The position numbers and the translations under genes were made by a program. A stretch of DNA of 64,000 nucleotides from a virus, in the IMG/VR virus record IMGVR_UViG_3300009183_000002, positions 18,434 through 82,433 of that record; one strand, 5' to 3'. Shown piece by piece: positions 1 to 64,000 of this stretch (positions within the stretch are counted from its first letter, which is position 1; the number at the start of each line of letters is the position of its first letter). The notes beneath the pieces were generated by a model, which was not told where the DNA came from, ran no database searches, and saw nothing but the letters and a program-made list of their open reading frames with translations.

Positions 1-1401
1 CGTAGTCACGTTCAACGTGGTGCCACTGATTGTTGTACCAGTGACTGAAGTAAACCCTGCGGCTCCACCTGTAAGAGTTGTGAATTGAGCCGTATTACCG
101 GTAATGGTTGCACCACTGATACTGGTAACAAAGACCGCTGCGATACCGGTTAAGTTACTAAATAATCCCGTATTACCTGTAACAGTTAAACCTGAGACAA
201 CAGTTGTGAAAGTACCAGTACCACCAGTAACTGTTGTAGCAAGAACCGTATTACCGGTAACGGTCGCACCACTGACACTAGTTGTAAAAACACCAGTTTC
301 TCCCGTTACGGTGGTAAACCTACCTGTATTTCCTGTGACTACAACACCAGAAACAACATCAGTAAAGACGCCGGAAACACCAGTAACAGATGCAAGTTTT
401 ACAATGTTTCCAGTGATTGTGGTACCAGACAGGGCTGTGTAAACACCAGAAACACCTGTGATATTACTAAATAATCCAATGTTTCCCGTAATGGTTGCAC
501 CAGAGATAAGCTGTGTGTAGATACCAGAGAGTGCAGTTACTCCTCCAAAAGAACCCGAATCACCGGTAATTGTTGCACCAGATACCCTTGTGGTGAATGT
601 ACCGGAAACACCTGTGACGTTAGAAGCCCTTATGGTGTCACCACTGATAATTGCACCACTTAAAGATGTAGTAAATATGCCGCTAACACCTGTAACACTA
701 GTTGCGCGAACCGTTGTTCCAGTAATTGTGGTACCTGAGAACGTACCCGTGGCAGTAACAGTGGATGCAAACTGAGCAGCACCAGAAACAACCAGTCCGC
801 TTTCAACGGTTAGGTTGCCGCTAACAACAAGAACAGGAGTGGCGAGTGTTGCAAAAACACCTGAGGTTGCACTAACGGTTGTGCCGGTGATTGTTACACC
901 ACTTAACGTATTAAAAACACCTGATGTACCAGAGATATTGTTTCCAGTAATTGTTGCACCGCTTAGGCGGGTAGAAAAATTACCGGTGATTGCATTGACG
1001 GTTGTACCTGTAAAAGTCGTAGCCGTAACCGTTACACCATTGATGGCGTTACCTTGTATGGTATTGCCCGTAATTACGAGACCACTAAGGGTTCCGCTGA
1101 CAGTTGCATTGTTCTGAACAATTAAACCACTGACAGATGCCTGGTTGCTTACGGTTAAACCGGAGGTTGTTGTTAAGCCTGAAACACTAAGATTTCCACT
1201 GATTGATGTATTACCACTGATGGTTCCCCCCGTGCGGGGAAGGTAGTAAATATTAAGATATTCTTTAGTTCCTGAAATGGTAATCTTTTTATTTTTTAAC
1301 GCCGGGTCAACCTCAAAAACATGCACAATAGTAAAAAGATCCTGCTCGGCAACGTCAATGCCAGCAAGTTCTTGTAAATCGCTAATGCGCCGGTTGGCCA
1401 T
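1..1401 (-). CDS. Repeat-rich tail-fibre-like structural protein, C-terminus cut by window edge
   Basis: The frame is open from an ATG at 1401 to the left edge, giving 467 residues without a stop. The N-terminus reads MANRRISDLQELAGIDVAEQ, the opening I know from cyanophage structural proteins. From about residue 55 it becomes a degenerate repeat of roughly 20-24 residues with the core SGATITGN..F..VTGVSGVFT, typical of extended beta-helical phage fibres. Role inferred: tail fibre or adhesin shaft. The long open frames on the opposite strand here, rich in Val, Pro and Thr, are by-products of the repeat. The receptor-binding end lies outside the window. Confidence 0.85.
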   Translation of the reverse strand, partial: MANRRISDLQELAGIDVAEQDLFTIVHVFEVDPALKNKKITISGTKEYLNIYYLPRTGGTISGNTSISGNLSVSGLTTTSGLTVSNQASVSGLIVQNNATVSGTLSGLVITGNTIQGNAINGVTVTATTFTGTTVNAITGNFSTRLSGATITGNNISGTSGVFNTLSGVTITGTTVSATSGVFATLATPVLVVSGNLTVESGLVVSGAAQFASTVTATGTFSGTTITGTTVRATSVTGVSGIFTTSLSGAIISGDTIRASNVTGVSGTFTTRVSGATITGDSGSFGGVTALSGIYTQLISGATITGNIGLFSNITGVSGVYTALSGTTITGNIVKLASVTGVSGVFTDVVSGVVVTGNTGRFTTVTGETGVFTTSVSGATVTGNTVLATTVTGGTGTFTTVVSGLTVTGNTGLFSNLTGIAAVFVTSISGATITGNTAQFTTLTGGAAGFTSVTGTTISGTTLNVTT

Positions 1402-1457
1402 TTATTTGTTTACGCGCAGGTACCCTTACTCAAATTATAATGCGCCCGTATCCAGGT

Positions 1458-1793
1458 CTACTTGATTTTAACTTCAATACGGGGTAAAGTCGTGGAGGCT
1501 AAATCCCAAGCAACTTGACCTGCTGTAACAAGACCACAAGCCATCACAAGAACAAGAATAAGTTCAGCAACTGTCAAATTGCGACGAACGTAAACGACTT
1601 GTGGTTTTGTAGCCGTCACTGGAAACCCTTGGCTTTGTGGAGGTTGCTGCTGAGCAAAGGCTTGTTGAATCGCCATCTCCCTAGCACGTGCCTTCATCTC
1701 TGCCAACTGCTCTGGCGTGATCTGTACAGGGGTAGGTGCAGCTGGTTGGCTGGGGGGTACTTGGTCTTCCATGTAAGCAACTTGTTTTCCCAT
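1458..1793 (-). CDS. Small membrane protein
   Basis: This 111-residue protein has a Pro/Gln-rich N-terminal half and a central helix (ITPEQLAEMKARAREMAIQQ). One strongly hydrophobic segment lies near the C-terminus (about residues 72-95, LTVAELILVLVMACGLV), so it is probably a single-pass membrane protein. It lies just upstream of the fibre gene on the same strand. Holin-like or virion-associated roles are possible but nothing specific is visible. Confidence 0.7.
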   Translation of the reverse strand: MGKQVAYMEDQVPPSQPAAPTPVQITPEQLAEMKARAREMAIQQAFAQQQPPQSQGFPVTATKPQVVYVRRNLTVAELILVLVMACGLVTAGQVAWDLASTTLPRIEVKIK

Positions 1794-1822
1794 ACATTAG
1801 CATCTAACAAACAGGTGTTGTT

Positions 1823-2239
1823 ATGAATTACGGATTAAGGAAAGGACTGGAAGATATCGCATGGGAGCTAAAAGGTATTAGGAATATCTTGGGTTCCATG
1901 TGGCACAGCCGTTACCAAGATGGTGAGACAGACGTTTTAAATCCGGAGGCTTTTGCCGATGAGTACATCTCGACAGAAGAATGTGCACGTCGCCTAAGTG
2001 TCTCTGATCAAACACTGCGTAATTGGATGGCTATGGGTCGAAAGAATCCAGAAAAAGGCTGGGTTGAAGGCATTCACTATGTCAATGCATCCCCAGATCC
2101 CAACCGTAAAGCAATCATCCGGGTGCCTTGGAATCACTTGATACGTTCTTTTGCTAAAAATCGTGATCTTGATGCGCAAGACTACCGGAAAAAAACATCG
2201 CCCATGTATGTGTCCACAGGTTTTGACAGGTTGGAGTGA
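1823..2239 (+). CDS. HTH (MerR/excisionase-like) DNA-binding protein
   Basis: This 138-residue protein has a central winged-HTH-like stretch: YISTEECARRLSVSDQTLRN, then WMAMG and a basic segment RKAIIRVPWNHLIRSF. This is the MerR/excisionase layout, with HTH followed by a 'wing' that ends in a conserved basic/aromatic strand. The smaller protein at 10588 has the same plan. It starts the plus-strand operon 1823-4288 and is divergent from the gene at 1793; the 29-nt gap must hold the control region. A regulatory role is inferred. Confidence 0.75.
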   Translation: MNYGLRKGLEDIAWELKGIRNILGSMWHSRYQDGETDVLNPEAFADEYISTEECARRLSVSDQTLRNWMAMGRKNPEKGWVEGIHYVNASPDPNRKAIIRVPWNHLIRSFAKNRDLDAQDYRKKTSPMYVSTGFDRLE

Positions 2240-2697
2240 TGGCACATCGTTTTAAAAATGTAACAATCGATCTTGTTACCATTGAAAATCATGAAGACCT
2301 ACTTCCTGAATCATTGATTCGACAAGTAGCAGACTTCTTACCTCCGGGGGGTTCATTTGATGATGTGTGCTTGCGTCGATACTTAGAAAACCTGCTTAAC
2401 TACGAAGAGGAAGATGCCAACTCAGGCATGACCTTGGCAAATAGGTTACGCATTGCTTTTAAAGATATGACCCCAGACACAATCTGTGGTAAATTTCCGC
2501 AAGCTGAATTACCACTAAAACGACGTCTTCGTTGCGTAGCCGAATACCTGATCCGGTCTGGAGAATTTGATAAGGTAAGAGATGAAAACGGCAAGCTCGT
2601 TAAAAAACGCGGCATCTTGGGCAAGATGGTTGTCTTGTACCAGCCGATGCCTAAACTTCTAGATTCACTTACACGCCAAGGGCTCTTAACACCATGA
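2239..2697 (+). CDS. Conserved phage protein of unknown function
   Basis: 152 residues. I chose the ATG at 2239, which overlaps the upstream TGA (TGATG); an in-frame GTG sits one codon earlier. The protein is helical, with a basic C-terminal half (PLKRRLRCVAEYLIRSGEFDKVRDENGKLVKKRG split by normal loops) that could form a winged helix. It is translationally coupled on both sides. I do not recognise the family. Confidence 0.7.
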   Translation: MAHRFKNVTIDLVTIENHEDLLPESLIRQVADFLPPGGSFDDVCLRRYLENLLNYEEEDANSGMTLANRLRIAFKDMTPDTICGKFPQAELPLKRRLRCVAEYLIRSGEFDKVRDENGKLVKKRGILGKMVVLYQPMPKLLDSLTRQGLLTP

Positions 2698-3080
2698 ACC
2701 GTAGAGAACAATTAATTGCTTCTGTGATTGGTCCAGAGATGGACGAAAAAAAAGCACGGATGCTTGATGTCACTATCAAGTTAATTCTTGGTGATATGGG
2801 AGAGCAGTACTGCCAAATGTGGGAACACGAAGGGCCTGGCGTCATGGTATTTCAACCTGACAGTAGTGAACGCTCCATGTTTTTCTTGACACTTAAAGAA
2901 ATACACGCTGCACAAGAAGAGTGTGAGCGATCAAATGACGGTGATATGGCCGAGACGTTCCGGCGTATCCTTGGTGCAGCACAGAAGATTGATCCCTTAG
3001 AAAAAGCTGGGTACATCATCAATGATGGCCAGGGTATTCGCTATCTGGAAATAGACTATAACAATATATCTGAAAAGTAG
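2694..3080 (+). CDS. Hypothetical protein
   Basis: 128 residues, starting at an ATG that overlaps the previous stop by four bases (ATGA). It is acidic and helical with no recognisable motif. It sits between the HTH-containing genes and the methyltransferase-like gene in one tightly packed operon, which supports that it is real. Confidence 0.65.
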   Translation: MNRREQLIASVIGPEMDEKKARMLDVTIKLILGDMGEQYCQMWEHEGPGVMVFQPDSSERSMFFLTLKEIHAAQEECERSNDGDMAETFRRILGAAQKIDPLEKAGYIINDGQGIRYLEIDYNNISEK

Positions 3081-3667
3081 TGGGCTTACAAGATATTCAC
3101 AAACGCTCTGAAGATCTTGAGCTAATTACCAATTATGATCTGGTAGCTTCAGCTCATGCTCTTCTAGAAGGAATCGACTTAGATGTTGCTAGTTCCAAGA
3201 CGGCAAATCAGTTTGTCGAAGCAAAGAATTATTTCACACCTTCGGATGATGGATTGAACTGTCAACAGTGGTTTGGTAGTGCATATTTGTTTCCACCCAG
3301 GGGTGCTTACTTCTGGGATAAAAAAAACGACAAGTGGAAGATGACACGGGCTTCGTCACCCACCTTGACATCTTCACATGCCGTATGGTTCCGCAAGATG
3401 TATCGTACGTGGCTATCCAGGGAAATTGATCAAGGTCTTTATTTTACCAATTGTCCGGACATGATTCGGTACGAGCAAAAAATCTTTGATTTTCCTGTCT
3501 GCATCTTAAAAACTCCACCCTTATTAAGAAAAAACACAAGCGAAGGCATTGGACAACATAAGACGTGTACTTCATTTTTGGTTTATTTGCCACCAATGGA
3601 TGATCCAACTACTGCCACTGAACGGTTTGTGGATATTTACAGCGAAAAGGGTCGAATTCTCTGCTAA
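3080..3667 (+). CDS. Dam-like (phage N6-adenine methyltransferase family) protein with degraded catalytic motif
   Basis: 195 residues from a GTG that overlaps the upstream TAG by one base. The N-terminus follows the phage Dam family (DNA N-6-adenine-methyltransferase) closely: YDLVASAHALLEGIDLDVAS, then F.EAKNYFTP.DDGL and a W.G.(A/V)YLFPP segment. In active members this last block is NPPY; here it reads FPPR, so the amino-acceptor motif is altered. The C-terminal half keeps the aromatic strands seen in the family. It may be inactive, or act as a DNA-binding or host-mimic protein. It lies next to dcd in a nucleotide/DNA-modification cluster. Confidence 0.65.
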   Translation: MGLQDIHKRSEDLELITNYDLVASAHALLEGIDLDVASSKTANQFVEAKNYFTPSDDGLNCQQWFGSAYLFPPRGAYFWDKKNDKWKMTRASSPTLTSSHAVWFRKMYRTWLSREIDQGLYFTNCPDMIRYEQKIFDFPVCILKTPPLLRKNTSEGIGQHKTCTSFLVYLPPMDDPTTATERFVDIYSEKGRILC

Positions 3668-3700
3668 GTTTTGTAGACTAAAAGACGTTTCAACGCAGCC

Positions 3701-4288
3701 ATGAGCATCCTGGCAGATTGGGAAATCAAGTACTTGGCCCAAAACAAGGAGATGATTGCTCCGTTCAAGGACCATCTTGTCAGTCAACGAGGTGAGCAAC
3801 GTATCTTAAGTTATGGGCTCAGTTCCTATGGCTATGATATTCGCTTATCCCCTAAACAATGTTTAATCTTTGGTCGCATCCAGGCTGGAGAATGTGATCC
3901 AAAAGAATTCAATCCTGAAATTCTTTGTGAATCAGAATTATTAAAAGATGAGAAAGGCCAATATTTTATGCTGCCTCCTTATGGTTATTGTTTAGGTGTT
4001 GCTCAGGAACGTCTTAAACTTCCACGGGATGTAACCGTTGTTGCAGTTGGTAAATCTACATATGCCCGGTCGGGGATCCTGGTTAACATTACCCCTGCAG
4101 AATCTGGGTGGGAAGGTTATCTAACTTTGGAAATCAGTAACTGCACCGGTTTATTTAATCGGATTTACGCTGATGAAGGTATTACGCAATTGTTGTTCTA
4201 TCGAGGCAATCCTTGTGAGGTTACTTACCAAGACCGTAAAGGTAAGTATCAAGATCAGCCAAATAACATAGTATTTTCGCAGGTATAA
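3701..4288 (+). CDS. dcd: dCTP deaminase
   Basis: 195 residues, the usual Dcd length. It has the dUTPase/Dcd-superfamily motifs in order: SYGLSSYGYDIRLS near residues 37-50, GKSTYARSGI at 117-126, and PAESGWEGYLTLEISN at 132-147, where Glu138 aligns with the catalytic glutamate, followed by DEGITQLLFYRG. The reaction is dCTP to dUTP (or dUMP in bifunctional forms), feeding dTTP synthesis during phage DNA replication. It follows the methyltransferase-like gene with a 33-nt gap. Confidence 0.93.
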   Translation: MSILADWEIKYLAQNKEMIAPFKDHLVSQRGEQRILSYGLSSYGYDIRLSPKQCLIFGRIQAGECDPKEFNPEILCESELLKDEKGQYFMLPPYGYCLGVAQERLKLPRDVTVVAVGKSTYARSGILVNITPAESGWEGYLTLEISNCTGLFNRIYADEGITQLLFYRGNPCEVTYQDRKGKYQDQPNNIVFSQV

Positions 4289-4294
4289 ACTGAA

Positions 4295-4669
4295 TCAAAC
4301 AAACGCTTTGCCAAATTGGGCGTCTGGTTTATCAGCATAGTTTGTACTACCAGCTCGCCCAATTTTGTCACCCATACTAGGCAACGCACTACCAGCAATT
4401 GAAAGTTCAGTTCTTGGTGTTTTACCGTTGACAGTCGGCTCTGCAATTAAAGAACGCTTTTTGTATTCACCTGCACTCTTGGCAGCACGCATGAATTTTC
4501 CAATGCGATCTTGATTGTTATTTATTGCTTCAACTGCGCCCCGTTCTTCTGGAGCTACGCGCCGCATATCTGTGTCATACGCTTGTTCCGGATGTAAGTC
4601 CGAACTTTCAGCCGCAGATGTACCTGAGTCGTTACGCGGATCGTAAAGAGCGTCAAAGAATTTTGCCAT
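4295..4669 (-). CDS. Hypothetical protein
   Basis: 124 residues from the ATG at 4669 (MAKFFDALYDPRNDSG). A start 27 nt further upstream is possible but less typical. Basic and charged, with no TM segment and no recognisable domain; similar N-termini occur in small virion proteins near structural genes. It is convergent with dcd, six bases apart, with no visible terminator between them. Confidence 0.6.
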   Translation of the reverse strand: MAKFFDALYDPRNDSGTSAAESSDLHPEQAYDTDMRRVAPEERGAVEAINNNQDRIGKFMRAAKSAGEYKKRSLIAEPTVNGKTPRTELSIAGSALPSMGDKIGRAGSTNYADKPDAQFGKAFV

Positions 4670-4707
4670 AGTATTATTGTAAAAGGAATAAATCAAGCTA
4701 GAGAAAA

Positions 4708-5082
4708 ATGATGCACGGCGCTGCTGGCTTCTTAGATAGCTTCGTTCAAGACGAAGTTAAATGCCGTTGTCTTGATGAAGAAGATTTTGGTCAACCCATC
4801 GATAACGAAGAAAATGATGTACCCTTGTATGACATGTACAACAGGGGTTTAGCAGCATGCGAACAGGGAATGGAACGGACGAATCTGGGGCTGGAAGGGA
4901 ATCCAGCGTTGCAGGGCCAAAGGCCGGGAATGACTGGGTATATTCCTTCGATGGAGGAAGCACTGGAACAGTATCCGGGATCTTCACCCAAACCCAAGGC
5001 GTTAATGATTGCACTACCTTCGGCGGACAAGATGGAGCAGGAACAACTGCTGTCACAAAAACGCCGTGGTTTGAGCCGGTAG
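4708..5082 (+). CDS. Hypothetical protein, possible 5' part of a frameshifted DUF3310 gene
   Basis: 124 residues with a normal-looking composition to its end (MHGAAGFLDSFVQDEVKCRC at the start). The last 226 nt overlap the next frame, which encodes the DUF3310 domain. In that overlap this frame looks like real protein while the other frame looks like a shadow, until about 5060, where the other frame becomes convincing. A tract with five consecutive A residues (codons CAA AAA C, near 5056-5064) lies 5' of this stop and could allow a -1 slip that fuses the two. Confidence 0.6.
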   Translation: MMHGAAGFLDSFVQDEVKCRCLDEEDFGQPIDNEENDVPLYDMYNRGLAACEQGMERTNLGLEGNPALQGQRPGMTGYIPSMEEALEQYPGSSPKPKALMIALPSADKMEQEQLLSQKRRGLSR

Positions 5083-5402
5083 AAGACAACGGTTGTAAAG
5101 ATGGGGTTTGTCCAGTTCCATGGGCAACAACAAAGGCTGAAGTCAAGACCCTTCCATGGATAACAACACCTTCACGTCCCGAGCTACAACCTGATCTAGT
5201 TAATCATCCGCCGCATTACACCGACGGATCAATCGAATGCATCGACGCAATTGAAGCGCAGCTGACACCAGAAGAGTACCGAGGTTATCTAAAAGGGAGT
5301 ATCGCCAAGTACGGCTGGCGTGAGCGCCATAAAGGCGGGACAGAATCACTGAGGAAGGCACGTTTTTATTTAAACCGTCTGATAGAGTTTGACGAAAATT
5401 AA
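4857..5402 (+). CDS. DUF3310 (SaV-like) protein; 5' end uncertain
   Basis: The C-terminal 70 residues are a clear DUF3310 domain: VNHPPHYTDGSIECIDAIEA, then KGSIAKYGWRERHKGG and the closing ARFYLNRLIEF. This is a common phage domain, often labelled nucleotide kinase-like without firm biochemistry. The N-terminal 65 residues in this frame are low-complexity Gly/Ser/Thr and look like an out-of-frame reading of the gene at 4708. The real protein may start by -1 frameshift from that gene. Coordinates given are the longest ATG frame. Confidence 0.7.
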   Translation: MRTGNGTDESGAGRESSVAGPKAGNDWVYSFDGGSTGTVSGIFTQTQGVNDCTTFGGQDGAGTTAVTKTPWFEPVEDNGCKDGVCPVPWATTKAEVKTLPWITTPSRPELQPDLVNHPPHYTDGSIECIDAIEAQLTPEEYRGYLKGSIAKYGWRERHKGGTESLRKARFYLNRLIEFDEN

Positions 5403-5704
5403 AAAGGAAGAGCTTCTTCCTCATCATCATCCTCATCTTCATCTCCTATGCAGCTGGCGACCAATTCAGCCAGCTCTAGGTCAGTGGGGATGTCAAAATC
5501 AATCTCGATATTCTCATCGGCCATCAACGATTTAACGGCATACCACTCCATCAATCGCTGGTGGTACAGGTTAAGGAGTGCGGAATAGAGCTGGTCCCAG
5601 GTCATCTCCTGTGCTTGCAACTCAGCTTTACGCATAGAAAACTGCAGCTCCAAGGGAAGCTCAAACTCCCGTGGTTCAACCGAACGTTCCATTCCGCTCT
5701 GCAT
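5399..5704 (-). CDS. nblA: NblA/Ycf18-like phycobilisome degradation protein with acidic tail
   Basis: 101 residues. The core aligns with NblA: FELPLELQFSMRKAELQAQE, then MTWDQLYSALLNLYHQRLM and a following helix, matching the two-helix layout (F.L..E.QF.L.......M....L...L..L..Q.M) of this 50-60 residue family. NblA directs phycobilisomes to proteolysis, and phage copies are thought to free amino acids or reshape light harvesting. Unlike the short cellular form it has an extra tail ending in about ten Asp/Glu residues. This gene is the best single clue to a phycobilisome-containing host. Alternative: a helical phage protein with chance resemblance. Confidence 0.7.
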   Translation of the reverse strand: MQSGMERSVEPREFELPLELQFSMRKAELQAQEMTWDQLYSALLNLYHQRLMEWYAVKSLMADENIEIDFDIPTDLELAELVASCIGDEDEDDDEEEALPF

Positions 5705-5728
5705 GTCTTCAGTGCAACTATTCTAATC

Positions 5729-6388
5729 CTAGCTGTTAAAGATGCCTGTCAATTCTTCTTGGGTGTAATCATCCCAAGAGGTATCGTCAATCTTAAATTC
5801 GTTAGCAAACTCTGACAGTACATAAGGACTAACGCGTTCTTCTAGGTGGCGAATTGCTTTGACTTGACGAGCTGAGGCTTCATAATTCCGAAACGCTCGC
5901 AATAAAATTTCAGTTGTGCCCCAGGGGATGGCCTCTGTTTCCTGAAGAAACAACGCTGCTTCTTCCTTGCGTCTTTCCAGAAGACCCCCAATTACCTGAT
6001 GCTCTTCGTCAAAAACCCAACGACCAATCTCTTCTGTTGCCAAACAAAAATCTTCATTCTCAATAGCATCCACAAGATGACTGTAAAGGAATGATTCCCA
6101 TCCAATAGAATGAATAAAAGAAATCAAGGCCTGGCGCATGGAATCATCCAGTCCCAGATTTAATTTATCTAATTGAGTGTCAATGATATTGGTTTCATGA
6201 AACAAGTACTCCAGTGCTTTTTCTTTACTGCAACACTGTCCTTGCTTTACGGGGGCACCGTCAGGATAAAATTGCGTGCCGTATCCAAACGTGTAAGGTT
6301 CTCCGCCAGTTACAGGATCGGCATAGGCTTTTTCATTAAACCCTTCGTATTTACGAATGAGATTAATGGCACATGAAAAATCTGCCAT
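5729..6388 (-). CDS. Lysozyme-like endolysin (GH24)
   Basis: 219 residues from the ATG at 6388; an in-frame ATG eight codons upstream exists. The N-terminus carries the GH24 catalytic region, IRKYEGFNEKAYADP followed by EPYTFGYGT, with Glu15, Asp24 and Thr33 matching the E-D-T triad of T4 lysozyme. It cleaves the N-acetylmuramic acid to N-acetylglucosamine bond of peptidoglycan. There is no signal peptide, so it would need a holin. The C-terminal 70 residues are an extension beyond the usual fold. Confidence 0.85.
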   Translation of the reverse strand: MADFSCAINLIRKYEGFNEKAYADPVTGGEPYTFGYGTQFYPDGAPVKQGQCCSKEKALEYLFHETNIIDTQLDKLNLGLDDSMRQALISFIHSIGWESFLYSHLVDAIENEDFCLATEEIGRWVFDEEHQVIGGLLERRKEEAALFLQETEAIPWGTTEILLRAFRNYEASARQVKAIRHLEERVSPYVLSEFANEFKIDDTSWDDYTQEELTGIFNS

Positions 6389-6423
6389 GGGAGTAACTAC
6401 TGTTACTCTCAATCATACACAAT

Positions 6424-6549
6424 TTATTTACCTTGTCCGCGCATTTTTTTGCGACCATGATTAGGTAATGAGTTTTGACCTTGTCCTTGCCGTGTTTTTT
6501 TCGGCTTGGATTCAATCTTGGTGCTGGAAGTTGTGTTTGCTTTTGCCAT
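6424..6549 (-). CDS. Small basic conserved cyanophage protein
   Basis: 41 residues in a frame with an ATG at 6549. It is very basic, with KKTRQGQGQ in the middle and a GRKKMRGQGK C-terminus. I recognise this composition and motif from short proteins of unknown function that recur in cyanophages. A longer overlapping frame in the same stretch looks like noise. Confidence 0.65.
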   Translation of the reverse strand: MAKANTTSSTKIESKPKKTRQGQGQNSLPNHGRKKMRGQGK

Positions 6550-6576
6550 AGATTCACCAGTTGTGTGTACAAGTTT

Positions 6577-7044
6577 TTACTTGTTCTGACAGTTTACTTG
6601 GTGCGTGACCCAACGGCAGTTCTCTGGGCAGTAATTGCCATAGTTATCGGTACGGTCTAGTTCCAGGGCTTGATCTGCTCTATTTTCTTCCGCCCATTTT
6701 TTAAATGCTGGGTAACTCGCCATCCATTCATCACACACCTGAATTCCTTTGGCTAAATACGATGGATACTTTTTGCAACGACGTTTCATTTTCTGCCATC
6801 TTCCATATAGCCAATGACCTTTGTTGTATTTATTTTTAGCATCTCCGTGGACTGTGTGTATATGTTTTGTAATTTCAGAAACATGCGGATTTTTTACATG
6901 CATTTCAACTGCTGAGCATGAGCGGCAACGCCAGCTACCCTTAGCTCGATTCCATTGATCAATCCTAATTTCTTTTGTTTTTAGCTTGCAAGTCTGGCAG
7001 GTTGCTAAGACGTAATTCCAATTATTCCGTTTAATGTAGTCCAA
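6577..7044 (-). CDS. HNH-like/homing-endonuclease-type protein, Zn-binding N-terminus
   Basis: 155 residues from a TTG. The N-terminus has CQTC and CRSC, a likely zinc ribbon. The middle (LYGRWQKMKRRC, then VCDEWMASYPAFKKWAEE) and the C-terminal ELDRTDNYGNYCPENCRWV are the signature of a widespread phage family often annotated as HNH or homing-endonuclease-like. A paralogue lies at 13488. Its 5' end overlaps the last 40 nt of the gene at 7376, suggesting insertion at that gene's 3' end. Confidence 0.65.
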   Translation of the reverse strand: MDYIKRNNWNYVLATCQTCKLKTKEIRIDQWNRAKGSWRCRSCSAVEMHVKNPHVSEITKHIHTVHGDAKNKYNKGHWLYGRWQKMKRRCKKYPSYLAKGIQVCDEWMASYPAFKKWAEENRADQALELDRTDNYGNYCPENCRWVTHQVNCQNK

Positions 7045-7376
7045 TCAAGGGAAGAAGCAATACTGGATAATCCTACCACAAGTAATACACCCCAGTTGAA
7101 GTTACAGGCCCACCACCCCGGAGTCAGTTTGTCCTTCTTCTCGGAGCAGTTGTGCCTGGCCTTAAAGTTAGCACGTCTTCCCTCATCCTTGTGCGATAGG
7201 TAGTCGTCGTACCCACGCAGTCCAAACCGTACGATGGCTTCCTTCCCGTCCTGGCACGCTTTGACGACGTACTTGTGCTTGTCCCCCTTGGGAGCCCGCT
7301 GAGGCTTGTTACACTCCATCTTATCTTTTTGGAAGCGCTTGGCTGCGGCTGCTGCTTTTTTACGTTTGTCCGCCAT
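7005..7376 (-). CDS. Conserved cyanophage basic protein with Cys/Trp motif
   Basis: 123 residues. The first 95 are highly basic (MADKRKKAAAAAKRFQKDKM) and follow a pattern I know from cyanophages: VKACQDGKEAIVRFG, then RRANFKARHNC and a final GWWAC. After the last Trp the sequence turns hydrophobic (GVLLVVGLSSIASSL) and does not resemble the rest. The C-terminus may have been altered by the HNH-like gene that overlaps it. It starts one base from the stop of the 902-aa gene upstream. Confidence 0.65.
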   Translation of the reverse strand: MADKRKKAAAAAKRFQKDKMECNKPQRAPKGDKHKYVVKACQDGKEAIVRFGLRGYDDYLSHKDEGRRANFKARHNCSEKKDKLTPGWWACNFNWGVLLVVGLSSIASSLDWTTLNGIIGITS

Positions 7377-10084
7377 CAGAGTCCTTTAAACATAGAGGTA
7401 AATTCACCAAGAATTTTCTGTCCTGTATTGGATTTGTAATCGGTGTCATCATCTTCTTCCTCTTCTAATCCTAAGTTAAAAAAGCTTGGGGTTGAAGAAG
7501 TAGTGGTTTTAGTTTTTTCACTTGTTGAAACTGGTTCTTCAGCAAACAAATCTTCAACACTTCCAAGAGAAGCAAATGGATCGCTGGTATCCAAGTTAAA
7601 CGCGCCAAGTGCTGAACCTTTACCTGCTTTTGTTAATAGTGTTTGCTCGGATCGATCTACATCAGGGAAGAATTTAGTGTAGAACTCATCTTCTGTTCCT
7701 TGATATCCAGCGGATTGAAACACACTGAATAATTGAGTTGTAGCTTTTGATGTTTCATCTTTAAAATCTTCTGGCCGCTCAATGTATGTAATACCTAGTT
7801 TTTCTTGTGTTGGTCGTTGGCGTTTTTCATTTAGGTATTTAATATTTTCTCGTATTGTCTGTGCAGATCCTGTTCGTAGCGTTTCTTTAACATATTCTTT
7901 TAGTTCGTCAACAGTGCCTTTAAAGTTATCTATACCATAACGTTTTAACACTTCGTCCCAAGTTGACTTGTCATTTGGATCTACACCGCGCAGAACCTCA
8001 TCAGCAAACTCTTCCGGTGTAATAAATTGACCAAAAACTGATCCTTGTTTTAATGCTTCATCTTTAAGTGTTGGAAGAATATTGTTAAAGATTTGATCCT
8101 TTACTTTACTTGCATTAAGAATGTCATCTGCACCGTCATAACCTTTCCCCTGCCCTTTTACTTGAAAGTGCATGCGTGCAAATGCTTGCTTATCATTTAT
8201 GTCGACACCAAATCGATAAGCTTGCTGCGCCCAATACTCATCACCTTTCTTAGCGGCTTCCCAATCAGACCCAACTGTAGAAGCTTGTTCTACATAATTA
8301 CTTTCTCGCGCTTTGTCTCCGGTTGGATTAAAATAAAAATCAGAATCAAAGTAACGGTCATTAGTTGTCTTAAGTTGATCCAAATAAGACTGTGCTCTTA
8401 AATTTGCAACTCGACTAGTTGCACTCAACATGTCTTCAGTTTGGAATGGGTTTTTCTCTTCTTGTCGAATGTCAAGATACTCAACAAACTCATCCATGGA
8501 TTTTGACTGATTAAATCGTGGGTTTAAATAATCGTCTATAAACTGTTTTGCAAAATCAGCATCAATTTTAATTTGTTCTTTTGCTTCTCCTGCTGTATAT
8601 CCAAGTTCCAGATCTTTGTCGTATTTGGTTTTTAACGCATTATCAAACCATTGTTGCCAATTGTATGTTGTATTATTCCTAACGCCTGTAATATTTTGTA
8701 GGCTTTTTTCTAAGGATTCTTCGGCTTTGCCTGCAGATGTCATAGAAAGCAAACCGCCCAGTTCAGTATCTCCAAGAATTGAATTGGTTAATGTCTTGTT
8801 AACATTCATGATTTCACTGAAGCCACCAAGGCCGCTTAACAAACCCAAAGTTGATTCTTTGGCTTTGGCTTTTTTCATTTCATTGATAGTGTCTTTAAGA
8901 ACATTTTGAGTTAATGCGCCAAAACGTTTGGTATCTACCAAAGACTTTTCTCCCACCGCCTGGTTAAGAACATCTTCTAAATCAGTGACACCATAACCAG
9001 CATTGACGTTGTAATTCAAACTGACTTGTTTGTCTTCCGGACGTTCTGACAAACGAAATAAAGCAACAAACTCATCTTCTTTTGATGGGTCCAAGAATTT
9101 TTGTTTGGCTTGCTTAGACCAATAGGGATCTCCATCTTGAGCTTTTTGAAATTCTGCTGCAATTTCTGGAATGTTTAACAGACGTTGTGTTTGAGTTTCA
9201 GTGTTGATACCAAGTTGTAAATCTCTTACCTTTTGTAACTCTTGATCTGTTGGTTTTGTTTCAATGTATTTATTTGTTTGCTCAGTTATCTCGGCAGCAT
9301 TACCACGTAATTGAGGATTGCCTATGCGTTGTGTTGTGTAATTTTGTAGGTAAAATCCATTCTCTCCGTATCGTTCAGTTACGTCAATGTCATCATTTGC
9401 TTTATACTTTTCCCATTCTTCAGCGGCACCAGGGTTTTGAGTCTTGTAATACTCAGGGTCAAAATCACCGTAAAGTGGTTTTGCGCCTAAAGCAGGGTCC
9501 CATGTTTGTAGTTTTTCTGTGCGGTAAAAAGTTTTATACTGATCGGTTACATTAGAAATTAACCTATCAGCATCTATTTCTGAAATCCCTGCTTCAATTA
9601 ACGAAGGTTTAAGTTTGGCAATAGCATCACGGTTTGCAACATAGTCCCCACCTCGCGTATTTGTTGCTGTTGCAACAATAGTATTGTAAGCGTTATTTTT
9701 TACTTCATTTTGTTTATTAAGTGTTTCCGCTTCTTTGTTGAGAAGATCATTATATTTCCAATCTCCTGCACCAGGGATCTTAGCTAATAGATCCGGAGAG
9801 GAGCTTGCATCTGCTTGAAAGCCGTCAGCAATTTTAATGTAAGGGCTATCTGGTTTGTTATATAATCTTCCAACAGCTTTATTTTTATCAAAAAAACCCC
9901 ATTTACCAGCATCTACTTCTGCTTTTGTTGTGTAACCTTGTAGATGCCTTTCGTAAAACGTTTTACCAATAGAATCTTTGTATATTGGATATACTGTGTC
10001 ACCTGTTGGACGAGACTTGTTATTGTTAGTGTCTTCTGGTGTATTGACCCAGGTTTTGTCTACTGCGTTATAGGTTAATGCCAT
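7376..10084 (-). CDS. Large virion-associated protein (902 aa) with internal repeat
   Basis: Soluble, charged and mostly helical, with no TM segment or enzyme motif I can name. Two regions look duplicated: FQKAQDGDPYWSKQAKQKF near residue 290 and WEAAKKGDEYWAQQAYRFG near residue 625, each followed by an acidic hinge and a second helical block. The C-terminus is Thr/Ser/Glu-rich and ends in GEFTSMFKGL. Position in the late operon and size suggest an internal or tail structural protein; this is inferred. Confidence 0.7.
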   Translation of the reverse strand: MALTYNAVDKTWVNTPEDTNNNKSRPTGDTVYPIYKDSIGKTFYERHLQGYTTKAEVDAGKWGFFDKNKAVGRLYNKPDSPYIKIADGFQADASSSPDLLAKIPGAGDWKYNDLLNKEAETLNKQNEVKNNAYNTIVATATNTRGGDYVANRDAIAKLKPSLIEAGISEIDADRLISNVTDQYKTFYRTEKLQTWDPALGAKPLYGDFDPEYYKTQNPGAAEEWEKYKANDDIDVTERYGENGFYLQNYTTQRIGNPQLRGNAAEITEQTNKYIETKPTDQELQKVRDLQLGINTETQTQRLLNIPEIAAEFQKAQDGDPYWSKQAKQKFLDPSKEDEFVALFRLSERPEDKQVSLNYNVNAGYGVTDLEDVLNQAVGEKSLVDTKRFGALTQNVLKDTINEMKKAKAKESTLGLLSGLGGFSEIMNVNKTLTNSILGDTELGGLLSMTSAGKAEESLEKSLQNITGVRNNTTYNWQQWFDNALKTKYDKDLELGYTAGEAKEQIKIDADFAKQFIDDYLNPRFNQSKSMDEFVEYLDIRQEEKNPFQTEDMLSATSRVANLRAQSYLDQLKTTNDRYFDSDFYFNPTGDKARESNYVEQASTVGSDWEAAKKGDEYWAQQAYRFGVDINDKQAFARMHFQVKGQGKGYDGADDILNASKVKDQIFNNILPTLKDEALKQGSVFGQFITPEEFADEVLRGVDPNDKSTWDEVLKRYGIDNFKGTVDELKEYVKETLRTGSAQTIRENIKYLNEKRQRPTQEKLGITYIERPEDFKDETSKATTQLFSVFQSAGYQGTEDEFYTKFFPDVDRSEQTLLTKAGKGSALGAFNLDTSDPFASLGSVEDLFAEEPVSTSEKTKTTTSSTPSFFNLGLEEEEDDDTDYKSNTGQKILGEFTSMFKGL

Positions 10085-10085
10085 T

Positions 10086-10448
10086 TTAAATTGCCAGTTG
10101 TAACGTATCTACCTGATACACAAAGAGGTCTATGGCCTCTTGAGACGTCCAGGTTTTAATTCTATCCATCTTAGCCTGATTAAAGAATTCTTGTTTTGTG
10201 TACCAAGTTTCCATTGGTTCGCTTGCCTTAGACGTATTGCAACGTCGACATGCAGGCAGTAGGTTGTTTCGATTACTAGAACCAGATTTAAACCGTGGGA
10301 TGATGTGGTCTAGGCTTGTCGCCTCGTCTCCACAGTAACCACACTTACAGTCCCAGGAGTCGTAGATAGCTTGTCTAAATCGTTTCTTTGCAAGTTTGGG
10401 AGTCAGTTCAAGGAGCAATGCGAGTGGTTCGTGTTCGCAGCTGAACAT
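10086..10448 (-). CDS. HNH endonuclease
   Basis: 120 residues from the ATG at 10448; a TTG two codons upstream is the only longer start. A complete HNH/zinc core is present: CGYCGDEATSLDHIIPR, then NNLLPACRRCN, giving two CxxC zinc knuckles and the D-H and N residues of the metal-binding beta-beta-alpha fold. Free-standing HNH genes in phages act as mobile nicking enzymes or help terminase. It sits at the 5' end of the minus operon containing the 902-aa gene. Confidence 0.85.
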   Translation of the reverse strand: MFSCEHEPLALLLELTPKLAKKRFRQAIYDSWDCKCGYCGDEATSLDHIIPRFKSGSSNRNNLLPACRRCNTSKASEPMETWYTKQEFFNQAKMDRIKTWTSQEAIDLFVYQVDTLQLAI

Positions 10449-10532
10449 ACTCAATTTGCAGTTATCTTATTTTAATTTGACCTCACACATTTTCAGCTTA
10501 AATGTAAAGATAAAAAAACTGTAAACACCCCC

Positions 10533-10560
10533 TTGACAGGGGTCGGCATGCTGATAGGGT
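10533..10560 (+). promoter_or_regulatory. Sigma70-type promoter for the small HTH gene
   Basis: A perfect TTGACA at 10533-10538 is followed after 16 bases by TAGGGT at 10555-10560, a weak -10. The HTH gene starts 27 bases further on. This is one of few good -35 boxes in the window. The gap between the divergent genes at 10448 and 10588 is only 139 bases. Confidence 0.55.
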
Positions 10561-10587
10561 AGATGCGCACACGATTTTCTTCAAGTC

Positions 10588-10806
10588 ATGACTAAAAACC
10601 GCGAGTGGGTGTCCATCCAGCAGGCAGAAACACTGCTTGGAATTGATCGCGCAACTCTCTTCAAGTACCGTGATGACGGCACCCTGAAGCTTGGGCCGCA
10701 CTTTGCTGCCTTCCCTGGCACCTACTCACGGGATAGTTATCGCTGGAACGTAGCTGCCGTACAGAAGCACTTGCGCAAGCAACAGAAGCTTGCTGCTGCT
10801 GTCTGA
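10588..10806 (+). CDS. Small HTH DNA-binding protein (MerR/excisionase-like)
   Basis: 72 residues: WVSIQQAETLLGIDRATLFK forms the HTH, followed by YRDDG, an aromatic 'wing' and a basic C-terminal helix (VQKHLRKQQKLAAAV). It has the same plan as the protein at 1823. It is monocistronic, with its own promoter and terminator, and is inserted head-on into the late module. Regulation of late or flanking genes is plausible but unproven. Confidence 0.8.
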   Translation: MTKNREWVSIQQAETLLGIDRATLFKYRDDGTLKLGPHFAAFPGTYSRDSYRWNVAAVQKHLRKQQKLAAAV

Positions 10807-10825
10807 GCTACTGCACCACAACTTA

Positions 10826-10855
10826 ACGGTCCTGCCTTGTGTAGGGCCGTTTTTT
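10826..10855 (+). terminator. Intrinsic terminator after the HTH gene
   Basis: An 8-bp stem (ACGGTCCT with AGGGCCGT, one G-U pair) with a 9-nt loop is followed by six T. It lies 20 bases after the HTH stop codon and touches the 3' end of the convergent virion gene. Confidence 0.8.
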
Positions 10856-12638
10856 ATGGCGTGAAAGCATTGCCATTTTTGTCAAACATTGTAAAGTCTT
10901 TCACTTCGATGTATGCTGTCGGGACGTTGAATAACTTTTGAAGGATTGGGGCAAGTGACGGGGATTGACAGTTGTAAGGAGGGACATCCATTGTGGATAA
11001 TGCTCGCCTGGCAATACTAAAGGCGTATGCTTCTTTCTGTTCGCCTTCAGTGCTATCAACTAAGTTTTGCTCCCACTCAACCATGCTTCCCATCCCTAGG
11101 GGAAAATCAGAAGGTTCTGGGGGAAACACACCATCTTTAAACTTAAGAGCATAAATATGTTTGCAGTAACGCATCTCATCCAACAAAGGAGTCCAGTTGT
11201 CAGTAAGAGAAGTGATCTGATCCTGTGTTGAAGAATAATCATTATATGTAGGCATGCCTTCTGCTGTAGAACCTTGCGAACTAATTGCGTTTTGACTTCG
11301 TAAGTACGTTGCACCAAAATCCCTGTATATGCCGGGATTATCCCTGTTTGAATTAACAAGCGTTACGTTGTTAATGGACGTTGAGATTGGTGGTGTAAAG
11401 CCCTGTGGGGCATACACGGTGGTTGTTTTATTAACCCCGTTAGTTGTCATTGCTGCGTTAGATACTACCTCAGTTGCTTGAAAGATTTTGGTAACGCCTG
11501 GATTAAGTATGGACCCTGTACCAGCGTTGACTAATACTTCATACCTAAAGCTAACTCCTGGATTGACTGCAAGCACTTGAAAAACACCATCAGCTATTCC
11601 ACCGGTAGTACCTTCAACATAGACAAAGCTATTCAATAAGGGCGGAACACTGGTGCTAACCGTGACTGACGAAGCACTGGCTGTGATCGCATCAAAAAGA
11701 ATCGGAGTAGAAAGCACTGCCTGTGTAGTTGTTTCAAAACGACCTGGCTTAACCGATGCAATACTGGTCCGGGGATAAAACTTTTTGGTTCCAGTGGCAG
11801 CAGCAACGTCCAACATGAAGCTGTATTCGCGGTGTGTAAAGTCTTGACAAGAGCACGCAAAACGAGCGCCCGTAATTAAAAACCTACCTACAGTAAAAGG
11901 AACCGGCGAAGGTGTAATGTACTCCTTGTCGGGACTAATGTAGATAGAACCTGCTTTTTTAACTGTTAGTATCCCAGAAAAAGGATCTGTGTTTACCAAG
12001 ACAGCTTGTACATAGCCGTAGCGTTTCTGAGTGGCTGGGTCAATGGTATTTGCTGTGATGATATCGCCGTTTTCTACAATGATGCGATCTTCAAGTATCT
12101 CACTATCTAACGGCTTCAAGCCTGTGGCTTGCCCTGGTACAGCACTATAAAAAGGAGGAGGTAAGGGATTGGCAGCACTCCAATTACCCGCAAGTTTTAC
12201 GTACCAATTCTGAGAATCAGATGTGATGTATTGAATGGAAAGTGTGTCACTAGATATTGGATCAGTTAATTTATCAGTTCTTGTAGAGCCTGCATATCTC
12301 CATAAGGCCCAGTGCATACCAAGCTCTCGGTTGGTTGTTGGATAACCAACAAATACTCCTGATACAACAGGGTTTGGATTTGTTGTTGAACTAGGTGTGC
12401 CCTCTGGTACAGGCAGCTGATAACTAAAACGATAAGAATAATCGTTGTCATAGGTACTGGCTGTTGCCAGTTCATATCCCCTACGCCATCTAGCCCAAGC
12501 TGATTCCCTATTGACTGTACTTATAGAACCAGGTACTGAACCTTTGGAGAACTCTGTTGTGATTGGAGATATGATGTTTGGCTGGAAGTTTTCAACCTTG
12601 CCAAACGATCCAAAAGAGTTCCCGCCATTAGGCGACAT
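10854..12638 (-). CDS. Virion structural protein (594 aa)
   Basis: Beta-rich and Ser/Thr/Gly-rich with many aromatic residues, as expected for a tail or capsid protein. A Cys-containing segment, RFACSCQDFTHREYSFMLDV, sits at about residues 260-280 and resembles a SWIM-type CxC followed by a His. The N-terminus (FQPNIISPITTEFSKGS) and the mid-region SAWARWRRGYEL look conserved rather than random. It is close to the next gene (2-base gap). Precise role unknown. Confidence 0.75.
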   Translation of the reverse strand: MSPNGGNSFGSFGKVENFQPNIISPITTEFSKGSVPGSISTVNRESAWARWRRGYELATASTYDNDYSYRFSYQLPVPEGTPSSTTNPNPVVSGVFVGYPTTNRELGMHWALWRYAGSTRTDKLTDPISSDTLSIQYITSDSQNWYVKLAGNWSAANPLPPPFYSAVPGQATGLKPLDSEILEDRIIVENGDIITANTIDPATQKRYGYVQAVLVNTDPFSGILTVKKAGSIYISPDKEYITPSPVPFTVGRFLITGARFACSCQDFTHREYSFMLDVAAATGTKKFYPRTSIASVKPGRFETTTQAVLSTPILFDAITASASSVTVSTSVPPLLNSFVYVEGTTGGIADGVFQVLAVNPGVSFRYEVLVNAGTGSILNPGVTKIFQATEVVSNAAMTTNGVNKTTTVYAPQGFTPPISTSINNVTLVNSNRDNPGIYRDFGATYLRSQNAISSQGSTAEGMPTYNDYSSTQDQITSLTDNWTPLLDEMRYCKHIYALKFKDGVFPPEPSDFPLGMGSMVEWEQNLVDSTEGEQKEAYAFSIARRALSTMDVPPYNCQSPSLAPILQKLFNVPTAYIEVKDFTMFDKNGNAFTP

Positions 12639-12640
12639 CG

Positions 12641-13426
12641 TTAGAAGAAGCCGCCTTGAGCGATTACGTGGGCTCCAGGAATGTATCCAGAAACGTTGGG
12701 ACCATCAGGAAACACACCAACGTAAATGCGGTCGCCACGCTCCAGGTAGATACCTTTGTTGCGTAGTGGTGCAGTTGTCCCTAGACCGTTGGTGTTACCC
12801 GCGCTAACACTAGGAACAGCAAGCTGAGGCATCACATCAGAGCAATCGACAATTCCGCTGTTGGCAGGGATTGTTTTAGCAAATAAAACTTTGTAGTCAC
12901 CAGAGCCAGGGATAGGAACGGTTGTACCACGTGTCTGGTAAAACACAAAGGTTGCGGCAGGTTGATTCCCATAGGCAATACCTTGGTACAGAAAACCTGT
13001 AGCTGTGCCACCTGAGTAATTCAGTGCACTGTTGATGCCGGTAAGAGTGGTAGCACCTGTGTAGGTATAGTAACCGTAACCACTGAAGGGAGCCCCGCCA
13101 CCAGTCAGCGCTCCAGTAGTGGAGATAAGAACAATCTGCCCGCTGACAAGGGAGATTGGGGTACCTGACGTTGCGGTACTAACGGTGTAGTCAGGAGCGC
13201 GATAAGAATCATTACGCGTAATGGTAATGGAATCAACTACGCCACCACTATTATTGTCTTCACTTAACTCCGCGTCCATGTCAACCAGGATCGAAGGAGC
13301 TTGGCCGCCTTGTACGAATAACGTATTGGTAGCAGCACTGCCTACAGTCTGTGTAGTAACACGGACTGAATCAAATAGGGGACGGTCAACCAATAGCGGT
13401 TGCTTGTTGGTAGAGGTTGATGACAT
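12641..13426 (-). CDS. Virion structural protein (261 aa)
   Basis: A Ser/Thr/Gly-rich beta-type protein starting MSSTSTNKQPLLVDRPLFDS and ending in VIAQGGFF. There are no cysteines in the core and no catalytic motif. An AGGA sequence sits a few bases upstream of the ATG. Its placement directly before the 594-aa structural gene suggests a small capsid/tail accessory protein. I recognise the N-terminal pattern from cyanophage structural clusters but not the function. Confidence 0.7.
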   Translation of the reverse strand: MSSTSTNKQPLLVDRPLFDSVRVTTQTVGSAATNTLFVQGGQAPSILVDMDAELSEDNNSGGVVDSITITRNDSYRAPDYTVSTATSGTPISLVSGQIVLISTTGALTGGGAPFSGYGYYTYTGATTLTGINSALNYSGGTATGFLYQGIAYGNQPAATFVFYQTRGTTVPIPGSGDYKVLFAKTIPANSGIVDCSDVMPQLAVPSVSAGNTNGLGTTAPLRNKGIYLERGDRIYVGVFPDGPNVSGYIPGAHVIAQGGFF

Positions 13427-13443
13427 TTACTTCTTCCTGTATT

Positions 13444-13463
13444 CAGCCTTTTATGCTAGGCTG
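13444..13463. repeat. Inverted repeat between divergent genes
   Basis: CAGCCT (13444-13449) pairs with AGGCTG (13458-13463) around an 8-base loop, then GTTTTG. It lies in the 61-base gap between the virion gene (13426) and the divergent HNH-like gene (13488). It could be an operator or a leader hairpin. Confidence 0.4.
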
Positions 13464-13487
13464 GTTTTGTTCACTGAGCCCATTCTA

Positions 13488-14078
13488 ATGGACAACATTT
13501 TTACTTGCTCAAAATGCGGCCAGCCATTCTCTAGTGCTTGGCCGTCTTCCGTTCGTCATCGTCTAAGAAAAAACGGAAAAATCTTCTGTTCTAAAAGCTG
13601 TGCAGCAATCACACATGGTGCGTGGCTTGTTACTGATGAGTTTAATTCTGAGTATAGAGCTTGGCAAGCAATGAAATCTCGTTGTAATTGTAAGGGCAAT
13701 ACTTACTACGAGCGTTATGGTGGCCGTGGAATTACCTACGATCCCAGCTGGGATGATTTTAAAACTTTTTTAAAAGATATGGGGCCGAAAGAAAATGCAA
13801 AATTAGAGCTAGAAAGAATTGATAATGATAAAAACTACTGTAAAGAAAACTGTCGTTGGGCTACACATAAAGAACAGACTCGCAACAGAGGAGGAAAACG
13901 TGCGACAAGACTTTACACATTTGAAGGAAAAACAATGTGTATTGCCGATTGGGCAAAAGAGATTGGCATCAGTCCTCAGTCAATGCAAAAACGTCTAAAC
14001 AATAACTGGCCTTTGGAAAAAGCTTTTTGTAAAGAACGACGCGATGGCAAAGGAAGTAAACAAGTAAAACCTAGGTAA
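13488..14078 (+). CDS. HNH-like/homing-endonuclease-type protein with zinc ribbon and C-terminal HTH
   Basis: 196 residues from the ATG at 13488. N-terminal zinc ribbon (CSKCGQPF, then CSKSC), central AWQAMKSRCNCKGNTYYERY with GGRGITYDP, then ELERIDNDKNYCKENCRWAT, the family signature shared with the gene at 6577. The C-terminal 55 residues (CIADWAKEIGISPQSMQKRL) form an HTH used by mobile nucleases for target binding. It stands alone on the plus strand inside the minus-strand late module, as expected for a mobile gene. Confidence 0.75.
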   Translation: MDNIFTCSKCGQPFSSAWPSSVRHRLRKNGKIFCSKSCAAITHGAWLVTDEFNSEYRAWQAMKSRCNCKGNTYYERYGGRGITYDPSWDDFKTFLKDMGPKENAKLELERIDNDKNYCKENCRWATHKEQTRNRGGKRATRLYTFEGKTMCIADWAKEIGISPQSMQKRLNNNWPLEKAFCKERRDGKGSKQVKPR

Positions 14079-14090
14079 AAGTTACGTACT

Positions 14091-14351
14091 TTACCTGCCG
14101 AAACCTGACATGGCATCCGTAAATCCTTTGGGCAACTGGATGCCAGCCATCAGTGCTCCTTCAGGATTGTTTTGTAATGCAAGGAACTGTTGAAAGTATT
14201 CACCCGCATCGCTACCAGGTTTAAACTTAAACCTTTTGTTGCTCATGTAAGTGAGCTTATCCTGGGGCGATAAATTGCTATCACTAAGACCAGCTGAGTA
14301 CACCTCCCCAGGTAGGTAAGCGGTGTCTAGATATTCGTTAAATCTAGCCAT
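14091..14351 (-). CDS. Small structural-module protein
   Basis: 86 residues (MARFNEYLDTAYLPGEVYSA), helical, ending in a Gly/Phe C-terminus. It directly follows the tail lysozyme gene with a two-base gap. The downstream HNH-like gene is convergent, 12 bases away. No domain recognised. Confidence 0.65.
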   Translation of the reverse strand: MARFNEYLDTAYLPGEVYSAGLSDSNLSPQDKLTYMSNKRFKFKPGSDAGEYFQQFLALQNNPEGALMAGIQLPKGFTDAMSGFGR

Positions 14352-14353
14352 AG

Positions 14354-15010
14354 TTAAAAACGCATGGGGTTAATGATGGACGGAACAAGCGATTTTATTA
14401 GTGCACTTTTCATGTCACCCAACAAAGACGAGGCTTGTTGATTGACAGCGTCAAGGCCAGGCTTGGAGGCCAGGCCAAGTGCTGCACCAAGGACTTCTTC
14501 CACGGAACGACGATCAGCTGATACAGGTGGCGGTGCCATAGGACCTGCTGCTTGTCCATCCAAGCCAAGACTGTTAAGTTGCCCAAGTACGTTGCGTGCT
14601 GCCTTAAAACGATTTTCGTCTTTAGGATCACCAGCTCTTTCAAAGTCACGCCTGAATACCAACGCAGATTGCTCTGGTGATACCGCACCACGCAATGATT
14701 CAAGCGAACTTCTTTCCGGACCTTCTAACTCACTAATTAAAAAGTCTGCTTGCAAAGAGGGATCGCCTGGATCTTTTTTCCTTTGCTTAGCAAAGTTTAC
14801 AAGATTAGCTTGCCTCCCACCGGTCCATTGCGCAAAACCATAACCGCCTTTGCCAAGGGGATTACCAACTGCACCGCCTTCATTTACACGCGGATTAAAA
14901 CCAGACTCTTGCGAAAAGTTACCAAGCACACCAGCAATCTGGGAATTGGTTAACTTAAGTCTTTCTTTTAGTTGCCGCGCAACAAGTGCTGCGTTGGGGT
15001 TGATGGTCAT
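14354..15010 (-). CDS. Phage tail lysozyme-type peptidoglycan hydrolase
   Basis: 218 residues. The first 90 match the phage tail lysozyme domain: KLTNSQIAGVLGNFSQESGF, then a Gly-rich loop and GGYGFAQWTGGRQANLVNFA, with the catalytic Glu in SQESG. Such domains make a local hole in peptidoglycan during DNA entry. The remaining residues are helical, rich in Ala/Leu, and may anchor the enzyme in the virion. Confidence 0.85.
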   Translation of the reverse strand: MTINPNAALVARQLKERLKLTNSQIAGVLGNFSQESGFNPRVNEGGAVGNPLGKGGYGFAQWTGGRQANLVNFAKQRKKDPGDPSLQADFLISELEGPERSSLESLRGAVSPEQSALVFRRDFERAGDPKDENRFKAARNVLGQLNSLGLDGQAAGPMAPPPVSADRRSVEEVLGAALGLASKPGLDAVNQQASSLLGDMKSALIKSLVPSIINPMRF

Positions 15011-15017
15011 TGGCGCT

Positions 15018-15140
15018 CTATCCTCTTTCTCCTACCCAGTTTGATTCAGCTTTGAGACCAGGGGTAAAGACTGTTTGGGAAACCAGGAACAGACTTACGG
15101 TAGTAGCAAGACGCTTAACAAACTTAGGGCAGAGAATCAT
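15018..15140 (-). CDS. Possible 40-aa protein with signal peptide
   Basis: An ATG frame of 40 codons lies in the 234-base gap upstream of the tail lysozyme and ends eight bases before its start. It encodes a basic start, a hydrophobic core (TVSLFLVSQTVFT) and an Ala-x-Ala-like site (GLKAES), so it looks like a cleavable signal peptide with almost no mature part. There is no clear ribosome-binding site. The rest of the gap (15141-15244) shows nothing convincing. Confidence 0.3.
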   Translation of the reverse strand: MILCPKFVKRLATTVSLFLVSQTVFTPGLKAESNWVGERG

Positions 15141-15244
15141 CGGTTTAATGCAACAACACTGGTCACCGTGAATCAAAAAGATTCGTCATCCAGTAGGTGG
15201 GCTTACGTGCAGAACACTGCCAAGTGATCTTAGTCTATCAAAGG

Positions 15245-16249
15245 TTACTTGATGCGTTGGTTGTACGCCTGACGCAGGAGACCTCTCGTCGTTTCATCAA
15301 TATTTGCAAATTTAGCATTTGCTTTCACTGGGTTTGTCCAGTAGTCCGTGATGTTAGCTGGTAATGTTTCACTAAATGCACCAGGAGCAACCGCAGACCC
15401 TACTGTGGCTGGATTAAAGCCTGTAATAGCAACTTGCGGTGCGCTGGCTCCATAGTTCATCTCAATGCCTGGCATGGCGCTTGCTGCGGGCATTGCAAAG
15501 GAACTGGCGGGCATCTTACCAATGATCCCTGTGATAGGGCTTAGGTTTTGGAATGCTGTGGCTACGTCAGAATAACCGGTCTGCCCAGGCTTCATCTTGG
15601 CTGCCAACTGTGGGTTGGTTTGCGCCCAGATTTGCATTCCAATCTTTTCTCTTTCATCACCCGTAGCAGCGTTGTACTGCTTGGACAGTTCCGCAACCTG
15701 GTACTTTTTGAACAGAGGATCCTGCTCAGTTAGTTGCCGGGCACGTTCTTTTTCTGCTGCGTAGGCACGATCAGCAATTCCGCTATTATCTGTATTTGTT
15801 TTAGGAAAATATTTACCAACAGCTTGAGCGCTTTGTACTAAATCTGAACCAGTCACAGGTTTGCTTGGATCAAAGCCAGGGGGGTTATATTGCCCCAACC
15901 GTACACCACCCGAAGATGATGACAACGGATTTTGCCCACCCGTAAGACTGTTTACCAAACGTGCGGGGGCAGAGAGTGCTTCTCTAACACGATCAGTAAA
16001 TAATTGGCCTTGAGGTGTTTTACGAAAGCCGGTCCAAGCGTTTGCACCAGCATTAAGAAGTGATGCATAAACACTTGATTGGCCAAGAGTATTTACGAGA
16101 CCACCAACTCCTCCAGCACCGCTTCCCGATCCACCAGGGGCTGCTCTTCCTGCAGACACAGAAGAAGGAGCACCGGCCTGTGTTCTTAACCTATCCATAC
16201 GAATATCGTATGAACTGGGAGAATTTCGACCAACAGTTACATTAGCCAT
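15245..16249 (-). CDS. Virion-associated protein (334 aa)
   Basis: I chose the ATG at 16249, which shares a base with the upstream stop (TAATG). Gly/Ser/Ala-rich N-terminus, a helical charged middle (AYAAEKERARQLTEQDPLFK), and a Pro/Ala-rich C-terminal part ending TTRGLLRQAYNQRIK. The composition fits an internal head or ejection protein. No enzymatic motif seen. Confidence 0.65.
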   Translation of the reverse strand: MANVTVGRNSPSSYDIRMDRLRTQAGAPSSVSAGRAAPGGSGSGAGGVGGLVNTLGQSSVYASLLNAGANAWTGFRKTPQGQLFTDRVREALSAPARLVNSLTGGQNPLSSSSGGVRLGQYNPPGFDPSKPVTGSDLVQSAQAVGKYFPKTNTDNSGIADRAYAAEKERARQLTEQDPLFKKYQVAELSKQYNAATGDEREKIGMQIWAQTNPQLAAKMKPGQTGYSDVATAFQNLSPITGIIGKMPASSFAMPAASAMPGIEMNYGASAPQVAITGFNPATVGSAVAPGAFSETLPANITDYWTNPVKANAKFANIDETTRGLLRQAYNQRIK

Positions 16250-16710
16250 TACCGCCAAACCTCATGAAGATAGATACGTGAACCCACTGCCGTGTCAGCG
16301 GGGCCAGGGAGTGCCTGGATAAATTCAGCGCCAGAGCGCTCATAACGATAACGAGCTTGGTACGGATCCTTGTAGTTAGGTACGTAAAGGATACCGGCAA
16401 GACGGTTGGTTTCGTAAAGATAAATCTCGTCCCAAACCTTGAGTGCTTCCCTAGCATTACTTGATCGAATAGTACGATCAACGTCACCAGCAATGTTCTC
16501 AATACGAGTAGAAGGCGAAGTCGCTACCTCAGTCTTTTTTTCTGCGGTATCACAGCGTCCGATTTGAATAGCAATCTTGTCATAGAAGTATGAATCCGGA
16601 ATCGTATTCATACCTTCTTCCAGACGGGCGTAGTCGCCCGCTGGAACAGACACAGTGAAGTACCCCAAATGGTACCTAACTCTGCTCTTGTCGAAATCCG
16701 ACAGCTGCAC
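16249..16710 (-). CDS. Head-tail or virion connector-type protein
   Basis: 153 residues from a GTG preceded by a good ribosome-binding site (AAGGAG about eight bases upstream). It starts with QLSDFDKSRVRYHLGYF and carries regularly spaced charged helices, then YLYETNRLAGILYVPNYKDP. The pattern and length resemble head-completion proteins, but this assignment is an inference. It is coupled to the 334-aa gene. Confidence 0.6.
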   Translation of the reverse strand: MQLSDFDKSRVRYHLGYFTVSVPAGDYARLEEGMNTIPDSYFYDKIAIQIGRCDTAEKKTEVATSPSTRIENIAGDVDRTIRSSNAREALKVWDEIYLYETNRLAGILYVPNYKDPYQARYRYERSGAEFIQALPGPADTAVGSRIYLHEVWR

Positions 16711-16749
16711 TTCTATGTCTCCTTATCTTTCAATTATAAAAGCAAGTAA

Positions 16750-17469
16750 TCAACCAAAGATTCCCTGAAAGTAATCTCCACTTGCGGCTGAACGACCGCT
16801 AAGAAAAGGATCGTTTGTTGCATAAGAAGACAAGAAACTAGACGGATTTAAAGCCTGGGAAATTAAACCGCCGACCACCTGCTCTTTTAACTGTTGCTCC
16901 AGGGTTTTCTCAGGCTTCTCTTGAGCTTGCCTGCCATATAAGAAAGCTTTTAGAAGGTCTTCGGTACGTGTGTCTTGACTACTGGAAGCCGTTTGTGCTG
17001 CAACCGGTGAATCTGTGGCACGTGTGGTTGCGGCATCTGGTACTTTGTCGAGATGAAATGTATCTAGCTGATAAGGACCAGTGCGTAATGAAGAAACGTT
17101 ACCGGCTGCTCCTGCATTCATGTTGGTTGCAACAGAGCCAGTGCCACGGTAACGTAACTGGGTACCAGGGGCAAAGGCAATATCCATCCCTTGGTGATCT
17201 GTAGATGCACCTGCTTTTGGTGCTTTGCGAGGACCCATCTCGCTTGTGACCGTACCAGCGGGATTCAATTTAAAACCTTGCTGCTCCGATCCATACAACG
17301 GAGACCAGTTTTTACTCCCAGGGGTTAATACTTCTAGATATTGTCCAACATCTTTGCGTGCAATATCTAAAGGAATCTGCTTTCCATCTTTTTTCAAACC
17401 AAAATGAAAGTGCGGACCGGTAGCTGTACCCGTTGCCCCCTGGGTTCCAAGATTTAAATAACTTGCCAT
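16750..17469 (-). CDS. M23-type peptidase-like virion protein with motifs in swapped order
   Basis: 239 residues. GTATGPHFHFG near residue 20 is the HxH zinc/active motif that normally ends an M23 (LytM) domain. STDHQGMDIAFAPGT near residue 90 is the H-x3-D motif that normally starts it, preceded by SEMGPRKAP, which matches the G-x-R element. So the order is permuted. The C-terminus is helical (EKTLEQQLKEQVVGGLISQA). A wall-degrading role in DNA entry is likely, since all zinc ligands seem present. It follows a terminator, so it may have its own promoter. Confidence 0.65.
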   Translation of the reverse strand: MASYLNLGTQGATGTATGPHFHFGLKKDGKQIPLDIARKDVGQYLEVLTPGSKNWSPLYGSEQQGFKLNPAGTVTSEMGPRKAPKAGASTDHQGMDIAFAPGTQLRYRGTGSVATNMNAGAAGNVSSLRTGPYQLDTFHLDKVPDAATTRATDSPVAAQTASSSQDTRTEDLLKAFLYGRQAQEKPEKTLEQQLKEQVVGGLISQALNPSSFLSSYATNDPFLSGRSAASGDYFQGIFG

Positions 17470-17490
17470 TATCGTTTTATTTTCAATTCT

Positions 17491-17519
17491 AAAATAAAAA
17501 ACCCCCGGTTTCCCAGGGG
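17491..17519 (-). terminator. Intrinsic terminator after the HhH gene
   Basis: On the minus strand, CCCCTGG-GAAA-CCGGGGG forms a 7-bp stem with a GNRA-like tetraloop, followed by a T-rich run (TTTTTTATTTT). It lies about 20 bases after the stop of the gene at 17539-17949 and ends transcripts from the capsid side. Confidence 0.85.
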
Positions 17520-17538
17520 CTGTTGAAGGAGATGAGTG

Positions 17539-17949
17539 TTACACCCGAATAAGGTCGGCGGCCAAGAGGGAGTCCCAATCAACACGCTTGATTTGCTTCA
17601 GCTGTTCGAGATTATTAAATCTTTCACCCGACAAGGACATCTGTAGATCTTTGATCTCACGGGCTGTCTTAAGGCCGATACCCTTGACATGATCTGCGAT
17701 CATCTGGGCAGTAGCTGAATTTACATTCAGCCTGTGATCAGGCGGGAAATTGCGAGGTTCCTCTTTGGCTGCCTTATCCTTTACTTGAAGAGTCTTCACC
17801 TTTTTGGTGGCCTCTTCATCGGGACTTAGTTCGGTCTTGTAAGCGGTAAAAAGGCGACCGTCTTGGTCTTCAACCATTGACCAATCGCCATTGTCAAACT
17901 CACTAATAACCTTGACGCGAGCACCCGTTTTCTTATGTTGATAAAGCAT
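17539..17949 (-). CDS. Helix-hairpin-helix protein
   Basis: 136 residues. The C-terminal 65 are a ComEA-like helix-hairpin-helix domain: RLNVNSATAQMIADHVKGIG, then LKTAREIKDL and a second half ending in DSLLAADLIRV. HhH domains bind DNA backbone non-specifically. The N-terminal part is a small beta domain (GARVKVISEFDNGDWSMVED) resembling an SH3/KOW-like barrel. It may bind DNA in the capsid or at the connector. It follows the capsid accessory gene and is closed by a terminator. Confidence 0.75.
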   Translation of the reverse strand: MLYQHKKTGARVKVISEFDNGDWSMVEDQDGRLFTAYKTELSPDEEATKKVKTLQVKDKAAKEEPRNFPPDHRLNVNSATAQMIADHVKGIGLKTAREIKDLQMSLSGERFNNLEQLKQIKRVDWDSLLAADLIRV

Positions 17950-17990
17950 TTGAGACCAGGAAGTAATTCACTGGTCTCAGTTTAGCTTAA

Positions 17991-18806
17991 TCAGCTGACG
18001 GTGCGGTTAGTCAGATAGGCTTCGATATCTTCGTAGCCAGGAGCAACGTCAGGTTGGACGTAGCACACTTCAACAACCAGGTAGCCAACACGGCCAGCGG
18101 CGGAGTCGCCACTAGAGATGTAGAAACCACCAGCGGTAGAACCTGAAGTGTTTGCGCTTGCCTTGGAGAACACCTGAACGGTAGTGGAAGCAGCAACGCC
18201 ATAGTAGGCGGTACCAGGACCAGGGACCGTACCAGCAGCACCAGTAGAGGTGATGAAAGGATCGGTGCTAAGGGCGGTTGAGCCAGCAGCAAAGAAGATT
18301 TCACCAGCTTGCGTACCAGAAGTAGTGGATACCAGGTTTGCCTGGAACACACCTTCGCCAACACCAGAGGCGGCGGTAGGGAGGCTGCTGACGGAGCGAC
18401 CCACGGAGATCACGTTACCCGTAGCGTTGTAGATACCAGAAGCAACACGACCATCACCCCAGCCAGAAGCCACGGAGATAGCGGTGCGGTACACATAACC
18501 AGTGCTTGTGGAACTACCTGAGATCACCATGCCGGTGATGTCGGTACGCGTATCGTCTTGACGATAAGGAGAAGGAACGATAATCGAAGCAACGGCAACG
18601 GGACCGCTACCAGAAGTTGCGGTAACGGGGACATAACCACGTTGTTGGAAATAACGATAGCCGGGGACGGCCAGCACAGAAGTGGGGCCGCCTATGGTGC
18701 TATCGGTGGTTCCGTCGACAGGGTTGGCGTCGGTATTTTTGTACCAACCGTTTAAAGCATTTACCCAGTTACCGGGATAAATCTTTTTAGCAGACAAGTA
18801 AGTCAT
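17991..18806 (-). CDS. Capsid accessory/decoration-type structural protein
   Basis: 271 residues, almost entirely beta-type and rich in Ser, Gly, Thr, Ala and Tyr, with few charges. It begins MTYLSAKKIYPGNWVNALNG, has a good AGGA ribosome-binding site, and directly follows the major capsid gene. Position and composition suggest a decoration or head fibre protein. Confidence 0.65.
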   Translation of the reverse strand: MTYLSAKKIYPGNWVNALNGWYKNTDANPVDGTTDSTIGGPTSVLAVPGYRYFQQRGYVPVTATSGSGPVAVASIIVPSPYRQDDTRTDITGMVISGSSTSTGYVYRTAISVASGWGDGRVASGIYNATGNVISVGRSVSSLPTAASGVGEGVFQANLVSTTSGTQAGEIFFAAGSTALSTDPFITSTGAAGTVPGPGTAYYGVAASTTVQVFSKASANTSGSTAGGFYISSGDSAAGRVGYLVVEVCYVQPDVAPGYEDIEAYLTNRTVS

Positions 18807-18834
18807 TTATTTTTCCTAAAGTTATTGTTGATTA

Positions 18835-19995
18835 TCAAACGATGCCGTCGTCAGAAACGAAGCTGAATGCAGTGGTGACGAAATCTTTGTTCAGAATTTC
18901 AAAACCAGCATACAGTTGCCAAATCAAGATGATAAAGCGGCTGAAGTCATCGTTGTTGTTGATGAGCACCTGAGCATTAGGACCGCCAATGCCAACGCCA
19001 ATTGCCTGAGGACCAAAGAAGTAACCTTGGGCAATTTCTTGTTGGGCAAAGGTGCTGGCGTTAAAGCTAGCGTTAATGGTGCGGTTGGGGAAGTTAGTCG
19101 ATTCGAAGAACTTCACACCTTCAAACTGAACACCAGTAGGCATTACAGGTTCGCCAGCCAAGAAGTAGGCTTGACCAGCCTGAGGGCCTTGGTAGAAGCT
19201 AGCGTTGTTAGGCATCATGGGGTTACCCATGTACATGCCTTGGCCAGGGTTACCAGCGTAACGAGCAATCTCACGGAAGTCAGGATCACGACGCAGGTGC
19301 ATCATGAAGGTGGGATCGCAAATACAACGATACAGACCGTCTGCGTAGGTAGGAGTGTTGCGCTTGCGCAGGTCCTTAACAACAGTCAGAAGGTCGGTAC
19401 GCACAGAGAACTGCTGAAGATCAGCGGTGTACTCAGTGCTGGTATAAGAAATAGAACCGTTGGCAGCCTTGGTCTTGCCACCAGGGAAGTAGTAACCACC
19501 TTGAGTTGTAGAAGCTTGACCGTTGGCTTCTGCTTTTGACAGTTCGTCAATAAAGACGCGGTCACGCCACCGACGATAGTCATCAAGCAGCGTGAGGCTA
19601 CCGATGGACTGGTGGAACATATTCAGGTTGCCGGTGTCGAGCAGCAGACGCTGAGCGGTCACCAGGGTTTCCCGAGCAATCTTGAAGGTGCTGGGCTGGG
19701 TAGGATCACCGGGGTCCGCAGGGCCAGTGTATTCCTTAAGCACCACCAGGACTTTCTCCTTGGTGATGTTACGGCTGTTGGCGCTACCAATGGTTTGGTC
19801 GGCAATACGCTCGCGGCTGTCCTTAGTACCAGGGGTGCCCCAGAACTTGTAGCGATCCAGCTGAACGGTTTGACCAGGCTGACGAGTGAAGTCGTGAACG
19901 ACTACGGGCTCAACAGCCATCTCAGCAATGTAAGCGGGGTGGGGACGATAAAGTTCCGCACCCAGGATTTTTGGAAAATCGTTATCAATAAACAC
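18835..19995 (-). CDS. Major capsid protein
   Basis: 386 residues from a GTG (FIDNDFPKILGAELYRP) with a strong GGAGGA ribosome-binding site nine bases upstream. Between residues about 60 and 110 it has RERIADQTIGSANSRN then VLVVLKEYTGPAD, and later LYRCICDPTFMMHLRRDPDF and an aromatic C-terminal strand, similar to HK97-fold N4-gp56-type capsid proteins. It follows the portal and scaffold genes in the usual order and has even, expression-friendly codon use. Identity is by position and partial similarity. Confidence 0.85.
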   Translation of the reverse strand: MFIDNDFPKILGAELYRPHPAYIAEMAVEPVVVHDFTRQPGQTVQLDRYKFWGTPGTKDSRERIADQTIGSANSRNITKEKVLVVLKEYTGPADPGDPTQPSTFKIARETLVTAQRLLLDTGNLNMFHQSIGSLTLLDDYRRWRDRVFIDELSKAEANGQASTTQGGYYFPGGKTKAANGSISYTSTEYTADLQQFSVRTDLLTVVKDLRKRNTPTYADGLYRCICDPTFMMHLRRDPDFREIARYAGNPGQGMYMGNPMMPNNASFYQGPQAGQAYFLAGEPVMPTGVQFEGVKFFESTNFPNRTINASFNASTFAQQEIAQGYFFGPQAIGVGIGGPNAQVLINNNDDFSRFIILIWQLYAGFEILNKDFVTTAFSFVSDDGIV

Positions 19996-20083
19996 TTTGT
20001 TCTATCCTCCAGTGTCGCAGGAAATGTTTTTAACGGGTGAAAGATTCAGACATTATCATGTCTTATCTAACATAAATTTTAGC

Positions 20084-20111
20084 AGTCGGTAATTTACTAG
20101 AACTACCGACT
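20084..20111 (-). repeat. Hairpin in the scaffold-capsid intergenic gap
   Basis: AGTCGGTA (20084-20091) pairs perfectly with TACCGACT (20104-20111) around a 12-base loop. On the minus strand it sits six bases after the scaffold stop and is not followed by a T run, so it is more likely a processing or mRNA-stability element than a terminator. The capsid gene follows 88 bases later. Confidence 0.5.
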
Positions 20112-20116
20112 AACTA

Positions 20117-21088
20117 TCACTCCATTACAAACAGTTTGTTTGCAACGGTTTGAGGTTGTGCTTGATTCAGAAGACGCCATGCGTTCTGAGGATCGCGGTT
20201 CATTTGCTCATTGAAACCACCCCAGAAATTCTCGGGTGCTTGGGGAGCAGCAGCGGTGGGAGGGGCAGGGAACTGGCCCATCTGAGGTTGTCCCACAGCC
20301 TGAGTCGGATACCCACGAGTCTCCAGTTGAGCTTCGTTTTCGTACACGGGATAAGGACCTTCAGGTCCAAAGAACTTCAGCGTGTAGTCGCTAAGTACGT
20401 CGGGATTGGTCAGAATCTCGTTATAGGCCAGGTTCTCCTGGTGCTCGTTGACCGCAAAATTAGCGTAACCAACGATTGTGTCAGTTGCGCGGTTTCCCCA
20501 CGCGACCGCGCTGTCCAGCATCCCTTCCAGATTTAGGGCGTAGTTGTTCAGAACTGCCGGAGCTTCGATCCCGAACGCGTCCATTACTTGGCGGCTTTCC
20601 TGGCTCATTCCCACCAGGTCCGCGACGTCCGCTAAGGACGGAGTCGAGGAGGTTTGGGAATAGTTGGGCGAGGATACCTGGTTGGGAGACCAAGTCAGCG
20701 GAGCCGATTGTGGCGTAAACTGGCTGCTGGGTTGTCCGTAATTGGCCGGGGTATACGCTGTCGTCGGCTGCGACTGTTGACCCTGGAATGGGGATTGGAC
20801 TGGAGCGCTCAGCAGATTCACCACCTTGTTGAACGCCGACTCCCAAGGATTCCCCGCCGAGTCCGCCACCGGTTGGGATTGGGGGGCGTACTGAGTAGGG
20901 GCTGATTGGTAGCTGGGGGCTGCCTGAGGTACCGCCTGGGGGTAACTCATACCCACTTGATAAGCCTGCGGAGCTGCCTGGTAGCTTGCCGGTGCTGCTT
21001 GTGGTGCTGCCACCACGTAGCTGCTCGGAGCGACGGCTGCTGGTGCTTGGCTCGTCTGTGGGATCGATTGGACGATAGCGTCCTGCAT
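20117..21088 (-). CDS. Scaffold-type protein, read out of frame inside the portal gene's 3' end
   Basis: 323 residues, beginning with about 130 residues rich in Ala, Pro, Gln, Ser and Tyr (QAAPASYQAAPQAYQVG is typical), then a helical core (LADVADLVGMSQESRQVMDA) and a Pro/Gln-rich end. Its position between portal and capsid and its composition suggest a scaffold. It has an excellent ribosome-binding site (AAAGGAG, about eight bases before the ATG) placed within the portal gene. Its first 608 bases overlap that gene in another frame. Confidence 0.75.
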   Translation of the reverse strand: MQDAIVQSIPQTSQAPAAVAPSSYVVAAPQAAPASYQAAPQAYQVGMSYPQAVPQAAPSYQSAPTQYAPQSQPVADSAGNPWESAFNKVVNLLSAPVQSPFQGQQSQPTTAYTPANYGQPSSQFTPQSAPLTWSPNQVSSPNYSQTSSTPSLADVADLVGMSQESRQVMDAFGIEAPAVLNNYALNLEGMLDSAVAWGNRATDTIVGYANFAVNEHQENLAYNEILTNPDVLSDYTLKFFGPEGPYPVYENEAQLETRGYPTQAVGQPQMGQFPAPPTAAAPQAPENFWGGFNEQMNRDPQNAWRLLNQAQPQTVANKLFVME

Positions 21089-22838
21089 AACTCATCTCCT
21101 TTTGTAGAGCTTCTAAAGTGCGATACAGATATGGAGTTAAATCCAATCTCGGATCCGCAGCCATCGGTAAATCCGGTGATTGCGGGTGAGGGGTCTGCAT
21201 CATGCCCCCCACAAGGCGAGCAAACTGAGAATAAGCACTCTGCAGTTCGCCTACCATCCTGAATGGGAAGCCTGATAGCATCCCGGCCCTTTCTTCATCC
21301 GTCTTAGACGGGAAGAGGTATTTCAGTGCTTCAATGCTATCAACACCTAATTCTTGCAGATTTCGCACAACAATGGAGTTGTTTAGCGTATCTTGCGTGG
21401 AATCTTCGTAGACAGGACCCAACCAACGCCATTGCATTGTCACGTCACCATCTGGAATTAAACCAAGAACACCTGGCGGAATCTGTTGAGTTTTAAGACA
21501 AGCCATCATTAACTGCTTGACTTGGCCCTCAAACATACTCATTGCATCGTCGTAGGCCATGATGTCCTCCTGTGACGCATTCTCTGGTAGCTCCAGGGGG
21601 CGCTCAAGTCCTGCAGCTGCCGCAAGCGTCTCACGGAACATGCGTTCTTCTTGGAAAATAATCAGCTCCAAACAACGGCAAACACCATAGCTATAAATAG
21701 CAGTTGCTTTTTTCTTTGACGTAGCTGAAACGCGACCAAACAACGATTTGTATTCAGTTGCGGTTACGCCTGCAGAAATTGATAGCTCGTCTACGCCACC
21801 AAGTGCTGTACGAATTTCTTCCCTGTACTGACGTGCAAAAGAATTTTGATCACCTGAAATTGCATCTGGAACAATGTAACCAACTCGGTCGTTTGGTTCC
21901 AGGTTGGCAATCACCCTAGGTACTCGGATCTGACCATCAACACCACGGGAGATTGGATCAGCTTTAAACCTTGACTGGCTTAATGCACCGCTACCAGTAA
22001 AACCTGAGTTAGCCGCAATAGACGGACGCTGTACCACGGAGTCACCACCAGACTCCATCAGGTCTGTCTTGGGACGAGAAGACAAGAGTGTCGGGTTACC
22101 AAAGAACTGTACGTTCTTCCGCATGTTGCGAACCATGTCGTCATGCGTACAGATGTGATTGGCTAGTGCGTCAAATTCACCAACGCCTTCTGTAGAGAAA
22201 CCCTTGGGGTTGTTAAAGATCTCAACGCAAGGAATAAAACCAAGCGTATTTTTAAACGTTTTAGTTTTTCCGGTCAGTACTTGGTAATTAGTATCAAATG
22301 AAAGCTCAGCTTCTGAGTGAGTTTCTTCAATTGTTTTACGTTTAATTGAAAGACGAATATAACGCTTAGCCCCTCCGCGTCCCATGGATGCTTGACCACC
22401 TAAGTTGGTGGTCTCAATATCTTGCTGATAGCCAAAGCCCTGGCGGACTTTGTAGCTATAGATAATTACAACTTCGTCCAGTTCACCGTCAACGTTATAG
22501 AAGCTGCGATACTCGTGCTTACGGAAATAATAAAGACGATAATTGTTTTCAGTAGGACGGATATAAAAAAGACCCTGGCCATCACAAAGAAAATAATCCC
22601 AGAGCGAATCCAAGCGTGTATCAATTTGATTGTATTTGATTACGCGTTCAATAAAATCTTTGCGTTGATTACCAAAATTATCTTGCGCAGGAAAAAATTC
22701 AACACCCTGACGGATGCCAAACAATTTCATCTGTGCCAGGTGTGACGCAACAATGCCTGTATCAATTGCTGCCCCACCATCCTTTTCCAGGTAAGAGTCA
22801 ACAATTTCTTTAAGTCTGGCTTTCGCGTCTACAGCCAT
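20481..22838 (-). CDS. Portal protein with a 200-codon C-terminal overlap onto the scaffold gene
   Basis: 785 residues. The first 580 have portal character: a helical N-terminus, DSLWDYFLCDGQGLFYIRPT, YYFRKHEYRSFYN, and the wing and crown helices (ELIIFQEERMFRETLAAAAG). It follows the terminase cluster and precedes the scaffold and capsid genes, the standard order. Codons from about 584 on encode a Ser/Gly/Pro/Arg-rich tail that overlaps the scaffold gene out of frame without a stop. Whether the tail is translated is uncertain, but the absence of stops for 200 codons is unlikely by chance. Confidence 0.85.
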   Translation of the reverse strand: MAVDAKARLKEIVDSYLEKDGGAAIDTGIVASHLAQMKLFGIRQGVEFFPAQDNFGNQRKDFIERVIKYNQIDTRLDSLWDYFLCDGQGLFYIRPTENNYRLYYFRKHEYRSFYNVDGELDEVVIIYSYKVRQGFGYQQDIETTNLGGQASMGRGGAKRYIRLSIKRKTIEETHSEAELSFDTNYQVLTGKTKTFKNTLGFIPCVEIFNNPKGFSTEGVGEFDALANHICTHDDMVRNMRKNVQFFGNPTLLSSRPKTDLMESGGDSVVQRPSIAANSGFTGSGALSQSRFKADPISRGVDGQIRVPRVIANLEPNDRVGYIVPDAISGDQNSFARQYREEIRTALGGVDELSISAGVTATEYKSLFGRVSATSKKKATAIYSYGVCRCLELIIFQEERMFRETLAAAAGLERPLELPENASQEDIMAYDDAMSMFEGQVKQLMMACLKTQQIPPGVLGLIPDGDVTMQWRWLGPVYEDSTQDTLNNSIVVRNLQELGVDSIEALKYLFPSKTDEERAGMLSGFPFRMVGELQSAYSQFARLVGGMMQTPHPQSPDLPMAADPRLDLTPYLYRTLEALQKEMSYAGRYRPIDPTDEPSTSSRRSEQLRGGSTTSSTGKLPGSSAGLSSGYELPPGGTSGSPQLPISPYSVRPPIPTGGGLGGESLGVGVQQGGESAERSSPIPIPGSTVAADDSVYPGQLRTTQQPVYATIGSADLVSQPGILAQLFPNLLDSVLSGRRGPGGNEPGKPPSNGRVRDRSSGSSEQLRPKSGRDAGQRGRVGKPRN

Positions 22839-22849
22839 TAACTATTTGC

Positions 22850-22984
22850 CTATTTAGCTTTCTTGATCTTAGCAGTCTTGGACTTTTTATGGAGGCAAAG
22901 CCAAGTTTTAAAATATGCAAGTTCAGCTGGGCTGTAAAGCTCAGGACTTTTCAATGCTTTTTTAACTAACTTCTTTGTCTTCAT
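22850..22984 (-). CDS. Small basic cyanophage protein
   Basis: 44 residues: MKTKKLVKKALKSPELYSPA, then ELAYFKTWLCLHKKSK and a Lys-rich end. I recognise the 'KALK.PELY...EL.Y' pattern from short conserved cyanophage proteins encoded near the portal. Its start overlaps the previous stop by four bases (ATGA). Function unknown. Confidence 0.7.
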   Translation of the reverse strand: MKTKKLVKKALKSPELYSPAELAYFKTWLCLHKKSKTAKIKKAK

Positions 22985-23331
22985 GAGTAAACAGTTGATC
23001 TGGCAAAGCCTGCGGGAGCCTGACCAATTTGTGGTCCGCCATAAAAACCTGCAAAATTACCAGGGGCTCCTGGAGTCATGTTTGCAACGGCACTGTTTAA
23101 ATTACTGGTACCAGCTAAAGGTAACTTGGGGCCACCACCAGGAGTAATACCTCTGCGTTCAAACTCTTCAAGGAGTTGTTGGTTCTCTGGCAGGTTCTGT
23201 TGCAAGCGGCGGATCTGTTCTTCAGAACGACCGCCTAACGCTCCCGGTCCTTGTTGAATTACGTGATTAAAACCACCAGCTAAAAGATTGCCGGGTGCCC
23301 CTGGAACATTGGTAGTACCTGAGTAATACAT
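22981..23331 (-). CDS. Gly/Pro-rich virion-module protein
   Basis: 116 residues, with two Pro/Gly-rich segments (VPGAPGNLLAGG and a similar TPGAPGNFAGFYGG near the end) around a charged helix (EEQIRRLQQNLPENQQLLEE). It has an AGGAAG ribosome-binding site. The repeated PGAPGN motif at both ends suggests an assembly or linker peptide. No known family. Confidence 0.6.
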   Translation of the reverse strand: MYYSGTTNVPGAPGNLLAGGFNHVIQQGPGALGGRSEEQIRRLQQNLPENQQLLEEFERRGITPGGGPKLPLAGTSNLNSAVANMTPGAPGNFAGFYGGPQIGQAPAGFARSTVYS

Positions 23332-23357
23332 TTCTACGCTTCCTGTATTGATGTATT

Positions 23358-23540
23358 CTACTCTTCTATAATTTCAAACCCAGCAGGATCGTTTACTTTG
23401 GTAAGGATAATTCCATTGCCCTTAACATCCCAGTTAAGAACGTCCCCTTCTTCCCACCCAAGATCTTCAAGCACTTCTTCCGGGAGCGTAATAAACGGCT
23501 CACCGTTTTCGTCTTCTTCAACCTCAAGAATGTAACTCAT
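23358..23540 (-). CDS. AbrB/MazE/SpoVT-like DNA-binding protein
   Basis: 60 residues with the swapped-hairpin signature: ITLPEEVLEDLGWEEGDVLN, then W and a beta strand (NGIILTKV). This fold forms dimeric DNA-binding barrels in AbrB, MazE and SpoVT. It is very acidic at both ends, unlike most DNA-binding members. No toxin gene is adjacent, so a regulatory or virion-assembly use is more likely than an antitoxin one. It overlaps the next gene by four bases. Confidence 0.7.
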   Translation of the reverse strand: MSYILEVEEDENGEPFITLPEEVLEDLGWEEGDVLNWDVKGNGIILTKVNDPAGFEIIEE

Positions 23541-23830
23541 TTGGCCAAAAGCTTTTCCATAAGCTTATCAAGCTTATTGTTGATTTGCTGAAAATTATCG
23601 TGCATGTTTTGAATTTCTCTTAGAAAGTCAACTTTCAAAACATATTCAAGAGGCATCCGATTTATCTGTTGTTCCAAGGAGTCCACGCGGTTTTCTTGCG
23701 AACGTAACGATGCGTTAAGAGTTTGCAGCCGCTCATGCGTTCGGCTTAGGATCTTGTTTGCCACCCAGGATCCCCCTGTGACAGCTGATACAACTGCTGT
23801 AATTGCAATTGTTAAATACTCTGGGCCCAC
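23537..23830 (-). CDS. Single-TM coiled-coil protein (holin/spanin-like candidate)
   Basis: 97 residues from a GTG. An N-terminal membrane segment (LTIAITAVVSAVTGGSWVA) is followed by a long coiled coil (LQTLNASLRSQENRVDSLEQ and on to the end). This topology matches small phage membrane proteins such as anchor-type holins or spanin subunits. It sits just downstream of terminase, and cyanophages often have such a gene there. Function inferred. Confidence 0.6.
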   Translation of the reverse strand: MGPEYLTIAITAVVSAVTGGSWVANKILSRTHERLQTLNASLRSQENRVDSLEQQINRMPLEYVLKVDFLREIQNMHDNFQQINNKLDKLMEKLLAK

Positions 23831-23860
23831 AGGTATGAAAGCTTTCTTCTTATTTTAAGC

Positions 23861-25387
23861 TTAGTAATCAAGATGAAGCTGACCCTTTCGTGCTAAACCT
23901 GTGACTAACCACACTAACGCGTCGACGCAGTCATCATGACCACTTACGCCGAAATTTGTGAGTTCCTCGAAGAGATTTGTGAAGTTTCGGAAACGATTAA
24001 AAATAATCTTTCTATCTTCAAACATTCCCATGATGCCCCGGAACCGTGCCAGCTTGTCTGCTCGGAACCCTTTAACGGGATGCCAAATCAAGTTATAGAG
24101 ACCTTCGTTATTGAGGCACACCCTCTTGAAGTCAGCCTCCAGTGAAGCTTGGTACTGGACAGCTTCTGACCAAATGTCACAAGTCGAGTAAGTAGGGAAA
24201 TAATTATCGTTCTGGTCTTTTGAAATAACCGACCAATCGTTCAGCAATTCTTTTAACGCGTCAAGTTTTTCAAGGTTTCCCATCACTCGAATTCGGCGGT
24301 AATCAATAATATGAATACGATCTCCAATACGGCCTCCAAGGATCATGACGGTGTAGTCATTTTTTTCTTTGATGCCAGCAGATAGGTCAACACCGATGCC
24401 TAACGTGTCAAACTCCGTGGCAATCTCAGCTTTAACAATAAGTTCTGGCGCCAGGGAAAGCTCGTTTTGTCGTACAATTTGATTCATGTACTGGAACGAA
24501 AAAGCAATAGGAGCCTGGCGTTTCTTTTCTTTTAGGTAATCCAGTGACCACATCTCAGGCCAATACGATTCCTCTTCACCTGTTTTGGGATCATTGATAA
24601 TTGCAGAAAGAACAATCTGCATCCAGTTGTTTTGCTCGTTAAATGTGGTGGCATGAATGTCGTCATGTCTAAACCTTGTTCCAAGGCAGATTGCTCGTGC
24701 ACCTTCAAACATCGTTGGTGAAATCACAGCATTCCAATTTTCCTGCATTGTTTTACGAATGTCAGGATTGGAAATGTCTGCCGCAGATTTAATAGCGTCA
24801 TCGATCATTACCAGGTGTGAACGCTTGGAGGTTACAGAACCTTTGAGGCCAGCAGCGGAAAGCGTAAACTGTTCGTCACCCGTTACCTCAATGCCAGCAA
24901 ATTTATGATCAATAGACCAGTACTCATTACTGGTCACATTCTTCAAAAGGCGTACCTTGGGAAATACTTCTTGATACCGCTTGCTTTCAATGATGCGTTT
25001 GATGGTTGCTGACTTGGAACGAGCAATATCAACCGTATATGACAAGTAAAGAATTTGTAGTGGCAGCTTGGCTTGTGTATGGATGCCAATAGCCCAAGCC
25101 GTAAACAAACCTAAGACTGTTGACTTTGCAGAACCACGGGGAGCAAGTAGGTCAATATTGGGGCCAGCAATTCGCAACAAGCAACTACTATTTTCATTTG
25201 TGACAAAATGACGATTCCAGTCTTGGTGATGTTGAGCAGGAGGTTTGTCCGCTACATAATCACAAAAGAAACCAAAGTCCTCCCGTGCTCTCTCAAGAAG
25301 GTCTAAGTTTTTAGGTGCTCTGATTTGTTGATTGCGTGCAGCAGCCTTTGCGTTACGACGGTATGCAAGGTGCTGGTAAGAAGGCAC
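23861..25387 (-). CDS. Terminase large subunit
   Basis: 508 residues from a GTG. ATPase domain: Walker A LAPRGSAKST at residues 81-90, Walker B LVMIDD ending in Asp196-Asp197, and a coupling motif GTRFRHDD near 236. Nuclease domain: GVDLSAG with Asp334, and HDDCVDALVW near the C-terminus supplying further metal ligands. It packages DNA into the procapsid through the portal encoded downstream. Length is normal. Confidence 0.93.
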   Translation of the reverse strand: MPSYQHLAYRRNAKAAARNQQIRAPKNLDLLERAREDFGFFCDYVADKPPAQHHQDWNRHFVTNENSSCLLRIAGPNIDLLAPRGSAKSTVLGLFTAWAIGIHTQAKLPLQILYLSYTVDIARSKSATIKRIIESKRYQEVFPKVRLLKNVTSNEYWSIDHKFAGIEVTGDEQFTLSAAGLKGSVTSKRSHLVMIDDAIKSAADISNPDIRKTMQENWNAVISPTMFEGARAICLGTRFRHDDIHATTFNEQNNWMQIVLSAIINDPKTGEEESYWPEMWSLDYLKEKKRQAPIAFSFQYMNQIVRQNELSLAPELIVKAEIATEFDTLGIGVDLSAGIKEKNDYTVMILGGRIGDRIHIIDYRRIRVMGNLEKLDALKELLNDWSVISKDQNDNYFPTYSTCDIWSEAVQYQASLEADFKRVCLNNEGLYNLIWHPVKGFRADKLARFRGIMGMFEDRKIIFNRFRNFTNLFEELTNFGVSGHDDCVDALVWLVTGLARKGQLHLDY

Positions 25388-25418
25388 AAGAATTATTCAG
25401 ATACTACTGAATACTATC

Positions 25419-25580
25419 CTATTTACTTTCCTTTTGTTTTTTCTGTTTTTTGTACTTGGTAGCTTTGTCAAGAGCTGCTTTACGTTTTTCTTTATCCGAC
25501 ATCTCAGTGCCGTCTTCTTTCTTAGCTTCTTTCTTCTTTAGATACTCAAGAAGCTGAGGGGGCATTTTACCTTTAGCCAT
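25419..25580 (-). CDS. Small Lys-rich conserved cyanophage protein
   Basis: 53 residues (MAKGKMPPQLLEYLKKKEAK, then a Lys-rich helix). The 'MPPQLLE.' start is one I associate with short proteins encoded near cyanophage terminase and portal genes. It shares a base with the upstream stop (TAATG). Function unknown. Confidence 0.65.
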   Translation of the reverse strand: MAKGKMPPQLLEYLKKKEAKKEDGTEMSDKEKRKAALDKATKYKKQKKQKESK

Positions 25581-25777
25581 TAGAAATTATCCTGTTCGCG
25601 AGAGTTACGCATGCGGTTAAGAAGTTGCTGGTACTCTGGGCTGCCTTGATCAGGCATACGCGCTGCACGACCAGTGCCAAAGTCAACGCCTGAAGTTGGC
25701 TGTCGGTCCATCCCCCTGCGCTCACCTTCTTCTTGACGTTGGCGGGGGTATGACATGCCGCCCTGTTGAGCACCCAT
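25580..25777 (-). CDS. Small charged protein next to terminase
   Basis: 65 residues (MGAQQGGMSYPRQRQEEGER, then a Gln/Arg-rich end). Hydrophilic and probably disordered. It lies between the terminase small-subunit candidate and the small Lys-rich gene, with a one-base overlap at its 3' end. Confidence 0.55.
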   Translation of the reverse strand: MGAQQGGMSYPRQRQEEGERRGMDRQPTSGVDFGTGRAARMPDQGSPEYQQLLNRMRNSREQDNF

Positions 25778-25815
25778 TTAAATAGATATTTGGCTTGAAA
25801 CTATTCTAGTAGTAT

Positions 25816-26421
25816 TTATTCCTCAAGCTGCATGCGAGCCCACACGCTCATGGACGCTTCTTCCAGAGGGCTTTCAATAGGATCATCTTTAAAAATAAAC
25901 AGGAGTTCACGTATGGCACGGTCAGCCCCAGCCATTAACAAACCCTTGCGATCTTTTGTACCTGTAAATTGTTCTACCTGCGCAATAGTTCCACGTAATT
26001 CTTTTTGCATAGAAGCAATACGTGCAACACCTGCGTCACGCTTGACGGACATGTTTTCAATATCTTCACGCAACTTGCGGATGTCCTCCTGCATCTCATC
26101 AATTTCGTACAGGAGTTTTTTTCGGTGATCCGGTTTTTTATAGTTGTCTTTTACCCAGAGATCACACGCAGTAATGCTTCCCCTGTATCCAAGGAATCTG
26201 GAATATAGGTAAATTTCAACTACTGAGTAATTATCTGCGCAAAAAGCGCAGAATGATTCCTGGGTAGACGCATCAAGATTGTCTACCCACCCATCAAATA
26301 ACTCAATATCGATAAGCTCGTTGGGCCTGACCGTAGTCTCGTTCTTCGTCTTTCCGTTTAAAGAGGTCTTGCTGTTCAGCGGAAGTGCGGGATTCCGCTG
26401 CGCCTTTACCGATTGTTTCAC
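25816..26421 (-). CDS. Coiled-coil protein, terminase small-subunit candidate
   Basis: 201 residues if the GTG at 26421 is used. Residues about 35-95 form a helical domain with a possible HTH (AFCADNYSVVEIYLYSRF), residues 100-150 a coiled coil (EIDEMQEDIRKLREDIENMS), and a C-terminal helix. N-terminal HTH plus oligomerising coiled coil, upstream of the large subunit, is the TerS layout. It overlaps the previous gene by 119 bases and no good ribosome-binding site is visible, so the true start may be inside. Confidence 0.5.
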   Translation of the reverse strand: MKQSVKAQRNPALPLNSKTSLNGKTKNETTVRPNELIDIELFDGWVDNLDASTQESFCAFCADNYSVVEIYLYSRFLGYRGSITACDLWVKDNYKKPDHRKKLLYEIDEMQEDIRKLREDIENMSVKRDAGVARIASMQKELRGTIAQVEQFTGTKDRKGLLMAGADRAIRELLFIFKDDPIESPLEEASMSVWARMQLEE

Positions 26422-26584
26422 GTTCTTGTTCAGCAGCAGCTTTTCCTTTTGCTATGGACGAACCTACAGACACGTCCTGAAATATCTTAGTAGCAGCAGC
26501 AGCTTTCCTGGCTTTGTCTTCATCAAACAAAAAATCATACGGATCGCTTTGATCGAACGAGTTAGTTGAAGAAGAATCGGCCAT
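26303..26584 (-). CDS. Charged Ala/Glu-rich structural-module protein
   Basis: 93 residues (MADSSSTNSFDQSDPYDFLF, then a long Lys/Ala/Glu helix). Probably an amphipathic rod or disordered linker; low sequence complexity limits what can be said. Its last 119 bases overlap the terminase-related gene, and both frames stay open. Confidence 0.6.
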   Translation of the reverse strand: MADSSSTNSFDQSDPYDFLFDEDKARKAAAATKIFQDVSVGSSIAKGKAAAEQERETIGKGAAESRTSAEQQDLFKRKDEERDYGQAQRAYRY

Positions 26585-26596
26585 GACAATAACTAA

Positions 26597-26758
26597 CTAG
26601 AAACTATTTTTTTGATCAACAGAATCTTCCGACTCTTTTGATTGATCCTTTTCGGCTCTTTGTTTGGCAAAATTATAAGCAAGTGAAGCCGCTTTTTTGT
26701 ATTGACCTAAGTCAAAACTCTCGCTTGAAGAGCGAGAATTAGCAGCTTGCTCTTGCAT
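26597..26758 (-). CDS. Small hydrophilic protein
   Basis: 53 residues (MQEQAANSRSSSESFDLGQY, then KKAASLAYNFAKQRAEK), with an ATGA overlap to the upstream stop. The four-base overlap and lack of a gap between the genes on both sides argue that it is real. Function unknown. Confidence 0.55.
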   Translation of the reverse strand: MQEQAANSRSSSESFDLGQYKKAASLAYNFAKQRAEKDQSKESEDSVDQKNSF

Positions 26759-26949
26759 CAGAAGTTGCTCATCATCGAAGCAAGGCCCTGTTGGAAGATG
26801 TCACGACGTCCTTCAACAGACTTCTGACGTTGTTGGCGACCCTTAGAAGCCTCAAGACGATTCAAAAGATCTTCAAACTCGGCAATATTAAAACGTGAAG
26901 CGGTATCGGTGCCGGTATCTGTTAATGCATTTCCTACGGAGGAAGTCAT
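26758..26949 (-). CDS. Small helical protein
   Basis: 63 residues, beginning MTSSVGNALTDTGTDTASRF, with an amphipathic helix (FEDLLNRLEASKGRQQRQKS). Part of the closely packed run of small genes between the terminase and the internal virion proteins. No family known. Confidence 0.55.
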   Translation of the reverse strand: MTSSVGNALTDTGTDTASRFNIAEFEDLLNRLEASKGRQQRQKSVEGRRDIFQQGLASMMSNF

Positions 26950-27001
26950 GGGTTAAAAAGTTAACTAAATAAATTATAGCAATAGTTATTATTTGGTACA
27001 G

Positions 27002-27892
27002 TCAGCTCCAGAAACCAGAGACAAGATTTGCAGCTACATTGCCAAACGAAGAGATGTTGGCTATTTCTTTCTGTCCTTCGTTTTTAATTTTTTGGGTTTC
27101 TTTATCAATCTCACCTTGAAGATTGGTTAAACCAGCGCTGTATAAATACTGACGAGTGTCACGTACATTCTGAAGTTGTTCTTGGATTTCTCCAGGTGTT
27201 CCACTAAATTTATCCTGGAAGTCAGGCGTTGAAACCTTTGCACGGCTTGCAAGCTCTGTGCCTGCATAAGTAGGCAACAAGCTTTTATCAAAAGTAAAGG
27301 AACGTTTACCCGTTTTCTTACCTTTTTCATCAACACCTTGTTTACCAAACATGGTGTCGTAATAGTTGTCAAGATAGCTCGTATTGAACTTATCTTGATA
27401 CTCAGAACCCTTGACAAGAGAATCTTTAAGATCTTGGACGCTACTGTAATACCCCTGGTTAAAACGCTCTTGAGCCTTGCCGAGTTCTTCTTCTGTAGCT
27501 TGGCGTCCAAGGAGTTCTTCATAGGCCGCCTTGGTGCCCGTAGTGCGGCGTCCGGGGAGAAGCTCTTGGGTGTAGATCTTGGTTAAATCAGATACATCTT
27601 GTTCTGGTGGTGCCAGATCATATTTAGATGCATAGTCCCGCAGTTGGGAAGTCGCATCTGAATAACCAATCAATCCTTGACGAAGCTGGGACTCAAGCCC
27701 AGAACGCATTCCGCCAAACCCAGAAGCGGCAGAAGCTTTACGTGCATCTGCAGCAGCTTTAGCTTCGGCCTTTTCAGTAGCAGCACGTGTCTCAGCAGCA
27801 GTTTCCCGATCTTGTTGGTACTTTAAATACTTCTCAAAAGAATCGTCTTTTGGGATTTCAGGAGATTTGTAAGTAACTTTAGAGCCGCCCAT
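27002..27892 (-). CDS. Virion protein with a DUF4214-like segment
   Basis: 296 residues with a very strong ribosome-binding site (GGAGGT). N-terminal Ala/Lys/Glu-rich helical region, then AYEELLGRQATEEELGKAQE followed by a helix and KGSEYQDKF, which resembles DUF4214, a domain common in extracellular and S-layer-type proteins. The rest is helical. Its strong start signal suggests high production; a structural role is inferred. Confidence 0.65.
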   Translation of the reverse strand: MGGSKVTYKSPEIPKDDSFEKYLKYQQDRETAAETRAATEKAEAKAAADARKASAASGFGGMRSGLESQLRQGLIGYSDATSQLRDYASKYDLAPPEQDVSDLTKIYTQELLPGRRTTGTKAAYEELLGRQATEEELGKAQERFNQGYYSSVQDLKDSLVKGSEYQDKFNTSYLDNYYDTMFGKQGVDEKGKKTGKRSFTFDKSLLPTYAGTELASRAKVSTPDFQDKFSGTPGEIQEQLQNVRDTRQYLYSAGLTNLQGEIDKETQKIKNEGQKEIANISSFGNVAANLVSGFWS

Positions 27893-27902
27893 GGTTTACC
27901 TC

Positions 27903-28481
27903 CTATACAAATAAAGTACCAACGTCAACTGGCGCAATGCGACCAAACGTACCCATCATTTGAGCCTGACGTTCAGCTAAAGATTGCTTTAATGCGGTAC
28001 GAGCGTCACGTTGTGAACTTTCTTTCGCTTCTGCTGAGTTAGCTAAACCAAACCCACGGCGCTGACCTTCTGTTGCTAACGCCAATCTACGTTCAGCCAG
28101 TGGGCCCGTATCAAACATCGCGGCTTCTCTTTGCCGCCCAAATTCAACGTCAGGCATCCACGTACCTTGAGCTACGCGTGCGCCAATATTACCACCTTCT
28201 CCAAACTTGGCCATATCCCGGCCTTGGAGGATATTATATTTCAGAGCATCACCCGCAGCAGCCATCTGCGCTTGAGCAATGCTTGCTTGGGTTTTGTTTG
28301 CACCAAAACCAGCAAGGGCTCCAATGCCAGCACTGGCAAAACCTAGGCCTGCTGTTAACGGATCAAACATGCCTCCTCCTTTGTTAGCACTACCGGAAAA
28401 TCCTCCAGCTGTAGAGACTGGCTCAGTAACATTCATCCAACTGTTGTTGGGAAAGCTACTAGCTTTGACTCCGAACTGCAT
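27903..28481 (-). CDS. Gly/Ala-rich internal virion protein
   Basis: 192 residues. A hydrophobic Gly/Ala segment (LTAGLGFASAGIGALAGFG) near residues 42-60 is followed by charged amphipathic helices. Such segments insert into membranes and are common in ejected podovirus proteins. It is the first of several similar proteins in this run. Confidence 0.6.
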   Translation of the reverse strand: MQFGVKASSFPNNSWMNVTEPVSTAGGFSGSANKGGGMFDPLTAGLGFASAGIGALAGFGANKTQASIAQAQMAAAGDALKYNILQGRDMAKFGEGGNIGARVAQGTWMPDVEFGRQREAAMFDTGPLAERRLALATEGQRRGFGLANSAEAKESSQRDARTALKQSLAERQAQMMGTFGRIAPVDVGTLFV

Positions 28482-28507
28482 AATTTATAACTTATTTTAG
28501 TGTACGT

Positions 28508-28930
28508 TTACCCACGACCAAAGTAAGATGTTGGCGTGTACTGTGCAGAACGAGCAACAACTTGAGGCCCAGGAAGTGCACGTACACCTTCCATTACCGT
28601 ATTGGAAATACGATTGGCACCTTCCATGGCTAGCTGACCAGGGAGTGTGAAAGCTTGTGTAATCTGCCCAGGGATATCAAACAGTAGCTTGTAAGGAGCT
28701 GCTGCTTTCATGCGCTCCCTATCAAATTCATTTTGAACTTTTAACTTTTCACGCATTGCTTCGGGCGTATTTTGTTCTTGTGAAAAATTCAGTAACCTTT
28801 CAAAAAAACTGCCGTCATCGCCACCTACTGGAAAAGCCTGTTGCAAACCATATCGTTGTTGCTCGTCTGTAAGCCCAGCTTCTTTAAGTTGCTTGGCAGT
28901 TGCTGCGTAAGCGTTTGCGTCAAAAGGCAT
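28508..28930 (-). CDS. Virion-module protein
   Basis: 140 residues starting MPFDANAYAATAKQLKEAGL, helical, with a hydrophobic stretch near residue 95 (FDIPGQITQAFTLPGQLA) and a basic C-terminus. Adjacent genes on both sides are Gly/Ala-rich internal-protein candidates. No domain recognised. Confidence 0.55.
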   Translation of the reverse strand: MPFDANAYAATAKQLKEAGLTDEQQRYGLQQAFPVGGDDGSFFERLLNFSQEQNTPEAMREKLKVQNEFDRERMKAAAPYKLLFDIPGQITQAFTLPGQLAMEGANRISNTVMEGVRALPGPQVVARSAQYTPTSYFGRG

Positions 28931-28933
28931 GAC

Positions 28934-29821
28934 TTAACCCCGATATTGGAAAGCAGACTGAGCATAAGGATTAGGAGCTGTCATCATAGTACGCACCGTT
29001 TCACCAGCCTGTGACTGAGCACCACCAGCAAGTTGAGCAGTGTACATCTGACGATTCAATGCACCAGTTAGTTGGGCATTTTGTTGGTTAAGCTGCATCT
29101 GACGTTGTGTTTCGTTGTTGCGGAATTGCTCTTGAAGGGGAAGCATTTCCCGTGCAATTTCTACTTGACTACGTCCGGTAATACGCGACAGTTCTGCAAT
29201 ATCTTTAAGGTTTTTATCTGTAATCTCAACACCACCACCGGTAAGACCAGACTTACCTTCTTCCCTACGTGCGCCGGTAACAGCACCAGTAACAGCACCA
29301 GCAGCATTAGCAACAGCGCCGCCAAGAGCATTGGTAACACCCCCGCCAACACCGCCACCGAGCAAGCCGCCTGCAATACGAATAGCACCGCCAACAATGG
29401 GAGCAGCAAGTTTACCCTTGGAACCCATTGCGCCAAGTGCGGTTTCAGCAGATTTAGCAAGTCCTCCGCTTAGTTTGGCGCCTACGACACCACCACCAAT
29501 TTCACCCGCACCACGTAGAAGCTCACCCTGCATCAAACTCCCAACACCATAGGCAGTTGGAGCAGCAATACCCACGCCAGGAAGTTGCATACCTGCGCCT
29601 AAAAGCCCTGCTGCTTGCTTTGCACCACCCCTAAGACTGTTTAAGAATTCTCCAAATCCAGCACCCTTACCACCACCAGGGACATTGACGTCTACTGGAA
29701 TTGTTTGTACGCCAGCAGAGGTCATGCTTCCGCCTGGAGAAGGTACTAATGCACCTGCTTGATAATTAGAGTAACGACCACCTGTCATGTCGTTATAGCC
29801 CTGTAAACTATAGCCAGCCAT
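28934..29821 (-). CDS. Gly/Ala-rich membrane-active virion protein
   Basis: 295 residues with two long hydrophobic Gly/Ala blocks, VGVGSLMQGELLRGAGEIGG-like and GGAIRIAGGLLGGGVGGGV, that resemble glycine zippers used for membrane insertion or pore formation. The C-terminal 100 residues form a Gln/Asn-rich helix (LPLQEQFRNNETQRQMQLNQ). A DNA-ejection channel component is plausible. The Gly/Ala run is the largest in the window. Confidence 0.6.
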   Translation of the reverse strand: MAGYSLQGYNDMTGGRYSNYQAGALVPSPGGSMTSAGVQTIPVDVNVPGGGKGAGFGEFLNSLRGGAKQAAGLLGAGMQLPGVGIAAPTAYGVGSLMQGELLRGAGEIGGGVVGAKLSGGLAKSAETALGAMGSKGKLAAPIVGGAIRIAGGLLGGGVGGGVTNALGGAVANAAGAVTGAVTGARREEGKSGLTGGGVEITDKNLKDIAELSRITGRSQVEIAREMLPLQEQFRNNETQRQMQLNQQNAQLTGALNRQMYTAQLAGGAQSQAGETVRTMMTAPNPYAQSAFQYRG

Positions 29822-29855
29822 AATTAACTTTACTCAATACATTAATTTTACCAGC

Positions 29856-30827
29856 CTACATACTTTGTGGGTATGCCAAAGTTGAAGGATACGTTGGACG
29901 ATTGCCTGCAGCAATTGATTCATTAATTGCATTACCAACTGCAACACCACCAAGCGAACCTGCAAGGCCACCGGCAACAGCACCAACTATGCGCTGGGTA
30001 GGCGTCCCACGGCGGGTCAAGTTTGGTATCTTGGGCTCTGGCTTGGAAGCCATTCGCGCACCTTGCGCAGCACCTAATGTTCCTCCTGCAAATCCAGCAG
30101 CCATTGGAATGCTTACAGGAAAGCCCAGTAGACGGGCTTCTGGATTACCTTGTAAATTCTCAGAAGTTCCTTTAAGAACTCCCAATCCCAACAAACCTTT
30201 GTCTTGGTACAGATAATTCATATAGTTACCGTAACGCTCGGGTGTTAAATCGGGAATATCTTGTTTTGCAGTTTCATATTTAAGTGGATCTCCAGTGCGG
30301 TTAAGAAAAAAACGTTCAAATAATTCTTGCACTGGCTGAGCGGTTGTACGGCGATCTTCTGACCCAAGCTCTGAATACGATTGTGCAAATCCCTTAGGAC
30401 GAAACTGCTCTTCCGGATTTGTAATATCATATGTACCAGAGGCTGCTACAGCAGGTGCAGCAATTGCTAATCCCGTAAGCGCTCTACCGGTTGGGGATTT
30501 AATTAAATCTTTGTTAACAAGAGTTTCTACACCTGCTTGTGCAATGGCAAGTGGGTGGTTGTATCTCCACCAATAAGTGCGAGTACCATCGTTGGCAGCA
30601 TCGACTGCTAAACGAGCAGCATATGCTCCCAAGAACTGAGCGGGTGTCTCGCCAAAAGTAATGCCTTCCCTTGCAATTGATTTTTTAAAGCGAGGATCAA
30701 GAATGCTTTGCCCATAACCTAAACCTTTTACACCACTCTTCTTCATCACCTCATCAGCTTTAACCGCACCTTGCTGGAGGCTCTTGCTGATGTTGACTAG
30801 CTCGTCTTTTAAATTTTGAATATTCAT
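29856..30827 (-). CDS. Virion protein with Gly-rich membrane-like segments
   Basis: 323 residues. Helical N-terminus (IQNLKDELVNISKSLQQGAV), an aromatic central region, then hydrophobic Gly/Ala blocks (LGFPVSIPMAAGFAGGTLG and IVGAVAGGLAGSLGGVAVG) toward the C-terminus. Same general plan as its neighbours. Its start overlaps the previous gene's TGA. Confidence 0.6.
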   Translation of the reverse strand: MNIQNLKDELVNISKSLQQGAVKADEVMKKSGVKGLGYGQSILDPRFKKSIAREGITFGETPAQFLGAYAARLAVDAANDGTRTYWWRYNHPLAIAQAGVETLVNKDLIKSPTGRALTGLAIAAPAVAASGTYDITNPEEQFRPKGFAQSYSELGSEDRRTTAQPVQELFERFFLNRTGDPLKYETAKQDIPDLTPERYGNYMNYLYQDKGLLGLGVLKGTSENLQGNPEARLLGFPVSIPMAAGFAGGTLGAAQGARMASKPEPKIPNLTRRGTPTQRIVGAVAGGLAGSLGGVAVGNAINESIAAGNRPTYPSTLAYPQSM

Positions 30828-31420
30828 CAGACTGTGCGATAGGGTAACCCTTGCATTTGATACAGAGTTCCAGGGGAAGTCATCTGTTGCTGTAGATCGT
30901 TTATCTGCTGCATCTGCTGCAACTGCTGTGCTTGAGTAGCTGCTTGCTCTTCAGCATATTGCTGTTGCATAAACATCGGCTCTATGCCTAAAGTGGCCCC
31001 GACGCTACCAGCGTACATAAGACCGTGTTCGGCAGCGCTTGGTGTGTATGTTTTTTGAAGCTGCGCGACATTAATAGGATTTCCCTGCTTTGCTGATTCG
31101 TATTCTTTAGGGCTAAGTTGATAGCCATATTTACCTGCCATTTTGGGAGCGTACTGTTGCAATGCACGTGCTCCCCCATAACTCAAGCCTAGGTCTGCTG
31201 CACCAACAGCTAAACCAGCAAGCGGATTGCCTGTTGCAATAGTGCTAACAATACCACCAAGGGCAGCCCCTGGTAAAGCAGTAGATAGAAGTTCGGAACC
31301 ACCCTTTGCCGCAATGCTGTTGGCATAGCGCAAAACATCTGAATCCGGATGCATCCGAGCAGCCCTTGACAACACTTCAGGCTTAGCTAATACTCGTCCC
31401 AGCAGTCCAGCTAACTTCAT
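30827..31420 (-). CDS. Virion protein with Gly/Ala-rich core and Gln-rich tail
   Basis: 197 residues, with a hydrophobic block (ALPGAALGGIVSTIATGNPL) at about 48-67 and a Gln/Met-rich C-terminal helix (QAQQLQQMQQINDLQQQM). It continues the run of membrane-active candidates. Overlaps the next gene by one base. Confidence 0.6.
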   Translation of the reverse strand: MKLAGLLGRVLAKPEVLSRAARMHPDSDVLRYANSIAAKGGSELLSTALPGAALGGIVSTIATGNPLAGLAVGAADLGLSYGGARALQQYAPKMAGKYGYQLSPKEYESAKQGNPINVAQLQKTYTPSAAEHGLMYAGSVGATLGIEPMFMQQQYAEEQAATQAQQLQQMQQINDLQQQMTSPGTLYQMQGLPYRTV

Positions 31421-31454
31421 CTATTTAACTCTTATCTTTCTATTTTATGTGTTG

Positions 31455-32111
31455 TTACTCTTGAGTTTTACCAGGAGATGTATTTGTGTTTATTGCAGTC
31501 TCATCAGCAGTTTCCTCGCTTTGCCTATCGTCTGGGTTTCTTTGCTCAGCTTTCATTACTCCCTTGCGATCCAAAAGCTGTGCAATAGATGGTTTGTCTT
31601 CCACTTCATTCTCGACTCGTTTTTCAGCCAGCGCCATCAAGTAGCCGTTAGGGTCGGGGTTCCGAAGCCTGGGCATTGGATTCTTAGCTGTCTTACTAGG
31701 ATTTACTGTGGGACTGATCTTGTATGCTTCCATCCACTGCGGATTAAAATCTGGTTGATCTTGCGGACGTTGTGTGGTCCTTGCCCGTCCTTCATCAAAG
31801 TCATAATCTACAGGCCGATCAAAACGACCCAAGCCTTCAAACAGTTCATACTCTGACGTAACTTCTTCATTACTATCAAAGAACGGTGAGTTACCAACAA
31901 AGTTAAGATCAGGGTTCAGTGTTGTTTTGCGTGTCATTCCACGTTTCAACAAGTCCTCGCTATTAAATCTTGATGGGTTCCAGGGATAGGCGCCTGTGTC
32001 TGGCTTAGAGCGAAACGAGTCATCAAAGTCGACACGCTTACCAATCTGCCCTTGCCTGTTAAAAGGGTTTTGAATGTAACGACCTAGATCAAGCCGAGCG
32101 TCTTTTGCCAT
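31455..32111 (-). CDS. Charged virion-module protein
   Basis: 218 residues, polar and Arg/Asp/Asn-rich with no hydrophobic segment (LNPDLNFVGNSPFFDSNEEV is typical). It may be a disordered internal head protein. Its start shares a base with the stop of the small Lys-rich gene upstream. Confidence 0.6.
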   Translation of the reverse strand: MAKDARLDLGRYIQNPFNRQGQIGKRVDFDDSFRSKPDTGAYPWNPSRFNSEDLLKRGMTRKTTLNPDLNFVGNSPFFDSNEEVTSEYELFEGLGRFDRPVDYDFDEGRARTTQRPQDQPDFNPQWMEAYKISPTVNPSKTAKNPMPRLRNPDPNGYLMALAEKRVENEVEDKPSIAQLLDRKGVMKAEQRNPDDRQSEETADETAINTNTSPGKTQE

Positions 32112-32335
32112 TATTCTTTAATTTTTCCTTCTTTCTTTTTCTTGTGTAATCCTACCAAGGTCTTACGGAGATTGGCTTGCTTCACCGTTTTTTCGTCGTA
32201 CTTGTCTGGATCAGACAATACGTTCTCCTGCAGCTGCGCAGTGGTAATCTTACGTTTTTTAGCTTTAGCTGTAAAAGCACCTTCCTTCATCTCGGTGCCT
32301 TGAATCCATTTTTTATCTTTCTTTTTTTCAGCCAT
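32111..32335 (-). CDS. Small Lys-rich protein
   Basis: 74 residues, with long basic stretches (MAEKKKDKKWIQGTEMKEGA) and a Lys-rich C-terminus. Probably a DNA- or RNA-associated internal protein by charge. It starts two bases after the large SLOG-containing gene's stop. Confidence 0.6.
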   Translation of the reverse strand: MAEKKKDKKWIQGTEMKEGAFTAKAKKRKITTAQLQENVLSDPDKYDEKTVKQANLRKTLVGLHKKKKEGKIKE

Positions 32336-32337
32336 GG

Positions 32338-35193
32338 TTACCTGAGAGTAGAAAAGGTTCCGCCTGCGACAGAGACTCCTCTTTGTTTCATCATCTTATC
32401 AAGAAAAGACTGAGCTTCCCCTGGTTTACCCGTAAGTTGAAGTTGTCTAAGCTGGCGGGCAACATCAAAAGATTCTTGTTTTTGAGGGGTTGGTGTTTGC
32501 GTAACCATATCTGAAGCACGATAAGCGGGTTTACCAAAATCTTGAGTCATCTGTCGAATCATGTTTTCGGTCCCCGAGCCGCCAGGGAAAGCTACCAGTA
32601 CGTCACCTTCTTTAGCCATTTGCGTGTTTCGTAATGTTCCAGCGGATAACCCCTGTTCATTCCAATTAGCAGGAAATACTTGAAGACCAAGGCCACGTTC
32701 TTGAGCATATCTTTCGGCTAACGTATCCGCGCCACGAGCACCTCCTGACACAATCTTTACACTCATACCTTCTGGAATATTCAGTTGAGAAATAGTCTGA
32801 TCAAGTTTCTGGCTTAACTCAGGATAGTTCTCATACTTACGACCGCCTGCAACAACAACGTTAACTGTTTGCTTGCCTTGCTTACGAGAGCCGGCTGGTA
32901 AACGCCAAGCAGAAGGCGAATTTGATGGGGAAATAGCTGCTTCGGGAGATGTGGATGACGCACCCATAGCTGCACGTTGGACTCCATACATATCTTCAGA
33001 ACTTAAGATATCAGAATAAGATTCTCCAGAGTTTTCACCACGAATAGATGTACGGCTTGCGGCCTGCATTTTGAGAGGCTCTCCAGTTTCGGGGTCAAAT
33101 GCATTAATGTTTGAAACGGATTTAGCACGACCACCAGAAAGCAAACCACCTGGCACAATTTCTAAATCATTAGGCCCAGGTTGAGCCATCCTGGCACCGC
33201 GTTCAATATTAGAAAGCTCGCCACCCTCGGCTTCAAAAGACATAGTGTCAGGTGCGGTGCGCTTAGGGCGAACAACAGTTCCCTCACCGCTCCAATCAAC
33301 TAAGGTGCTTGGCGTCCATTTAGAAAGTTCTTCAAGTTGCTCGTTGGCTGTATTAGTTGCACCTGCTAAACGGTTGTTAAGAAAATTAAGTTCTGACTCA
33401 TTGTTTTGCATTTGATTGGCAACATTTCTAAGCTGTTGCCCAAGTTCGCGATCTGGTTTTTGATTTAAACTGTACAACAACATATTTTGTTGTTCACCTA
33501 AAGCAGCCTGTTGTTTTGCTAAAGCATTGATACGAGGAGTGACTTCAAGTCGAACACCTCCAAGCCAATTTTTAACTTCGTTTTGTTTATTGATAAAATC
33601 TTGTTCAGAATTAATTGCAGTCTGTTCTGAGATAAATGGCTTACGGAAGGCAAGTTCTGGATCATCTTGCATCACATCTTTAATATTTACATCAAACTCT
33701 GTTCCACTTACCATACGGGTGTTAGGCATTTGCGACAAAGAAGCAGCTTGCAGATAACGAGGATCTTCTAAGCCAACTTCCATTGCTTGTTTTGTTTTTG
33801 TAAACTCACTGCCATACTCGTACGATTTAGGTCCAAGGCGAGATGCTAATTCTTTTTCAACTCTTCCTGTAGTTGCAGCACCACCTTCTTGTTCTAGTTG
33901 CGATGCAATGTTTCCACGTTGCTTAGCAATAAAATCCTTAACAAAACCTGTGGTGCTAACTGGTTGACTTGTCATCTCAACACTTTGTCCAGGACCAAGG
34001 CCAGTCCGTGTTTGTCGAGGTGTATTTAAAGAAAACCGTTGGCCAGTGCGTAGGTCAATACCTTCAGCTTGATCAAGCGGGCGGCCATCAGGCATCATGT
34101 CTGCCACGGCGTTAACCGAAGCATCTTGGCGATTAGCTAATGCTTCCGTAGGTTGAGTCTGTGTACGCAGAGGTGCTTCATACGTATCTTGTAAACGGTC
34201 TACGGTACCAATGTCGATATCTTCATTACGCTGCAGTGCACTCATGGTGCGCCCCGTCATTTGATCTTCGCCCGATTCCAAGGCGTTGATTGCCTGGTCG
34301 ACGTTAAAAGCACGTGTTGTCTGTTGTTGGTTTACGAGCGTTTCATTTTGAATCTCGCTTACCAGGTTCCAGAGGTTCTTGCGTTCTTGTGATTGGATGC
34401 TGGCTGCTTGCCTTGCAATCTCACTCCTGGCGCCTTTGTTGCTGAATGCGCTGACTTCATCAATCAGATCACCAGCGGCTTGTTCTGCTGCACGATTTAG
34501 AACAGTCTGTTCAATGTAGCCACGACCGCCAAGTTGATTTGCTAAAAAGTCCGTGCCACTAGGACGAGTGGGCGGAAGAGCTTTAATTTCAGAAACAACG
34601 TCGTCAACGCCTTCTTGTAATTGACCATAAGGAGAAAATTGCCCTAACAGACCTTGACCACCCGTTGCTGCTGGTGGGTTGCCCAAATCTTCTACAGAAA
34701 CTTTCTGGATTCCTAAAGTTGCACGCGCACGTTCGGGTGAAATGTTACTTAAATCTGTTTGCACAATACCAGGCATTCTTTCTGCCCTGGCAACACGGGC
34801 ATTTTCCTCCATGGTGCCCAAACGTTCCACCATCCCACCAGGAGTTGGCCGTGCAGTAGGCGGTTGGCTAGGCGCTGGGGGACGTTGACTTGGAGGAGGT
34901 GCAGTTTGTTGACGACCAGCTGCGCGACGCACAGTTTCTTCAGCTTTACGTGCAGTGCTACCCAAATCTTCTACTGAAACATTTTGAGTTGCGGTACGAG
35001 CTGCACGATTTGCTAATAAACGCTTAGCACCTAAGCCAGCAGCTACACCAGCACCAGCAACTAACGCCGCTTTACCTAACGCATCAATAAATCCACCGCC
35101 TTGGTCTCCACCTTCTTTCTGTCTGTCGGCTTCATACGCAGCTTGCGCCAAGAGAGCAGCTTGTAAATTAGGATCGCTGTAATATGAAGCCAT
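32338..35193 (-). CDS. 951-aa virion-module protein with a C-terminal SLOG (DUF2493/YspA-like) domain
   Basis: N-terminus with a Gly/Ala membrane-like stretch (LVAGAGVAAGLGAKRLL, about residues 44-60), then a long polar, helical, Pro/Gln-rich body. Residues about 772-890 form a SLOG domain: VVVAGGRKYENYPELSQKLD, then KIVSGGARGADTLAE, FPANW and a closing GSGTENMI. The GGAR-GAD motif and the VAFPGG loop are the nucleotide/ADP-ribose-binding elements. SLOG domains sense or handle nucleotide-derived ligands. Fusion to a virion-like protein is unusual. The octamer VSVEDLG occurs twice (near 73 and 162). Confidence 0.75.
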   Translation of the reverse strand: MASYYSDPNLQAALLAQAAYEADRQKEGGDQGGGFIDALGKAALVAGAGVAAGLGAKRLLANRAARTATQNVSVEDLGSTARKAEETVRRAAGRQQTAPPPSQRPPAPSQPPTARPTPGGMVERLGTMEENARVARAERMPGIVQTDLSNISPERARATLGIQKVSVEDLGNPPAATGGQGLLGQFSPYGQLQEGVDDVVSEIKALPPTRPSGTDFLANQLGGRGYIEQTVLNRAAEQAAGDLIDEVSAFSNKGARSEIARQAASIQSQERKNLWNLVSEIQNETLVNQQQTTRAFNVDQAINALESGEDQMTGRTMSALQRNEDIDIGTVDRLQDTYEAPLRTQTQPTEALANRQDASVNAVADMMPDGRPLDQAEGIDLRTGQRFSLNTPRQTRTGLGPGQSVEMTSQPVSTTGFVKDFIAKQRGNIASQLEQEGGAATTGRVEKELASRLGPKSYEYGSEFTKTKQAMEVGLEDPRYLQAASLSQMPNTRMVSGTEFDVNIKDVMQDDPELAFRKPFISEQTAINSEQDFINKQNEVKNWLGGVRLEVTPRINALAKQQAALGEQQNMLLYSLNQKPDRELGQQLRNVANQMQNNESELNFLNNRLAGATNTANEQLEELSKWTPSTLVDWSGEGTVVRPKRTAPDTMSFEAEGGELSNIERGARMAQPGPNDLEIVPGGLLSGGRAKSVSNINAFDPETGEPLKMQAASRTSIRGENSGESYSDILSSEDMYGVQRAAMGASSTSPEAAISPSNSPSAWRLPAGSRKQGKQTVNVVVAGGRKYENYPELSQKLDQTISQLNIPEGMSVKIVSGGARGADTLAERYAQERGLGLQVFPANWNEQGLSAGTLRNTQMAKEGDVLVAFPGGSGTENMIRQMTQDFGKPAYRASDMVTQTPTPQKQESFDVARQLRQLQLTGKPGEAQSFLDKMMKQRGVSVAGGTFSTLR

Positions 35194-35295
35194 AATTCTG
35201 GTCTATAACCGTTTGATTACCTCTCAACATTCTATTGTTGGCAAATCTTAGAAATAGAGGCGTTATATTTAAAGAATAACGCATCAGTACCAGGA

Positions 35296-35508
35296 ATGGA
35301 CGCAGGAACGCGCCAACAAAGGGTAGAAGCCCTAGAAACTATTAAAAACAAAGCCATGGAGATGGCTGGTAAGGGGAAAGATTCGCTGGAAGTACGTGAT
35401 TTTGTAACTTCAGCTAAAAAAGAACTGGCATATGAGCTTCCCGATGAGGATGCTTTTAAAAAAGCCATGAATGCAACGCTCGCATACAAGGCTAAGAAAG
35501 GAGAATAA
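35296..35508 (+). CDS. Small acidic/basic helical early protein
   Basis: 70 residues (MDAGTRQQRVEALETIKNKA, then KDSLEVRDFVTSAKKELAYE). It has its own intrinsic terminator 22 bases downstream, so it is probably a monocistronic transcript started in the 102-base gap with the divergent SLOG gene. Function unknown; host-directed early proteins of this size are common. Confidence 0.65.
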   Translation: MDAGTRQQRVEALETIKNKAMEMAGKGKDSLEVRDFVTSAKKELAYELPDEDAFKKAMNATLAYKAKKGE

Positions 35509-35530
35509 TAAATTTTTTACAATGGTAATC

Positions 35531-35557
35531 GCCGGGGGTATTTACCCCGGCTTTTTT
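35531..35557 (+). terminator. Intrinsic terminator
   Basis: GCCGGGG (35531-35537) pairs with CCCCGGC (35545-35551) around a 7-base loop, followed by six T. This strong GC stem ends the transcript of the small gene at 35296. Confidence 0.9.
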
Positions 35558-35937
35558 GTGTGAATTCTTGGGCTACTTACCGCAATAACGTACAAAAACC
35601 AACTTTTACCCCTAGTTAGGTATTGTAATTTTTAAAAAATAAACCAAATCACCCCCAAAATGAGTCAATGTACTTACTAAAGGGGTCGTATACATCTCAA
35701 ATAGGGTACAGAATTAGCTGACGCTTCTCCCAACCCCTATCCGAGTGCGAATATGGGAGGAAAAAAAAGAACTGCGTGATGGTATCAGAAAGCGTTCTTG
35801 GTTCTGAACCAGAGCATGAGGAGGGAAAGTTGGGAAGTTAACCTCGCTTCGCTCGTAGGAAGAACGAAGACCGCTCACTTCGTTCGCTAAGAGAGTAAGT
35901 AGCACCCCCGAGGGTAACGATACACTAAATCAAGGCT

Positions 35938-35953
35938 GATACGAATTCGTATC
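35938..35953. repeat. Perfect 16-base palindrome GATACGAATTCGTATC
   Basis: The palindrome is followed by GC. A second copy of the arms with another centre (GATACG-GCAT-CGTATC, then GC) lies at 38778-38793. Two copies with variable centres look like a dimeric-protein operator. Confidence 0.55.
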
Positions 35954-36025
35954 GCGCCTGAAATTGGGGAAGGATCCTTCGCACGACAGGGTTCAGATAG
36001 AACTGTAGTTCGCTTGGCACTGGGG

Positions 36026-36045
36026 TTTTCCACAGGTTTTCCACA
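36026..36045 (+). promoter_or_regulatory. Two tandem DnaA-box-like sites (TTTTCCACA)
   Basis: TTTTCCACA occurs at 36026-36034 and 36037-36045, each followed by GG, giving an 11-base direct repeat. TTTTCCACA matches the DnaA box used in cyanobacterial origins. Flanking GCTTGG (36012) and CCAAGC (36053) could instead pair as RNA in the leader of the next gene. Either way it sits 48 bases before that gene. Confidence 0.5.
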
Positions 36046-36092
36046 GGTAAGCCCAAGCATTCACATCTAACACTCGCACACATCTCAACACA

Positions 36093-36278
36093 ATGACACG
36101 TTCACTCATCGCTTCATACATGTTTGTATTCGGCGTCATCGCAACTGTTGGCACACAGCTCAGCGTACAGAAACTTGAGGCTGCAACTGCAACTCAATGT
36201 ATCCAGCATGACTGGCCAGTGAAAGCTCACCAGGTTCACATGGCTTGGTGTGCAGCCAACAACTATCGAACTAACTGA
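36093..36278 (+). CDS. Small secreted or membrane-anchored early protein
   Basis: 61 residues with a signal-peptide-like start (MTRSLIASYMFVFGVIATVG) and a short mature part with two cysteines (TQCIQHDWPVKAHQVHMAWC) that could form a disulfide. Its stop codon lies inside stem P1 of the first structured RNA element. Possible envelope-targeting or superinfection factor; no homologue recognised. Confidence 0.65.
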   Translation: MTRSLIASYMFVFGVIATVGTQLSVQKLEAATATQCIQHDWPVKAHQVHMAWCAANNYRTN

Positions 36279-36341
36279 GTACCAGGCGTGAGCCGAGGGA
36301 TCGAATCCCTCACTCAGTATTACCCCCAGCGGAGATGGGTA
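36275..36341 (+). promoter_or_regulatory. Structured RNA element, family 1 copy 1 (three-way junction with T-loop hairpin)
   Basis: P1 CTGAGT/ACTCAG (36275-36280 with 36312-36317), P2 GGC-GTGA-GCC (36285-36294), P3 GAGGG-ATCGAAT-CCCTC (36295-36311), then P4 TACCC/GGGTA (36321-36325 with 36337-36341). The stop codon of the upstream gene (TGA, 36276) is inside P1. Exactly 20 bases separate P4 from the next start (GTG 36362). Compare copies 2-5. Confidence 0.7.
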
Positions 36342-36361
36342 CCGCACACACGAGTAACACC

Positions 36362-36517
36362 GTGGCAATTCGTAAGAACCTTGCTCAACAATTCGCTAAT
36401 GCCGCCAAGGCATTGGAGAAAGATCAGAGCAAGGAGAAGCTTGGCTTAGCAATCATGGCTGCTCGCATTGGTCTTGCCAATGCAATCATGCCGAAGATTC
36501 CTCCAGTCAAGCGCTGA
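36362..36517 (+). CDS. Small early protein
   Basis: 51 residues from the GTG at 36362 (AIRKNLAQQFANAAKALEKD, then a second helix). An earlier in-frame ATG lies inside hairpin P4; the GTG is chosen because it sits 20 bases after P4, as in copies 2 and 4. Basic and helical; function unknown. Confidence 0.6.
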   Translation: MAIRKNLAQQFANAAKALEKDQSKEKLGLAIMAARIGLANAIMPKIPPVKR

Positions 36518-36581
36518 TTCGTACAAGCGAGTTGGGAGGTGCAAACCCTCCCACAGCTATTGCCTCCCGCAGAGATAGGCA
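36513..36581 (+). promoter_or_regulatory. Structured RNA element, family 1 copy 2
   Basis: P1 GCTG/CAGC (36513-36516 with 36554-36557), P2 CGT-ACAA-GCG (36520-36529), P3 TGGGAGG-TGCAAAC-CCTCCCA (36533-36553), P4 TGCCT/AGGCA (36561-36565 with 36577-36581). The upstream TGA is in P1. The start GTG (36602) is 20 bases after P4 and also has AGGAG six bases before it, the only SD-like sequence in this group. Confidence 0.7.
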
Positions 36582-36601
36582 CTGCACAACAGGAGATTCC
36601 T

Positions 36602-36826
36602 GTGGACCAAGTCTACGTTCTTATGGGTTCTGTAATCTGTGATTACGACCAAGGAGACACTTGGGTACAAGGCGTTTATGCAGATGAAGAATCTGCTTAT
36701 CGCTACAGGGCTATTCTTGAAACAGAACAGCTCCAAAGAGGGATTGACTTAATTAAGTCAGATCCCAAAGCGAGCATCACCATTGATCGTCAATGGTCTG
36801 TTCGTCCTCATAAGCTAATCCGTTAA
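36602..36826 (+). CDS. Small early protein
   Basis: 74 residues from GTG 36602 (DQVYVLMGSVICDYDQGDTW, then YADEESAYRYRAILE). The 'Y.DEE.AY.Y...L' pattern is seen in small phage proteins of unknown function. The start is placed by element spacing (20 bases after P4). Its stop TAA lies in P2 of element copy 3. Confidence 0.6.
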   Translation: MDQVYVLMGSVICDYDQGDTWVQGVYADEESAYRYRAILETEQLQRGIDLIKSDPKASITIDRQWSVRPHKLIR

Positions 36827-36881
36827 AGCGGGTGACCAGGTGCAAACCCTGGTCTAGCAATTGCCACACACTGAGTGTGGC
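36814..36881 (+). promoter_or_regulatory. Structured RNA element, family 1 copy 3
   Basis: P1 GCTA/TAGC (36814-36817 with 36855-36858), P2 CCGT-TAAA-GCGG (36820-36831), P3 GACCAGG-TGCAAAC-CCTGGTC (36834-36854), and a second type of P4, GCCACAC/GTGTGGC (36863-36869 with 36875-36881). Compared with copy 2, P1, P2 and P3 are changed on both sides but still pair. The next ATG is exactly 12 bases after P4. Confidence 0.7.
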
Positions 36882-36893
36882 TCACTCAAGACC

Positions 36894-37049
36894 ATGACAA
36901 CCACATATCAACAACTCCGTCAGTACTTTACTGAACAAGAGTTGGACAACGCAACAGTTATCACACGTCATGTGCAACACGATTTTCCGCACATGACATA
37001 CGCAGAGATTTACATCAACCTTCTGGTTCAGATGATTGCTGAACGTTGA
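36894..37049 (+). CDS. Small early protein
   Basis: 51 residues from the ATG at 36894 (TTTYQQLRQYFTEQELDNAT, then a His-containing helix HVQHDFPHMTYAEIYIN). No SD is visible; the leader is CTCACTCAAGACC. Start spacing from element 3 is 12 bases. Its stop TGA is inside P1 of element copy 4. Function unknown. Confidence 0.6.
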   Translation: MTTTYQQLRQYFTEQELDNATVITRHVQHDFPHMTYAEIYINLLVQMIAER

Positions 37050-37113
37050 GTACCAGGCGTGAGCCGGGGAATCAAATTCCCCACTCAACTATTGCCTCCC
37101 GCAGAGATAGGCA
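37045..37113 (+). promoter_or_regulatory. Structured RNA element, family 1 copy 4
   Basis: P1 GTTGAGT/ACTCAAC (37045-37051 with 37083-37089), P2 GGC-GTGA-GCC (37056-37065), P3 GGGGA-ATCAAAT-TCCCC (37066-37082), P4 TGCCT/AGGCA (37093-37097 with 37109-37113). P1 and P3 differ from copy 1 with compensating changes, while the GTGA loop and the ATC(A/G)AAT loop are kept. The ATG (37134) is 20 bases after P4. Confidence 0.7.
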
Positions 37114-37133
37114 CTGCATACATAGAGTTATCC

Positions 37134-37418
37134 ATGGCTATCAACGGTGATCTTGACCTTAGTAAAGGTTGGATCAAACATGCCAATGTTCCAGGGGGTT
37201 ACTTCCTGGAATATACGGACGACGTTGTGTATCTCACTATCGTCACAGGCCCTCCAGGTTCTGGACTGATGGGCATTATTGCCCCAGGAGTAGAGACTAC
37301 ATACGAGGCCTGGCTTCCTGGTTTAGCCAACCCAACAGGTCATCTAACTCTCCAGGAGATACGTGGCGTCATTCGTTACCTTCATGAGAAGGCAATAGAA
37401 GATGCTATGTATGACTGA
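37134..37418 (+). CDS. Small early protein
   Basis: 94 residues from ATG 37134 (AINGDLDLSKGWIKHANVPG, then beta-rich segments and a C-terminal helix). Stop TGA in P1 of element copy 5. No SD. It contains FLEYTDDVVYLTIVTGPPGS, a possible barrel. No family identified. Confidence 0.6.
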   Translation: MAINGDLDLSKGWIKHANVPGGYFLEYTDDVVYLTIVTGPPGSGLMGIIAPGVETTYEAWLPGLANPTGHLTLQEIRGVIRYLHEKAIEDAMYD

Positions 37419-37494
37419 GCTGTAGTACTGCACTACAAGGTGTAGGGCTAGGTGCAACTCCTAGCCTCAGTAATTGCCACACACTGAGTGTGGC
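37414..37494 (+). promoter_or_regulatory. Structured RNA element, family 1 copy 5
   Basis: P1 ACTGA/TCAGT (37414-37418 with 37467-37471), P2 GTAGT-ACTGC-ACTAC (37422-37436), P3 GGCTAGG-TGCAACT-CCTAGCC (37446-37466), P4 GCCACAC/GTGTGGC (37476-37482 with 37488-37494). The stop TGA is in P1. The ATG (37507) is 12 bases after P4, the same as copy 3, which shares the same P4 type. Confidence 0.7.
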
Positions 37495-37506
37495 TTAACT
37501 TAACTC

Positions 37507-37707
37507 ATGTCACTTATCAAGAACGCATACGTATGTGTTGTGAATGGTGAACCAGAACTGTTCCAGACGCAACAACAAGCAGAAGATCATGCCATGGAAC
37601 TTAGCTTCGCATGGTATGACGCACAGCTTGATGTTCCGGCTCCACGACTGGCAGTCATGTCAGTTACCAACTGGTTACAGCTTCAATCACAACTAGTTCT
37701 TGTCTAA
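37507..37707 (+). CDS. Small early protein
   Basis: 66 residues (SLIKNAYVCVVNGEPELFQT, then a helix and a hydrophobic end). No SD; the leader is TTAACTTAACTC. Last of the five tandem element-controlled genes. Function unknown. Confidence 0.6.
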   Translation: MSLIKNAYVCVVNGEPELFQTQQQAEDHAMELSFAWYDAQLDVPAPRLAVMSVTNWLQLQSQLVLV

Positions 37708-37732
37708 CATTTATTAATTTCAATTCAAACCA

Positions 37733-37957
37733 ATGCAAATCTATCAACCCTGCATCGATTCACATGACAGAGTTATCTGGAATGGCGGTGATTCTACTCA
37801 ACTCCATTTCCAATTTGACGATGGTCACTTTGGTGAAACAGAATGGATCGATGAGTACACACGTACTTTTATGGAATTCCCTACCAGCATGAGTGCCCTT
37901 CACGCAGCAATGGTTGACTTGTACAACTATTGTTCTGCTGGTCTACATAACTTCTAA
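37733..37957 (+). CDS. Small early protein
   Basis: 74 residues (QIYQPCIDSHDRVIWNGGDS, then acidic beta segments). It follows after a 25-base AT-rich gap with neither SD nor structured element. It ends before the first UNCG element. Confidence 0.55.
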   Translation: MQIYQPCIDSHDRVIWNGGDSTQLHFQFDDGHFGETEWIDEYTRTFMEFPTSMSALHAAMVDLYNYCSAGLHNF

Positions 37958-37970
37958 TTTGATTCAAATT

Positions 37971-38019
37971 TGATGTTTGCCCAGAGGGTTTCGGCCCTTT
38001 CTGCAGACTTCATGTCTGC
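37971..38019 (+). promoter_or_regulatory. Structured RNA element, family 2 copy A (UNCG hairpin pair)
   Basis: After TGATGTTTGCCC, AGAGGGT pairs with GCCCTTT (37983-37989 with 37994-38000) around a TTCG tetraloop, then GCAGAC-(TTCAT)-GTCTGC (38003-38019). The next start is 25 bases later. It resembles copy B at 38304 with base changes that keep the pairing. Confidence 0.6.
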
Positions 38020-38044
38020 TATCAACTCAACCTAGTTCAATACC

Positions 38045-38302
38045 ATGAACGTTGCACAAGTTGAACATCTTCTAATCCACGATGCCCGGCTATTGGCTCG
38101 TCGAGACTCCAATGCCCATCTACCTTGTATCGATTGGAACATCGAAGAGAAGCGTCAAGCTGCTCTCGAATTGTTCTATGAGTTCCAAGATGGCATGGCT
38201 AAGTTCGAAGACCTGCTGCCAATCTGTGCCATACTTCAGAAGAAGGTTGACATCAACCGACTAGCACTGAAGTGGGAACAGGAGTACGGCATCGAAGACT
38301 AA
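38045..38302 (+). CDS. Early helical protein
   Basis: 85 residues (NVAQVEHLLIHDARLLARRD, then EEKRQAALELFYEFQDGMAK). Charged helical composition. No SD; the leader is CCTAGTTCAATACC. A second element of the same family follows it, before the OB-like gene. Confidence 0.6.
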   Translation: MNVAQVEHLLIHDARLLARRDSNAHLPCIDWNIEEKRQAALELFYEFQDGMAKFEDLLPICAILQKKVDINRLALKWEQEYGIED

Positions 38303-38303
38303 C

Positions 38304-38353
38304 TGATGTTTGCCCAGAGGACTCCGGTCCTCTCTGCAGACTTCATTGTCTGC
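38304..38353 (+). promoter_or_regulatory. Structured RNA element, family 2 copy B (UNCG hairpin pair)
   Basis: AGAGGAC/GTCCTCT (38316-38322 with 38327-38333) closes a TCCG tetraloop; GCAGAC/GTCTGC (38336-38341 with 38348-38353) follows. Relative to copy A, stem positions 6 and 7 and their partners changed together (GT-GC to AC-GT), and the loop stays UNCG. Downstream lies a further palindrome TACATATGTA inside GTAG/CTAC (38356 region). Confidence 0.6.
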
Positions 38354-38399
38354 CGTAGATACATATGTACTACGCCACTAACTCAACTCAGTGTTAACC

Positions 38400-38753
38400 A
38401 TGCTTAAAGTCAACGGCACCGGTAAGATTATCCACACTCGTCTCGCCACCTTTGACGACAAAGAGTGGCTGGAAGTTACTATCGCCTACGAAGATGCCAA
38501 GCAAAACAAGCTGCGGGTGGTAGTCACCAATAGCAATGGCTTGCTCTCTGCTGTAAAAGCAGGTGAAGACCTAGTCAATACCTGGGTCGTCTTCCATGGC
38601 GACTTAGCTATCAACCGCGTCCGCTCCCACTACACAGAAGACGGTGTTCATAAAACACTCAAGTGTCCAGAAATCCGTCTTAACTACGCTTATTTAGAGC
38701 GTATGCCAATGAGCAAAACTGTAACATCAGTTGAACAAACTGCAGTTGCTTGA
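38400..38753 (+). CDS. Putative OB-fold single-stranded-DNA-binding-like protein
   Basis: 117 residues from ATG 38400 (LKVNGTGKIIHTRLATFDDK, then LEVTIAYEDAKQNKLRVVVT). Alternating strands with a late basic/aromatic strand (ALIEWRKSTEFK-like positions are absent, so this is not a classic SSB). The layout resembles small phage OB-fold DNA-binding proteins; a true SSB lies at 53603. Assignment tentative. Confidence 0.45.
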   Translation: MLKVNGTGKIIHTRLATFDDKEWLEVTIAYEDAKQNKLRVVVTNSNGLLSAVKAGEDLVNTWVVFHGDLAINRVRSHYTEDGVHKTLKCPEIRLNYAYLERMPMSKTVTSVEQTAVA

Positions 38754-38777
38754 CGCCTACACTTAACCCTTCCCTAT

Positions 38778-38833
38778 GATACGGCATCGTATCGCTCGGT
38801 AGGTTTTCTGTAGGCCTCACACCTGAGGTCTAC
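38778..38833. promoter_or_regulatory. Palindrome GATACG-GCAT-CGTATC plus 10-bp hairpin
   Basis: The palindrome at 38778-38793 shares its arms with the one at 35938. It is followed by a perfect 10-bp hairpin GTAGGCCTCA/TGAGGTCTAC (38810-38819 with 38824-38833) with a CACC loop (one G-U pair). The next start is 23 bases later. Confidence 0.5.
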
Positions 38834-38856
38834 ATCAACACTACTAACCTGCCTAC

Positions 38857-39069
38857 GTGAAACACATTATCAAACTAGACAAAGGCAAGTACATCCAACT
38901 TGATTCTTATGGTGAGCAAACTACTCATCCATTAGAACCATTCATCGTTGGATTCTTTGTCACTGCTATCGCCGCAATCACTGTTGGTGCAGTACTTGGT
39001 ACTGATGTAACCAAGCTTATCCAAATGCCCAACCACTCAACTCAACCAACTCAACCCCTCAAGCCATGA
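38857..39069 (+). CDS. Small early membrane protein
   Basis: 70 residues from GTG 38857 (KHIIKLDKGKYIQLDSYGEQ, then a hydrophobic segment FIVGFFVTAIAAITVGAVLG). Single-TM topology with a cytoplasmic basic start. Preceded by the palindrome/hairpin region; no SD. Function unknown; superinfection exclusion is one possibility. Confidence 0.6.
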   Translation: MKHIIKLDKGKYIQLDSYGEQTTHPLEPFIVGFFVTAIAAITVGAVLGTDVTKLIQMPNHSTQPTQPLKP

Positions 39070-39263
39070 CTAACCTTTCCCCCGCCGCGCAGGCTGTGTT
39101 GGATGCCTTCAGTGAACGCTACGAGCTTTGCGGCCCGTTCGATGGCAACTGGCAGGAGCTGTGCCTCGCCGCCGCCCTTCGCGCTGCTGCGCCAATGATG
39201 GAGTGTGTGCAAGATCACCTAAAACTCCTCGCCATCGCCGCCGAACTGGAGGCACAGCCGTGA
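39066..39263 (+). CDS. Picocyanobacterial cassette protein, 'LSPAAQAVLDA' family
   Basis: 65 residues: LSPAAQAVLDAFSERYELCG, then AAALRAAAPM and a C-terminal LLAIAAELEAQP. The family is one I know from Synechococcus/Cyanobium genomes and their phages, function unknown. It is markedly GC-richer than its neighbours. It overlaps the previous gene by four bases (ATGA) and the next by four (GTGA). Confidence 0.7.
   Translation: MTNLSPAAQAVLDAFSERYELCGPFDGNWQELCLAAALRAAAPMMECVQDHLKLLAIAAELEAQP
39074..39107 (+). repeat. 34-base exact direct repeat, copy 1
   Basis: A GC-rich 34-base stretch coding for the start of the LSPAAQAVLDA motif. It recurs exactly at 39295-39328 inside the paralogous gene, suggesting recent duplication or gene conversion. 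Confidence 0.9.
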
Positions 39264-39505
39264 CTGACCAATTTCCTGACGCCACGAAAATGGTCCTTTC
39301 CCCCGCCGCGCAGGCTGTGTTGGATGCCGCAATGACCACTCCCATAGTTCTTGGTTGCTACACAGCAACTCGCAGTCATCAAATTGCCGCCGCCCTTCGC
39401 GCTGTTGCAGATCAGGTTGAGCCTGAGGGTGGCACACCTGCTGAGGTGCAGCAAGTGCTTGACAAACTTCTTACTATTGCCGCCGAACTAGAGGCACAAC
39501 CATGA
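39260..39505 (+). CDS. Picocyanobacterial cassette protein, 'LSPAAQAVLDA' family (paralogue)
   Basis: 81 residues from GTG 39260, which overlaps the upstream TGA. Reads TDQFPDATKMVLSPAAQAVL, then AAALRAVADQV and LLTIAAELEAQP. It is a paralogue of the previous gene with a variable middle (conserved termini, different central 20-30 residues). Codon use is GC-rich, unlike the surrounding phage genes, so recent acquisition from a picocyanobacterium or its phages is likely. Confidence 0.7.
   Translation: MTDQFPDATKMVLSPAAQAVLDAAMTTPIVLGCYTATRSHQIAAALRAVADQVEPEGGTPAEVQQVLDKLLTIAAELEAQP
39295..39328 (+). repeat. 34-base exact direct repeat, copy 2
   Basis: Identical to 39074-39107 over 34 bases. 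The 3' ends of the two genes are also nearly identical ('GCCGCCGAACT.GAGGCACA'). Confidence 0.9.
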
Positions 39506-39750
39506 CTCATTACGTAGCACTTGTCACGGACCTAACCGGTCGCTATGCTAACGTCCTGGTCCAGGCCAACACCTGGGACCAAGCCATTGACCAGCTCGAA
39601 GATGCTGGCTGTGAAGTAATCGAAGATCAATCTGAAGATTACGAAGAGTATGGCATTGGGCTACTCCCACAACTTGAAGAACTCAAGGGTGTGGACGTCA
39701 TCCCCATCAATGAGCTAACTACTCATTCAGACTTTGTTGTACACAACTAA
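39502..39750 (+). CDS. Small acidic early protein
   Basis: 82 residues (THYVALVTDLTGRYANVLVQ, then an acidic helix and DVIPINELTTHS). The N-terminal VALVTDLTGRYANVLV plus a central QAIDQLEDAGCEVIED resembles a small ferredoxin-like alpha/beta fold. It overlaps the previous gene by four bases. Family unknown. Confidence 0.6.
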   Translation: MTHYVALVTDLTGRYANVLVQANTWDQAIDQLEDAGCEVIEDQSEDYEEYGIGLLPQLEELKGVDVIPINELTTHSDFVVHN

Positions 39751-39754
39751 TCAC

Positions 39755-39928
39755 ATGATGCTTACTGATCAACTCGATTTCAACAACCCCGATCATGTCA
39801 CAGTTTGCTGTAAGAATGATCGACTAACTATCTACATCAGCAACAATAAGTCTTCTGTGCGTTTAACTTACGCACTACAAACAGAAGATAGTTGCTCACC
39901 CCCACCACCCCCACTGCAGCAGTCGTAA
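39755..39928 (+). CDS. Small early protein
   Basis: 57 residues from the ATG at 39755 (MLTDQLDFNNPDHVTVCCKN, then strands and a Pro-rich tail of six prolines). Probably a small beta protein. The gap after it (39929-40066) holds the pseudoknot copy described next and no gene. Confidence 0.5.
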   Translation: MMLTDQLDFNNPDHVTVCCKNDRLTIYISNNKSSVRLTYALQTEDSCSPPPPPLQQS

Positions 39929-39983
39929 CCACATCAATGGTTTAAGAGTGCCAGGGGGGGGATCTAAAATCTAATAGTTGAAT

Positions 39984-40038
39984 GGACCTGAGTACGTCCT
40001 TAAACTACTCGGATTCCTGATAACTGACAGTTATCGGG
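39984..40038 (+). promoter_or_regulatory. H-type pseudoknot element (family 3, copy a) followed by a 10-bp hairpin
   Basis: S1 GGAC/GTCC (39984-39987 with 39996-39999); the loop CTGAGTA (39988-39994) pairs with TACTCGG (40006-40012) after the linker TTAAAC, making a pseudoknot. A further hairpin CCTGATAACT/AGTTATCGGG (40016-40025 with 40029-40038) follows. The next candidate start (TTG 40067) is 28 bases away. Confidence 0.7.
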
Positions 40039-40066
40039 ATTCCAACTATCCCATTGCAACTCAACA

Positions 40067-40213
40067 TTGACTTACTCACAACCAGAACTTGATCAACTCC
40101 AGGACCAAGCCGTTGCTGACTACGTAGACGCAATGGCGGACCTGGCCTACGAAATGGCTAATGCATTACGCGAACAATACGAGCCTGACTACTATGAAGA
40201 CGCAGCAATCTAA
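40067..40213 (+). CDS. Small acidic early protein
   Basis: 48 residues from a TTG (TYSQPELDQLQDQAVADYVD, then ALREQYEPDYYEDAAI). TTG start, no SD. The clean frame from just after the pseudoknot to a stop that overlaps the next gene makes it probable. Function unknown. Confidence 0.5.
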   Translation: MTYSQPELDQLQDQAVADYVDAMADLAYEMANALREQYEPDYYEDAAI

Positions 40214-40634
40214 CTATGACACCGTCACATTAATTGTGGCGGGTGTCTACATCCTATTCACCTTACTCATCCAAGCAATCACATGGCTCTTACAACGGAA
40301 CAACAACTCATTGCCTACGCAGTTGGCTACGAACCCCTCACTGGTGACGAAGCTGAACTCCAGTTCGAACCAGAAGTTAACTACGATCCAAACGAAGGAG
40401 GTATCCCCAAGCCCGGTAGTATCTACCGAAACAAGCGTGGAACCTATCGCTACTACTGGGTACCAAGCGGAGGTAACTACAGTCGTGAAGAACGTAAAGA
40501 CCTCGAAGGTTGGTACGACATCCCGTGCCTCGAAGACCTCGAAGAGTGGACCTTCGACTCAGTCTGCTTCACGCCAGGTGAAGACGAGGTCGAACCAGAC
40601 CATCCAGACAGCTGGATTAGGCTTCTCTACCTAA
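40197..40634 (+). CDS. Membrane protein whose tail overlaps the next gene in another frame
   Basis: 145 residues: KTQQSNYDTVTLIVAGVYIL, then FTLLIQAITWLL (a clear membrane segment encoded in 40215-40290 where no other frame is coding), then a Ser/Thr/Lys-rich tail. The tail runs out of frame through nearly all of the gene at 40283. The membrane part is well supported; the length of the tail is uncertain. Confidence 0.5.
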   Translation, partial: KTQQSNYDTVTLIVAGVYILFTLLIQAITWLLQRNNNSLPTQLATNPSLVTKLNSSSNQKLTTIQTKEVSPSPVVSTETSVEPIATTGYQAEVTTVVKNVKTSKVGTTSRASKTSKSGPSTQSASRQVKTRSNQTIQTAGLGFST

Positions 40635-40639
40635 TCTAA
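40283..40639 (+). CDS. Acidic early protein
   Basis: 118 residues (ALTTEQQLIAYAVGYEPLTG, then Gly/Pro/Tyr loops and an acidic C-terminal half, EDLEEWTFDSVCFTPGEDEV). Typical acidic phage-protein composition, so this is the main coding frame here. Overlapped by the membrane protein's frame. Function unknown. Confidence 0.65.
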   Translation: MALTTEQQLIAYAVGYEPLTGDEAELQFEPEVNYDPNEGGIPKPGSIYRNKRGTYRYYWVPSGGNYSREERKDLEGWYDIPCLEDLEEWTFDSVCFTPGEDEVEPDHPDSWIRLLYLI

Positions 40640-41094
40640 CGACGCATCATCCGTTGACGCATTGCTGCAGCAGCAGGATCTAATGTGTCGTAACCACCTC
40701 CAGTGGACGCAGGAAATGCCATGTCAGTTCCAAGGCTAGTGACTGCAGCCGCACCTAAGGTAGGCAACGAGCCTACTGCACCTGCTGTTGCTAGCCCCGG
40801 AGCTGCATAACGCATTCCTTTAGATATCACATTACCTACTGCGTTACCTACTGCATCAATGCCTCTACTCCCTGCATAATCAAGTATTAATCCAGCTATT
40901 CCACTTTTATTTGCATTAGATGCATTCACTGCTGTGTTCAAAGAATTACCTCGACCAAACATCTTGTTCAACTGCAAAGCAGATAAACTTTCAAGTGGTT
41001 GCCCAGGTAATCTTGATGCATCAAACTCAGCTCCTTCATTAAAAGCTCCAGGATTATTGTTAAATATTCCTGCAAACTTACCAGCTAACTCCAT
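40636..41094 (-). CDS. Gly/Ala-rich virion-type protein, displaced in the early region
   Basis: 152 residues on the minus strand, in the middle of plus-strand early genes. Composition (YAAPGLATAGAVGSLPTLGA block, Ser/Asn-rich) matches the internal virion proteins at 27.9-31.4 kb. It could be a moved late gene, with transcription opposed to its neighbours. The upstream gap to 41247 contains the next hairpin. Confidence 0.55.
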   Translation of the reverse strand: MELAGKFAGIFNNNPGAFNEGAEFDASRLPGQPLESLSALQLNKMFGRGNSLNTAVNASNANKSGIAGLILDYAGSRGIDAVGNAVGNVISKGMRYAAPGLATAGAVGSLPTLGAAAVTSLGTDMAFPASTGGGYDTLDPAAAAMRQRMMRR

Positions 41095-41126
41095 TGATCC
41101 TTTACTGTTACACCTAGTTTAACTCA

Positions 41127-41157
41127 GGGGTATTGACAGATAACTACTGTCCACCCC
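41127..41157. repeat. Hairpin in divergent intergenic region
   Basis: GGGG (41127) and CCCC (41154) enclose GACAG/CTGTC (41135-41139 with 41147-41151). TTGACA at 41133 could be a promoter -35, but no good -10 follows. A second possible pairing AGTACC/GGTACT (41174-41179 with 41102-type partner at 41202-41207) lies just downstream. Function unclear. Confidence 0.35.
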
Positions 41158-41246
41158 CTGCACCCCCGTCAAGAGTACCAGGAATACCTTTAATCTCTTA
41201 AGGTACTTCCTTCTAACTATCCCCTATCCCCTCACTAACTAATCTC

Positions 41247-41498
41247 ATGACAGTAGCAGACTATCCTGATGACATCAATGATTACTACAAAGCTAAAGCT
41301 AGAGACTTACCTACACGTAACCGTACTACTGTCGATGATCTAATGGATGCATTGGACTATACAGTAATCGATGCACTGCACCATGGTGGTTCCAATGATG
41401 CAATCGAGGAAGCATTCGATGCAGTAATCAATCATCCAGACAGTACCTGGTCAAGGGATGTCCTTAGCTATCGCATACGCCAAGTCCATTACAAGTAA
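41247..41498 (+). CDS. Acidic early protein
   Basis: 83 residues (TVADYPDDINDYYKAKARDL, then IDALHHGGSNDAIEEAFDAV). Helical, acidic, with paired His. No SD in the leader (CTCACTAACTAATCTC). Function unknown. Confidence 0.65.
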   Translation: MTVADYPDDINDYYKAKARDLPTRNRTTVDDLMDALDYTVIDALHHGGSNDAIEEAFDAVINHPDSTWSRDVLSYRIRQVHYK

Positions 41499-41560
41499 CC
41501 GAGCAAGTACCGCGCATGCACCGAGCATGTACTCATACGGCAAGGTTAAGAATAAGTTAA

Positions 41561-41792
41561 TGATGTATTGGCTGTTTTGTGTACTCAACTAATACATCAG
41601 TCATACCAAGGGGTTAGACCATTTTGTTGACATCAACAAGATGGTTAAGCATGGAGTTGGTTCGCATTAGAACCTAAGTTTGGTGCGGCCAGACACTCCA
41701 TGCATTTCCATTGGCCTGAACAATGGAACCCCTAACGAAACAACCAGTGGCCACTGGGTCTTGCAAGACTCAGTCATCGTAACACTTGTTAC
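41561..41792 (+). ncRNA. Candidate structured noncoding RNA / complex leader
   Basis: In 230 bases without a gene I find these pairings: TGATGTATT/AATACATCA (41561/41591); a 13-bp stem ACCATTTTGTTGA/TCAACAAGATGGT (41618/41633, one G-U pair); a three-way unit GCATGGAGT/ACTCCATGC (41649/41695) enclosing GGTTC/GAACC (41659/41670); CCATTG/CAATGG (41708/41721); the palindromes CCAGTGGCCACTGG (41744) and GTCTTGCAAGAC (41758); and GTAACA/TGTTAC (41779/41787). The density is far above background. It may be an sRNA or a leader for the gene at 41819. No T run follows. Confidence 0.55.
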
Positions 41793-41818
41793 GTGCCCAT
41801 GGCCAAGGGTTGACAGCC

Positions 41819-42070
41819 ATGATAGATTACACACTCACTCAACTGAAACTCATGTCCCTAATCAACGACGCACCCAAGCCACGCATCCCTGATGCAGTAG
41901 ATCGCCAACGCCTTGAAGCTATGCAACTTGTTGCGCGGATGAAAGAATCTGCAGATAAGTTTGGTGTTGGATTCGTCGGTGGCTTTATTAGTCCCGACGG
42001 ACAAAAGTTTATGATGACCAACATGGACGAAGCTGATACTCAGGCACTACTGCCAGAGGATCTCAAATGA
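41819..42070 (+). CDS. Early protein
   Basis: 83 residues from ATG 41819 (IDYTLTQLKLMSLINDAPKP, then IPDAVDRQRLEAMQLVARMK and a Gly-rich loop VGFVGGFISPDGQKF). The loop and DEADTQALL end resemble small regulatory proteins but I cannot name the family. Preceded by the structured region. Confidence 0.6.
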   Translation: MIDYTLTQLKLMSLINDAPKPRIPDAVDRQRLEAMQLVARMKESADKFGVGFVGGFISPDGQKFMMTNMDEADTQALLPEDLK

Positions 42071-42372
42071 ACGACGAGATTGATTACATTCTCGAGACGT
42101 TTAACTTTGAACGTGTCCATGTAGCAATGACTGCTCTCGATTGGTGGTGGACTGATCCACATGAAGTACCAACAATTGCACGTCTTAAGAAACGTGCACA
42201 AATATTGTTAGAGGTTGCATACAAAGAGCACATTACTATTGCTACCGGTGGACTACAAGCTATGTACTATCCACCGATCAAAGACTCAGATCTATTAGTA
42301 GACTCTGGTCCAATCCTTTCATTAAGCTTTGTGTTAACTGAAACCAACTCTGAGGATTACAACGATGACTAA
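42067..42372 (+). CDS. Early protein
   Basis: 101 residues (NDEIDYILETFNFERVHVAM, then WWWTDPHEVPTIARLKKRAQ). Starts within the previous stop (ATGA) and ends by an eight-base overlap (ATGACTAA) with the next gene. Helical, Trp-rich; function unknown. Confidence 0.65.
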   Translation: MNDEIDYILETFNFERVHVAMTALDWWWTDPHEVPTIARLKKRAQILLEVAYKEHITIATGGLQAMYYPPIKDSDLLVDSGPILSLSFVLTETNSEDYNDD

Positions 42373-42706
42373 CCAACACCCAATCACCCCACCGCCTGAG
42401 CTGATGCAGCAGTGGCGCCATAGTTGGCTTCCCAGTCATGGTGAGTTTGTTGAATACGTTGCCACCCAAGCCGCCCGCTGGGGCGCCGACCATGAGCTTG
42501 AGGCGTGTTGTGAGTACATGCAGCACGAAGACTTCCACGGCTTTGCCACCGAACTCCGCGCCGCCCGCCGCCCCAAACCTCCGACGCTGAAGAAGCAGGC
42601 GCTGACTGCAATGCTTCACTTGCAAAAGGCTGCAGAAACTAATATGGATACCATTGAAGCTGTGCACATTATCTGCCGCGCACTGGAAGCATTACCAAAT
42701 GACTGA
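42365..42706 (+). CDS. Picocyanobacterial cassette protein, 'RAARRPKPP' family
   Basis: 113 residues: TNQHPITPPPELMQQWRHSW, then AARWGADHELEACCEYM and the signature LRAARRPKPPTLKKQAL with a C-terminal RALEALPND. I recognise this modular family from Synechococcus/Cyanobium and their phages; its function is unknown. GC-richer than its neighbours in the middle. Ends with an ATGACTGA overlap. Confidence 0.7.
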   Translation: MTNQHPITPPPELMQQWRHSWLPSHGEFVEYVATQAARWGADHELEACCEYMQHEDFHGFATELRAARRPKPPTLKKQALTAMLHLQKAAETNMDTIEAVHIICRALEALPND

Positions 42707-43064
42707 CCTTATCCCGACCCCAAATCAACTCCAGTATTGGATAGATAAAATCTGCTACCCCCACGAACAAGGAGTTGGTCCTTCACTCAAGGACAAAGAG
42801 TTGGCAGCTTTAGCATTCAAAGCTGGCGCCGACCAGGAGCTGGAGGCGTGTTGCCAATACATAAATGAAGCTAGGTGGTTTGGTAATCCAACTCATCGCA
42901 AAGACCCATTGGTTGAACTTCGCGCCGTTCGCCGCCCCAAGCCGCCGAGTTTGAAGGAGCAGGCGTTGGCATTGGTGAGCCATGACTTCTCAGATCAACC
43001 GTGTCTTAGTGAGGAGGGTTACGCCCTTATCCGCCGCGCACTGGAGGCATTGCCCAATGACTAA
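42699..43064 (+). CDS. Picocyanobacterial cassette protein, 'RAARRPKPP' family (paralogue)
   Basis: 121 residues from ATG 42699: TDLIPTPNQLQYWIDKICYP, then KAGADQELEACCQYINEARW, LRAVRRPKPPSLKEQALALV and a C-terminal RALEALPND. Clear paralogue of the previous gene (shared GAD.ELEACC, RPKPP and RALEALPND blocks). Eight-base overlaps at both ends. Tandem duplication is inferred. Confidence 0.7.
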   Translation: MTDLIPTPNQLQYWIDKICYPHEQGVGPSLKDKELAALAFKAGADQELEACCQYINEARWFGNPTHRKDPLVELRAVRRPKPPSLKEQALALVSHDFSDQPCLSEEGYALIRRALEALPND

Positions 43065-43254
43065 GAAATCTGTAATCAATTTTGATCAAACCATTGCCGG
43101 AATTAACATTTCTGAGCATGGAATACGATCTTTTAGCAAATCATTTAAACTTGGACCGTTTCAACTCACGTTGAACGCCCGTAACTCTGGTGTCCGTGGA
43201 TCGATCTCGATCCCTGGCACAGGGTTGTCCAAGCGCAACCTGAAACTTCTCTGA
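43057..43254 (+). CDS. DUF4236-like protein
   Basis: 65 residues from ATG 43057: ISEHGIRSFSKSFKLGPFQL, then LNARNSGVRGSISIPGTGLSK split as short strands. DUF4236 proteins share the '(F)FRKSFKLGPG.R...(S)G.S.S.GVPGTGLSYR' plan. The first 20 residues (KKSVINFDQTIAGINISEHG) look unrelated. Eight-base ATGACTAA overlap with the previous gene. Confidence 0.7.
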   Translation: MTKKSVINFDQTIAGINISEHGIRSFSKSFKLGPFQLTLNARNSGVRGSISIPGTGLSKRNLKLL

Positions 43255-43264
43255 TCTAACTCAC

Positions 43265-43462
43265 ATGACATCAACTCAACTCCACGCCATGATCACACTG
43301 ATGGATCAATACGGAGGCTCATTTGTATCCGCACTTGCACAAGCATTACGCTATGCAGATCCAACTAATCGTCAACGTTTGCTTGATGCATTCCCTGATA
43401 TCGTTGCCAAGTATGGTCCTGGTACCAGGTTTGCACAAGTCAAACAACCTATCGAGGTCTAA
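43265..43462 (+). CDS. Small early protein
   Basis: 65 residues (TSTQLHAMITLMDQYGGSFV, then LAQALRYADPTNRQRLLDAF). Helical. The 'LA.A.R.AD..NR.RL..AF' pattern is common in small phage proteins of unknown role. Short gap, no SD. Confidence 0.6.
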   Translation: MTSTQLHAMITLMDQYGGSFVSALAQALRYADPTNRQRLLDAFPDIVAKYGPGTRFAQVKQPIEV

Positions 43463-43465
43463 CGC

Positions 43466-43726
43466 ATGTCAGTCCTAGCTATCCACAGATTACAAATTAC
43501 AGATGACTATTGCACAGTTGAAGCACTGGTTGAAAACAGTATCCTTGTTTATCCACCATCAAACATCAGCCCTGCTGAGTTTGATCATGGAGTATGTGAA
43601 GCAAGGTTTATTGTGGATACAGAGGAATCAATTCCTGTGGATGAAGATGACTTCTGTAGCTATCTTGATTCACTCAATCTGGATTGGCGACTGGTCGAAG
43701 TTGACAACTCCGATCTAGACGTGTAA
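43466..43726 (+). CDS. Early protein
   Basis: 86 residues (SVLAIHRLQITDDYCTVEAL, then strands and an acidic end, DWRLVEVDNSDLDV). A beta-type protein; three bases from the previous stop. The gap after it holds pseudoknot copy b. Confidence 0.6.
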   Translation: MSVLAIHRLQITDDYCTVEALVENSILVYPPSNISPAEFDHGVCEARFIVDTEESIPVDEDDFCSYLDSLNLDWRLVEVDNSDLDV

Positions 43727-43731
43727 CCTAC

Positions 43732-43759
43732 CGTCCTAAGCATGACGTTAAACTGCTTA
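43732..43759 (+). promoter_or_regulatory. H-type pseudoknot element (family 3, copy b)
   Basis: S1 CGTC/GACG (43732-43735 with 43744-43747); loop TAAGCA (43737-43742) pairs with TGCTTA (43754-43759) across the linker TTAAAC. The next ATG (43791) is 31 bases away. Nearly identical to copy c. Confidence 0.75.
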
Positions 43760-43790
43760 TCAAATCACACATCCCTTAACATTTAATCTA

Positions 43791-44168
43791 ATGACTTTCC
43801 CTTCTGGTTCTACTATCAACGAATGGTTTCAAAGCGCACACTCTGATGCTCTTGCAGCAGGAGGTAGTGTATACAACATAAAGAAACATGCTGAAGAACA
43901 GCTTGTTAAAACTGTTCTACGTTGGTCATACGCTAGCTTGATTCAAGATTTAGAACAACTTGGTTACCGCGACAGGTCAAGGGTTGTTATTCATATACAA
44001 GAACTAGCAAACAGTTTGTACAGTACAAACAATGAAGAGTTTACCGATGATTATGAAGATGAAGACAGCAATGAGTATACAGAAGATAACAATGATCTTG
44101 ATCAAGTTTTAATGACAAAGGAAGCACTCATCGATTTGCTAAATGAAACTATTAAAACTCTTAGTTAA
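43791..44168 (+). CDS. Early acidic protein
   Basis: 125 residues (TFPSGSTINEWFQSAHSDAL, then an acidic Asp/Glu/Asn-rich stretch DDYEDEDSNEYTEDNNDLDQ). No SD; leader is TAACATTTAATCTA. Probably a host-interacting or chaperone-like acidic protein. Flanked on both sides by near-identical pseudoknots. Confidence 0.6.
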   Translation: MTFPSGSTINEWFQSAHSDALAAGGSVYNIKKHAEEQLVKTVLRWSYASLIQDLEQLGYRDRSRVVIHIQELANSLYSTNNEEFTDDYEDEDSNEYTEDNNDLDQVLMTKEALIDLLNETIKTLS

Positions 44169-44181
44169 TTAAATAACCTAC

Positions 44182-44209
44182 CGTCCTAAGCATGACGTTA
44201 AACTGCTTA
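44182..44209 (+). promoter_or_regulatory. H-type pseudoknot element (family 3, copy c)
   Basis: S1 CGTC/GACG (44182-44185 with 44194-44197); loop TAAGCA (44187-44192) pairs with TGCTTA (44204-44209). Same sequence as copy b over the element. The start of the PcfJ-like gene is 27 bases later. Confidence 0.75.
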
Positions 44210-44236
44210 ACATTACTCACTCACTACAAACTCACT

Positions 44237-45949
44237 ATGCAATTCCAACTCCCTGAAAACTTACAAGTCGAGTTACTTGCGTATGACCCAACGCTCAAGC
44301 AACTAGCTCGCACTACTAACTCAAAGACTAAATCAGCTAAGCCTAAGTTTCCACTGGGTCAACCCTATACTTTTGTACCAGAAGATGCAATCAAAGCATC
44401 ATTGGTACAAGATGCAATTGACTTGATCAATCCTGAGCCTGTCGAACGTAGGTGGCATGAATTCAAACGTGCTGTAGACACAAGTTTTAAAACCGTAAGT
44501 ATCTTGTATCACTATGAATCAGTATGGTATGCCGCATGGCTACCGCCTAAAGGTAAAGAACAAGACTATGTGTATGGCTTTGCCTTTGCATATAAAGATA
44601 ACAAGACTTCTAGGAATATGATCCCTTATGAATTAAACAGAATACAAGACACACAATTAATTCCACATGGCAAATCTAATTTCATTACCTATTCACGTGT
44701 TGTAACCAGACAAAATATTGTTGATGGTTATGACAGGCTCATGTCTCTGATACCACAGCTAGCTTGGAAGAAAGGTGGACAAATACGTGAATTAGTTAAA
44801 CGCTTCAACGATTCACTAGCAGAAACAATTCCTACATGGAATGATTCTCGTCATGGGATATTTGGACGCATCAAGAATTCAAGCTATGTTAAGTTACTTG
44901 AGATGGAACGTTACATACCAGAAGAAGACTGGCATACTTGGAAGCCTTCAGTTAATAATGTTTTTGCAATTATTGATGGCTTAAAAGGTGCCCCGTATGA
45001 TTACAACTGGGGTTACCACAAACCCATTCGTCACATCATTGACAAACCATTCTTTCGTAAATGGATTCAAACCAAGTGTGATGAAGTTATACTGCGTCTA
45101 AATGATACAGAAAATCAATCAGAGATGGTTGTTAAACATCCATGGAATCAAATCACTGTGTTGTTTGAAGCCATTGGTTATGTCAATCGTGTATGGCCTG
45201 ATTGTCCTGTTGATTACTACCAAACACATATCAATAATCTATTAGCTCTTTATAATCCACGCTGGCAATTCGAAGGTAACCGCGTAAGTAACTGGTTGAA
45301 TGAACACATGCCTGTTGCATCCTACTTTCACATAGTAGATAAACATGTTACTCAAGCTCCGGAGTTGACTAATGCTTATCGTATGACTAGTACTATCTCT
45401 AGTAGCACTGGGCTTACTCAGTATTACTTTACCGAATGGAAAGATACATTGCAAATGCTGCATAAAGTATTGTGTCACAGAGAAGAGAAGAATATCGAAA
45501 CACTAACGCCACCAAAGCGTTGGCGACTTACTGAGTTCCATGATTATGTACAAGCAGAAGCATGGAAGGTTGAGAATACCAATCACAAACTACCTCAAGA
45601 CCTATTCCCTGAACCTATCAAGTTGACGCTAGCTAACCAGGCTTGGACATTCATCCAACCTATTGATACACACCAACTAGCAGCATGGGGTCAAGCCGTA
45701 CGCAATTGCGTTGGTGATGCATCCAGCTATGCCGATGGTGTTCGTAAGAAGAAACATTTCATTGTCTTAGCAATGCTTGACAACAAGCCAACGTTCACTA
45801 TCCAACTGGAAGTAGACAAAGGCATGATGTCCGTCAAGCAGATTGTTGGCACATGCAATGCAAGACTTGATAGTGGCCAAGAGGTTTCCTACACACAAGC
45901 TTTTTCACAAGCGTTGAAGGTCCAGGAATCTAGGCTACAATCTGCTTAG
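44237..45949 (+). CDS. PcfJ-like protein
   Basis: 570 residues from ATG 44237 (QFQLPENLQVELLAYDPTLK). The C-terminal part has the PcfJ family block: AWGQAVRNCVGDASSYADGV, then FTIQLEVD and MSVKQIVGTCNARLDSGQE. PcfJ-type proteins occur on conjugative plasmids and in phages; function is unproven. The long N-terminal part is helical and alpha/beta without a known motif. Its last codons coincide with the start of RNA family 4 copy A. Confidence 0.7.
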   Translation: MQFQLPENLQVELLAYDPTLKQLARTTNSKTKSAKPKFPLGQPYTFVPEDAIKASLVQDAIDLINPEPVERRWHEFKRAVDTSFKTVSILYHYESVWYAAWLPPKGKEQDYVYGFAFAYKDNKTSRNMIPYELNRIQDTQLIPHGKSNFITYSRVVTRQNIVDGYDRLMSLIPQLAWKKGGQIRELVKRFNDSLAETIPTWNDSRHGIFGRIKNSSYVKLLEMERYIPEEDWHTWKPSVNNVFAIIDGLKGAPYDYNWGYHKPIRHIIDKPFFRKWIQTKCDEVILRLNDTENQSEMVVKHPWNQITVLFEAIGYVNRVWPDCPVDYYQTHINNLLALYNPRWQFEGNRVSNWLNEHMPVASYFHIVDKHVTQAPELTNAYRMTSTISSSTGLTQYYFTEWKDTLQMLHKVLCHREEKNIETLTPPKRWRLTEFHDYVQAEAWKVENTNHKLPQDLFPEPIKLTLANQAWTFIQPIDTHQLAAWGQAVRNCVGDASSYADGVRKKKHFIVLAMLDNKPTFTIQLEVDKGMMSVKQIVGTCNARLDSGQEVSYTQAFSQALKVQESRLQSA

Positions 45950-45992
45950 TCCCCACAGACTTGCCAGCTTTAACTACAAAGTTAAGGCTGGC
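45934..45992 (+). promoter_or_regulatory. Structured RNA element, family 4 copy A
   Basis: Begins GCTACAATCTGC inside the PcfJ gene's last codons, then AGTC-CCCACA-GACT, then a 12-bp hairpin GCCAGCTTTAAC/GTTAAGGCTGGC (45963-45974 with 45981-45992) with a 6-base loop. A near-identical 5' part and a different but paired hairpin recur at 47138-47197. Confidence 0.55.
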
Positions 45993-46020
45993 ATTCAAAT
46001 GCAAATTAAACTAAGTTAAA

Positions 46021-46233
46021 ATGAACAAAGAACTGTTAGACCAAGCTTATTCCCTTTATACAAGGTTGTCCAAACAATGTTGGAACGCATCTTACAAGCA
46101 AGATGTGAATTTGTATGCTCGGTTAAAACCAGTTGAATCCAAAGCTTTAGATAGATATGAGCGGCGTTTTACAAAGTATAAAGCACATACTGAAACCCGG
46201 TCAGTCAACCATAACCAGGGAGCAAGTGTTTAA
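46021..46233 (+). CDS. Small basic early protein
   Basis: 70 residues (NKELLDQAYSLYTRLSKQCW, then a basic C-terminal half). Helical, basic. Its last 77 bases overlap the following gene in another frame. No SD; leader AACTAAGTTAAA. Function unknown. Confidence 0.55.
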   Translation: MNKELLDQAYSLYTRLSKQCWNASYKQDVNLYARLKPVESKALDRYERRFTKYKAHTETRSVNHNQGASV

Positions 46234-47137
46234 TGATCTGTTTGCTCAAGCAGATAAGTCTAAACAATTTGTCATCGATCCTCAAGCAATTGTTACACGC
46301 CAAAATAACCCTGAATTAAACCAAGTATTACACCAAGCACAAGCATTTGCTCAACGTCAACTATCACAACAAGTCGATAGAGGTGCATACGAATTTGATC
46401 AGTTGCTTGGACGTGTAGGAATTACTTCTAATCTTTCTGAAACGCTTAAGTATCCAACAACTCACTATGTGTTAGAGCCTGGAGTTTATTACAAACGTCA
46501 ACACAAACTACCAACAAATCAAGTTCGCCCAACAACAGAATCACCTGGTGTGATCCAAGAGTTTATTGGATTTAAAGATACACCCATGATGGATTGGGAT
46601 GTTGCTGGTCCGTACCATGCAGAAAGGAATGCAACCATTCGACATCTTGGTGATGTAGAAGACCGCATTCAAAATTATCTTAAACAAAATCCAGAAACAA
46701 CTTTAAAACTTTACCAATCACCAGGAGGCTATCGTGCATTTGATTTAACAAATAGACAATCACCAATTGAATACAATCCATCTTTTGAATTATTAGATGT
46801 TGATCCAGACTATCGTGTTATCTCTCAACAAAAACCTGATGTATTAAAGTACCAAGGATCAATTGCAGTTAATGATACCGAAAGATTCAATTCAAGAATT
46901 AATCCTAAGGTTGGACGAGTAGATTGGGTTGCTCAACCCATTGCTGAAATTGCTGGAGCAAATGCAACCGTAGACCCTACAAGCATTAGACGTGTGCGTA
47001 TGTATCACGACGAACCTATTCAGCAAAACTTTTTAACAGGCGTTGCGCAAGCCGCAGGTTTTAATAAACTTAAAGAAAATTTACCAACCGCATCTCAGTT
47101 TTTACAAAAACAAATCCAGGCATACCTCGGTTTATAA
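46157..47137 (+). CDS. Early protein with possible primase-polymerase-like motifs
   Basis: 326 residues. FKDTPMMDWDVAG (near residue 140) could be an AEP-type hhhDhD motif, LKLYQSPGGYRAFDLT a second Gly-rich motif, and DPDYRVIS a third acid. The order and spacing resemble archaeo-eukaryotic primase-like proteins, but the matches are weak. The C-terminal part (FNKLKENLPTASQFLQKQIQ) is helical. Keep as a hypothesis. Confidence 0.4.
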   Translation: MSGVLQSIKHILKPGQSTITREQVFNDLFAQADKSKQFVIDPQAIVTRQNNPELNQVLHQAQAFAQRQLSQQVDRGAYEFDQLLGRVGITSNLSETLKYPTTHYVLEPGVYYKRQHKLPTNQVRPTTESPGVIQEFIGFKDTPMMDWDVAGPYHAERNATIRHLGDVEDRIQNYLKQNPETTLKLYQSPGGYRAFDLTNRQSPIEYNPSFELLDVDPDYRVISQQKPDVLKYQGSIAVNDTERFNSRINPKVGRVDWVAQPIAEIAGANATVDPTSIRRVRMYHDEPIQQNFLTGVAQAAGFNKLKENLPTASQFLQKQIQAYLGL

Positions 47138-47197
47138 GCTACAATCTGCGTAGTCCCCACAGACTTGCTGGCCTTAGCCTCGACACTAGGACCAGCA
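47138..47197 (+). promoter_or_regulatory. Structured RNA element, family 4 copy B
   Basis: GCTACAATCTGC, then AGTC-CCCACA-GACT as in copy A, followed by a hairpin TGCTGG/CCAGCA (47166-47171 with 47192-47197) with a second internal stem CTTAG/CTAGG. The sequence of the hairpin differs from copy A but pairs. The next ATG (47204) is only six bases later. Confidence 0.55.
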
Positions 47198-47203
47198 CCA
47201 CCT

Positions 47204-47470
47204 ATGACTGAACCATTCACCAAGCACACAGATCAAGATCATGAGCACCGTAACATAACATTGGAAGAAGAACAGCTGCTAGCAATGGCACTGGCAAATC
47301 TTGGTGAGTACATACATGACAACTCACCTCACTACGTATTGATAGAAGATCCTCGCAATGAGGATGACTACGATACATGGGCATATGGCTGTGAGCCATT
47401 GCCACAAGATCACACTTGGCATTCAACGTCAATAGACGTAGATGTGAGTCCAAGTACGGGAGCGTGCTGA
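47204..47470 (+). CDS. Small acidic early protein
   Basis: 88 residues from ATG 47204 (TEPFTKHTDQDHEHRNITLE, then EEQLLAMALANLGEYIHDNS). Acidic; His-rich start. Its last 13 bases overlap the 5' end of tRNA-Leu. Function unknown. Confidence 0.6.
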   Translation: MTEPFTKHTDQDHEHRNITLEEEQLLAMALANLGEYIHDNSPHYVLIEDPRNEDDYDTWAYGCEPLPQDHTWHSTSIDVDVSPSTGAC

Positions 47471-47543
47471 AATTAGTAAACAGAACGCACTTAAAATGCG
47501 TCGGTCTTTGACCTTGCAGGTGCAAGTCCTGTCGCTCCTACCA
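47458..47543 (+). tRNA. tRNA-Leu (anticodon TAA)
   Basis: Acceptor GGGAGCG (47458) pairs with CGCTCCT followed by A and an encoded CCA (ends 47543). Anticodon arm ACGCA-CTTAAAA-TGCGT gives anticodon TAA; a long variable arm and T-arm GCAGG-TGCAAGT-CCTGT fit class II tRNA-Leu. The D-arm CTG/CAG has a loop lacking the usual GG. It decodes UUA, which would help translation of AT-rich phage genes. Confidence 0.85.
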
Positions 47544-47563
47544 ACCATCACACATTTAACTCA

Positions 47564-47926
47564 ATGGAAATCTTTGCTTGTTTTAAAAACCTAATCCCAA
47601 CCGTACATGCGTATCAAGATTCTGATCAGCGTTACAACGTTGGTGCTACATGGACTGCAACAGATGGGCTACAAGACTATCACAATGTTGAACTCAAGTA
47701 TGTTCGTAACTCAGAACGTCTTGCGCTCCAAGGCCAACCACAACCTGACGGTAGCTGGGTCTATGTAGAACCTAATGGTTGTGTACATACCATTAACGCT
47801 GAACGAGCTAAGCACTTCATGGAAAAGACCCGTGAACATGCCAACATCATGTGTGACATGATTGACAAGCTACGCGATGCAGGCGTAATGGATGACATAC
47901 TAGACACCAGCGCTCAAGCAGCGTAG
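47564..47926 (+). CDS. Early protein
   Basis: 120 residues (EIFACFKNLIPTVHAYQDSD, then beta segments and a C-terminal helix IMCDMIDKLRDAGVMDDILD). No SD; leader CATTTAACTCA. It follows 20 bases after the tRNA. Family unknown. Confidence 0.65.
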   Translation: MEIFACFKNLIPTVHAYQDSDQRYNVGATWTATDGLQDYHNVELKYVRNSERLALQGQPQPDGSWVYVEPNGCVHTINAERAKHFMEKTREHANIMCDMIDKLRDAGVMDDILDTSAQAA

Positions 47927-47946
47927 GATCAACACTACATCCTCTG

Positions 47947-47966
47947 GCCCCAGTGCAAGCTGGGGT
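47947..47966 (+). promoter_or_regulatory. Short hairpin with TGCAAG loop before a start codon
   Basis: GCCCCAG/CTGGGGT (47947-47953 with 47960-47966) encloses TGCAAG, close to the T-loop of the tRNA and of RNA family 1 (TGCAAAC). The next ATG is eight bases later. Could be a reduced version of the same leader idea. Confidence 0.4.
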
Positions 47967-47974
47967 CTTACCTC

Positions 47975-48316
47975 ATGACAGAAGATCAATTCATTGACCA
48001 TGACTTAGTTAACCAAGTACTCGAACACATTCCTCGCTTTGCTTGGACAATAGTGCGTGATGCAATCATCACAAACTTAGTTGATAGTATGCCTAGCGAT
48101 GTTGTTAAACGTTTAACTGGAGATCCAGAAAACTTTGATCGGGCTGATGAAATCCTCCAGGATTACTACAAGCCAGATGAACGCAAGTTTAACTTGATTG
48201 AAGATGCATTCAAGCTTCTTGGAGAAGAAAACACTATGTATTTACTGGATGGGTTACAGCTTGACAAGCTTGTTCCACCTGATGACAATGCACCTTGTTC
48301 TACTGATCCACAATGA
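47975..48316 (+). CDS. Early helical protein
   Basis: 113 residues (TEDQFIDHDLVNQVLEHIPR, then KPDERKFNLIEDAFKLLGEE). Acidic helical protein. Overlaps the next gene by four bases (ATGA). Function unknown. Confidence 0.6.
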   Translation: MTEDQFIDHDLVNQVLEHIPRFAWTIVRDAIITNLVDSMPSDVVKRLTGDPENFDRADEILQDYYKPDERKFNLIEDAFKLLGEENTMYLLDGLQLDKLVPPDDNAPCSTDPQ

Positions 48317-48663
48317 GATGCCGTGCATGCAACAGTATTAACACTCGTGTTACTTCTACTGACCGCCAAACTAAAAATGTAACGTTTCGTTATTGTCGTT
48401 GTTTAGATTGCAAAGCACACTATAAAACAATTGAAAAATATGAAATACCTAAACCAGGTCCAGAACCAGATAGTGTTACACTTGTCAATCCTTTTGGAGT
48501 TGGTTCAGCAAATCCTCAATCAGTCTTGCTTGAGTCCAATGTAATAAAACTTAGGCATATGCATAAAAAAGGAATGAACCAACGGCAACTTGCAAAAATA
48601 TTTGGTATCAGTAATCAAACTGTATCTCGTATAGTAAACCGCAAAATCTGGACTCATGTCTAA
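48313..48663 (+). CDS. Zinc ribbon plus HTH regulator
   Basis: 116 residues. N-terminal zinc ribbon with two CxxC pairs (MRCRACNSINTRVTS, then YCRCLDCKAHYKT), like NrdR or Ogr-type ribbons, and a C-terminal HTH: NQRQLAKIFGISNQTVSRIV. Likely a sequence-specific transcription factor controlling early or middle genes. Ends with an 8-base overlap with the next gene. Confidence 0.75.
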   Translation: MRCRACNSINTRVTSTDRQTKNVTFRYCRCLDCKAHYKTIEKYEIPKPGPEPDSVTLVNPFGVGSANPQSVLLESNVIKLRHMHKKGMNQRQLAKIFGISNQTVSRIVNRKIWTHV

Positions 48664-48958
48664 AGCAAATCCACCTCGGTTCAAAACTGGTGATCGCGTA
48701 GCTGAAAAGCCTAAGCCCACCTATATACAAACAAAAGACAAAGCAACAAGTGATCGTATTGCACAGTACCGAGTACAACGCTTAGGTACAGTCACTGGTT
48801 ACATTTACAAAACTTCACGTACTGGAACTAGATCTCCATATGTACAGGTACAGTGGGATCACCTTGCATCACCATGTACCCACGCTCAATGCAGGTTATG
48901 TTTTGAGTGTGAGTTACCTATTGTTCAAGCAACCTACTGTGAATCAATTACACCATGA
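48656..48958 (+). CDS. Early protein with Cys-rich end
   Basis: 100 residues (SKANPPRFKTGDRVAEKPKP, then a beta core and CTHAQCRLCFECELP near the C-terminus, a possible zinc site). The 'RF..GDRV' start with TVTGYIY resembles small SH3-like DNA-binding domains. It overlaps the next gene by four bases. Confidence 0.6.
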   Translation: MSKANPPRFKTGDRVAEKPKPTYIQTKDKATSDRIAQYRVQRLGTVTGYIYKTSRTGTRSPYVQVQWDHLASPCTHAQCRLCFECELPIVQATYCESITP

Positions 48959-49317
48959 CTAACCCCGACTTCCGCGCCCTGTGCGAAGAGCTGGTTGATT
49001 CAGTTGAGCTGCTACTTGAAATGAGAGCAGTTGACGCCAAGCCTATGGCCATCACTGAGGATCGCGTTTCCCGAGCCCGCGCCGCCCTGGCTGAGCAGCC
49101 GGTGTGGCCGCCCATGCCAGTGCCTGGTGATGCAGAAGGGTTGGCCGAAGTGTTCTGGAACCGTTACGACCAGCCCGAGCCGGTGGCGCCGACGAATGAG
49201 GAGCTGATGGACCTGGCCGAGGAGGCATGGGTTCCGTTCGCCAAGTCACAGCCTCACCCGCAAGGTCATCCGTGGGATCTGGTACTAGCCCGCGCCGTCC
49301 TTGCCCGCTGGGGGTAA
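48955..49317 (+). CDS. Picocyanobacterial cassette protein ('DFRALCEELVD...ARAALA' family)
   Basis: 120 residues: TNPDFRALCEELVDSVELLL, then ARAALAEQP, a variable acidic middle and a C-terminal VLARAVLARWG. I recognise this modular GC-rich family from Synechococcus/Cyanobium and their phages. GC content is clearly higher than flanking phage DNA, so acquisition is likely. Three bases separate it from the next gene. Confidence 0.7.
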   Translation: MTNPDFRALCEELVDSVELLLEMRAVDAKPMAITEDRVSRARAALAEQPVWPPMPVPGDAEGLAEVFWNRYDQPEPVAPTNEELMDLAEEAWVPFAKSQPHPQGHPWDLVLARAVLARWG

Positions 49318-49319
49318 CC

Positions 49320-49610
49320 ATGACGAAAGTTTCTCCAGAGGCTGTCCGCGACATTCTCTTGTCGCCAGATAGTCCCAAAGCAACAGCTCAACGACACAAC
49401 ATCTCGCGCCATACTGTGGAGCAGATATGGTTTGGTGTTGGCCACAAGAAAGTATTTCCTGAAATCCCTAGGCGAAATTCTGTTGTTACACATTCTTGCG
49501 AACGTTGTGTTATGTGGCTTAAGGGTAAATGTTCGCTTGACTTTCCCGAACCTGAACAAAATTTATTTTTTGCTAAAGAATGTAATATTTTCACTGAACT
49601 TGTGGCTTAA
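49320..49610 (+). CDS. Early HTH-type protein with Cys motif
   Basis: 96 residues from ATG 49320 (TKVSPEAVRDILLSPDSPKA, then TAQRHNISRHTVEQIWFG, an HTH). C-terminal SCERCVMWLKGKCSLDFPEP has four Cys, probably a zinc knuckle. It is overlapped at its 5' end by frames from the cassette gene, which I reject. A regulator is inferred. Confidence 0.6.
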   Translation: MTKVSPEAVRDILLSPDSPKATAQRHNISRHTVEQIWFGVGHKKVFPEIPRRNSVVTHSCERCVMWLKGKCSLDFPEPEQNLFFAKECNIFTELVA

Positions 49611-49617
49611 ACTTTAT

Positions 49618-49657
49618 TCCCGTACGGGACAATGGACCTGAGATGTCCTTAAACTCA
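49618..49657 (+). promoter_or_regulatory. H-type pseudoknot element (family 3, copy d) with upstream palindrome
   Basis: The palindrome TCCCGTACGGGA (49618-49629) precedes S1 GGAC/GTCC (49634-49637 with 49645-49648); the loop TGAG (49639-49642) pairs with CTCA (49654-49657) after TTAAA. The next start (ATG 49683) is 25 bases away. Confidence 0.7.
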
Positions 49658-49682
49658 TTCATTAACTTTACTTATCATTCAA

Positions 49683-49904
49683 ATGCAACTTACTCCACTT
49701 CAAACTGATTGTGTTATAAAGCTAGCCGAAGCTGATGTCCGTTCTGCAGACACTATGCTTGGCTTGCTTTTGTTAGAAGGTATTCGATTCTTTTACTGTG
49801 ATAGCGAACCAGTTAATTCTATTAATAATAGCGATTCAAATCACCAGGTATTAAAAGAAATGGCTGATGCACTTAACAAAGAAATCCACAACAACCTCAA
49901 CTGA
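49683..49904 (+). CDS. Small early protein
   Basis: 73 residues (QLTPLQTDCVIKLAEADVRS, then an Asn-rich end). No SD; leader CTTATCATTCAA. Function unknown. Confidence 0.6.
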   Translation: MQLTPLQTDCVIKLAEADVRSADTMLGLLLLEGIRFFYCDSEPVNSINNSDSNHQVLKEMADALNKEIHNNLN

Positions 49905-49910
49905 ATTCAA

Positions 49911-50693
49911 ATGAAACTCCTCAAGTTTGCTACAGGAAACGCCAAGCTTTCTAAGCGTCTTATCTTTTCATTACCAGCTGGATACTCATGTCCTTGTGCT
50001 GGTGTTTGTAAAACTTTTGCAGACCGTACCACTGGTAAGATCACTGATCTACCGCAATACACCGGCACAGTTGCAGATGAGTTCCGTTGCTTTGCAGCCA
50101 TGGCAGAGGTACGTCCTAACGTACGTGAAGCTCGTTGGCATAACTGGGATTTGATTCGTGAAGCTATCTATTCCACCGAATCAGATACCAAGAAACAACT
50201 TAATGTATTGACAGGTGTTATTGAAATGTCTCTTGCTGTACAACCAGTACTGGACCTTGTCCGTGTACATGAGTCAGGTGATTACTACACAGAGCTGTAC
50301 ATGCATGCATGGATGAATGCTGCCAGGAATTTTAGTAACATGACGTTCTATTCGTTTACTAAATCCCTTGGCATGTGGTACAACCTACGCAAGCATATGC
50401 CTAAAAACATGTACTTCACTGCATCATATGGTGGTGTACTTGATTCAATGATTGCTCAATACCCAAGGACATTCAAGCGTTATGCCCGTGTGGTATACAC
50501 AGAGCAAGAAGCTATTGACTTTGGGCTTGAGATTGATCATGATGACAGTCACTGCTTAGGTGACAAGCCATTTGCATTGTTAGTGCATGGTAGCCAGCGT
50601 GCTGGATCAGAAGCTATGGCTGCATTAACGCAACGTAAAAAAGCTGGTGGATTTGTTGGTTACAACAAGTCAAACCAAAAGGTTGCAGCCTAG
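49911..50693 (+). CDS. GP88 family protein
   Basis: 260 residues (KLLKFATGNAKLSKRLIFSL). The domain begins LPAGYSCPCAGVCKTF, with the CxCxxxC of the GP88 family (PF17338), followed by FRCFAAMAEVRPNVREAR and Trp/His motifs. The family occurs in many phages; function is unproven, though structure-linked nucleic-acid roles have been suggested. Six-base gap to the previous gene. Confidence 0.75.
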   Translation: MKLLKFATGNAKLSKRLIFSLPAGYSCPCAGVCKTFADRTTGKITDLPQYTGTVADEFRCFAAMAEVRPNVREARWHNWDLIREAIYSTESDTKKQLNVLTGVIEMSLAVQPVLDLVRVHESGDYYTELYMHAWMNAARNFSNMTFYSFTKSLGMWYNLRKHMPKNMYFTASYGGVLDSMIAQYPRTFKRYARVVYTEQEAIDFGLEIDHDDSHCLGDKPFALLVHGSQRAGSEAMAALTQRKKAGGFVGYNKSNQKVAA

Positions 50694-50732
50694 TAAAAAT
50701 GTAGTAGTATCTGATCGTCTTGTTACCGCAAC

Positions 50733-50966
50733 ATGTCTTACGTCATTGCGTGTTACCAGGATGGCATCCCGCATGCCATCTCGGCCAACCGTCAATCCAA
50801 TGCATTTGAATTGGTACCACTCGATTCAGATACTGCTCTGAATAAAATCTTCTCTCATCCTTACCGTGCGGGTGCACAACAAATCCTGACTTGGATCAAT
50901 AAAAATGACGCAGCCCTTGCCGGTAATGAATTCGAAGTTTGCGACGAAGCCAAGTTCCGCAAATGA
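50733..50966 (+). CDS. Small early protein overlapping the DNA polymerase start
   Basis: 77 residues (SYVIACYQDGIPHAISANRQ, then KIFSHPYRAGAQQILTWINK). Its last 62 bases overlap the polymerase frame, or 41 if the polymerase starts at 50926. Compact alpha/beta-like pattern; family unknown. No SD. Confidence 0.6.
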   Translation: MSYVIACYQDGIPHAISANRQSNAFELVPLDSDTALNKIFSHPYRAGAQQILTWINKNDAALAGNEFEVCDEAKFRK

Positions 50967-53550
50967 ATCTTGGTTGATCTTCGATTGTGAAACCAACGGG
51001 CTTTATGATCAGGCAACTGTTGTCTATTGCATTGTTGTATATGACATCACAAAGCAACAAACTTTTACTTATGGGCCTGACAGCATTACTGCTGCTCTTG
51101 CTCATCTGGCAGCTGCCGATGTACTCATTGGCCACAATGTAATTTTTTATGACATACCAGTTTTACAAAAGTTACACAACTTTCAACACAACGCACGTGT
51201 CTTAGACACACTCATCTGTACCAGATTGATCTGGCCCAAAGAACTACTCTATGAACTTGATACAGAACAATATACGGAAGTTCCACCGAAGTTACGTGGT
51301 TCTGCCGGACTCAAAGCGTGGGGTTGGCGACTCGCTGATCACAAGATTAACTTCAAAGATTTCTCGCACTACTCAGAAGAAATGCTGCAGTACTGCGTCC
51401 AAGACGTTGAGGTTACAAAGAAACTTTGGGAACACATTTGCAAACAAGACTATCCAGAACCTGCACTCAAAGTTGAGCACGACTTTGCCTTGGCAATTAA
51501 TAAACAAATTAGAGCAGGCATTCCTTTTGATGTGGATGCAGCTCTTGATCTTGTGGATGTGTTACGAGCAAAGCAAGCAGACCTCGAAAGTCAACTGAAA
51601 CAAATCTTCCCACCTATTGAACACAGCGATTGGTTCACGCCAAAAGTAAACAACACTACCCGAGGTTATGTCAAAGGAGTTCCGTATGAAAAAATTCGAA
51701 TCGAAGAATTTAATCCTGGATCTCGTCAACAAATTGTCGATAGGCTCAAGTCCAAGTATGGATGGCAACCTGAAAAGACAACTGAAAAAGGAAACCCAAT
51801 CCTTGATGATGAGGTACTTGAACGATTGCCTTACCCAGAAGCAAAGCCTTTAGCGGAATACATGCTAGTCAAGAAACGACTAGGTCAAATTGCAGATGGA
51901 AACAATGCTTGGCTCAAGCTTGTTAACAATGAAGATGGTCGCATGCATGGTGATGTAGTTACTAACGGTTGTATTACCGGGCGTTGTGCGCATCGATTTC
52001 CAAACATGGGTCAAGTTCCAGCAGGTTATTCACCCTATGGACATGAATGCCGCAGTCTGTTTCATGCGCCAGACGATTGGAATCTTATTGGTATTGATGC
52101 AAAAGCATTAGAGCTACGTTGTCTTGCTGGATATCTAGCCCTGTGGGATAACGGTGAATATGCTTCTATGGTTATCAATCCTGAAGTAGATATCCATAGT
52201 TACAACCAAGAACAATTTGGTGTGGCTACCAGGGATATTAGTAAACGTTTACTGTATTGTGTACCCGTGGATAGTACTCAAGTACTTACAAAAACAGGAT
52301 GGAAAAAATATGAAGAATTAAACATTGGAGAATTAGTGTTGACTTATAACGAAGAAAAAGAAATTAAAGAATGGAAACCTATTCTTGAAATTATTAACGC
52401 ATATGAAGATGATGTTTGGCAGATGCAACACAACCATTCTTTTTGTGTGCAGTCAACCTTAGAACATCGTTGGTATGTTAAAAAACGTAAACGAAATAAC
52501 AGTGCACAATGCGGATGGGAAACTGGAAAAAACTATATGCTTTCCAAAGTAGAAACCACTGCTGAAATCAATACTGAATCAAACATTATTGTTAACGCTC
52601 TTTTAATAGAAGAAGAACATGAAGGCATTGAAGTTGATTGGACATGGCGCAAATACAGAACAAATTGGACAGAAAAAATATTACAAATGAATTCAAAACA
52701 ACGCAAAGCTTGGTTGTCAGGTTTTTTGTTGGCAGATGGTTTTCAATCTTGTAAACCAAACCAAAAAGAAAAATGGCATTGGACACAAGTTCGCAATGAA
52801 CACTATGAAGCAGCGTTACTAGCAAGTTATCTTGAATTTCCTGGCGTTATTCATGTTTCAAAGCCACGTCTAAATCCCAGTGGAAAAACGCAAATGCATG
52901 TAAGCATTGCAAATAAAGGACATGTAACAGGACAGAAGCTACAAAAAACATATGTTGGCCGCAAACAAGTTTTTTGTATTGCAACTGAAAATAAATCTTT
53001 TGTTATGCGCCAAGGTGATTGTATTACCATTACTGGAAATTGTATTTTATACGGGGGTGGTGCAGTTAAAGCAGGTACAATTATTGACCCGGATGAAAAA
53101 AGTGAAGTAGTTCTTAGGAAACTAGGAAGTACTGCAATTAATTCATTCATGAAAGGTGTGCCTGCACTTAAAAAACTAAAACAACAACTGGAGGAAACTG
53201 TTGGTACTCGTGGTTATCTTATCGGCCTTGATCGTCGGACGTTACATTGTCGTTCCGCTTTTAAAGCATTGAATGTTTTATTACAATCATCAGGAGCAAT
53301 CTTGATGAAACAAGTTGTTACATTCACGCAACGTAACATTGAACAAAACCTTGGCTTGGTGCACGGCCAGGATTGGGAGCAACTCCTAATGGTGCACGAT
53401 GAAATCCAGATTGCTTGCAAGCCTCAACACACCGAAGTAATTCGGGAACAGGCTATGATGGCATTCCCTCAGGCCCAGGAGTTCTTTGGCTTCCGTTGTC
53501 TTATTGAAGGTGACAGCAGAGTCGGGCACAACTGGTCAGAGACTCACTAA
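50905..53550 (+). CDS. DNA polymerase I (family A) with an intein in motif B
   Basis: 881 residues with the intein. Exonuclease motifs: LIFDCETNG near 24-32, LIGHNVIFYDIP near 73-84 and YCVQDVEVT near 163-171. Polymerase motif A DAKALELRC near 397, motif B RDISKRLLY...CILYGGG across the intein, and motif C MVHDEIQI with Asp832. T7-type replicative polymerase. The intein (residues 452-712) must be spliced out for activity. Start taken as ATG 50905; 50926 is an alternative. Confidence 0.93.
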   Translation: MTQPLPVMNSKFATKPSSANESWLIFDCETNGLYDQATVVYCIVVYDITKQQTFTYGPDSITAALAHLAAADVLIGHNVIFYDIPVLQKLHNFQHNARVLDTLICTRLIWPKELLYELDTEQYTEVPPKLRGSAGLKAWGWRLADHKINFKDFSHYSEEMLQYCVQDVEVTKKLWEHICKQDYPEPALKVEHDFALAINKQIRAGIPFDVDAALDLVDVLRAKQADLESQLKQIFPPIEHSDWFTPKVNNTTRGYVKGVPYEKIRIEEFNPGSRQQIVDRLKSKYGWQPEKTTEKGNPILDDEVLERLPYPEAKPLAEYMLVKKRLGQIADGNNAWLKLVNNEDGRMHGDVVTNGCITGRCAHRFPNMGQVPAGYSPYGHECRSLFHAPDDWNLIGIDAKALELRCLAGYLALWDNGEYASMVINPEVDIHSYNQEQFGVATRDISKRLLYCVPVDSTQVLTKTGWKKYEELNIGELVLTYNEEKEIKEWKPILEIINAYEDDVWQMQHNHSFCVQSTLEHRWYVKKRKRNNSAQCGWETGKNYMLSKVETTAEINTESNIIVNALLIEEEHEGIEVDWTWRKYRTNWTEKILQMNSKQRKAWLSGFLLADGFQSCKPNQKEKWHWTQVRNEHYEAALLASYLEFPGVIHVSKPRLNPSGKTQMHVSIANKGHVTGQKLQKTYVGRKQVFCIATENKSFVMRQGDCITITGNCILYGGGAVKAGTIIDPDEKSEVVLRKLGSTAINSFMKGVPALKKLKQQLEETVGTRGYLIGLDRRTLHCRSAFKALNVLLQSSGAILMKQVVTFTQRNIEQNLGLVHGQDWEQLLMVHDEIQIACKPQHTEVIREQAMMAFPQAQEFFGFRCLIEGDSRVGHNWSETH
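52258..53040 (+). other. Intein inside DNA polymerase I, motif B
   Basis: 261 residues in frame. Starts Cys-VPVDSTQVLTKTGWKKYEEL (N1 block), has the N3 T-x-x-H as QSTLEHRWYVK, a DOD-type homing-endonuclease-like segment (AWLSGFLLADGF, near residue 600 of the whole), and ends SFVMRQGDCITITGN before +1 Cys. The penultimate residue is Gly instead of His. It interrupts the O-helix motif right before the LYG, so host-free polymerase would be inactive until splicing. One DOD motif only: an endonuclease remnant or minimised form. Confidence 0.9.
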
Positions 53551-53555
53551 AGTTT

Positions 53556-53582
53556 CGTCCTAGGCAAGACGCTAAACTGCTT
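53556..53582 (+). promoter_or_regulatory. H-type pseudoknot element (family 3, copy e)
   Basis: S1 CGTC/GACG (53556-53559 with 53568-53571); loop AGGCA (53562-53566) pairs with TGCTT (53578-53582) after CTAAAC, one G-U pair. The SSB start is 20 bases later. Confidence 0.7.
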
Positions 53583-53602
53583 TTAAATAACCATCTGAAC
53601 TA

Positions 53603-54394
53603 ATGAACCACGCAAGCGTTTGCGCCGTCCTTTCCGAAGATCCTCGTGAAGTATCTACTGGCGTAACATCATCCTGCATCCGTTGTGTTGTAACACTTCC
53701 AGCGGTTAGCAACAAATCTCCAACTTCAATTGAATACAACTCTTATGGAAAAGTCTCTGAACAATTCCGTCAACTTAAAAAGGGAACTCGTGTGTACATA
53801 CACGGCGCCAAGCTACGTTATGACTTGGACACAAGAACGTACGCGTTACATGGCGGATCTTATAGCGAAGTTACGGAAGCATTCCGCATCTATAACACGG
53901 TGATCCTTGCAGGGCGCTGCGTTAAAGATATTAACCATGAAGATGCACGTTCATTTAGAACAACTGCAAATGGTTATATGATCTGTAATCAAACGCTTTC
54001 AGTTAATACTGGTCGCAACCAAGGAGATCTCTTTAACTTTTATGCAATCAATTCCTCTGAAGATAAGTTTAACCAAGCAGAGCTGCTTGCAAACTTTACA
54101 CGTAAAGGAATTGGTTTGACAATTGAAGGGTGCTTGGTCACCGACTCATGGATTGACCAGAACACCAAGGAGCGCCGGACTCAGACCAAGATCCAACTGA
54201 CCACTATGACCTTGGCACCAAAGCCAACCGAGAATGCTCCTGTTGTAAAACCACAAACAACGGTTGCATCCGGTGAAAATGTTGCTAGTCTATGGGGCGA
54301 TGCTGACGTATGGAACCAAGCTGCCAACACTGGTTTGCCTGAGCTTCCTGGTCAGTACGGCACCGCACCTAGCCTAGAAGAAGCTCCCTTCTAA
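53603..54394 (+). CDS. ssb: Single-stranded DNA-binding protein
   Basis: 263 residues, about twice the core length, with two OB-like halves: IRCVVTLPAVSNKSPTSIEY with GTRVYIHGAKLRYD near the N-terminus, and a second half around RTQTKIQLTTMTLAPKP. It ends in an acidic, Phe-terminated tail (LEEAPF), the usual protein-docking tip. It works with the polymerase encoded just upstream. SSB start preceded by pseudoknot copy e, no SD. Confidence 0.8.
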   Translation: MNHASVCAVLSEDPREVSTGVTSSCIRCVVTLPAVSNKSPTSIEYNSYGKVSEQFRQLKKGTRVYIHGAKLRYDLDTRTYALHGGSYSEVTEAFRIYNTVILAGRCVKDINHEDARSFRTTANGYMICNQTLSVNTGRNQGDLFNFYAINSSEDKFNQAELLANFTRKGIGLTIEGCLVTDSWIDQNTKERRTQTKIQLTTMTLAPKPTENAPVVKPQTTVASGENVASLWGDADVWNQAANTGLPELPGQYGTAPSLEEAPF

Positions 54395-54406
54395 CTCATG
54401 TGTAAT

Positions 54407-54430
54407 GGACCTGGGATGTCCTTAAACTCA
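54407..54430 (+). promoter_or_regulatory. H-type pseudoknot element (family 3, copy f)
   Basis: S1 GGAC/GTCC (54407-54410 with 54418-54421); loop TGGG (54412-54415) pairs with CTCA (54427-54430), one G-U pair, after TTAAA. The ATG of the next gene is 24 bases later. Confidence 0.7.
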
Positions 54431-54454
54431 TCCACGCTTAACCCTGAATTAACC

Positions 54455-55468
54455 ATGACTTCTCTAATGACTACCAAGAAAACTTCTGCACTTGCAACAC
54501 GTGGACTCGATTCATTCCGGTTGTTTCAATCCAAAGAATTTGTATCCGGATACCAAAATTTCATCACAATGCAACCTCTTAACAAATCAAAAACAAGAGG
54601 TTGGTTTGTTCGAAAGTCCGACTTGGAAACTTGCAAATGGAGTGCAACCGAAGATCAGTTTGCTAAAGGTTCAGTTATCTGGGACTACAAGCAAACTTTC
54701 GGTATGGCTCCCAACACTACAACTGAAGAAGGGCTTAATTTTGTTGCACCTCGAATGCAAATCCTTTTGGTTTCTCCTCTTATGGTTGAGGAAACATTTG
54801 ACAAAAAACAAACAATCGGACAATTTGATGATGAAGAAGTGATACCAAAATGGAACGCTGACAAACTTGCCGCTGACTTAGCACAAAGCAAAGGTGAAAT
54901 GTACAAGCGTAAGTACACTGTACGTACCAAGTACTTGATTTATATGCTTACTGAAACTAATCAACGTGCTCATGAACTTCCTATCGTGCTCAGCATGAAA
55001 GGTTTGAATGGTACTGATCTTGCTGACAAACTTAAACTGTATGAAAAAGAAATGTCTAAATGCTTAAGCAAAGCTTTAGACACTGAAGTACCCTTGAAAT
55101 TTAATGAAAAGTTTTATGCAACTACCATCTTTGCTCCAGTTCTAGCTAATGAAATGCGCGGCGCTAACAACGTTGAGATCTGCGCAGTTGAATCATTTGA
55201 CATTCCTGATTACAGTAATCAAGAAACTGCAATTGAGTCACTGAATCGCTTGTCGATTCTTGATGAAGATCGTGAGTTTACTTGGAAGCGTCAAGAGCTG
55301 TTCTTTGATTACATCAATCAACATGCTCGGCAAGATGCTGAGAAACTAAACGGTGCTTATGGTATCAAACCCGGAGTTGAAATCCTGCCTGTTTCTAGGA
55401 CTTTGCATACAGAAGTTAAAATGCTTTCTGCTCGTGATCCAATGACTGGTGAGGACGAATCATTGTGA
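54455..55468 (+). CDS. DUF5895-like protein
   Basis: 337 residues from ATG 54455 (TSLMTTKKTSALATRGLDSF). Resembles the cyanobacterial DUF5895 family: GWFVRKSDLETCKWSATEDQ, then FVAPRMQILLVSPLMVEETF and MYKRKYTVRTKYLIYMLTE. The 'SKGE..KRKY.VRTKYL' stretch also occurs in the protein at 59056. It sits next to SSB, as in some cyanobacterial plasmids. Function unknown. Confidence 0.65.
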   Translation: MTSLMTTKKTSALATRGLDSFRLFQSKEFVSGYQNFITMQPLNKSKTRGWFVRKSDLETCKWSATEDQFAKGSVIWDYKQTFGMAPNTTTEEGLNFVAPRMQILLVSPLMVEETFDKKQTIGQFDDEEVIPKWNADKLAADLAQSKGEMYKRKYTVRTKYLIYMLTETNQRAHELPIVLSMKGLNGTDLADKLKLYEKEMSKCLSKALDTEVPLKFNEKFYATTIFAPVLANEMRGANNVEICAVESFDIPDYSNQETAIESLNRLSILDEDREFTWKRQELFFDYINQHARQDAEKLNGAYGIKPGVEILPVSRTLHTEVKMLSARDPMTGEDESL

Positions 55469-55720
55469 TTTAACTGGGGGATTAGCCAGGTCATCTTGAT
55501 TAACTGCAACGTTATTAAAGATGAACATATCTTGGACTAATCCCCTGATACATCCTTGTCTAGTTGTGGCGATCTGCGCAAGCAAGGTCGCCATTTCTTT
55601 CAACACACTAACTGAATTACAATCTTGGATCGCACGTTTTGTTTTTTCAAACCAGAACTTATCATCAATTGATGGTTCGATTTGGAACTGAGTCAACGGA
55701 ACGTACTTGATCTCTTCCAT
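55460..55720 (-). CDS. Small conserved protein on the opposite strand
   Basis: 86 residues (MEEIKYVPLTQFQIEPSIDD, then KTKRAIQDCNSVSVLKEMAT and a CIRGLVQDMF end). I recall similar short helical proteins (two helices, Cys, Arg) in cyanobacteria and cyanophages. It lies on the minus strand among plus-strand early genes and overlaps the previous gene's end by nine bases. Confidence 0.6.
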   Translation of the reverse strand: MEEIKYVPLTQFQIEPSIDDKFWFEKTKRAIQDCNSVSVLKEMATLLAQIATTRQGCIRGLVQDMFIFNNVAVNQDDLANPPVKSQ

Positions 55721-55761
55721 TGTTTATTAAATTGTTACGTTAATTGTACAACCATTCAATC

Positions 55762-56703
55762 ATGACAACTCAACTAACAACTCTTAATGCTGCCCAAGCT
55801 TGTATTTACACCCGTTCAAATTTACTCCGTGCTTTCCAGGAGTTTGATGACACGGATATCACTGACATTAGTCTGCGAGATGACACTTGTATTGTGGTGC
55901 GTACTGATGGTAGTGAGCAAAGCTACCCCAGAGAAACCATTAAGACAGCCTATCAAAGTTACACCAATCGTCTTAAAGATTTCTTTGCATACCTTGGTCC
56001 CAACTACAGAGGCCCTAGTATCTGGCACCAGAATGCCTATATCATGTTTAAAGGTTGGAACTACACCCACTCCCTTGGTCACCTGACATCTAATGCAAAG
56101 CTCCAATCCCACTGGATCGACAAGTTCATCCACCTCTCAGACCCACAGAAAGTCACAACGTTACTTCAATCAGATCAGACTGATATTGGGCACTTGGTTG
56201 CCCCAGATGGGCTGCGGCTTCCGACTGGACCGATTGACTTCAGCTCTGACAGTGAACAAGAATCCAACACAGGATCCCCTGCGCCTGAGCCTTACTGTTC
56301 ATGTGGGTCCTTTCAACGTCAGCTGGCAAACCTCAGTGATTTCCAAATGGAAATTAAGGGCTATAAACCAGGATGCATCCACCTAACTTGGTTCTATAAG
56401 TATCGGGAACTGCTATGCCATCGCACAGATGTACGCAATAAGTTTCCTGGTGGTTCACCAGATACATGCGTTGCTTGGTGGTACGCGCCTCCCTCAGATC
56501 ACATCAGTGACGGACGCTTTGTTCTGTTGCATACCAAGTCAGGGGCACAGGCACCGCTAAGTCATTGGCGTGCATACAAACCTAAAGAAATTTTTACACA
56601 ACACAATGCATGGGATTTGTTTTCCAGTATGCTAGATGCGGGTTACGTCCCGTTCCCTGGCACCTCACTTCCACAACTAGCCAACGCTGTTAAAAAACAA
56701 TGA
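55762..56703 (+). CDS. SWIM zinc-finger protein
   Basis: 313 residues from ATG 55762 (TTQLTTLNAAQACIYTRSNL). A SWIM-like finger, PYCSCGSFQRQLANLSDF then CIHLTWF, sits in the middle. The N-terminal half has a WHQNAYIMFKGWNY motif and Trp/His/Tyr-rich strands. SWIM fingers bind nucleic acid or proteins. Role unknown; overlaps the next gene by four bases. Confidence 0.65.
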   Translation: MTTQLTTLNAAQACIYTRSNLLRAFQEFDDTDITDISLRDDTCIVVRTDGSEQSYPRETIKTAYQSYTNRLKDFFAYLGPNYRGPSIWHQNAYIMFKGWNYTHSLGHLTSNAKLQSHWIDKFIHLSDPQKVTTLLQSDQTDIGHLVAPDGLRLPTGPIDFSSDSEQESNTGSPAPEPYCSCGSFQRQLANLSDFQMEIKGYKPGCIHLTWFYKYRELLCHRTDVRNKFPGGSPDTCVAWWYAPPSDHISDGRFVLLHTKSGAQAPLSHWRAYKPKEIFTQHNAWDLFSSMLDAGYVPFPGTSLPQLANAVKKQ

Positions 56704-56921
56704 AATTTGACTTTGTAGATTGGATTGTTCCTATTTATGTTGTAACGGTTCTAGCCGTTATTACAATTGGTCCCATTTCTTTTTTCATTAAAACAATGAC
56801 AATCCAGCAAGCGCTTAACAAACAATGTAAGACTAACTACAGTATTCTTCAAGTCGCTGTAGCAGGAGATAACTTGTCTCGTATCTGCCGTATGGAAAAC
56901 CAAACCATTACAATCAAATGA
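56700..56921 (+). CDS. Small membrane protein
   Basis: 73 residues (KFDFVDWIVPIYVVTVLAVI, TM segment, then QALNKQCKTNYSILQVAVAG). Single-pass membrane protein. Stop of the previous gene overlaps its ATGA. Function unknown. Confidence 0.6.
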   Translation: MKFDFVDWIVPIYVVTVLAVITIGPISFFIKTMTIQQALNKQCKTNYSILQVAVAGDNLSRICRMENQTITIK

Positions 56922-57109
56922 TTCAAGCAATTTCAGTTGTACCACCTAACTATCCTTTAGTTTATGCCAAGCTTTCCAGATATGTTGCAATCGTTAATGT
57001 ATTACTAGAACAGCGATGTTACCTTCAGGCATCATCTGAAATAGAAGAGGCAATGAAAACTATTGAAACATTTGAAAATTTAATGTACACACTTTCTCCA
57101 AATGACTGA
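56918..57109 (+). CDS. Small early protein
   Basis: 63 residues (IQAISVVPPNYPLVYAKLSR, then a helix and a C-terminal LMYTLSPND). Four-base overlap with the previous gene, and an ATGACTGA-type overlap with the next. Function unknown. Confidence 0.6.
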   Translation: MIQAISVVPPNYPLVYAKLSRYVAIVNVLLEQRCYLQASSEIEEAMKTIETFENLMYTLSPND

Positions 57110-57200
57110 ATGTGCTGACCCTACTACTTGGGCAAATGTTGCAAGCCAACTTATTTGGACTAGTGCTTTTTGTTTTTTTCTTTGGCGAGTTTCACGATGA
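57102..57200 (+). CDS. Very small membrane peptide
   Basis: 32 residues: TECADPTTWANVASQLIWTS then AFCFFLWRVSR. Short TM-like peptide ending in a basic residue run. Its ATG is in the previous gene's last codons (ATGACTGA), and its stop overlaps the next ATG (ATGA). The tight packing supports it. Confidence 0.55.
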   Translation: MTECADPTTWANVASQLIWTSAFCFFLWRVSR

Positions 57201-57391
57201 CTAATGACACATCTTGGGTAAGCAAAATGACTATTGAATGCATTGAAGAACCAAATGGCGGCATGTGCATCCGCTTTGACTGGGACGAAACGGATCCCGA
57301 GCTGGCCTTGTGGACCGGCTGGGGTGAGGAAGGGCAACGCGCATTTGTCCTCGACGCACTGAACCGTGCTACCGAATACTACTTGGGTTGA
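57197..57391 (+). CDS. Small acidic early protein
   Basis: 64 residues (TNDTSWVSKMTIECIEEPNG, then FDWDETDPELALWTGWGEEG). The 'IRFDWDETDPELALWTGWG' core is one I know from small phage proteins of unknown function. GC-richer second half. Preceded by the tiny membrane gene; the gap after it holds pseudoknot copy g. Confidence 0.65.
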   Translation: MTNDTSWVSKMTIECIEEPNGGMCIRFDWDETDPELALWTGWGEEGQRAFVLDALNRATEYYLG

Positions 57392-57409
57392 CAGACCTGG
57401 TAGACTCAA

Positions 57410-57438
57410 CGTCCTGGTCATGACGTAAAAAGGACCAG
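57410..57438 (+). promoter_or_regulatory. H-type pseudoknot element (family 3, copy g)
   Basis: S1 CGTC/GACG (57410-57413 with 57422-57425); loop CTGGTC (57414-57419) pairs with GACCAG (57433-57438). The linker is TAAAAAG. This copy has an entirely different second stem with perfect pairing. The next ATG is 20 bases later. Confidence 0.75.
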
Positions 57439-57458
57439 CCCTCATCTCATTACAAATC

Positions 57459-57578
57459 ATGTTCGAAGCCATTGCCTCATTCGTACTTCCCGTACTCAAA
57501 GACATTCTTTGGGCAGCATGCGCAGCATTGCTGGCCTATGCACTAAACAAAATTCAATCCCACTTCCAGGTAATCTGA
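57459..57578 (+). CDS. Small membrane protein (cyanophage family)
   Basis: 39 residues: FEAIASFVLPVLKDILWAAC then AALLAYALNKIQSHFQVI. A single TM segment followed by an amphipathic C-terminal helix. I recognise this short protein from other cyanophages. The pseudoknot and start spacing support expression. Function unknown. Confidence 0.7.
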   Translation: MFEAIASFVLPVLKDILWAACAALLAYALNKIQSHFQVI

Positions 57579-57581
57579 ACA

Positions 57582-58283
57582 ATGTCACAACTTACCGAAG
57601 CAAAACTTAACAACCTCAACGTACTTAAACTTTACGAACACTACGGAGCATTAGAGCGCAGTCTTCCTCTCCTCACTCCTGAATCCCAGGAGTTGGCCAA
57701 AGCTGAACTGGAGACTTGCGCAACGTTACGGTCAGAGAAGATCGATAGAATCCATTATGCAATGGCTGCGCATGAAGACGCAATCGAACGTATTAAAAAA
57801 GAAGGTGGTCTCATTGCAGATGCCAAGCGTCACCATGAGTCCCAGCTGCGATCCCTCAAAGGATTGCTAAGCTATCTGCGTCGGTCACTACCTATTGAAA
57901 GCAACAAGATCACAGGCCGCAACTACGAATTTACACTGATTAAAAAGAAGGAGTTAACTGTTGAAATCCAATCAGATCCAGACGTTTGGCAAACTGAAGA
58001 AAGAACAAATTATTGCATTGAACAAGAAGTCACTACAACCAAACAAATTGTGTTACGTTCAATGTCAGGAGAAGTTCTCGAAGAAAGAACCGAACCCTCA
58101 ATTAAAACCACTGTTGTACCAAATCTCGATGCCATACGCAGCGCCTATCAAACAGGTAGACTCTTACCGACTGGAGTCAAAGTCCTTCAAGAATACAGTA
58201 TCCGATCTAAACGAATCTATGACAAACGTGGCGTGGAACTGGAAGCATCCGAATATCCAGGACAGTTTCTACCTGAAGATTGA
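57582..58283 (+). CDS. Gp157-like (Siphovirus Gp157 family) protein
   Basis: 233 residues. The N-terminal 115 form the Gp157 plan: LTEAKLNNLNVLKLYEHYGA, then a helix pair, EDAIERIKKEGGLIADAKRH, LKGLLSYLRRSLPIESNKIT and the following beta strand FTLIKKKELTVEI. These proteins are linked to phage resistance and DNA metabolism, without firm mechanism. C-terminal part is alpha/beta. Four-base gap to the previous gene. Confidence 0.75.
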   Translation: MSQLTEAKLNNLNVLKLYEHYGALERSLPLLTPESQELAKAELETCATLRSEKIDRIHYAMAAHEDAIERIKKEGGLIADAKRHHESQLRSLKGLLSYLRRSLPIESNKITGRNYEFTLIKKKELTVEIQSDPDVWQTEERTNYCIEQEVTTTKQIVLRSMSGEVLEERTEPSIKTTVVPNLDAIRSAYQTGRLLPTGVKVLQEYSIRSKRIYDKRGVELEASEYPGQFLPED

Positions 58284-58536
58284 AGCACCAAAAAATACTG
58301 ATGATGCACGTATTAAGATGACGTGCCACCAACATGCAGTCAATGATTTTGAATTACAGATTTCAATGAATGAAATGGAGGTATCTCGTTTAAAAGAAAA
58401 TGATGATGTCCTACCGTATCACCTAGACAAAGTTGATGAACTAGAAGAAAAGAAACTTAAACTTTTTCTCGGGAAGCGTTTTCACCAAAACGCGACCAAT
58501 GCATATTGGTTCTGGTTAGCTAAGACTGGTAAGTAA
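58219..58536 (+). CDS. Acidic early protein overlapping Gp157
   Basis: 105 residues from ATG 58219 (TNVAWNWKHPNIQDSFYLKI, then a charged helix and NATNAYWFWLAKTGK). Its first 65 bases overlap the Gp157 gene in another frame; the non-overlapping part (58284-58536) has good coding character. Function unknown. Confidence 0.55.
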   Translation: MTNVAWNWKHPNIQDSFYLKIEAPKNTDDARIKMTCHQHAVNDFELQISMNEMEVSRLKENDDVLPYHLDKVDELEEKKLKLFLGKRFHQNATNAYWFWLAKTGK

Positions 58537-58556
58537 ACTGACATACAATTAAAGAT

Positions 58557-58832
58557 ATGAGTAACAGTCCCATGGCTAATGATGACCTGACCAAACTATT
58601 GGCTGGGTTTACCAGCGATGGGACTCCTCTTCAAGCATTGGTTGGTTCCAAGATGGAGTGGGGTGTCACCATTCTTACTGCAGCAATGCTGGCTAATGAA
58701 AACTTGGCTGCTGGAATGACGGCAGAAGAAATGGTTGATGGTGGAATTAATTATTACAATGTGATTCAAGAACGGCTTGGGTACTACCAACAACACCAAG
58801 CTGTATCGTTAGAAAAACTTTTAGGTAATTAA
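58557..58832 (+). CDS. Early protein
   Basis: 91 residues (SNSPMANDDLTKLLAGFTSD, then helical segments with Gly hinges and QAVSLEKLLGN). No SD; leader ACATACAATTAAAGAT. No family recognised. Confidence 0.6.
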   Translation: MSNSPMANDDLTKLLAGFTSDGTPLQALVGSKMEWGVTILTAAMLANENLAAGMTAEEMVDGGINYYNVIQERLGYYQQHQAVSLEKLLGN

Positions 58833-58865
58833 TCTGCTAACCTACTCAAGTCTTTACCACCACCA

Positions 58866-59063
58866 ATGGAACCCGTTTACGTACCAAAGTTGACCGTAAC
58901 TTTTACGGTTGAACTTGAAGTTGAATATGATCCTTTCAAGGGTCGCACCACAGATCAAACAGCTGCTGGCTTAGTGGAAGTAGCTGAGAATCTACTCTGG
59001 GAAACAAGCCCCAAAGTAACATCTGTTGTCACAAACATCATTGCAGTACACTCCAATGACTGA
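58866..59063 (+). CDS. Small beta-type early protein
   Basis: 65 residues (EPVYVPKLTVTFTVELEVEY, then an amphipathic helix VEVAENLLWETSPKV and strand). Ferredoxin-like alternation suggests a small alpha/beta protein. Ends in the ATGACTGA overlap with the next gene. Confidence 0.6.
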   Translation: MEPVYVPKLTVTFTVELEVEYDPFKGRTTDQTAAGLVEVAENLLWETSPKVTSVVTNIIAVHSND

Positions 59064-59403
59064 AGACGCTACTAGCAAAGGTGAGCTGTGTAAACGCAAG
59101 TACAGTGTACGTACCAAGTACCTTTTACTTAAAAAACTTAATACAACTGGTGCTTTTGATACACCATGGCTTAGGGAACAGCTTGAAAATTGGGACGTTG
59201 TTGCGGAACAAAAGAAAGCTGACTTCATGGAACATATGTACCAGGTGTACAAGCCTGTTAACAAATGTTACACCGGACTATGGCAGCGCTTCTGTATTCA
59301 AGAAGCTGGCCCTGCTGCACGGGAACAGTACTTTGAAATGTTAGAAGCTATCCGCATGTACGAAGAACAACAAGCCAAGGGTCTTGACACTATCGAACTT
59401 TGA
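59056..59403 (+). CDS. Early protein sharing a motif with DUF5895
   Basis: 115 residues from ATG 59056: TEDATSKGELCKRKYSVRTK then YLLLKKLNTTGAFDTPWLRE and a helical C-terminal part. The SKGE..KRKY.VRTKYL stretch is nearly the same as in the gene at 54455. I know this N-terminal pattern from cyanobacteria. Function unknown. Confidence 0.65.
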   Translation: MTEDATSKGELCKRKYSVRTKYLLLKKLNTTGAFDTPWLREQLENWDVVAEQKKADFMEHMYQVYKPVNKCYTGLWQRFCIQEAGPAAREQYFEMLEAIRMYEEQQAKGLDTIEL

Positions 59404-59411
59404 CCTATAGT

Positions 59412-59448
59412 TGGGGGCACACCACGCCAGTGGGGTCCCCCATTTTTT
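59412..59448 (+). terminator. Terminator-like hairpin whose T run reaches the next start codon
   Basis: TGGGGG (59412-59417) pairs with CCCCCA (59437-59442), then six T (59443-59448) followed at once by ATG (59449). It fits an intrinsic terminator of the previous gene, but leaves the next gene no leader of its own, so read-through or a leaderless start is needed. Confidence 0.7.
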
Positions 59449-59892
59449 ATGACTACTCAACTCCCTGAAGATCCACTTAAGAACATCATTACATGGCAAA
59501 CCGAATACAAACAAATCAAACAAGAGTGTGGAGTAGCTGAGATGGATACTCCTGGTACTACCAAGGATTCACGCGAAGCATTGCACGACACCAGTAACGC
59601 AACCGATGCCATAAAAGATTGGCGTACTTTCTGGAAAGATGTGTTGGATGAACCAGGGACCGGCTATTATTCTGAAGATGAATTAACCGAAGCAATCAAC
59701 GCACAAAAAACAATGGCCAAACAAAAAGCTGTTGATGATTTTCTTGACACACTTTGTGGTGCATTAGAAGAGCTGAGTGGTGAAGAAGTCTTTGATTGTT
59801 TCTTTGAGGCTGTGCAAAGTCAATTTGACTATACAAAAAAAGAACATGACAAAACTAGTGAACTTCTAGATCTATTGGCTGGACTCAAATGA
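59449..59892 (+). CDS. Acidic early protein
   Basis: 147 residues (TTQLPEDPLKNIITWQTEYK, then acidic helices). The ATG directly follows the terminator's T run. Strongly acidic, with no clear domain. Overlaps the next gene by four bases. Confidence 0.6.
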   Translation: MTTQLPEDPLKNIITWQTEYKQIKQECGVAEMDTPGTTKDSREALHDTSNATDAIKDWRTFWKDVLDEPGTGYYSEDELTEAINAQKTMAKQKAVDDFLDTLCGALEELSGEEVFDCFFEAVQSQFDYTKKEHDKTSELLDLLAGLK

Positions 59893-60149
59893 AAACACCT
59901 AAAGAGCCCACGCCATTGCAGCTATTTAAGCAATGGAAAAAATACAATCTTGCAGCAGATAAAGCAAAGGCTGAAAAAAAAGTGTTAGACGCTATGGCGT
60001 ATAACGCTGGAAATCTTTGTAGAACCCGTATTACTGTAGATGGTTTTATTTATGAACTGACTGCAAGAAGGGGTAACTACAGCTGGAACGCAGACCTTGT
60101 GGTAACAAAACTTGGTTCAGTTGAAGAGTTTACTAAGCTAGTCAAATGA
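59889..60149 (+). CDS. Early basic protein
   Basis: 86 residues (KTPKEPTPLQLFKQWKKYNL, then a basic helix and C-terminal strands TVDGFIYELTARRGNYSWNA). Four-base overlaps on both sides. Function unknown. Confidence 0.6.
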   Translation: MKTPKEPTPLQLFKQWKKYNLAADKAKAEKKVLDAMAYNAGNLCRTRITVDGFIYELTARRGNYSWNADLVVTKLGSVEEFTKLVK

Positions 60150-60337
60150 TTAAACAACATATTGCCTGGGTGTGTTGCGACTGTGGTGAGAAGTATGGTA
60201 AGTGGTACCAGGAGGGTGAGTATATAGGACCAAGTAGTCACTATTCCACCATGCACTATGACACTTGTGATGTGTGCGGTAAACATAATGTCCCTTGCAC
60301 TGAGCCAAGGGACTATGGGTACCTACGTGACAATTAA
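60146..60337 (+). CDS. Zinc-binding protein (CDVCGK...EPRDYGYL family)
   Basis: 63 resid: WVCCDCGEKYGKWYQEG, then TMHYDTCDVCGKHNVPCTEP and RDYGYLR. Paired CxxC motifs build a zinc site; the CTEPRDYGYL end is very conserved in phage proteins I remember. Possibly a DNA- or RNA-associated small zinc protein. It is the last plus-strand early gene and is convergent with the gene at 60612. Confidence 0.75.
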   Translation: MIKQHIAWVCCDCGEKYGKWYQEGEYIGPSSHYSTMHYDTCDVCGKHNVPCTEPRDYGYLRDN

Positions 60338-60612
60338 ACAAACACCCGATATGGATTAGTGGGAGTTACTAAGTATTCATCCCACCCTTGTGGTAAGTTG
60401 CCAGCAAAGTTGACGTGCCAGCCATCGAGAACCTCAGATGCAACGATCACGTTGCCAGTCTTTGGGTCGTACTCACCGCCACGGGTGATCGTGCCAACAA
60501 CGTCAATAGCGTGACCGTGGGTGTAGGCAGTCAGCGTGTCGTCAATCAAGAACCCAGCCTCAGTGGCAGCAGCGGTCCAGGCGGATTCGTCGGGGAAGCG
60601 TAGGAAGTTCAT
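60334..60612 (-). CDS. Tail-module accessory protein
   Basis: 92 residues from the ATG at 60612 (an ATG one codon earlier is also possible): NFLRFPDESAWTAAATEAGF, then GGEYDPKTGNVIVASEVLDG and NFAGNLPQGWDEYL. A small beta protein seen downstream of tail-fibre genes in cyanophages. It overlaps the fibre gene's stop by one base. Confidence 0.7.
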   Translation of the reverse strand: MNFLRFPDESAWTAAATEAGFLIDDTLTAYTHGHAIDVVGTITRGGEYDPKTGNVIVASEVLDGWHVNFAGNLPQGWDEYLVTPTNPYRVFV

Positions 60613-61937
60613 CATTGGGTTATCTGTTGCAAAACAGGGTCCGGCAACCGAGCGGGCCAGTAAGTGAGACGGCGTATTGATGTATTGGAATATGTGCCAG
60701 CCCCCGTGGAATTAGAGCCGATAAAAATCCGGTCAATGCCAACAGAAAGCAAGCCAGATGTATCAGGAGCACCGCTAGCCAATACGCCTGCGTTTGCCAT
60801 TGAGAAATAATTAGAAGCGTACGAAAAACTAGTTTTTAGCTGCGTTCCGTATGTATAACTAGGTGAAAAAGCAGCCTGCTCACTCCCTCCACTGATAAAT
60901 CTAGTCCGTCGCGTATTTGTGCCGTGGTCGAGAAGCATACGGTTGTTATTGCTTCCGTCTGAAAAGGTAAGAACTGAACCAGTGGAATAAATACCAGGGG
61001 CTTCCGCAAACACCGTTCCCTCCGTCTGGTTATACCAGGAGCTAAAGTTCGACCCGGTAATGCTGGCCACATCTGCGGCGCGGGTTACGGTTGCGGTGGT
61101 GGTGGGGATGTAGGAGGTGGGAAATGCTCCGGCTTCTAGTTGGGCGCCCCACAAGTAGATGGCTTCGTCCCCTGTTCCGGTGTATGTTTGAGCGGATCCA
61201 GTCAAACTGGAGCCAATTCGCATTGTTACAGTTCCAGGTATTGCGGTTGTCGTAGCAGTAGCAGTGCAGCGATACCATCCATTAGGTAGTGCTTGAATTG
61301 TTCCAGTTGCATTGGCTGTTGTTCCAACAGTACCATTGTTTAAGTCAAAAAATACGCTTGCGCCTGTTCCAATTCCCCAAGATGTGTTAGGCGCAAAAAC
61401 CAATACTCCGTAGTTTTTACTTCCTTTTTTCATAAAACAAGTAAACGTATGCGATGTGCTTCCAGCAAGCCCAGATACGGCTTGTGTAAAGTTGTGAGTT
61501 TCACTGATTGCTGTATCTACAAGTGCATCGGCAGTCGACGTGCCATCAGGCGCCACGGCAACGTTCGTGTTTTCGCTGCTACCCGCGTTAGTCCAAGTAG
61601 TTGAGAAATCTTGTGATTGCAGAATACTGTTTGTCCGCGCCTCTTCCACCAGCAGGCCGAGGCTTTCGCCCGTTGTTGGGTTGTGGTCGAAGCGTGGCTC
61701 GTTGGTGGTTGCCGTCTTGATCAACCCATCGCTGCCGACATACGTGCCGCTGCTGGCGCGGGTAAAGGTGACAAGGTTTTGGCCAGTTACACCATCAACC
61801 AGTGATTTATTATCAGCTAGTTGTAGGTCAAGACTAGGAACAGCTCGGGCATTACGCCACAACGGATTACGCACCCACGGGCCAGCAAGCGCACCACCAG
61901 GGGCAACACCAGTACGAAACGCTGCTGAACCACGCAT
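60612..61937 (-). CDS. Tail fibre/adhesin-like structural protein with lectin-type domain
   Basis: 441 residues. Typical phage tail-protein opening (ADNKSLVDGVTGQNLVTFTR, then ASSGTYVGSDGLIKTA and PRFDHNPTTGESLGLLVEEA), then a beta-sandwich of the LamG/carbohydrate-binding type (WGAQLEAGAFPTSYIPTTTA near residue 270). The C-terminal part repeats Ser/Gly/Thr strands. Likely recognises host surface sugar. GC-richer at the N-terminus. Confidence 0.75.
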   Translation of the reverse strand: MRGSAAFRTGVAPGGALAGPWVRNPLWRNARAVPSLDLQLADNKSLVDGVTGQNLVTFTRASSGTYVGSDGLIKTATTNEPRFDHNPTTGESLGLLVEEARTNSILQSQDFSTTWTNAGSSENTNVAVAPDGTSTADALVDTAISETHNFTQAVSGLAGSTSHTFTCFMKKGSKNYGVLVFAPNTSWGIGTGASVFFDLNNGTVGTTANATGTIQALPNGWYRCTATATTTAIPGTVTMRIGSSLTGSAQTYTGTGDEAIYLWGAQLEAGAFPTSYIPTTTATVTRAADVASITGSNFSSWYNQTEGTVFAEAPGIYSTGSVLTFSDGSNNNRMLLDHGTNTRRTRFISGGSEQAAFSPSYTYGTQLKTSFSYASNYFSMANAGVLASGAPDTSGLLSVGIDRIFIGSNSTGAGTYSNTSIRRLTYWPARLPDPVLQQITQ

Positions 61938-62587
61938 TACAGACCAGCCTCTAATGTGCTCACTCGCAATTCAACCGTGCTGGCACTTACGGGTGTGTAG
62001 GCCCCACGGGTTTCAATTTCGGTAAACAAAGACGTACTAGCTGCGGCAAGTTTGATTAGACGTCCAGGGTAATCAACTTGGGTGTAGATTGTGCTCCCAA
62101 AATCTTGAGGAGAAGACAAGTCAACGTAGCCCATGTACGCAGCACGATCACCACTGACTAAATCAAATGGTGCGTTATCAGCAATTGCAGTGGGAGAAGT
62201 ATTGTAAAAATGAATACGGAATGCGCCCATGCCAGCAGGCACAGTGCTATCACTAAAGATTAAAGCTGCGGATTGAATGAGAATATAACCAGCAGAAGGA
62301 CCAATACCGCTGAGTGTTAAAATTGCACTGCCGCTAGTACTACCTACTACATCACCAGCGGTGTAGGCAGTGGTGTTACTGGGCCTAGTAATTGTAACGG
62401 TAGAGCGATATGCTTTGCCGTCAACAGTTAAACTGCTATTGGCATCGTTAACGGCAATAGAAGTTCCGCTCGCAGTAGTAACAGTGACGGAAGTTCCGGA
62501 AATAGTGTTGACTGCAAGGGGAATACCGCTGACAGTACCAACTCTAATTACTTCGTATAACTGAGAATTTTCCCTAACTAACGGCAT
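61937..62587 (-). CDS. Tail/baseplate structural protein
   Basis: 216 residues, Ser/Thr/Val/Ala-rich and mostly beta (PLVRENSQLYEVIRVGTVSG, then repeated SGTSVTVTTASGTSIAV). Starts two genes upstream of the fibre's 5' end and overlaps it by one base. A tail or fibre-attachment role is inferred from context. Confidence 0.65.
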   Translation of the reverse strand: MPLVRENSQLYEVIRVGTVSGIPLAVNTISGTSVTVTTASGTSIAVNDANSSLTVDGKAYRSTVTITRPSNTTAYTAGDVVGSTSGSAILTLSGIGPSAGYILIQSAALIFSDSTVPAGMGAFRIHFYNTSPTAIADNAPFDLVSGDRAAYMGYVDLSSPQDFGSTIYTQVDYPGRLIKLAAASTSLFTEIETRGAYTPVSASTVELRVSTLEAGL

Positions 62588-62684
62588 GGTATTTAACTAT
62601 TTTTTTAATTCTACCAGAAGTTGATCAGAAGTGTAGGCTTTGCATTAGTGCCTTAAAATAATAAAAAGTATCTGTGTTAGCAAA

Positions 62685-64000
62685 ATGCAAATTCGTTATA
62701 TCAATGATTTTGGTGATGGAACCTCTGGTTACGCTGACTACGGTTCTGGGATTGTGGTTACCACAGCTAGTGGCCAACCTATTGAAGTAACGACTACTAC
62801 CAGTGGTGCTGTAACTATTCAAGCTGGTGGTACAGGCTCGGATGCTTTTGGGCGTTTACGCACGTCTTCACCTTTAACACTATTTGATTCAAGCCATCGA
62901 TACAAAGATAATGGACTGTGGACTACTGCTACCGGAACTGGTGGTACAACAACGTTTGATGCTAATGCTGGTCTTGTCACACTAAATACAACTACTGCTT
63001 CTGGCTCGTCAATTGTTCGGGAAACAACTAAGTGTTTCTCATATCAACCAGGGAAATCCCTATTGGTAATGTCTACGTTTGTAATGAACGCAGCTAAAAC
63101 AAACCTACGGCAACGTGTTGGATACTACGGTGCTAGCAATGGCATGTTCCTTGAGCAAGATGGAACAACCATATCATTTGTTGAGCGCAGTTCCGTAACT
63201 GGTTCTGTAGTTGACACCAAGGTAGCCAAAGCTAGTTGGAACATTGATCCGATGGATGGTACTGGTCCATCTGGTTACACACTTGACTTGACCAAAGCTC
63301 AAATCTTTTGGATGGACATTGAGTGGCTTGGGCTTGGTACGGTTCGTCTTGGTTTTATTATCAATGGAGAATTTGTACACTGCCATTCATTCCATCATGC
63401 AAATTTGGTTACTTCAACGTATATCACTACGGCATCGCTCCCTCTTCGTTACGAAATTGCTAACACCGATACAACGGCTAGTATCAGTACGTTAAAACAA
63501 ATTTGTTCAACTGTTCTTTCAGAAGGTGGTTACGAATTACGTGGAGCGCAGCAAGCTGTAGGCACAACCATTACGGGAGCATACAATCTAACCGCGTCTG
63601 GAACTTACTATCCACCAGTAGCTATTCGACTTAAAGCTGCTAATTTAGATGCAATTGCAATTGTTACAGCAGTTGCAATTATGGCAAGTGGGGGAACTGC
63701 CAATTATAGCTGGCGTGTTAACCAAGCCGCAACCGTTAGTGGCGGTACATGGACCAGTGCAGGAGTTAATTCTTCTGTTGAATATAACTTATCTGGTGTG
63801 TCAAGCAGTGGTGGTCGTGTTTTGGCTCAAGGATATTTTGCTGGTGGTAACAACAATCAAGTTCCTATTGATATTCTTAAAGAAGCCGTGTTTCAATCTC
63901 AATTGGAACGAGATGGTTTAACAAGCACTCCTTATGAAATCAGTGTTACTGTTGCGGCTAGCTCAAATAACCAAGGTGTTTATGCATCGATGGACTGGGA
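62685..64000 (+). CDS. Cyanophage structural protein, C-terminus cut by the window edge
   Basis: 438 complete codons, open to the right edge: QIRYINDFGDGTSGYADYGS, then the signature FGRLRTSSPLTLFDSSHRY, GLRQRVGYYGASNGMFLEQ-like, PMDGTGPSGYTLDLTKAQI and CHSFHHANL. I recognise this conserved block from cyanophage and pelagiphage structural proteins, probably in the tail or on the capsid surface. It is divergent from the minus-strand gene 97 bases away; the gap holds the control region but no clear promoter. Confidence 0.85.
   Translation, partial: MQIRYINDFGDGTSGYADYGSGIVVTTASGQPIEVTTTTSGAVTIQAGGTGSDAFGRLRTSSPLTLFDSSHRYKDNGLWTTATGTGGTTTFDANAGLVTLNTTTASGSSIVRETTKCFSYQPGKSLLVMSTFVMNAAKTNLRQRVGYYGASNGMFLEQDGTTISFVERSSVTGSVVDTKVAKASWNIDPMDGTGPSGYTLDLTKAQIFWMDIEWLGLGTVRLGFIINGEFVHCHSFHHANLVTSTYITTASLPLRYEIANTDTTASISTLKQICSTVLSEGGYELRGAQQAVGTTITGAYNLTASGTYYPPVAIRLKAANLDAIAIVTAVAIMASGGTANYSWRVNQAATVSGGTWTSAGVNSSVEYNLSGVSSSGGRVLAQGYFAGGNNNQVPIDILKEAVFQSQLERDGLTSTPYEISVTVAASSNNQGVYASMDW

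What the first reader, a model, noticed from the sequence alone, without database searches (positions are those of the whole stretch)
52258..53040. Intein in the O-helix motif of DNA polymerase I, with a Gly-Asn end and a single DOD motif
Complete splicing blocks are visible (N1 start, T-x-x-H, C-terminal ...GN+C), inserted between KRLLY and the CILYGGG of motif B, so splicing is needed for polymerase function. The penultimate residue is Gly where inteins usually have His, which can slow splicing. Only one LAGLIDADG-like segment is seen, so the endonuclease may be decaying.
Basis: partly seen in the sequence, partly recalled or inferred. Interest (0 to 1): 0.6.

Follow-up and report, generated by a model that had tools for sequence, protein, structure and literature searches.

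The report
Mobile intein in cyanophage DNA polymerase
A freshwater cyanobacterial virus carries a self-removing protein insert (an intein) inside the active site of its DNA polymerase, and relatives show that this kind of insert, with an unusually small half-sized DNA-cutting domain, is well preserved and has recently jumped between viruses rather than decaying.

Summary
It lies after the residue matching T7 Y526 in the O-helix; about 20 related polymerases, including S-EIV1, lack it.

Two interpretations fail. (1) Gly-Asn is no sign of damage: it is invariant in 14 related phage inteins across polymerase, terminase and portal hosts. In a published phage intein with penultimate Gly, changing it to His slowed splicing (PMC5050341). 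(2) The single-DOD endonuclease is not visibly decaying. Its region has dN/dS 0.07-0.22, like the splicing domain; the motif Gly and Asp are invariant to 35-37% identity; and one relative's intein is 98.1% identical between phages whose polymerases are only 66% identical, so it moved recently. The single motif matches the second repeat of two-motif polymerase inteins.

The homologous intein sits at two motif B sites exactly one codon apart, and in phi92-like phages at motif A. Splicing, cleavage and homodimerisation are inferred. This is a new variant of a known kind, of moderate interest.

The parts
50905..53550 (+). polA: family A DNA polymerase precursor interrupted by the intein (881 aa)
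   Evidence: one open frame; phrog_17 E=1e-109 and PF00476; 67% identity to S-EIV1 PolA
50905..52257 (+). N-extein (451 aa; 3'-5' exonuclease and polymerase up to ...RDISKRLLY)
   Evidence: alignment with intein-free relatives and with T7 polymerase via S-EIV1
52258..53040 (+). intein, 261 aa (C1 ... N261)
   Evidence: boundaries fixed by empty alleles and conserved ends
52258..52296 (+). splicing block A; Cys1 nucleophile at 52258-52260
   Evidence: C1 invariant in 11 aligned inteins
52456..52473 (+). splicing block B: T67-x-x-H70-R-W72 (B:7, B:10, B:12)
   Evidence: H70 and W72 invariant, T67 nearly invariant, in 11 inteins of 25-82% identity to the window
52612..52953 (+). endonuclease region (about residues 119-232): one LAGLIDADG-type repeat, predicted alpha-beta-beta-alpha-beta-beta
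   Evidence: AF2 models; matches the second repeat of the nieznany intein best; dN/dS
52714..52740 (+). LAGLIDADG motif L-S-G-F-L-L-A-D-G (residues 153-161; putative catalytic D160 at 52735-52737)
   Evidence: G155, A159, D160 and G161 invariant in 10 single-motif inteins
52969..53001 (+). splicing block F: V238-F-C240-I...; Cys at F:4 (52975-52977)
   Evidence: C240 invariant in 11 inteins
53023..53040 (+). splicing block G: I-T-I-T259-G260-N261
   Evidence: T259, G260 and N261 invariant in 11 inteins
53041..53550 (+). C-extein, starting with +1 Cys (CILYGGG...), rest of the polymerase, stop included

Best explanation
This is a functional, mobile, phage-borne intein in the O-helix of a cyanophage replicative polymerase. 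After translation the Hint domain should excise itself and join Y526 to the +1 Cys, restoring motif B (KRLLY-CILYGGG). Cys1 most probably starts the reaction (class 1 route). An invariant block F Cys (C240) sits close to the active site, and Asn261 cyclises without a neighbouring His. The embedded nuclease is a single LAGLIDADG repeat, equivalent to the second half of two-repeat relatives. It most likely works as a homodimer that cuts intein-free polA, so that repair copies in the intein. Shown from sequence: boundaries, empty alleles, conserved catalytic residues, purifying selection, recent lateral transfer of a close relative, and two insertion sites one codon apart. Inferred: splicing itself (about 0.9), initiation from Cys1 (about 0.7), endonuclease activity somewhere in the clade (about 0.65), and the homodimer (about 0.5).
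For: Exact empty alleles in S-EIV1 and 19 relatives. C1, H70, W72, C240, T259, G260 and N261 are invariant in 11 inteins of 25-82% identity to the window. The AF2 model has pLDDT 85; Foldseek finds endonuclease-bearing inteins in PDB (TliVMA, E=6.5e-8) and a phi92-like polymerase intein in BFVD (TM 0.86). A profile of the family finds solved inteins (Spl DnaX 2.7e-6, NrdJ-1 1.6e-4). Endonuclease-region dN/dS is 0.065-0.22 in the diverged cyanophage pairs and 0.033 in phi92-like phages, as low as the splicing domain. L003 and L005 inteins are 98.1% identical in DNA against 65.5% (N-extein) and 67.1% (C-extein), with a sharp left edge and a right flank that tapers over about 45 codons, as co-conversion would leave. 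Extein and intein trees disagree. Intein GC is 34.6% against 43% in the exteins.
Against: No experiment. No DNA-level palindrome was found at the insertion sites, so the homodimer has no independent support. Sequence matches of the endonuclease region alone to LAGLIDADG families are weak (I-AniI E=0.44, PF14528 E=0.028), and Foldseek on it alone gives I-SceI at only E=0.022. Lateral transfer could follow ordinary recombination rather than cutting. The L003 and L005 contigs are metagenome assemblies. L032 has a frameshift near the intein end.
Confidence: 0.72

Rival explanations
1. One reading: a slowly splicing intein (Gly for penultimate His) whose endonuclease is decaying.
For: Penultimate residue is Gly and one DOD motif is present, the second repeat being absent. 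In some published inteins without the His, restoring it improved splicing (cited in PMC5050341).
Against: TGN is invariant across 14 relatives in polymerases, terminases and a portal. In a phage intein with penultimate Gly, Gly-to-His slowed splicing (PMC5050341). AceL NrdHF lacks both helper histidines and splices within minutes (PMC7891396). Endonuclease-region dN/dS equals that of the splicing domain; recent transfer of a single-motif relative.
Confidence: 0.08
2. The single LAGLIDADG repeat no longer cuts but is kept for another role (folding or stability of the Hint domain, or DNA binding); spread is by ordinary homologous recombination between co-infecting phages.
For: No palindromic target; HEN-less mini-inteins exist in the family (L050, Herod), so the domain is dispensable for splicing somewhere; a similarity drop at both edges also fits a small recombination tract.
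Against: Motif Gly and Asp are invariant at 35-37% identity. Mini-inteins show that the Hint domain does not need the repeat. The very sharp left edge at the intein start is better explained by homing than by random crossovers.
Confidence: 0.22
3. The intein splices by the class 3 route, or by both: C240 (F:4) attacks the N-junction, with Cys1 dispensable.
For: All three class 3 signature residues W72-C240-T259 are present and invariant in 11 relatives and in terminase and portal inteins of Gordonia and Mycobacterium phages.
Against: Cys1 is invariant too, which would be odd if dispensable; class 3 sets were defined by lack of Cys1 (PMC7891396); F:4 is commonly Cys in inteins generally (PMC4031507); +1 is Cys whereas class 3 nearly always has Ser or Thr (PMC5222942); the family profile's best solved relative is DnaX rather than the class 3 AceL NrdHF.
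Confidence: 0.15
4. The polymerase ORF is simply inactivated or the insert is a non-splicing domain.
For: No experimental data on this protein.
Against: One continuous frame at the same gene position in a phage replication region next to the SSB gene; all splicing residues conserved; extein residues conserved on both sides.
Confidence: 0.03

Closest known systems
PolA intein of phi92-like Escherichia and Klebsiella phages (Justusliebigvirus PaulScherrer bas60_0044, KP13-16, ZCKP1)
   Same: Homologous over the full length (37-40% identity, 245 aa), single LAGLIDADG repeat, Cys1, W, F:4 Cys, TGN end, +1 Cys, host gene polA; annotated as an intein in GenBank
   Different: Inserted at motif A (ESHY/CWRYEQ), not motif B
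PolA intein of Phapecoctavirus nieznany (and relatives nepoznato, AV126)
   Same: Motif B of PolA, 36% identity over shared parts, Cys1/W/C/TGN
   Different: 324 aa with two LAGLIDADG motifs; site one residue further (KYG/CTYG); the window intein lacks the first repeat
Mycobacteriophage RDF and TerL class 1 inteins with penultimate Gly (PMC5050341)
   Same: Phage-borne, Gly-Asn end; the RDF intein splices completely
   Different: Other host genes; RDF residues beyond the Gly not compared here
Class 3 inteins (MP-Be DnaB, Msm DnaB-1, Bvi IcmO, AceL NrdHF)
   Same: W at B:12 (Met in AceL NrdHF), Cys at F:4, Thr at G:5
   Different: Cys1 present here, absent by definition in class 3; +1 is Cys, rare in class 3
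Single-repeat LAGLIDADG homing endonucleases that act as homodimers (I-CreI type)
   Same: One LAGLIDADG motif per chain with motif Gly and Asp kept
   Different: Those named in PMC3943268 are organellar or archaeal, intron-type enzymes; here the repeat lies inside an intein; dimerisation and cutting untested

Membership tests
Intein (class 1) | In-frame insert with N-terminal Cys/Ser/Thr, block B T-x-x-H, terminal Asn and +1 Cys/Ser/Thr | tested here: met
   C1, T67-x-x-H70, N261, +1 C
Intein (class 1) | Intein-free alleles of the host gene that align without a gap when the insert is left out | tested here: met
   S-EIV1 and 19 IMG/VR relatives
Intein (class 1) | Hint fold | tested here: met
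   AF2 model pLDDT 85; Foldseek hits to solved inteins
Intein (class 1) | Penultimate His (usual, not obligatory) | tested here: not met
   Gly260, shared by all relatives aligned
Intein (class 1) | Self-splicing that requires Cys1 | not testable with these tools
   needs expression and mutagenesis
Class 3 intein | W B:12, C F:4, T G:5 triplet | tested here: met
   W72, C240, T259 invariant in 11 inteins
Class 3 intein | No nucleophile at position 1 | tested here: not met
   Cys1 invariant; definition in PMC7891396 and PMC5222942
Class 3 intein | Splicing depends on Cys F:4 and forms a block F branched intermediate | not testable with these tools
   needs C240A and C1A mutants
LAGLIDADG homing endonuclease | LAGLIDADG motif with conserved Gly and catalytic Asp | tested here: met
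   L153-G161; G155 and D160 invariant in 10 inteins
LAGLIDADG homing endonuclease | Alpha-beta-beta-alpha-beta-beta-alpha repeat fold | tested here: inconclusive
   secondary structure order fits, but the last helix is low confidence and Foldseek on the domain alone is weak (I-SceI E=0.022)
LAGLIDADG homing endonuclease | Two repeats in one chain, as in characterised intein endonucleases (expectation from my own knowledge) | tested here: not met
   one repeat only; the first repeat of the nieznany intein has no counterpart
LAGLIDADG homing endonuclease | Cleaves the intein-free target | not testable with these tools
   no assay; no palindrome found
Mobile (homing) intein | Patchy distribution and tree conflict with the host gene | tested here: met
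   98% identical inteins in 66% identical polymerases; conflicting trees

The most novel reading that the evidence does not exclude
A broad phage intein lineage keeps both Cys1 and the complete class 3 W-C-T set, so splicing can start from either cysteine: a natural intermediate between class 1 and class 3 that has been argued to be improbable (PMC7664689). In its cyanophage branch it moves by means of a single-repeat, homodimeric LAGLIDADG nuclease that tolerates insertion one codon away from its former site.
Probability: 0.13. Interest if true: 0.65.

Novelty: new variant of a known kind. Interest (0 to 1): 0.4.

Why it matters
If the single-repeat nuclease cuts, it would be a half-size homing enzyme inside an intein and a natural test of how two-repeat LAGLIDADG enzymes can shrink and stay mobile. 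Cys1 together with all class 3 residues makes the origin of class 3 inteins directly testable with two point mutants. Two insertion sites one codon apart give a case for studying how an intein changes site inside an essential active-site motif. The practical lesson is that Gly-Asn ends in phage inteins should not be read as signs of weak splicing.

Tried and rejected
Decay of the endonuclease: rejected on dN/dS, invariant motif residues and recent transfer. Gly-Asn as a defect: rejected on family-wide conservation and published data. Plain filing as class 3 on the WCT triplet: rejected because Cys1 is present and invariant, and because the family profile is not closest to solved class 3 inteins. 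Palindromic target as support for a homodimer: scanned, nothing above shuffles. Relatives in bacterial and archaeal genomes (genome contigs): 118 pattern matches, none confirmed, so the family was found only in phages and viral contigs here. Rooting the one-codon shift: the splicing-domain tree is too weakly supported to say which of the two motif B sites is ancestral. Pfam and NCBIfam give no usable hit to the intein alone. A first query was mistyped. Searches of the held papers found nothing on single-LAGLIDADG inteins or on phage polA O-helix inteins; the key class 3 papers of 2010 and 2011 are not held.

Full report
What is there. The window is part of an 82.4 kb IMG/VR virus record. Its polymerase ORF (50905-53550, 881 aa) is family A. 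The nearest named relative is Synechococcus phage S-EIV1 (67% identity over the exteins), an isolate from a high Arctic lake in Canada whose polymerase has no insert. Left out, the flanks read KRLLY-CILYGGG; twenty intein-free relatives read KRLLY[A/G]xxYGxG at the same place. Aligned through S-EIV1 to T7 polymerase (6n7w), the cut falls between Y526 and G527, inside the O-helix. That the polymerase needs splicing is an inference from this position.

Splicing signals. Against 10 relatives of 25-82% identity, the invariant columns are C1, H70, W72, G161, V238, C240, T243, T259, G260 and N261. Two points follow. First, Gly-Asn is the family rule. It is kept in polymerase inteins of cyanophages, coliphages, Klebsiella, Pseudomonas and Acinetobacter phages, in a 174-aa mini-intein (L050), and in Gordonia and Mycobacterium phage inteins in TerL, a portal protein and an unnamed protein. 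In a mycobacteriophage RDF intein with penultimate Gly, the native form spliced completely and the Gly-to-His mutant was slowed (PMC5050341); the same paper notes mixed outcomes in other inteins. AceL NrdHF lacks both helper histidines and splices within minutes (PMC7891396). Second, W72, C240 and T259 occupy B:12, F:4 and G:5, the class 3 triplet (PMC5222942). Class 3 is also defined by a missing N-terminal nucleophile (PMC7891396), and here Cys1 is invariant, so the intein fails that membership test. Cys at F:4 is common in inteins in general (PMC4031507). I therefore call it class 1 with class 3-like active-site residues. The initiating cysteine is an open, easily tested question. From memory (paper not held), Tori and Perler 2011 treated inteins carrying both the triplet and a position-1 nucleophile, so the combination may not be unprecedented.

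Endonuclease. There is one LAGLIDADG segment (LSGFLLADG, residues 153-161). The AF2 model of the whole intein (pLDDT 85) places after it strand-strand-helix-strand-strand, the order of one LAGLIDADG repeat, and there is no room for a second. Foldseek with the full model finds endonuclease-bearing inteins (TliVMA E=6.5e-8) and, among viral models, the phi92-like ZCKP1 polymerase intein (TM 0.86). The domain alone gives only weak LAGLIDADG hits. Compared with a two-motif polymerase intein (nieznany, 324 aa), the single repeat aligns with the second one (14.3 against 3.6 bits; full-length profile alignment with a gap over the first repeat). The simplest history is loss of the first repeat. The single-repeat form is shared by phi92-like phages at a different insertion site and 37-40% identity, so it is old and stable.

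Not decaying. In eight cyanophage inteins the endonuclease region has dN/dS 0.065-0.22 in the diverged pairs, as low as the splicing region; dS is often above 1, so these are rough. The near-identical pairs have too few changes to judge. In phi92-like phages it is 0.033 for both regions. The intein also moves. L003 and L005 come from different metagenomes; their inteins are 98.1% identical in DNA, while their exteins are 65.5% and 67.1% identical and other parts of the contigs about 70-75% with a few short better segments. The left edge is sharp and identity tapers over about 45 codons on the right, the pattern expected of homing with co-conversion. Extein and intein trees disagree accordingly. 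Which enzyme made the break is not shown.

Insertion sites. The window, L002 and L030 carry the intein as Y/C (526/527); L003-L006 and L032 as YA/C (527/528), one codon later, with unchanged total extein length. Other family members use 527/528 (nieznany, Herod, L050), a site about three residues earlier (KIL3, judged by eye) and motif A (phi92-like, Y/CWRY). All have Cys at +1, and one intein-free allele (L022, YACLYGAG) already has Cys at 528. The order of events is unresolved because support in the splicing-domain tree is low. Joined sites show no dyad symmetry above shuffles, so the homodimer idea rests on the single repeat alone.

Verdict. A real, well-bounded polymerase intein with close and distant phage relatives. 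No inteins of this kind were found in cellular genomes. Literature searches in the held library found no treatment of single-LAGLIDADG inteins or of phage polA O-helix inteins; GenBank already annotates the phi92-like relative as an intein. Hence a new variant of a known kind, of moderate interest.

Noticed in passing
L050:3001-3522 (IMGVR_UViG_3300010935_000138): A 174-aa mini-intein without endonuclease at the YA/C motif B site of another phage polymerase, with the same Cys1, HRW, VWC and TITGN residues.
   Followed up: partly
L003 and L005 against each other, L003:4001-4783: Inteins 98% identical in polymerases only 66% identical: a recent transfer event.
   Followed up: yes
L036:2796-3908 and L037:2847-3917: Vibrio phages 249E41-1 and VnaP have the polymerase broken over several ORFs with a separate two-LAGLIDADG intein-like ORF after it; possibly a fractured or trans-splicing gene, or debris.
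   Followed up: no
L027:4775-5359: A free-standing HNH-like endonuclease ORF overlaps the end of polA in an intein-free S-EIV1 relative (identified by eye only).
   Followed up: no
L051, L052, L058 (Gordonia and Mycobacterium phage inteins): The Cys1 plus W-C-T plus TGN combination also occurs in terminase, portal and an unnamed protein's inteins, so it marks a broad phage intein lineage.
   Followed up: partly
L032 near 4738-4750 and L025 upstream of 4802: Reading-frame breaks: near the end of an otherwise intact intein (L032) and in the front half of an intein-free polA (L025); may be sequencing errors.
   Followed up: no
L040:600-3040: Desulfovibrio phage ProddE polA is annotated as containing an intron.
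   Followed up: no
L035:3001-3993: Pseudomonas phage KIL3 (flagged as joined from two pieces in GenBank) carries a 331-aa two-motif intein at another O-helix position (RKDGKT/CNYASVYNAG).
   Followed up: partly
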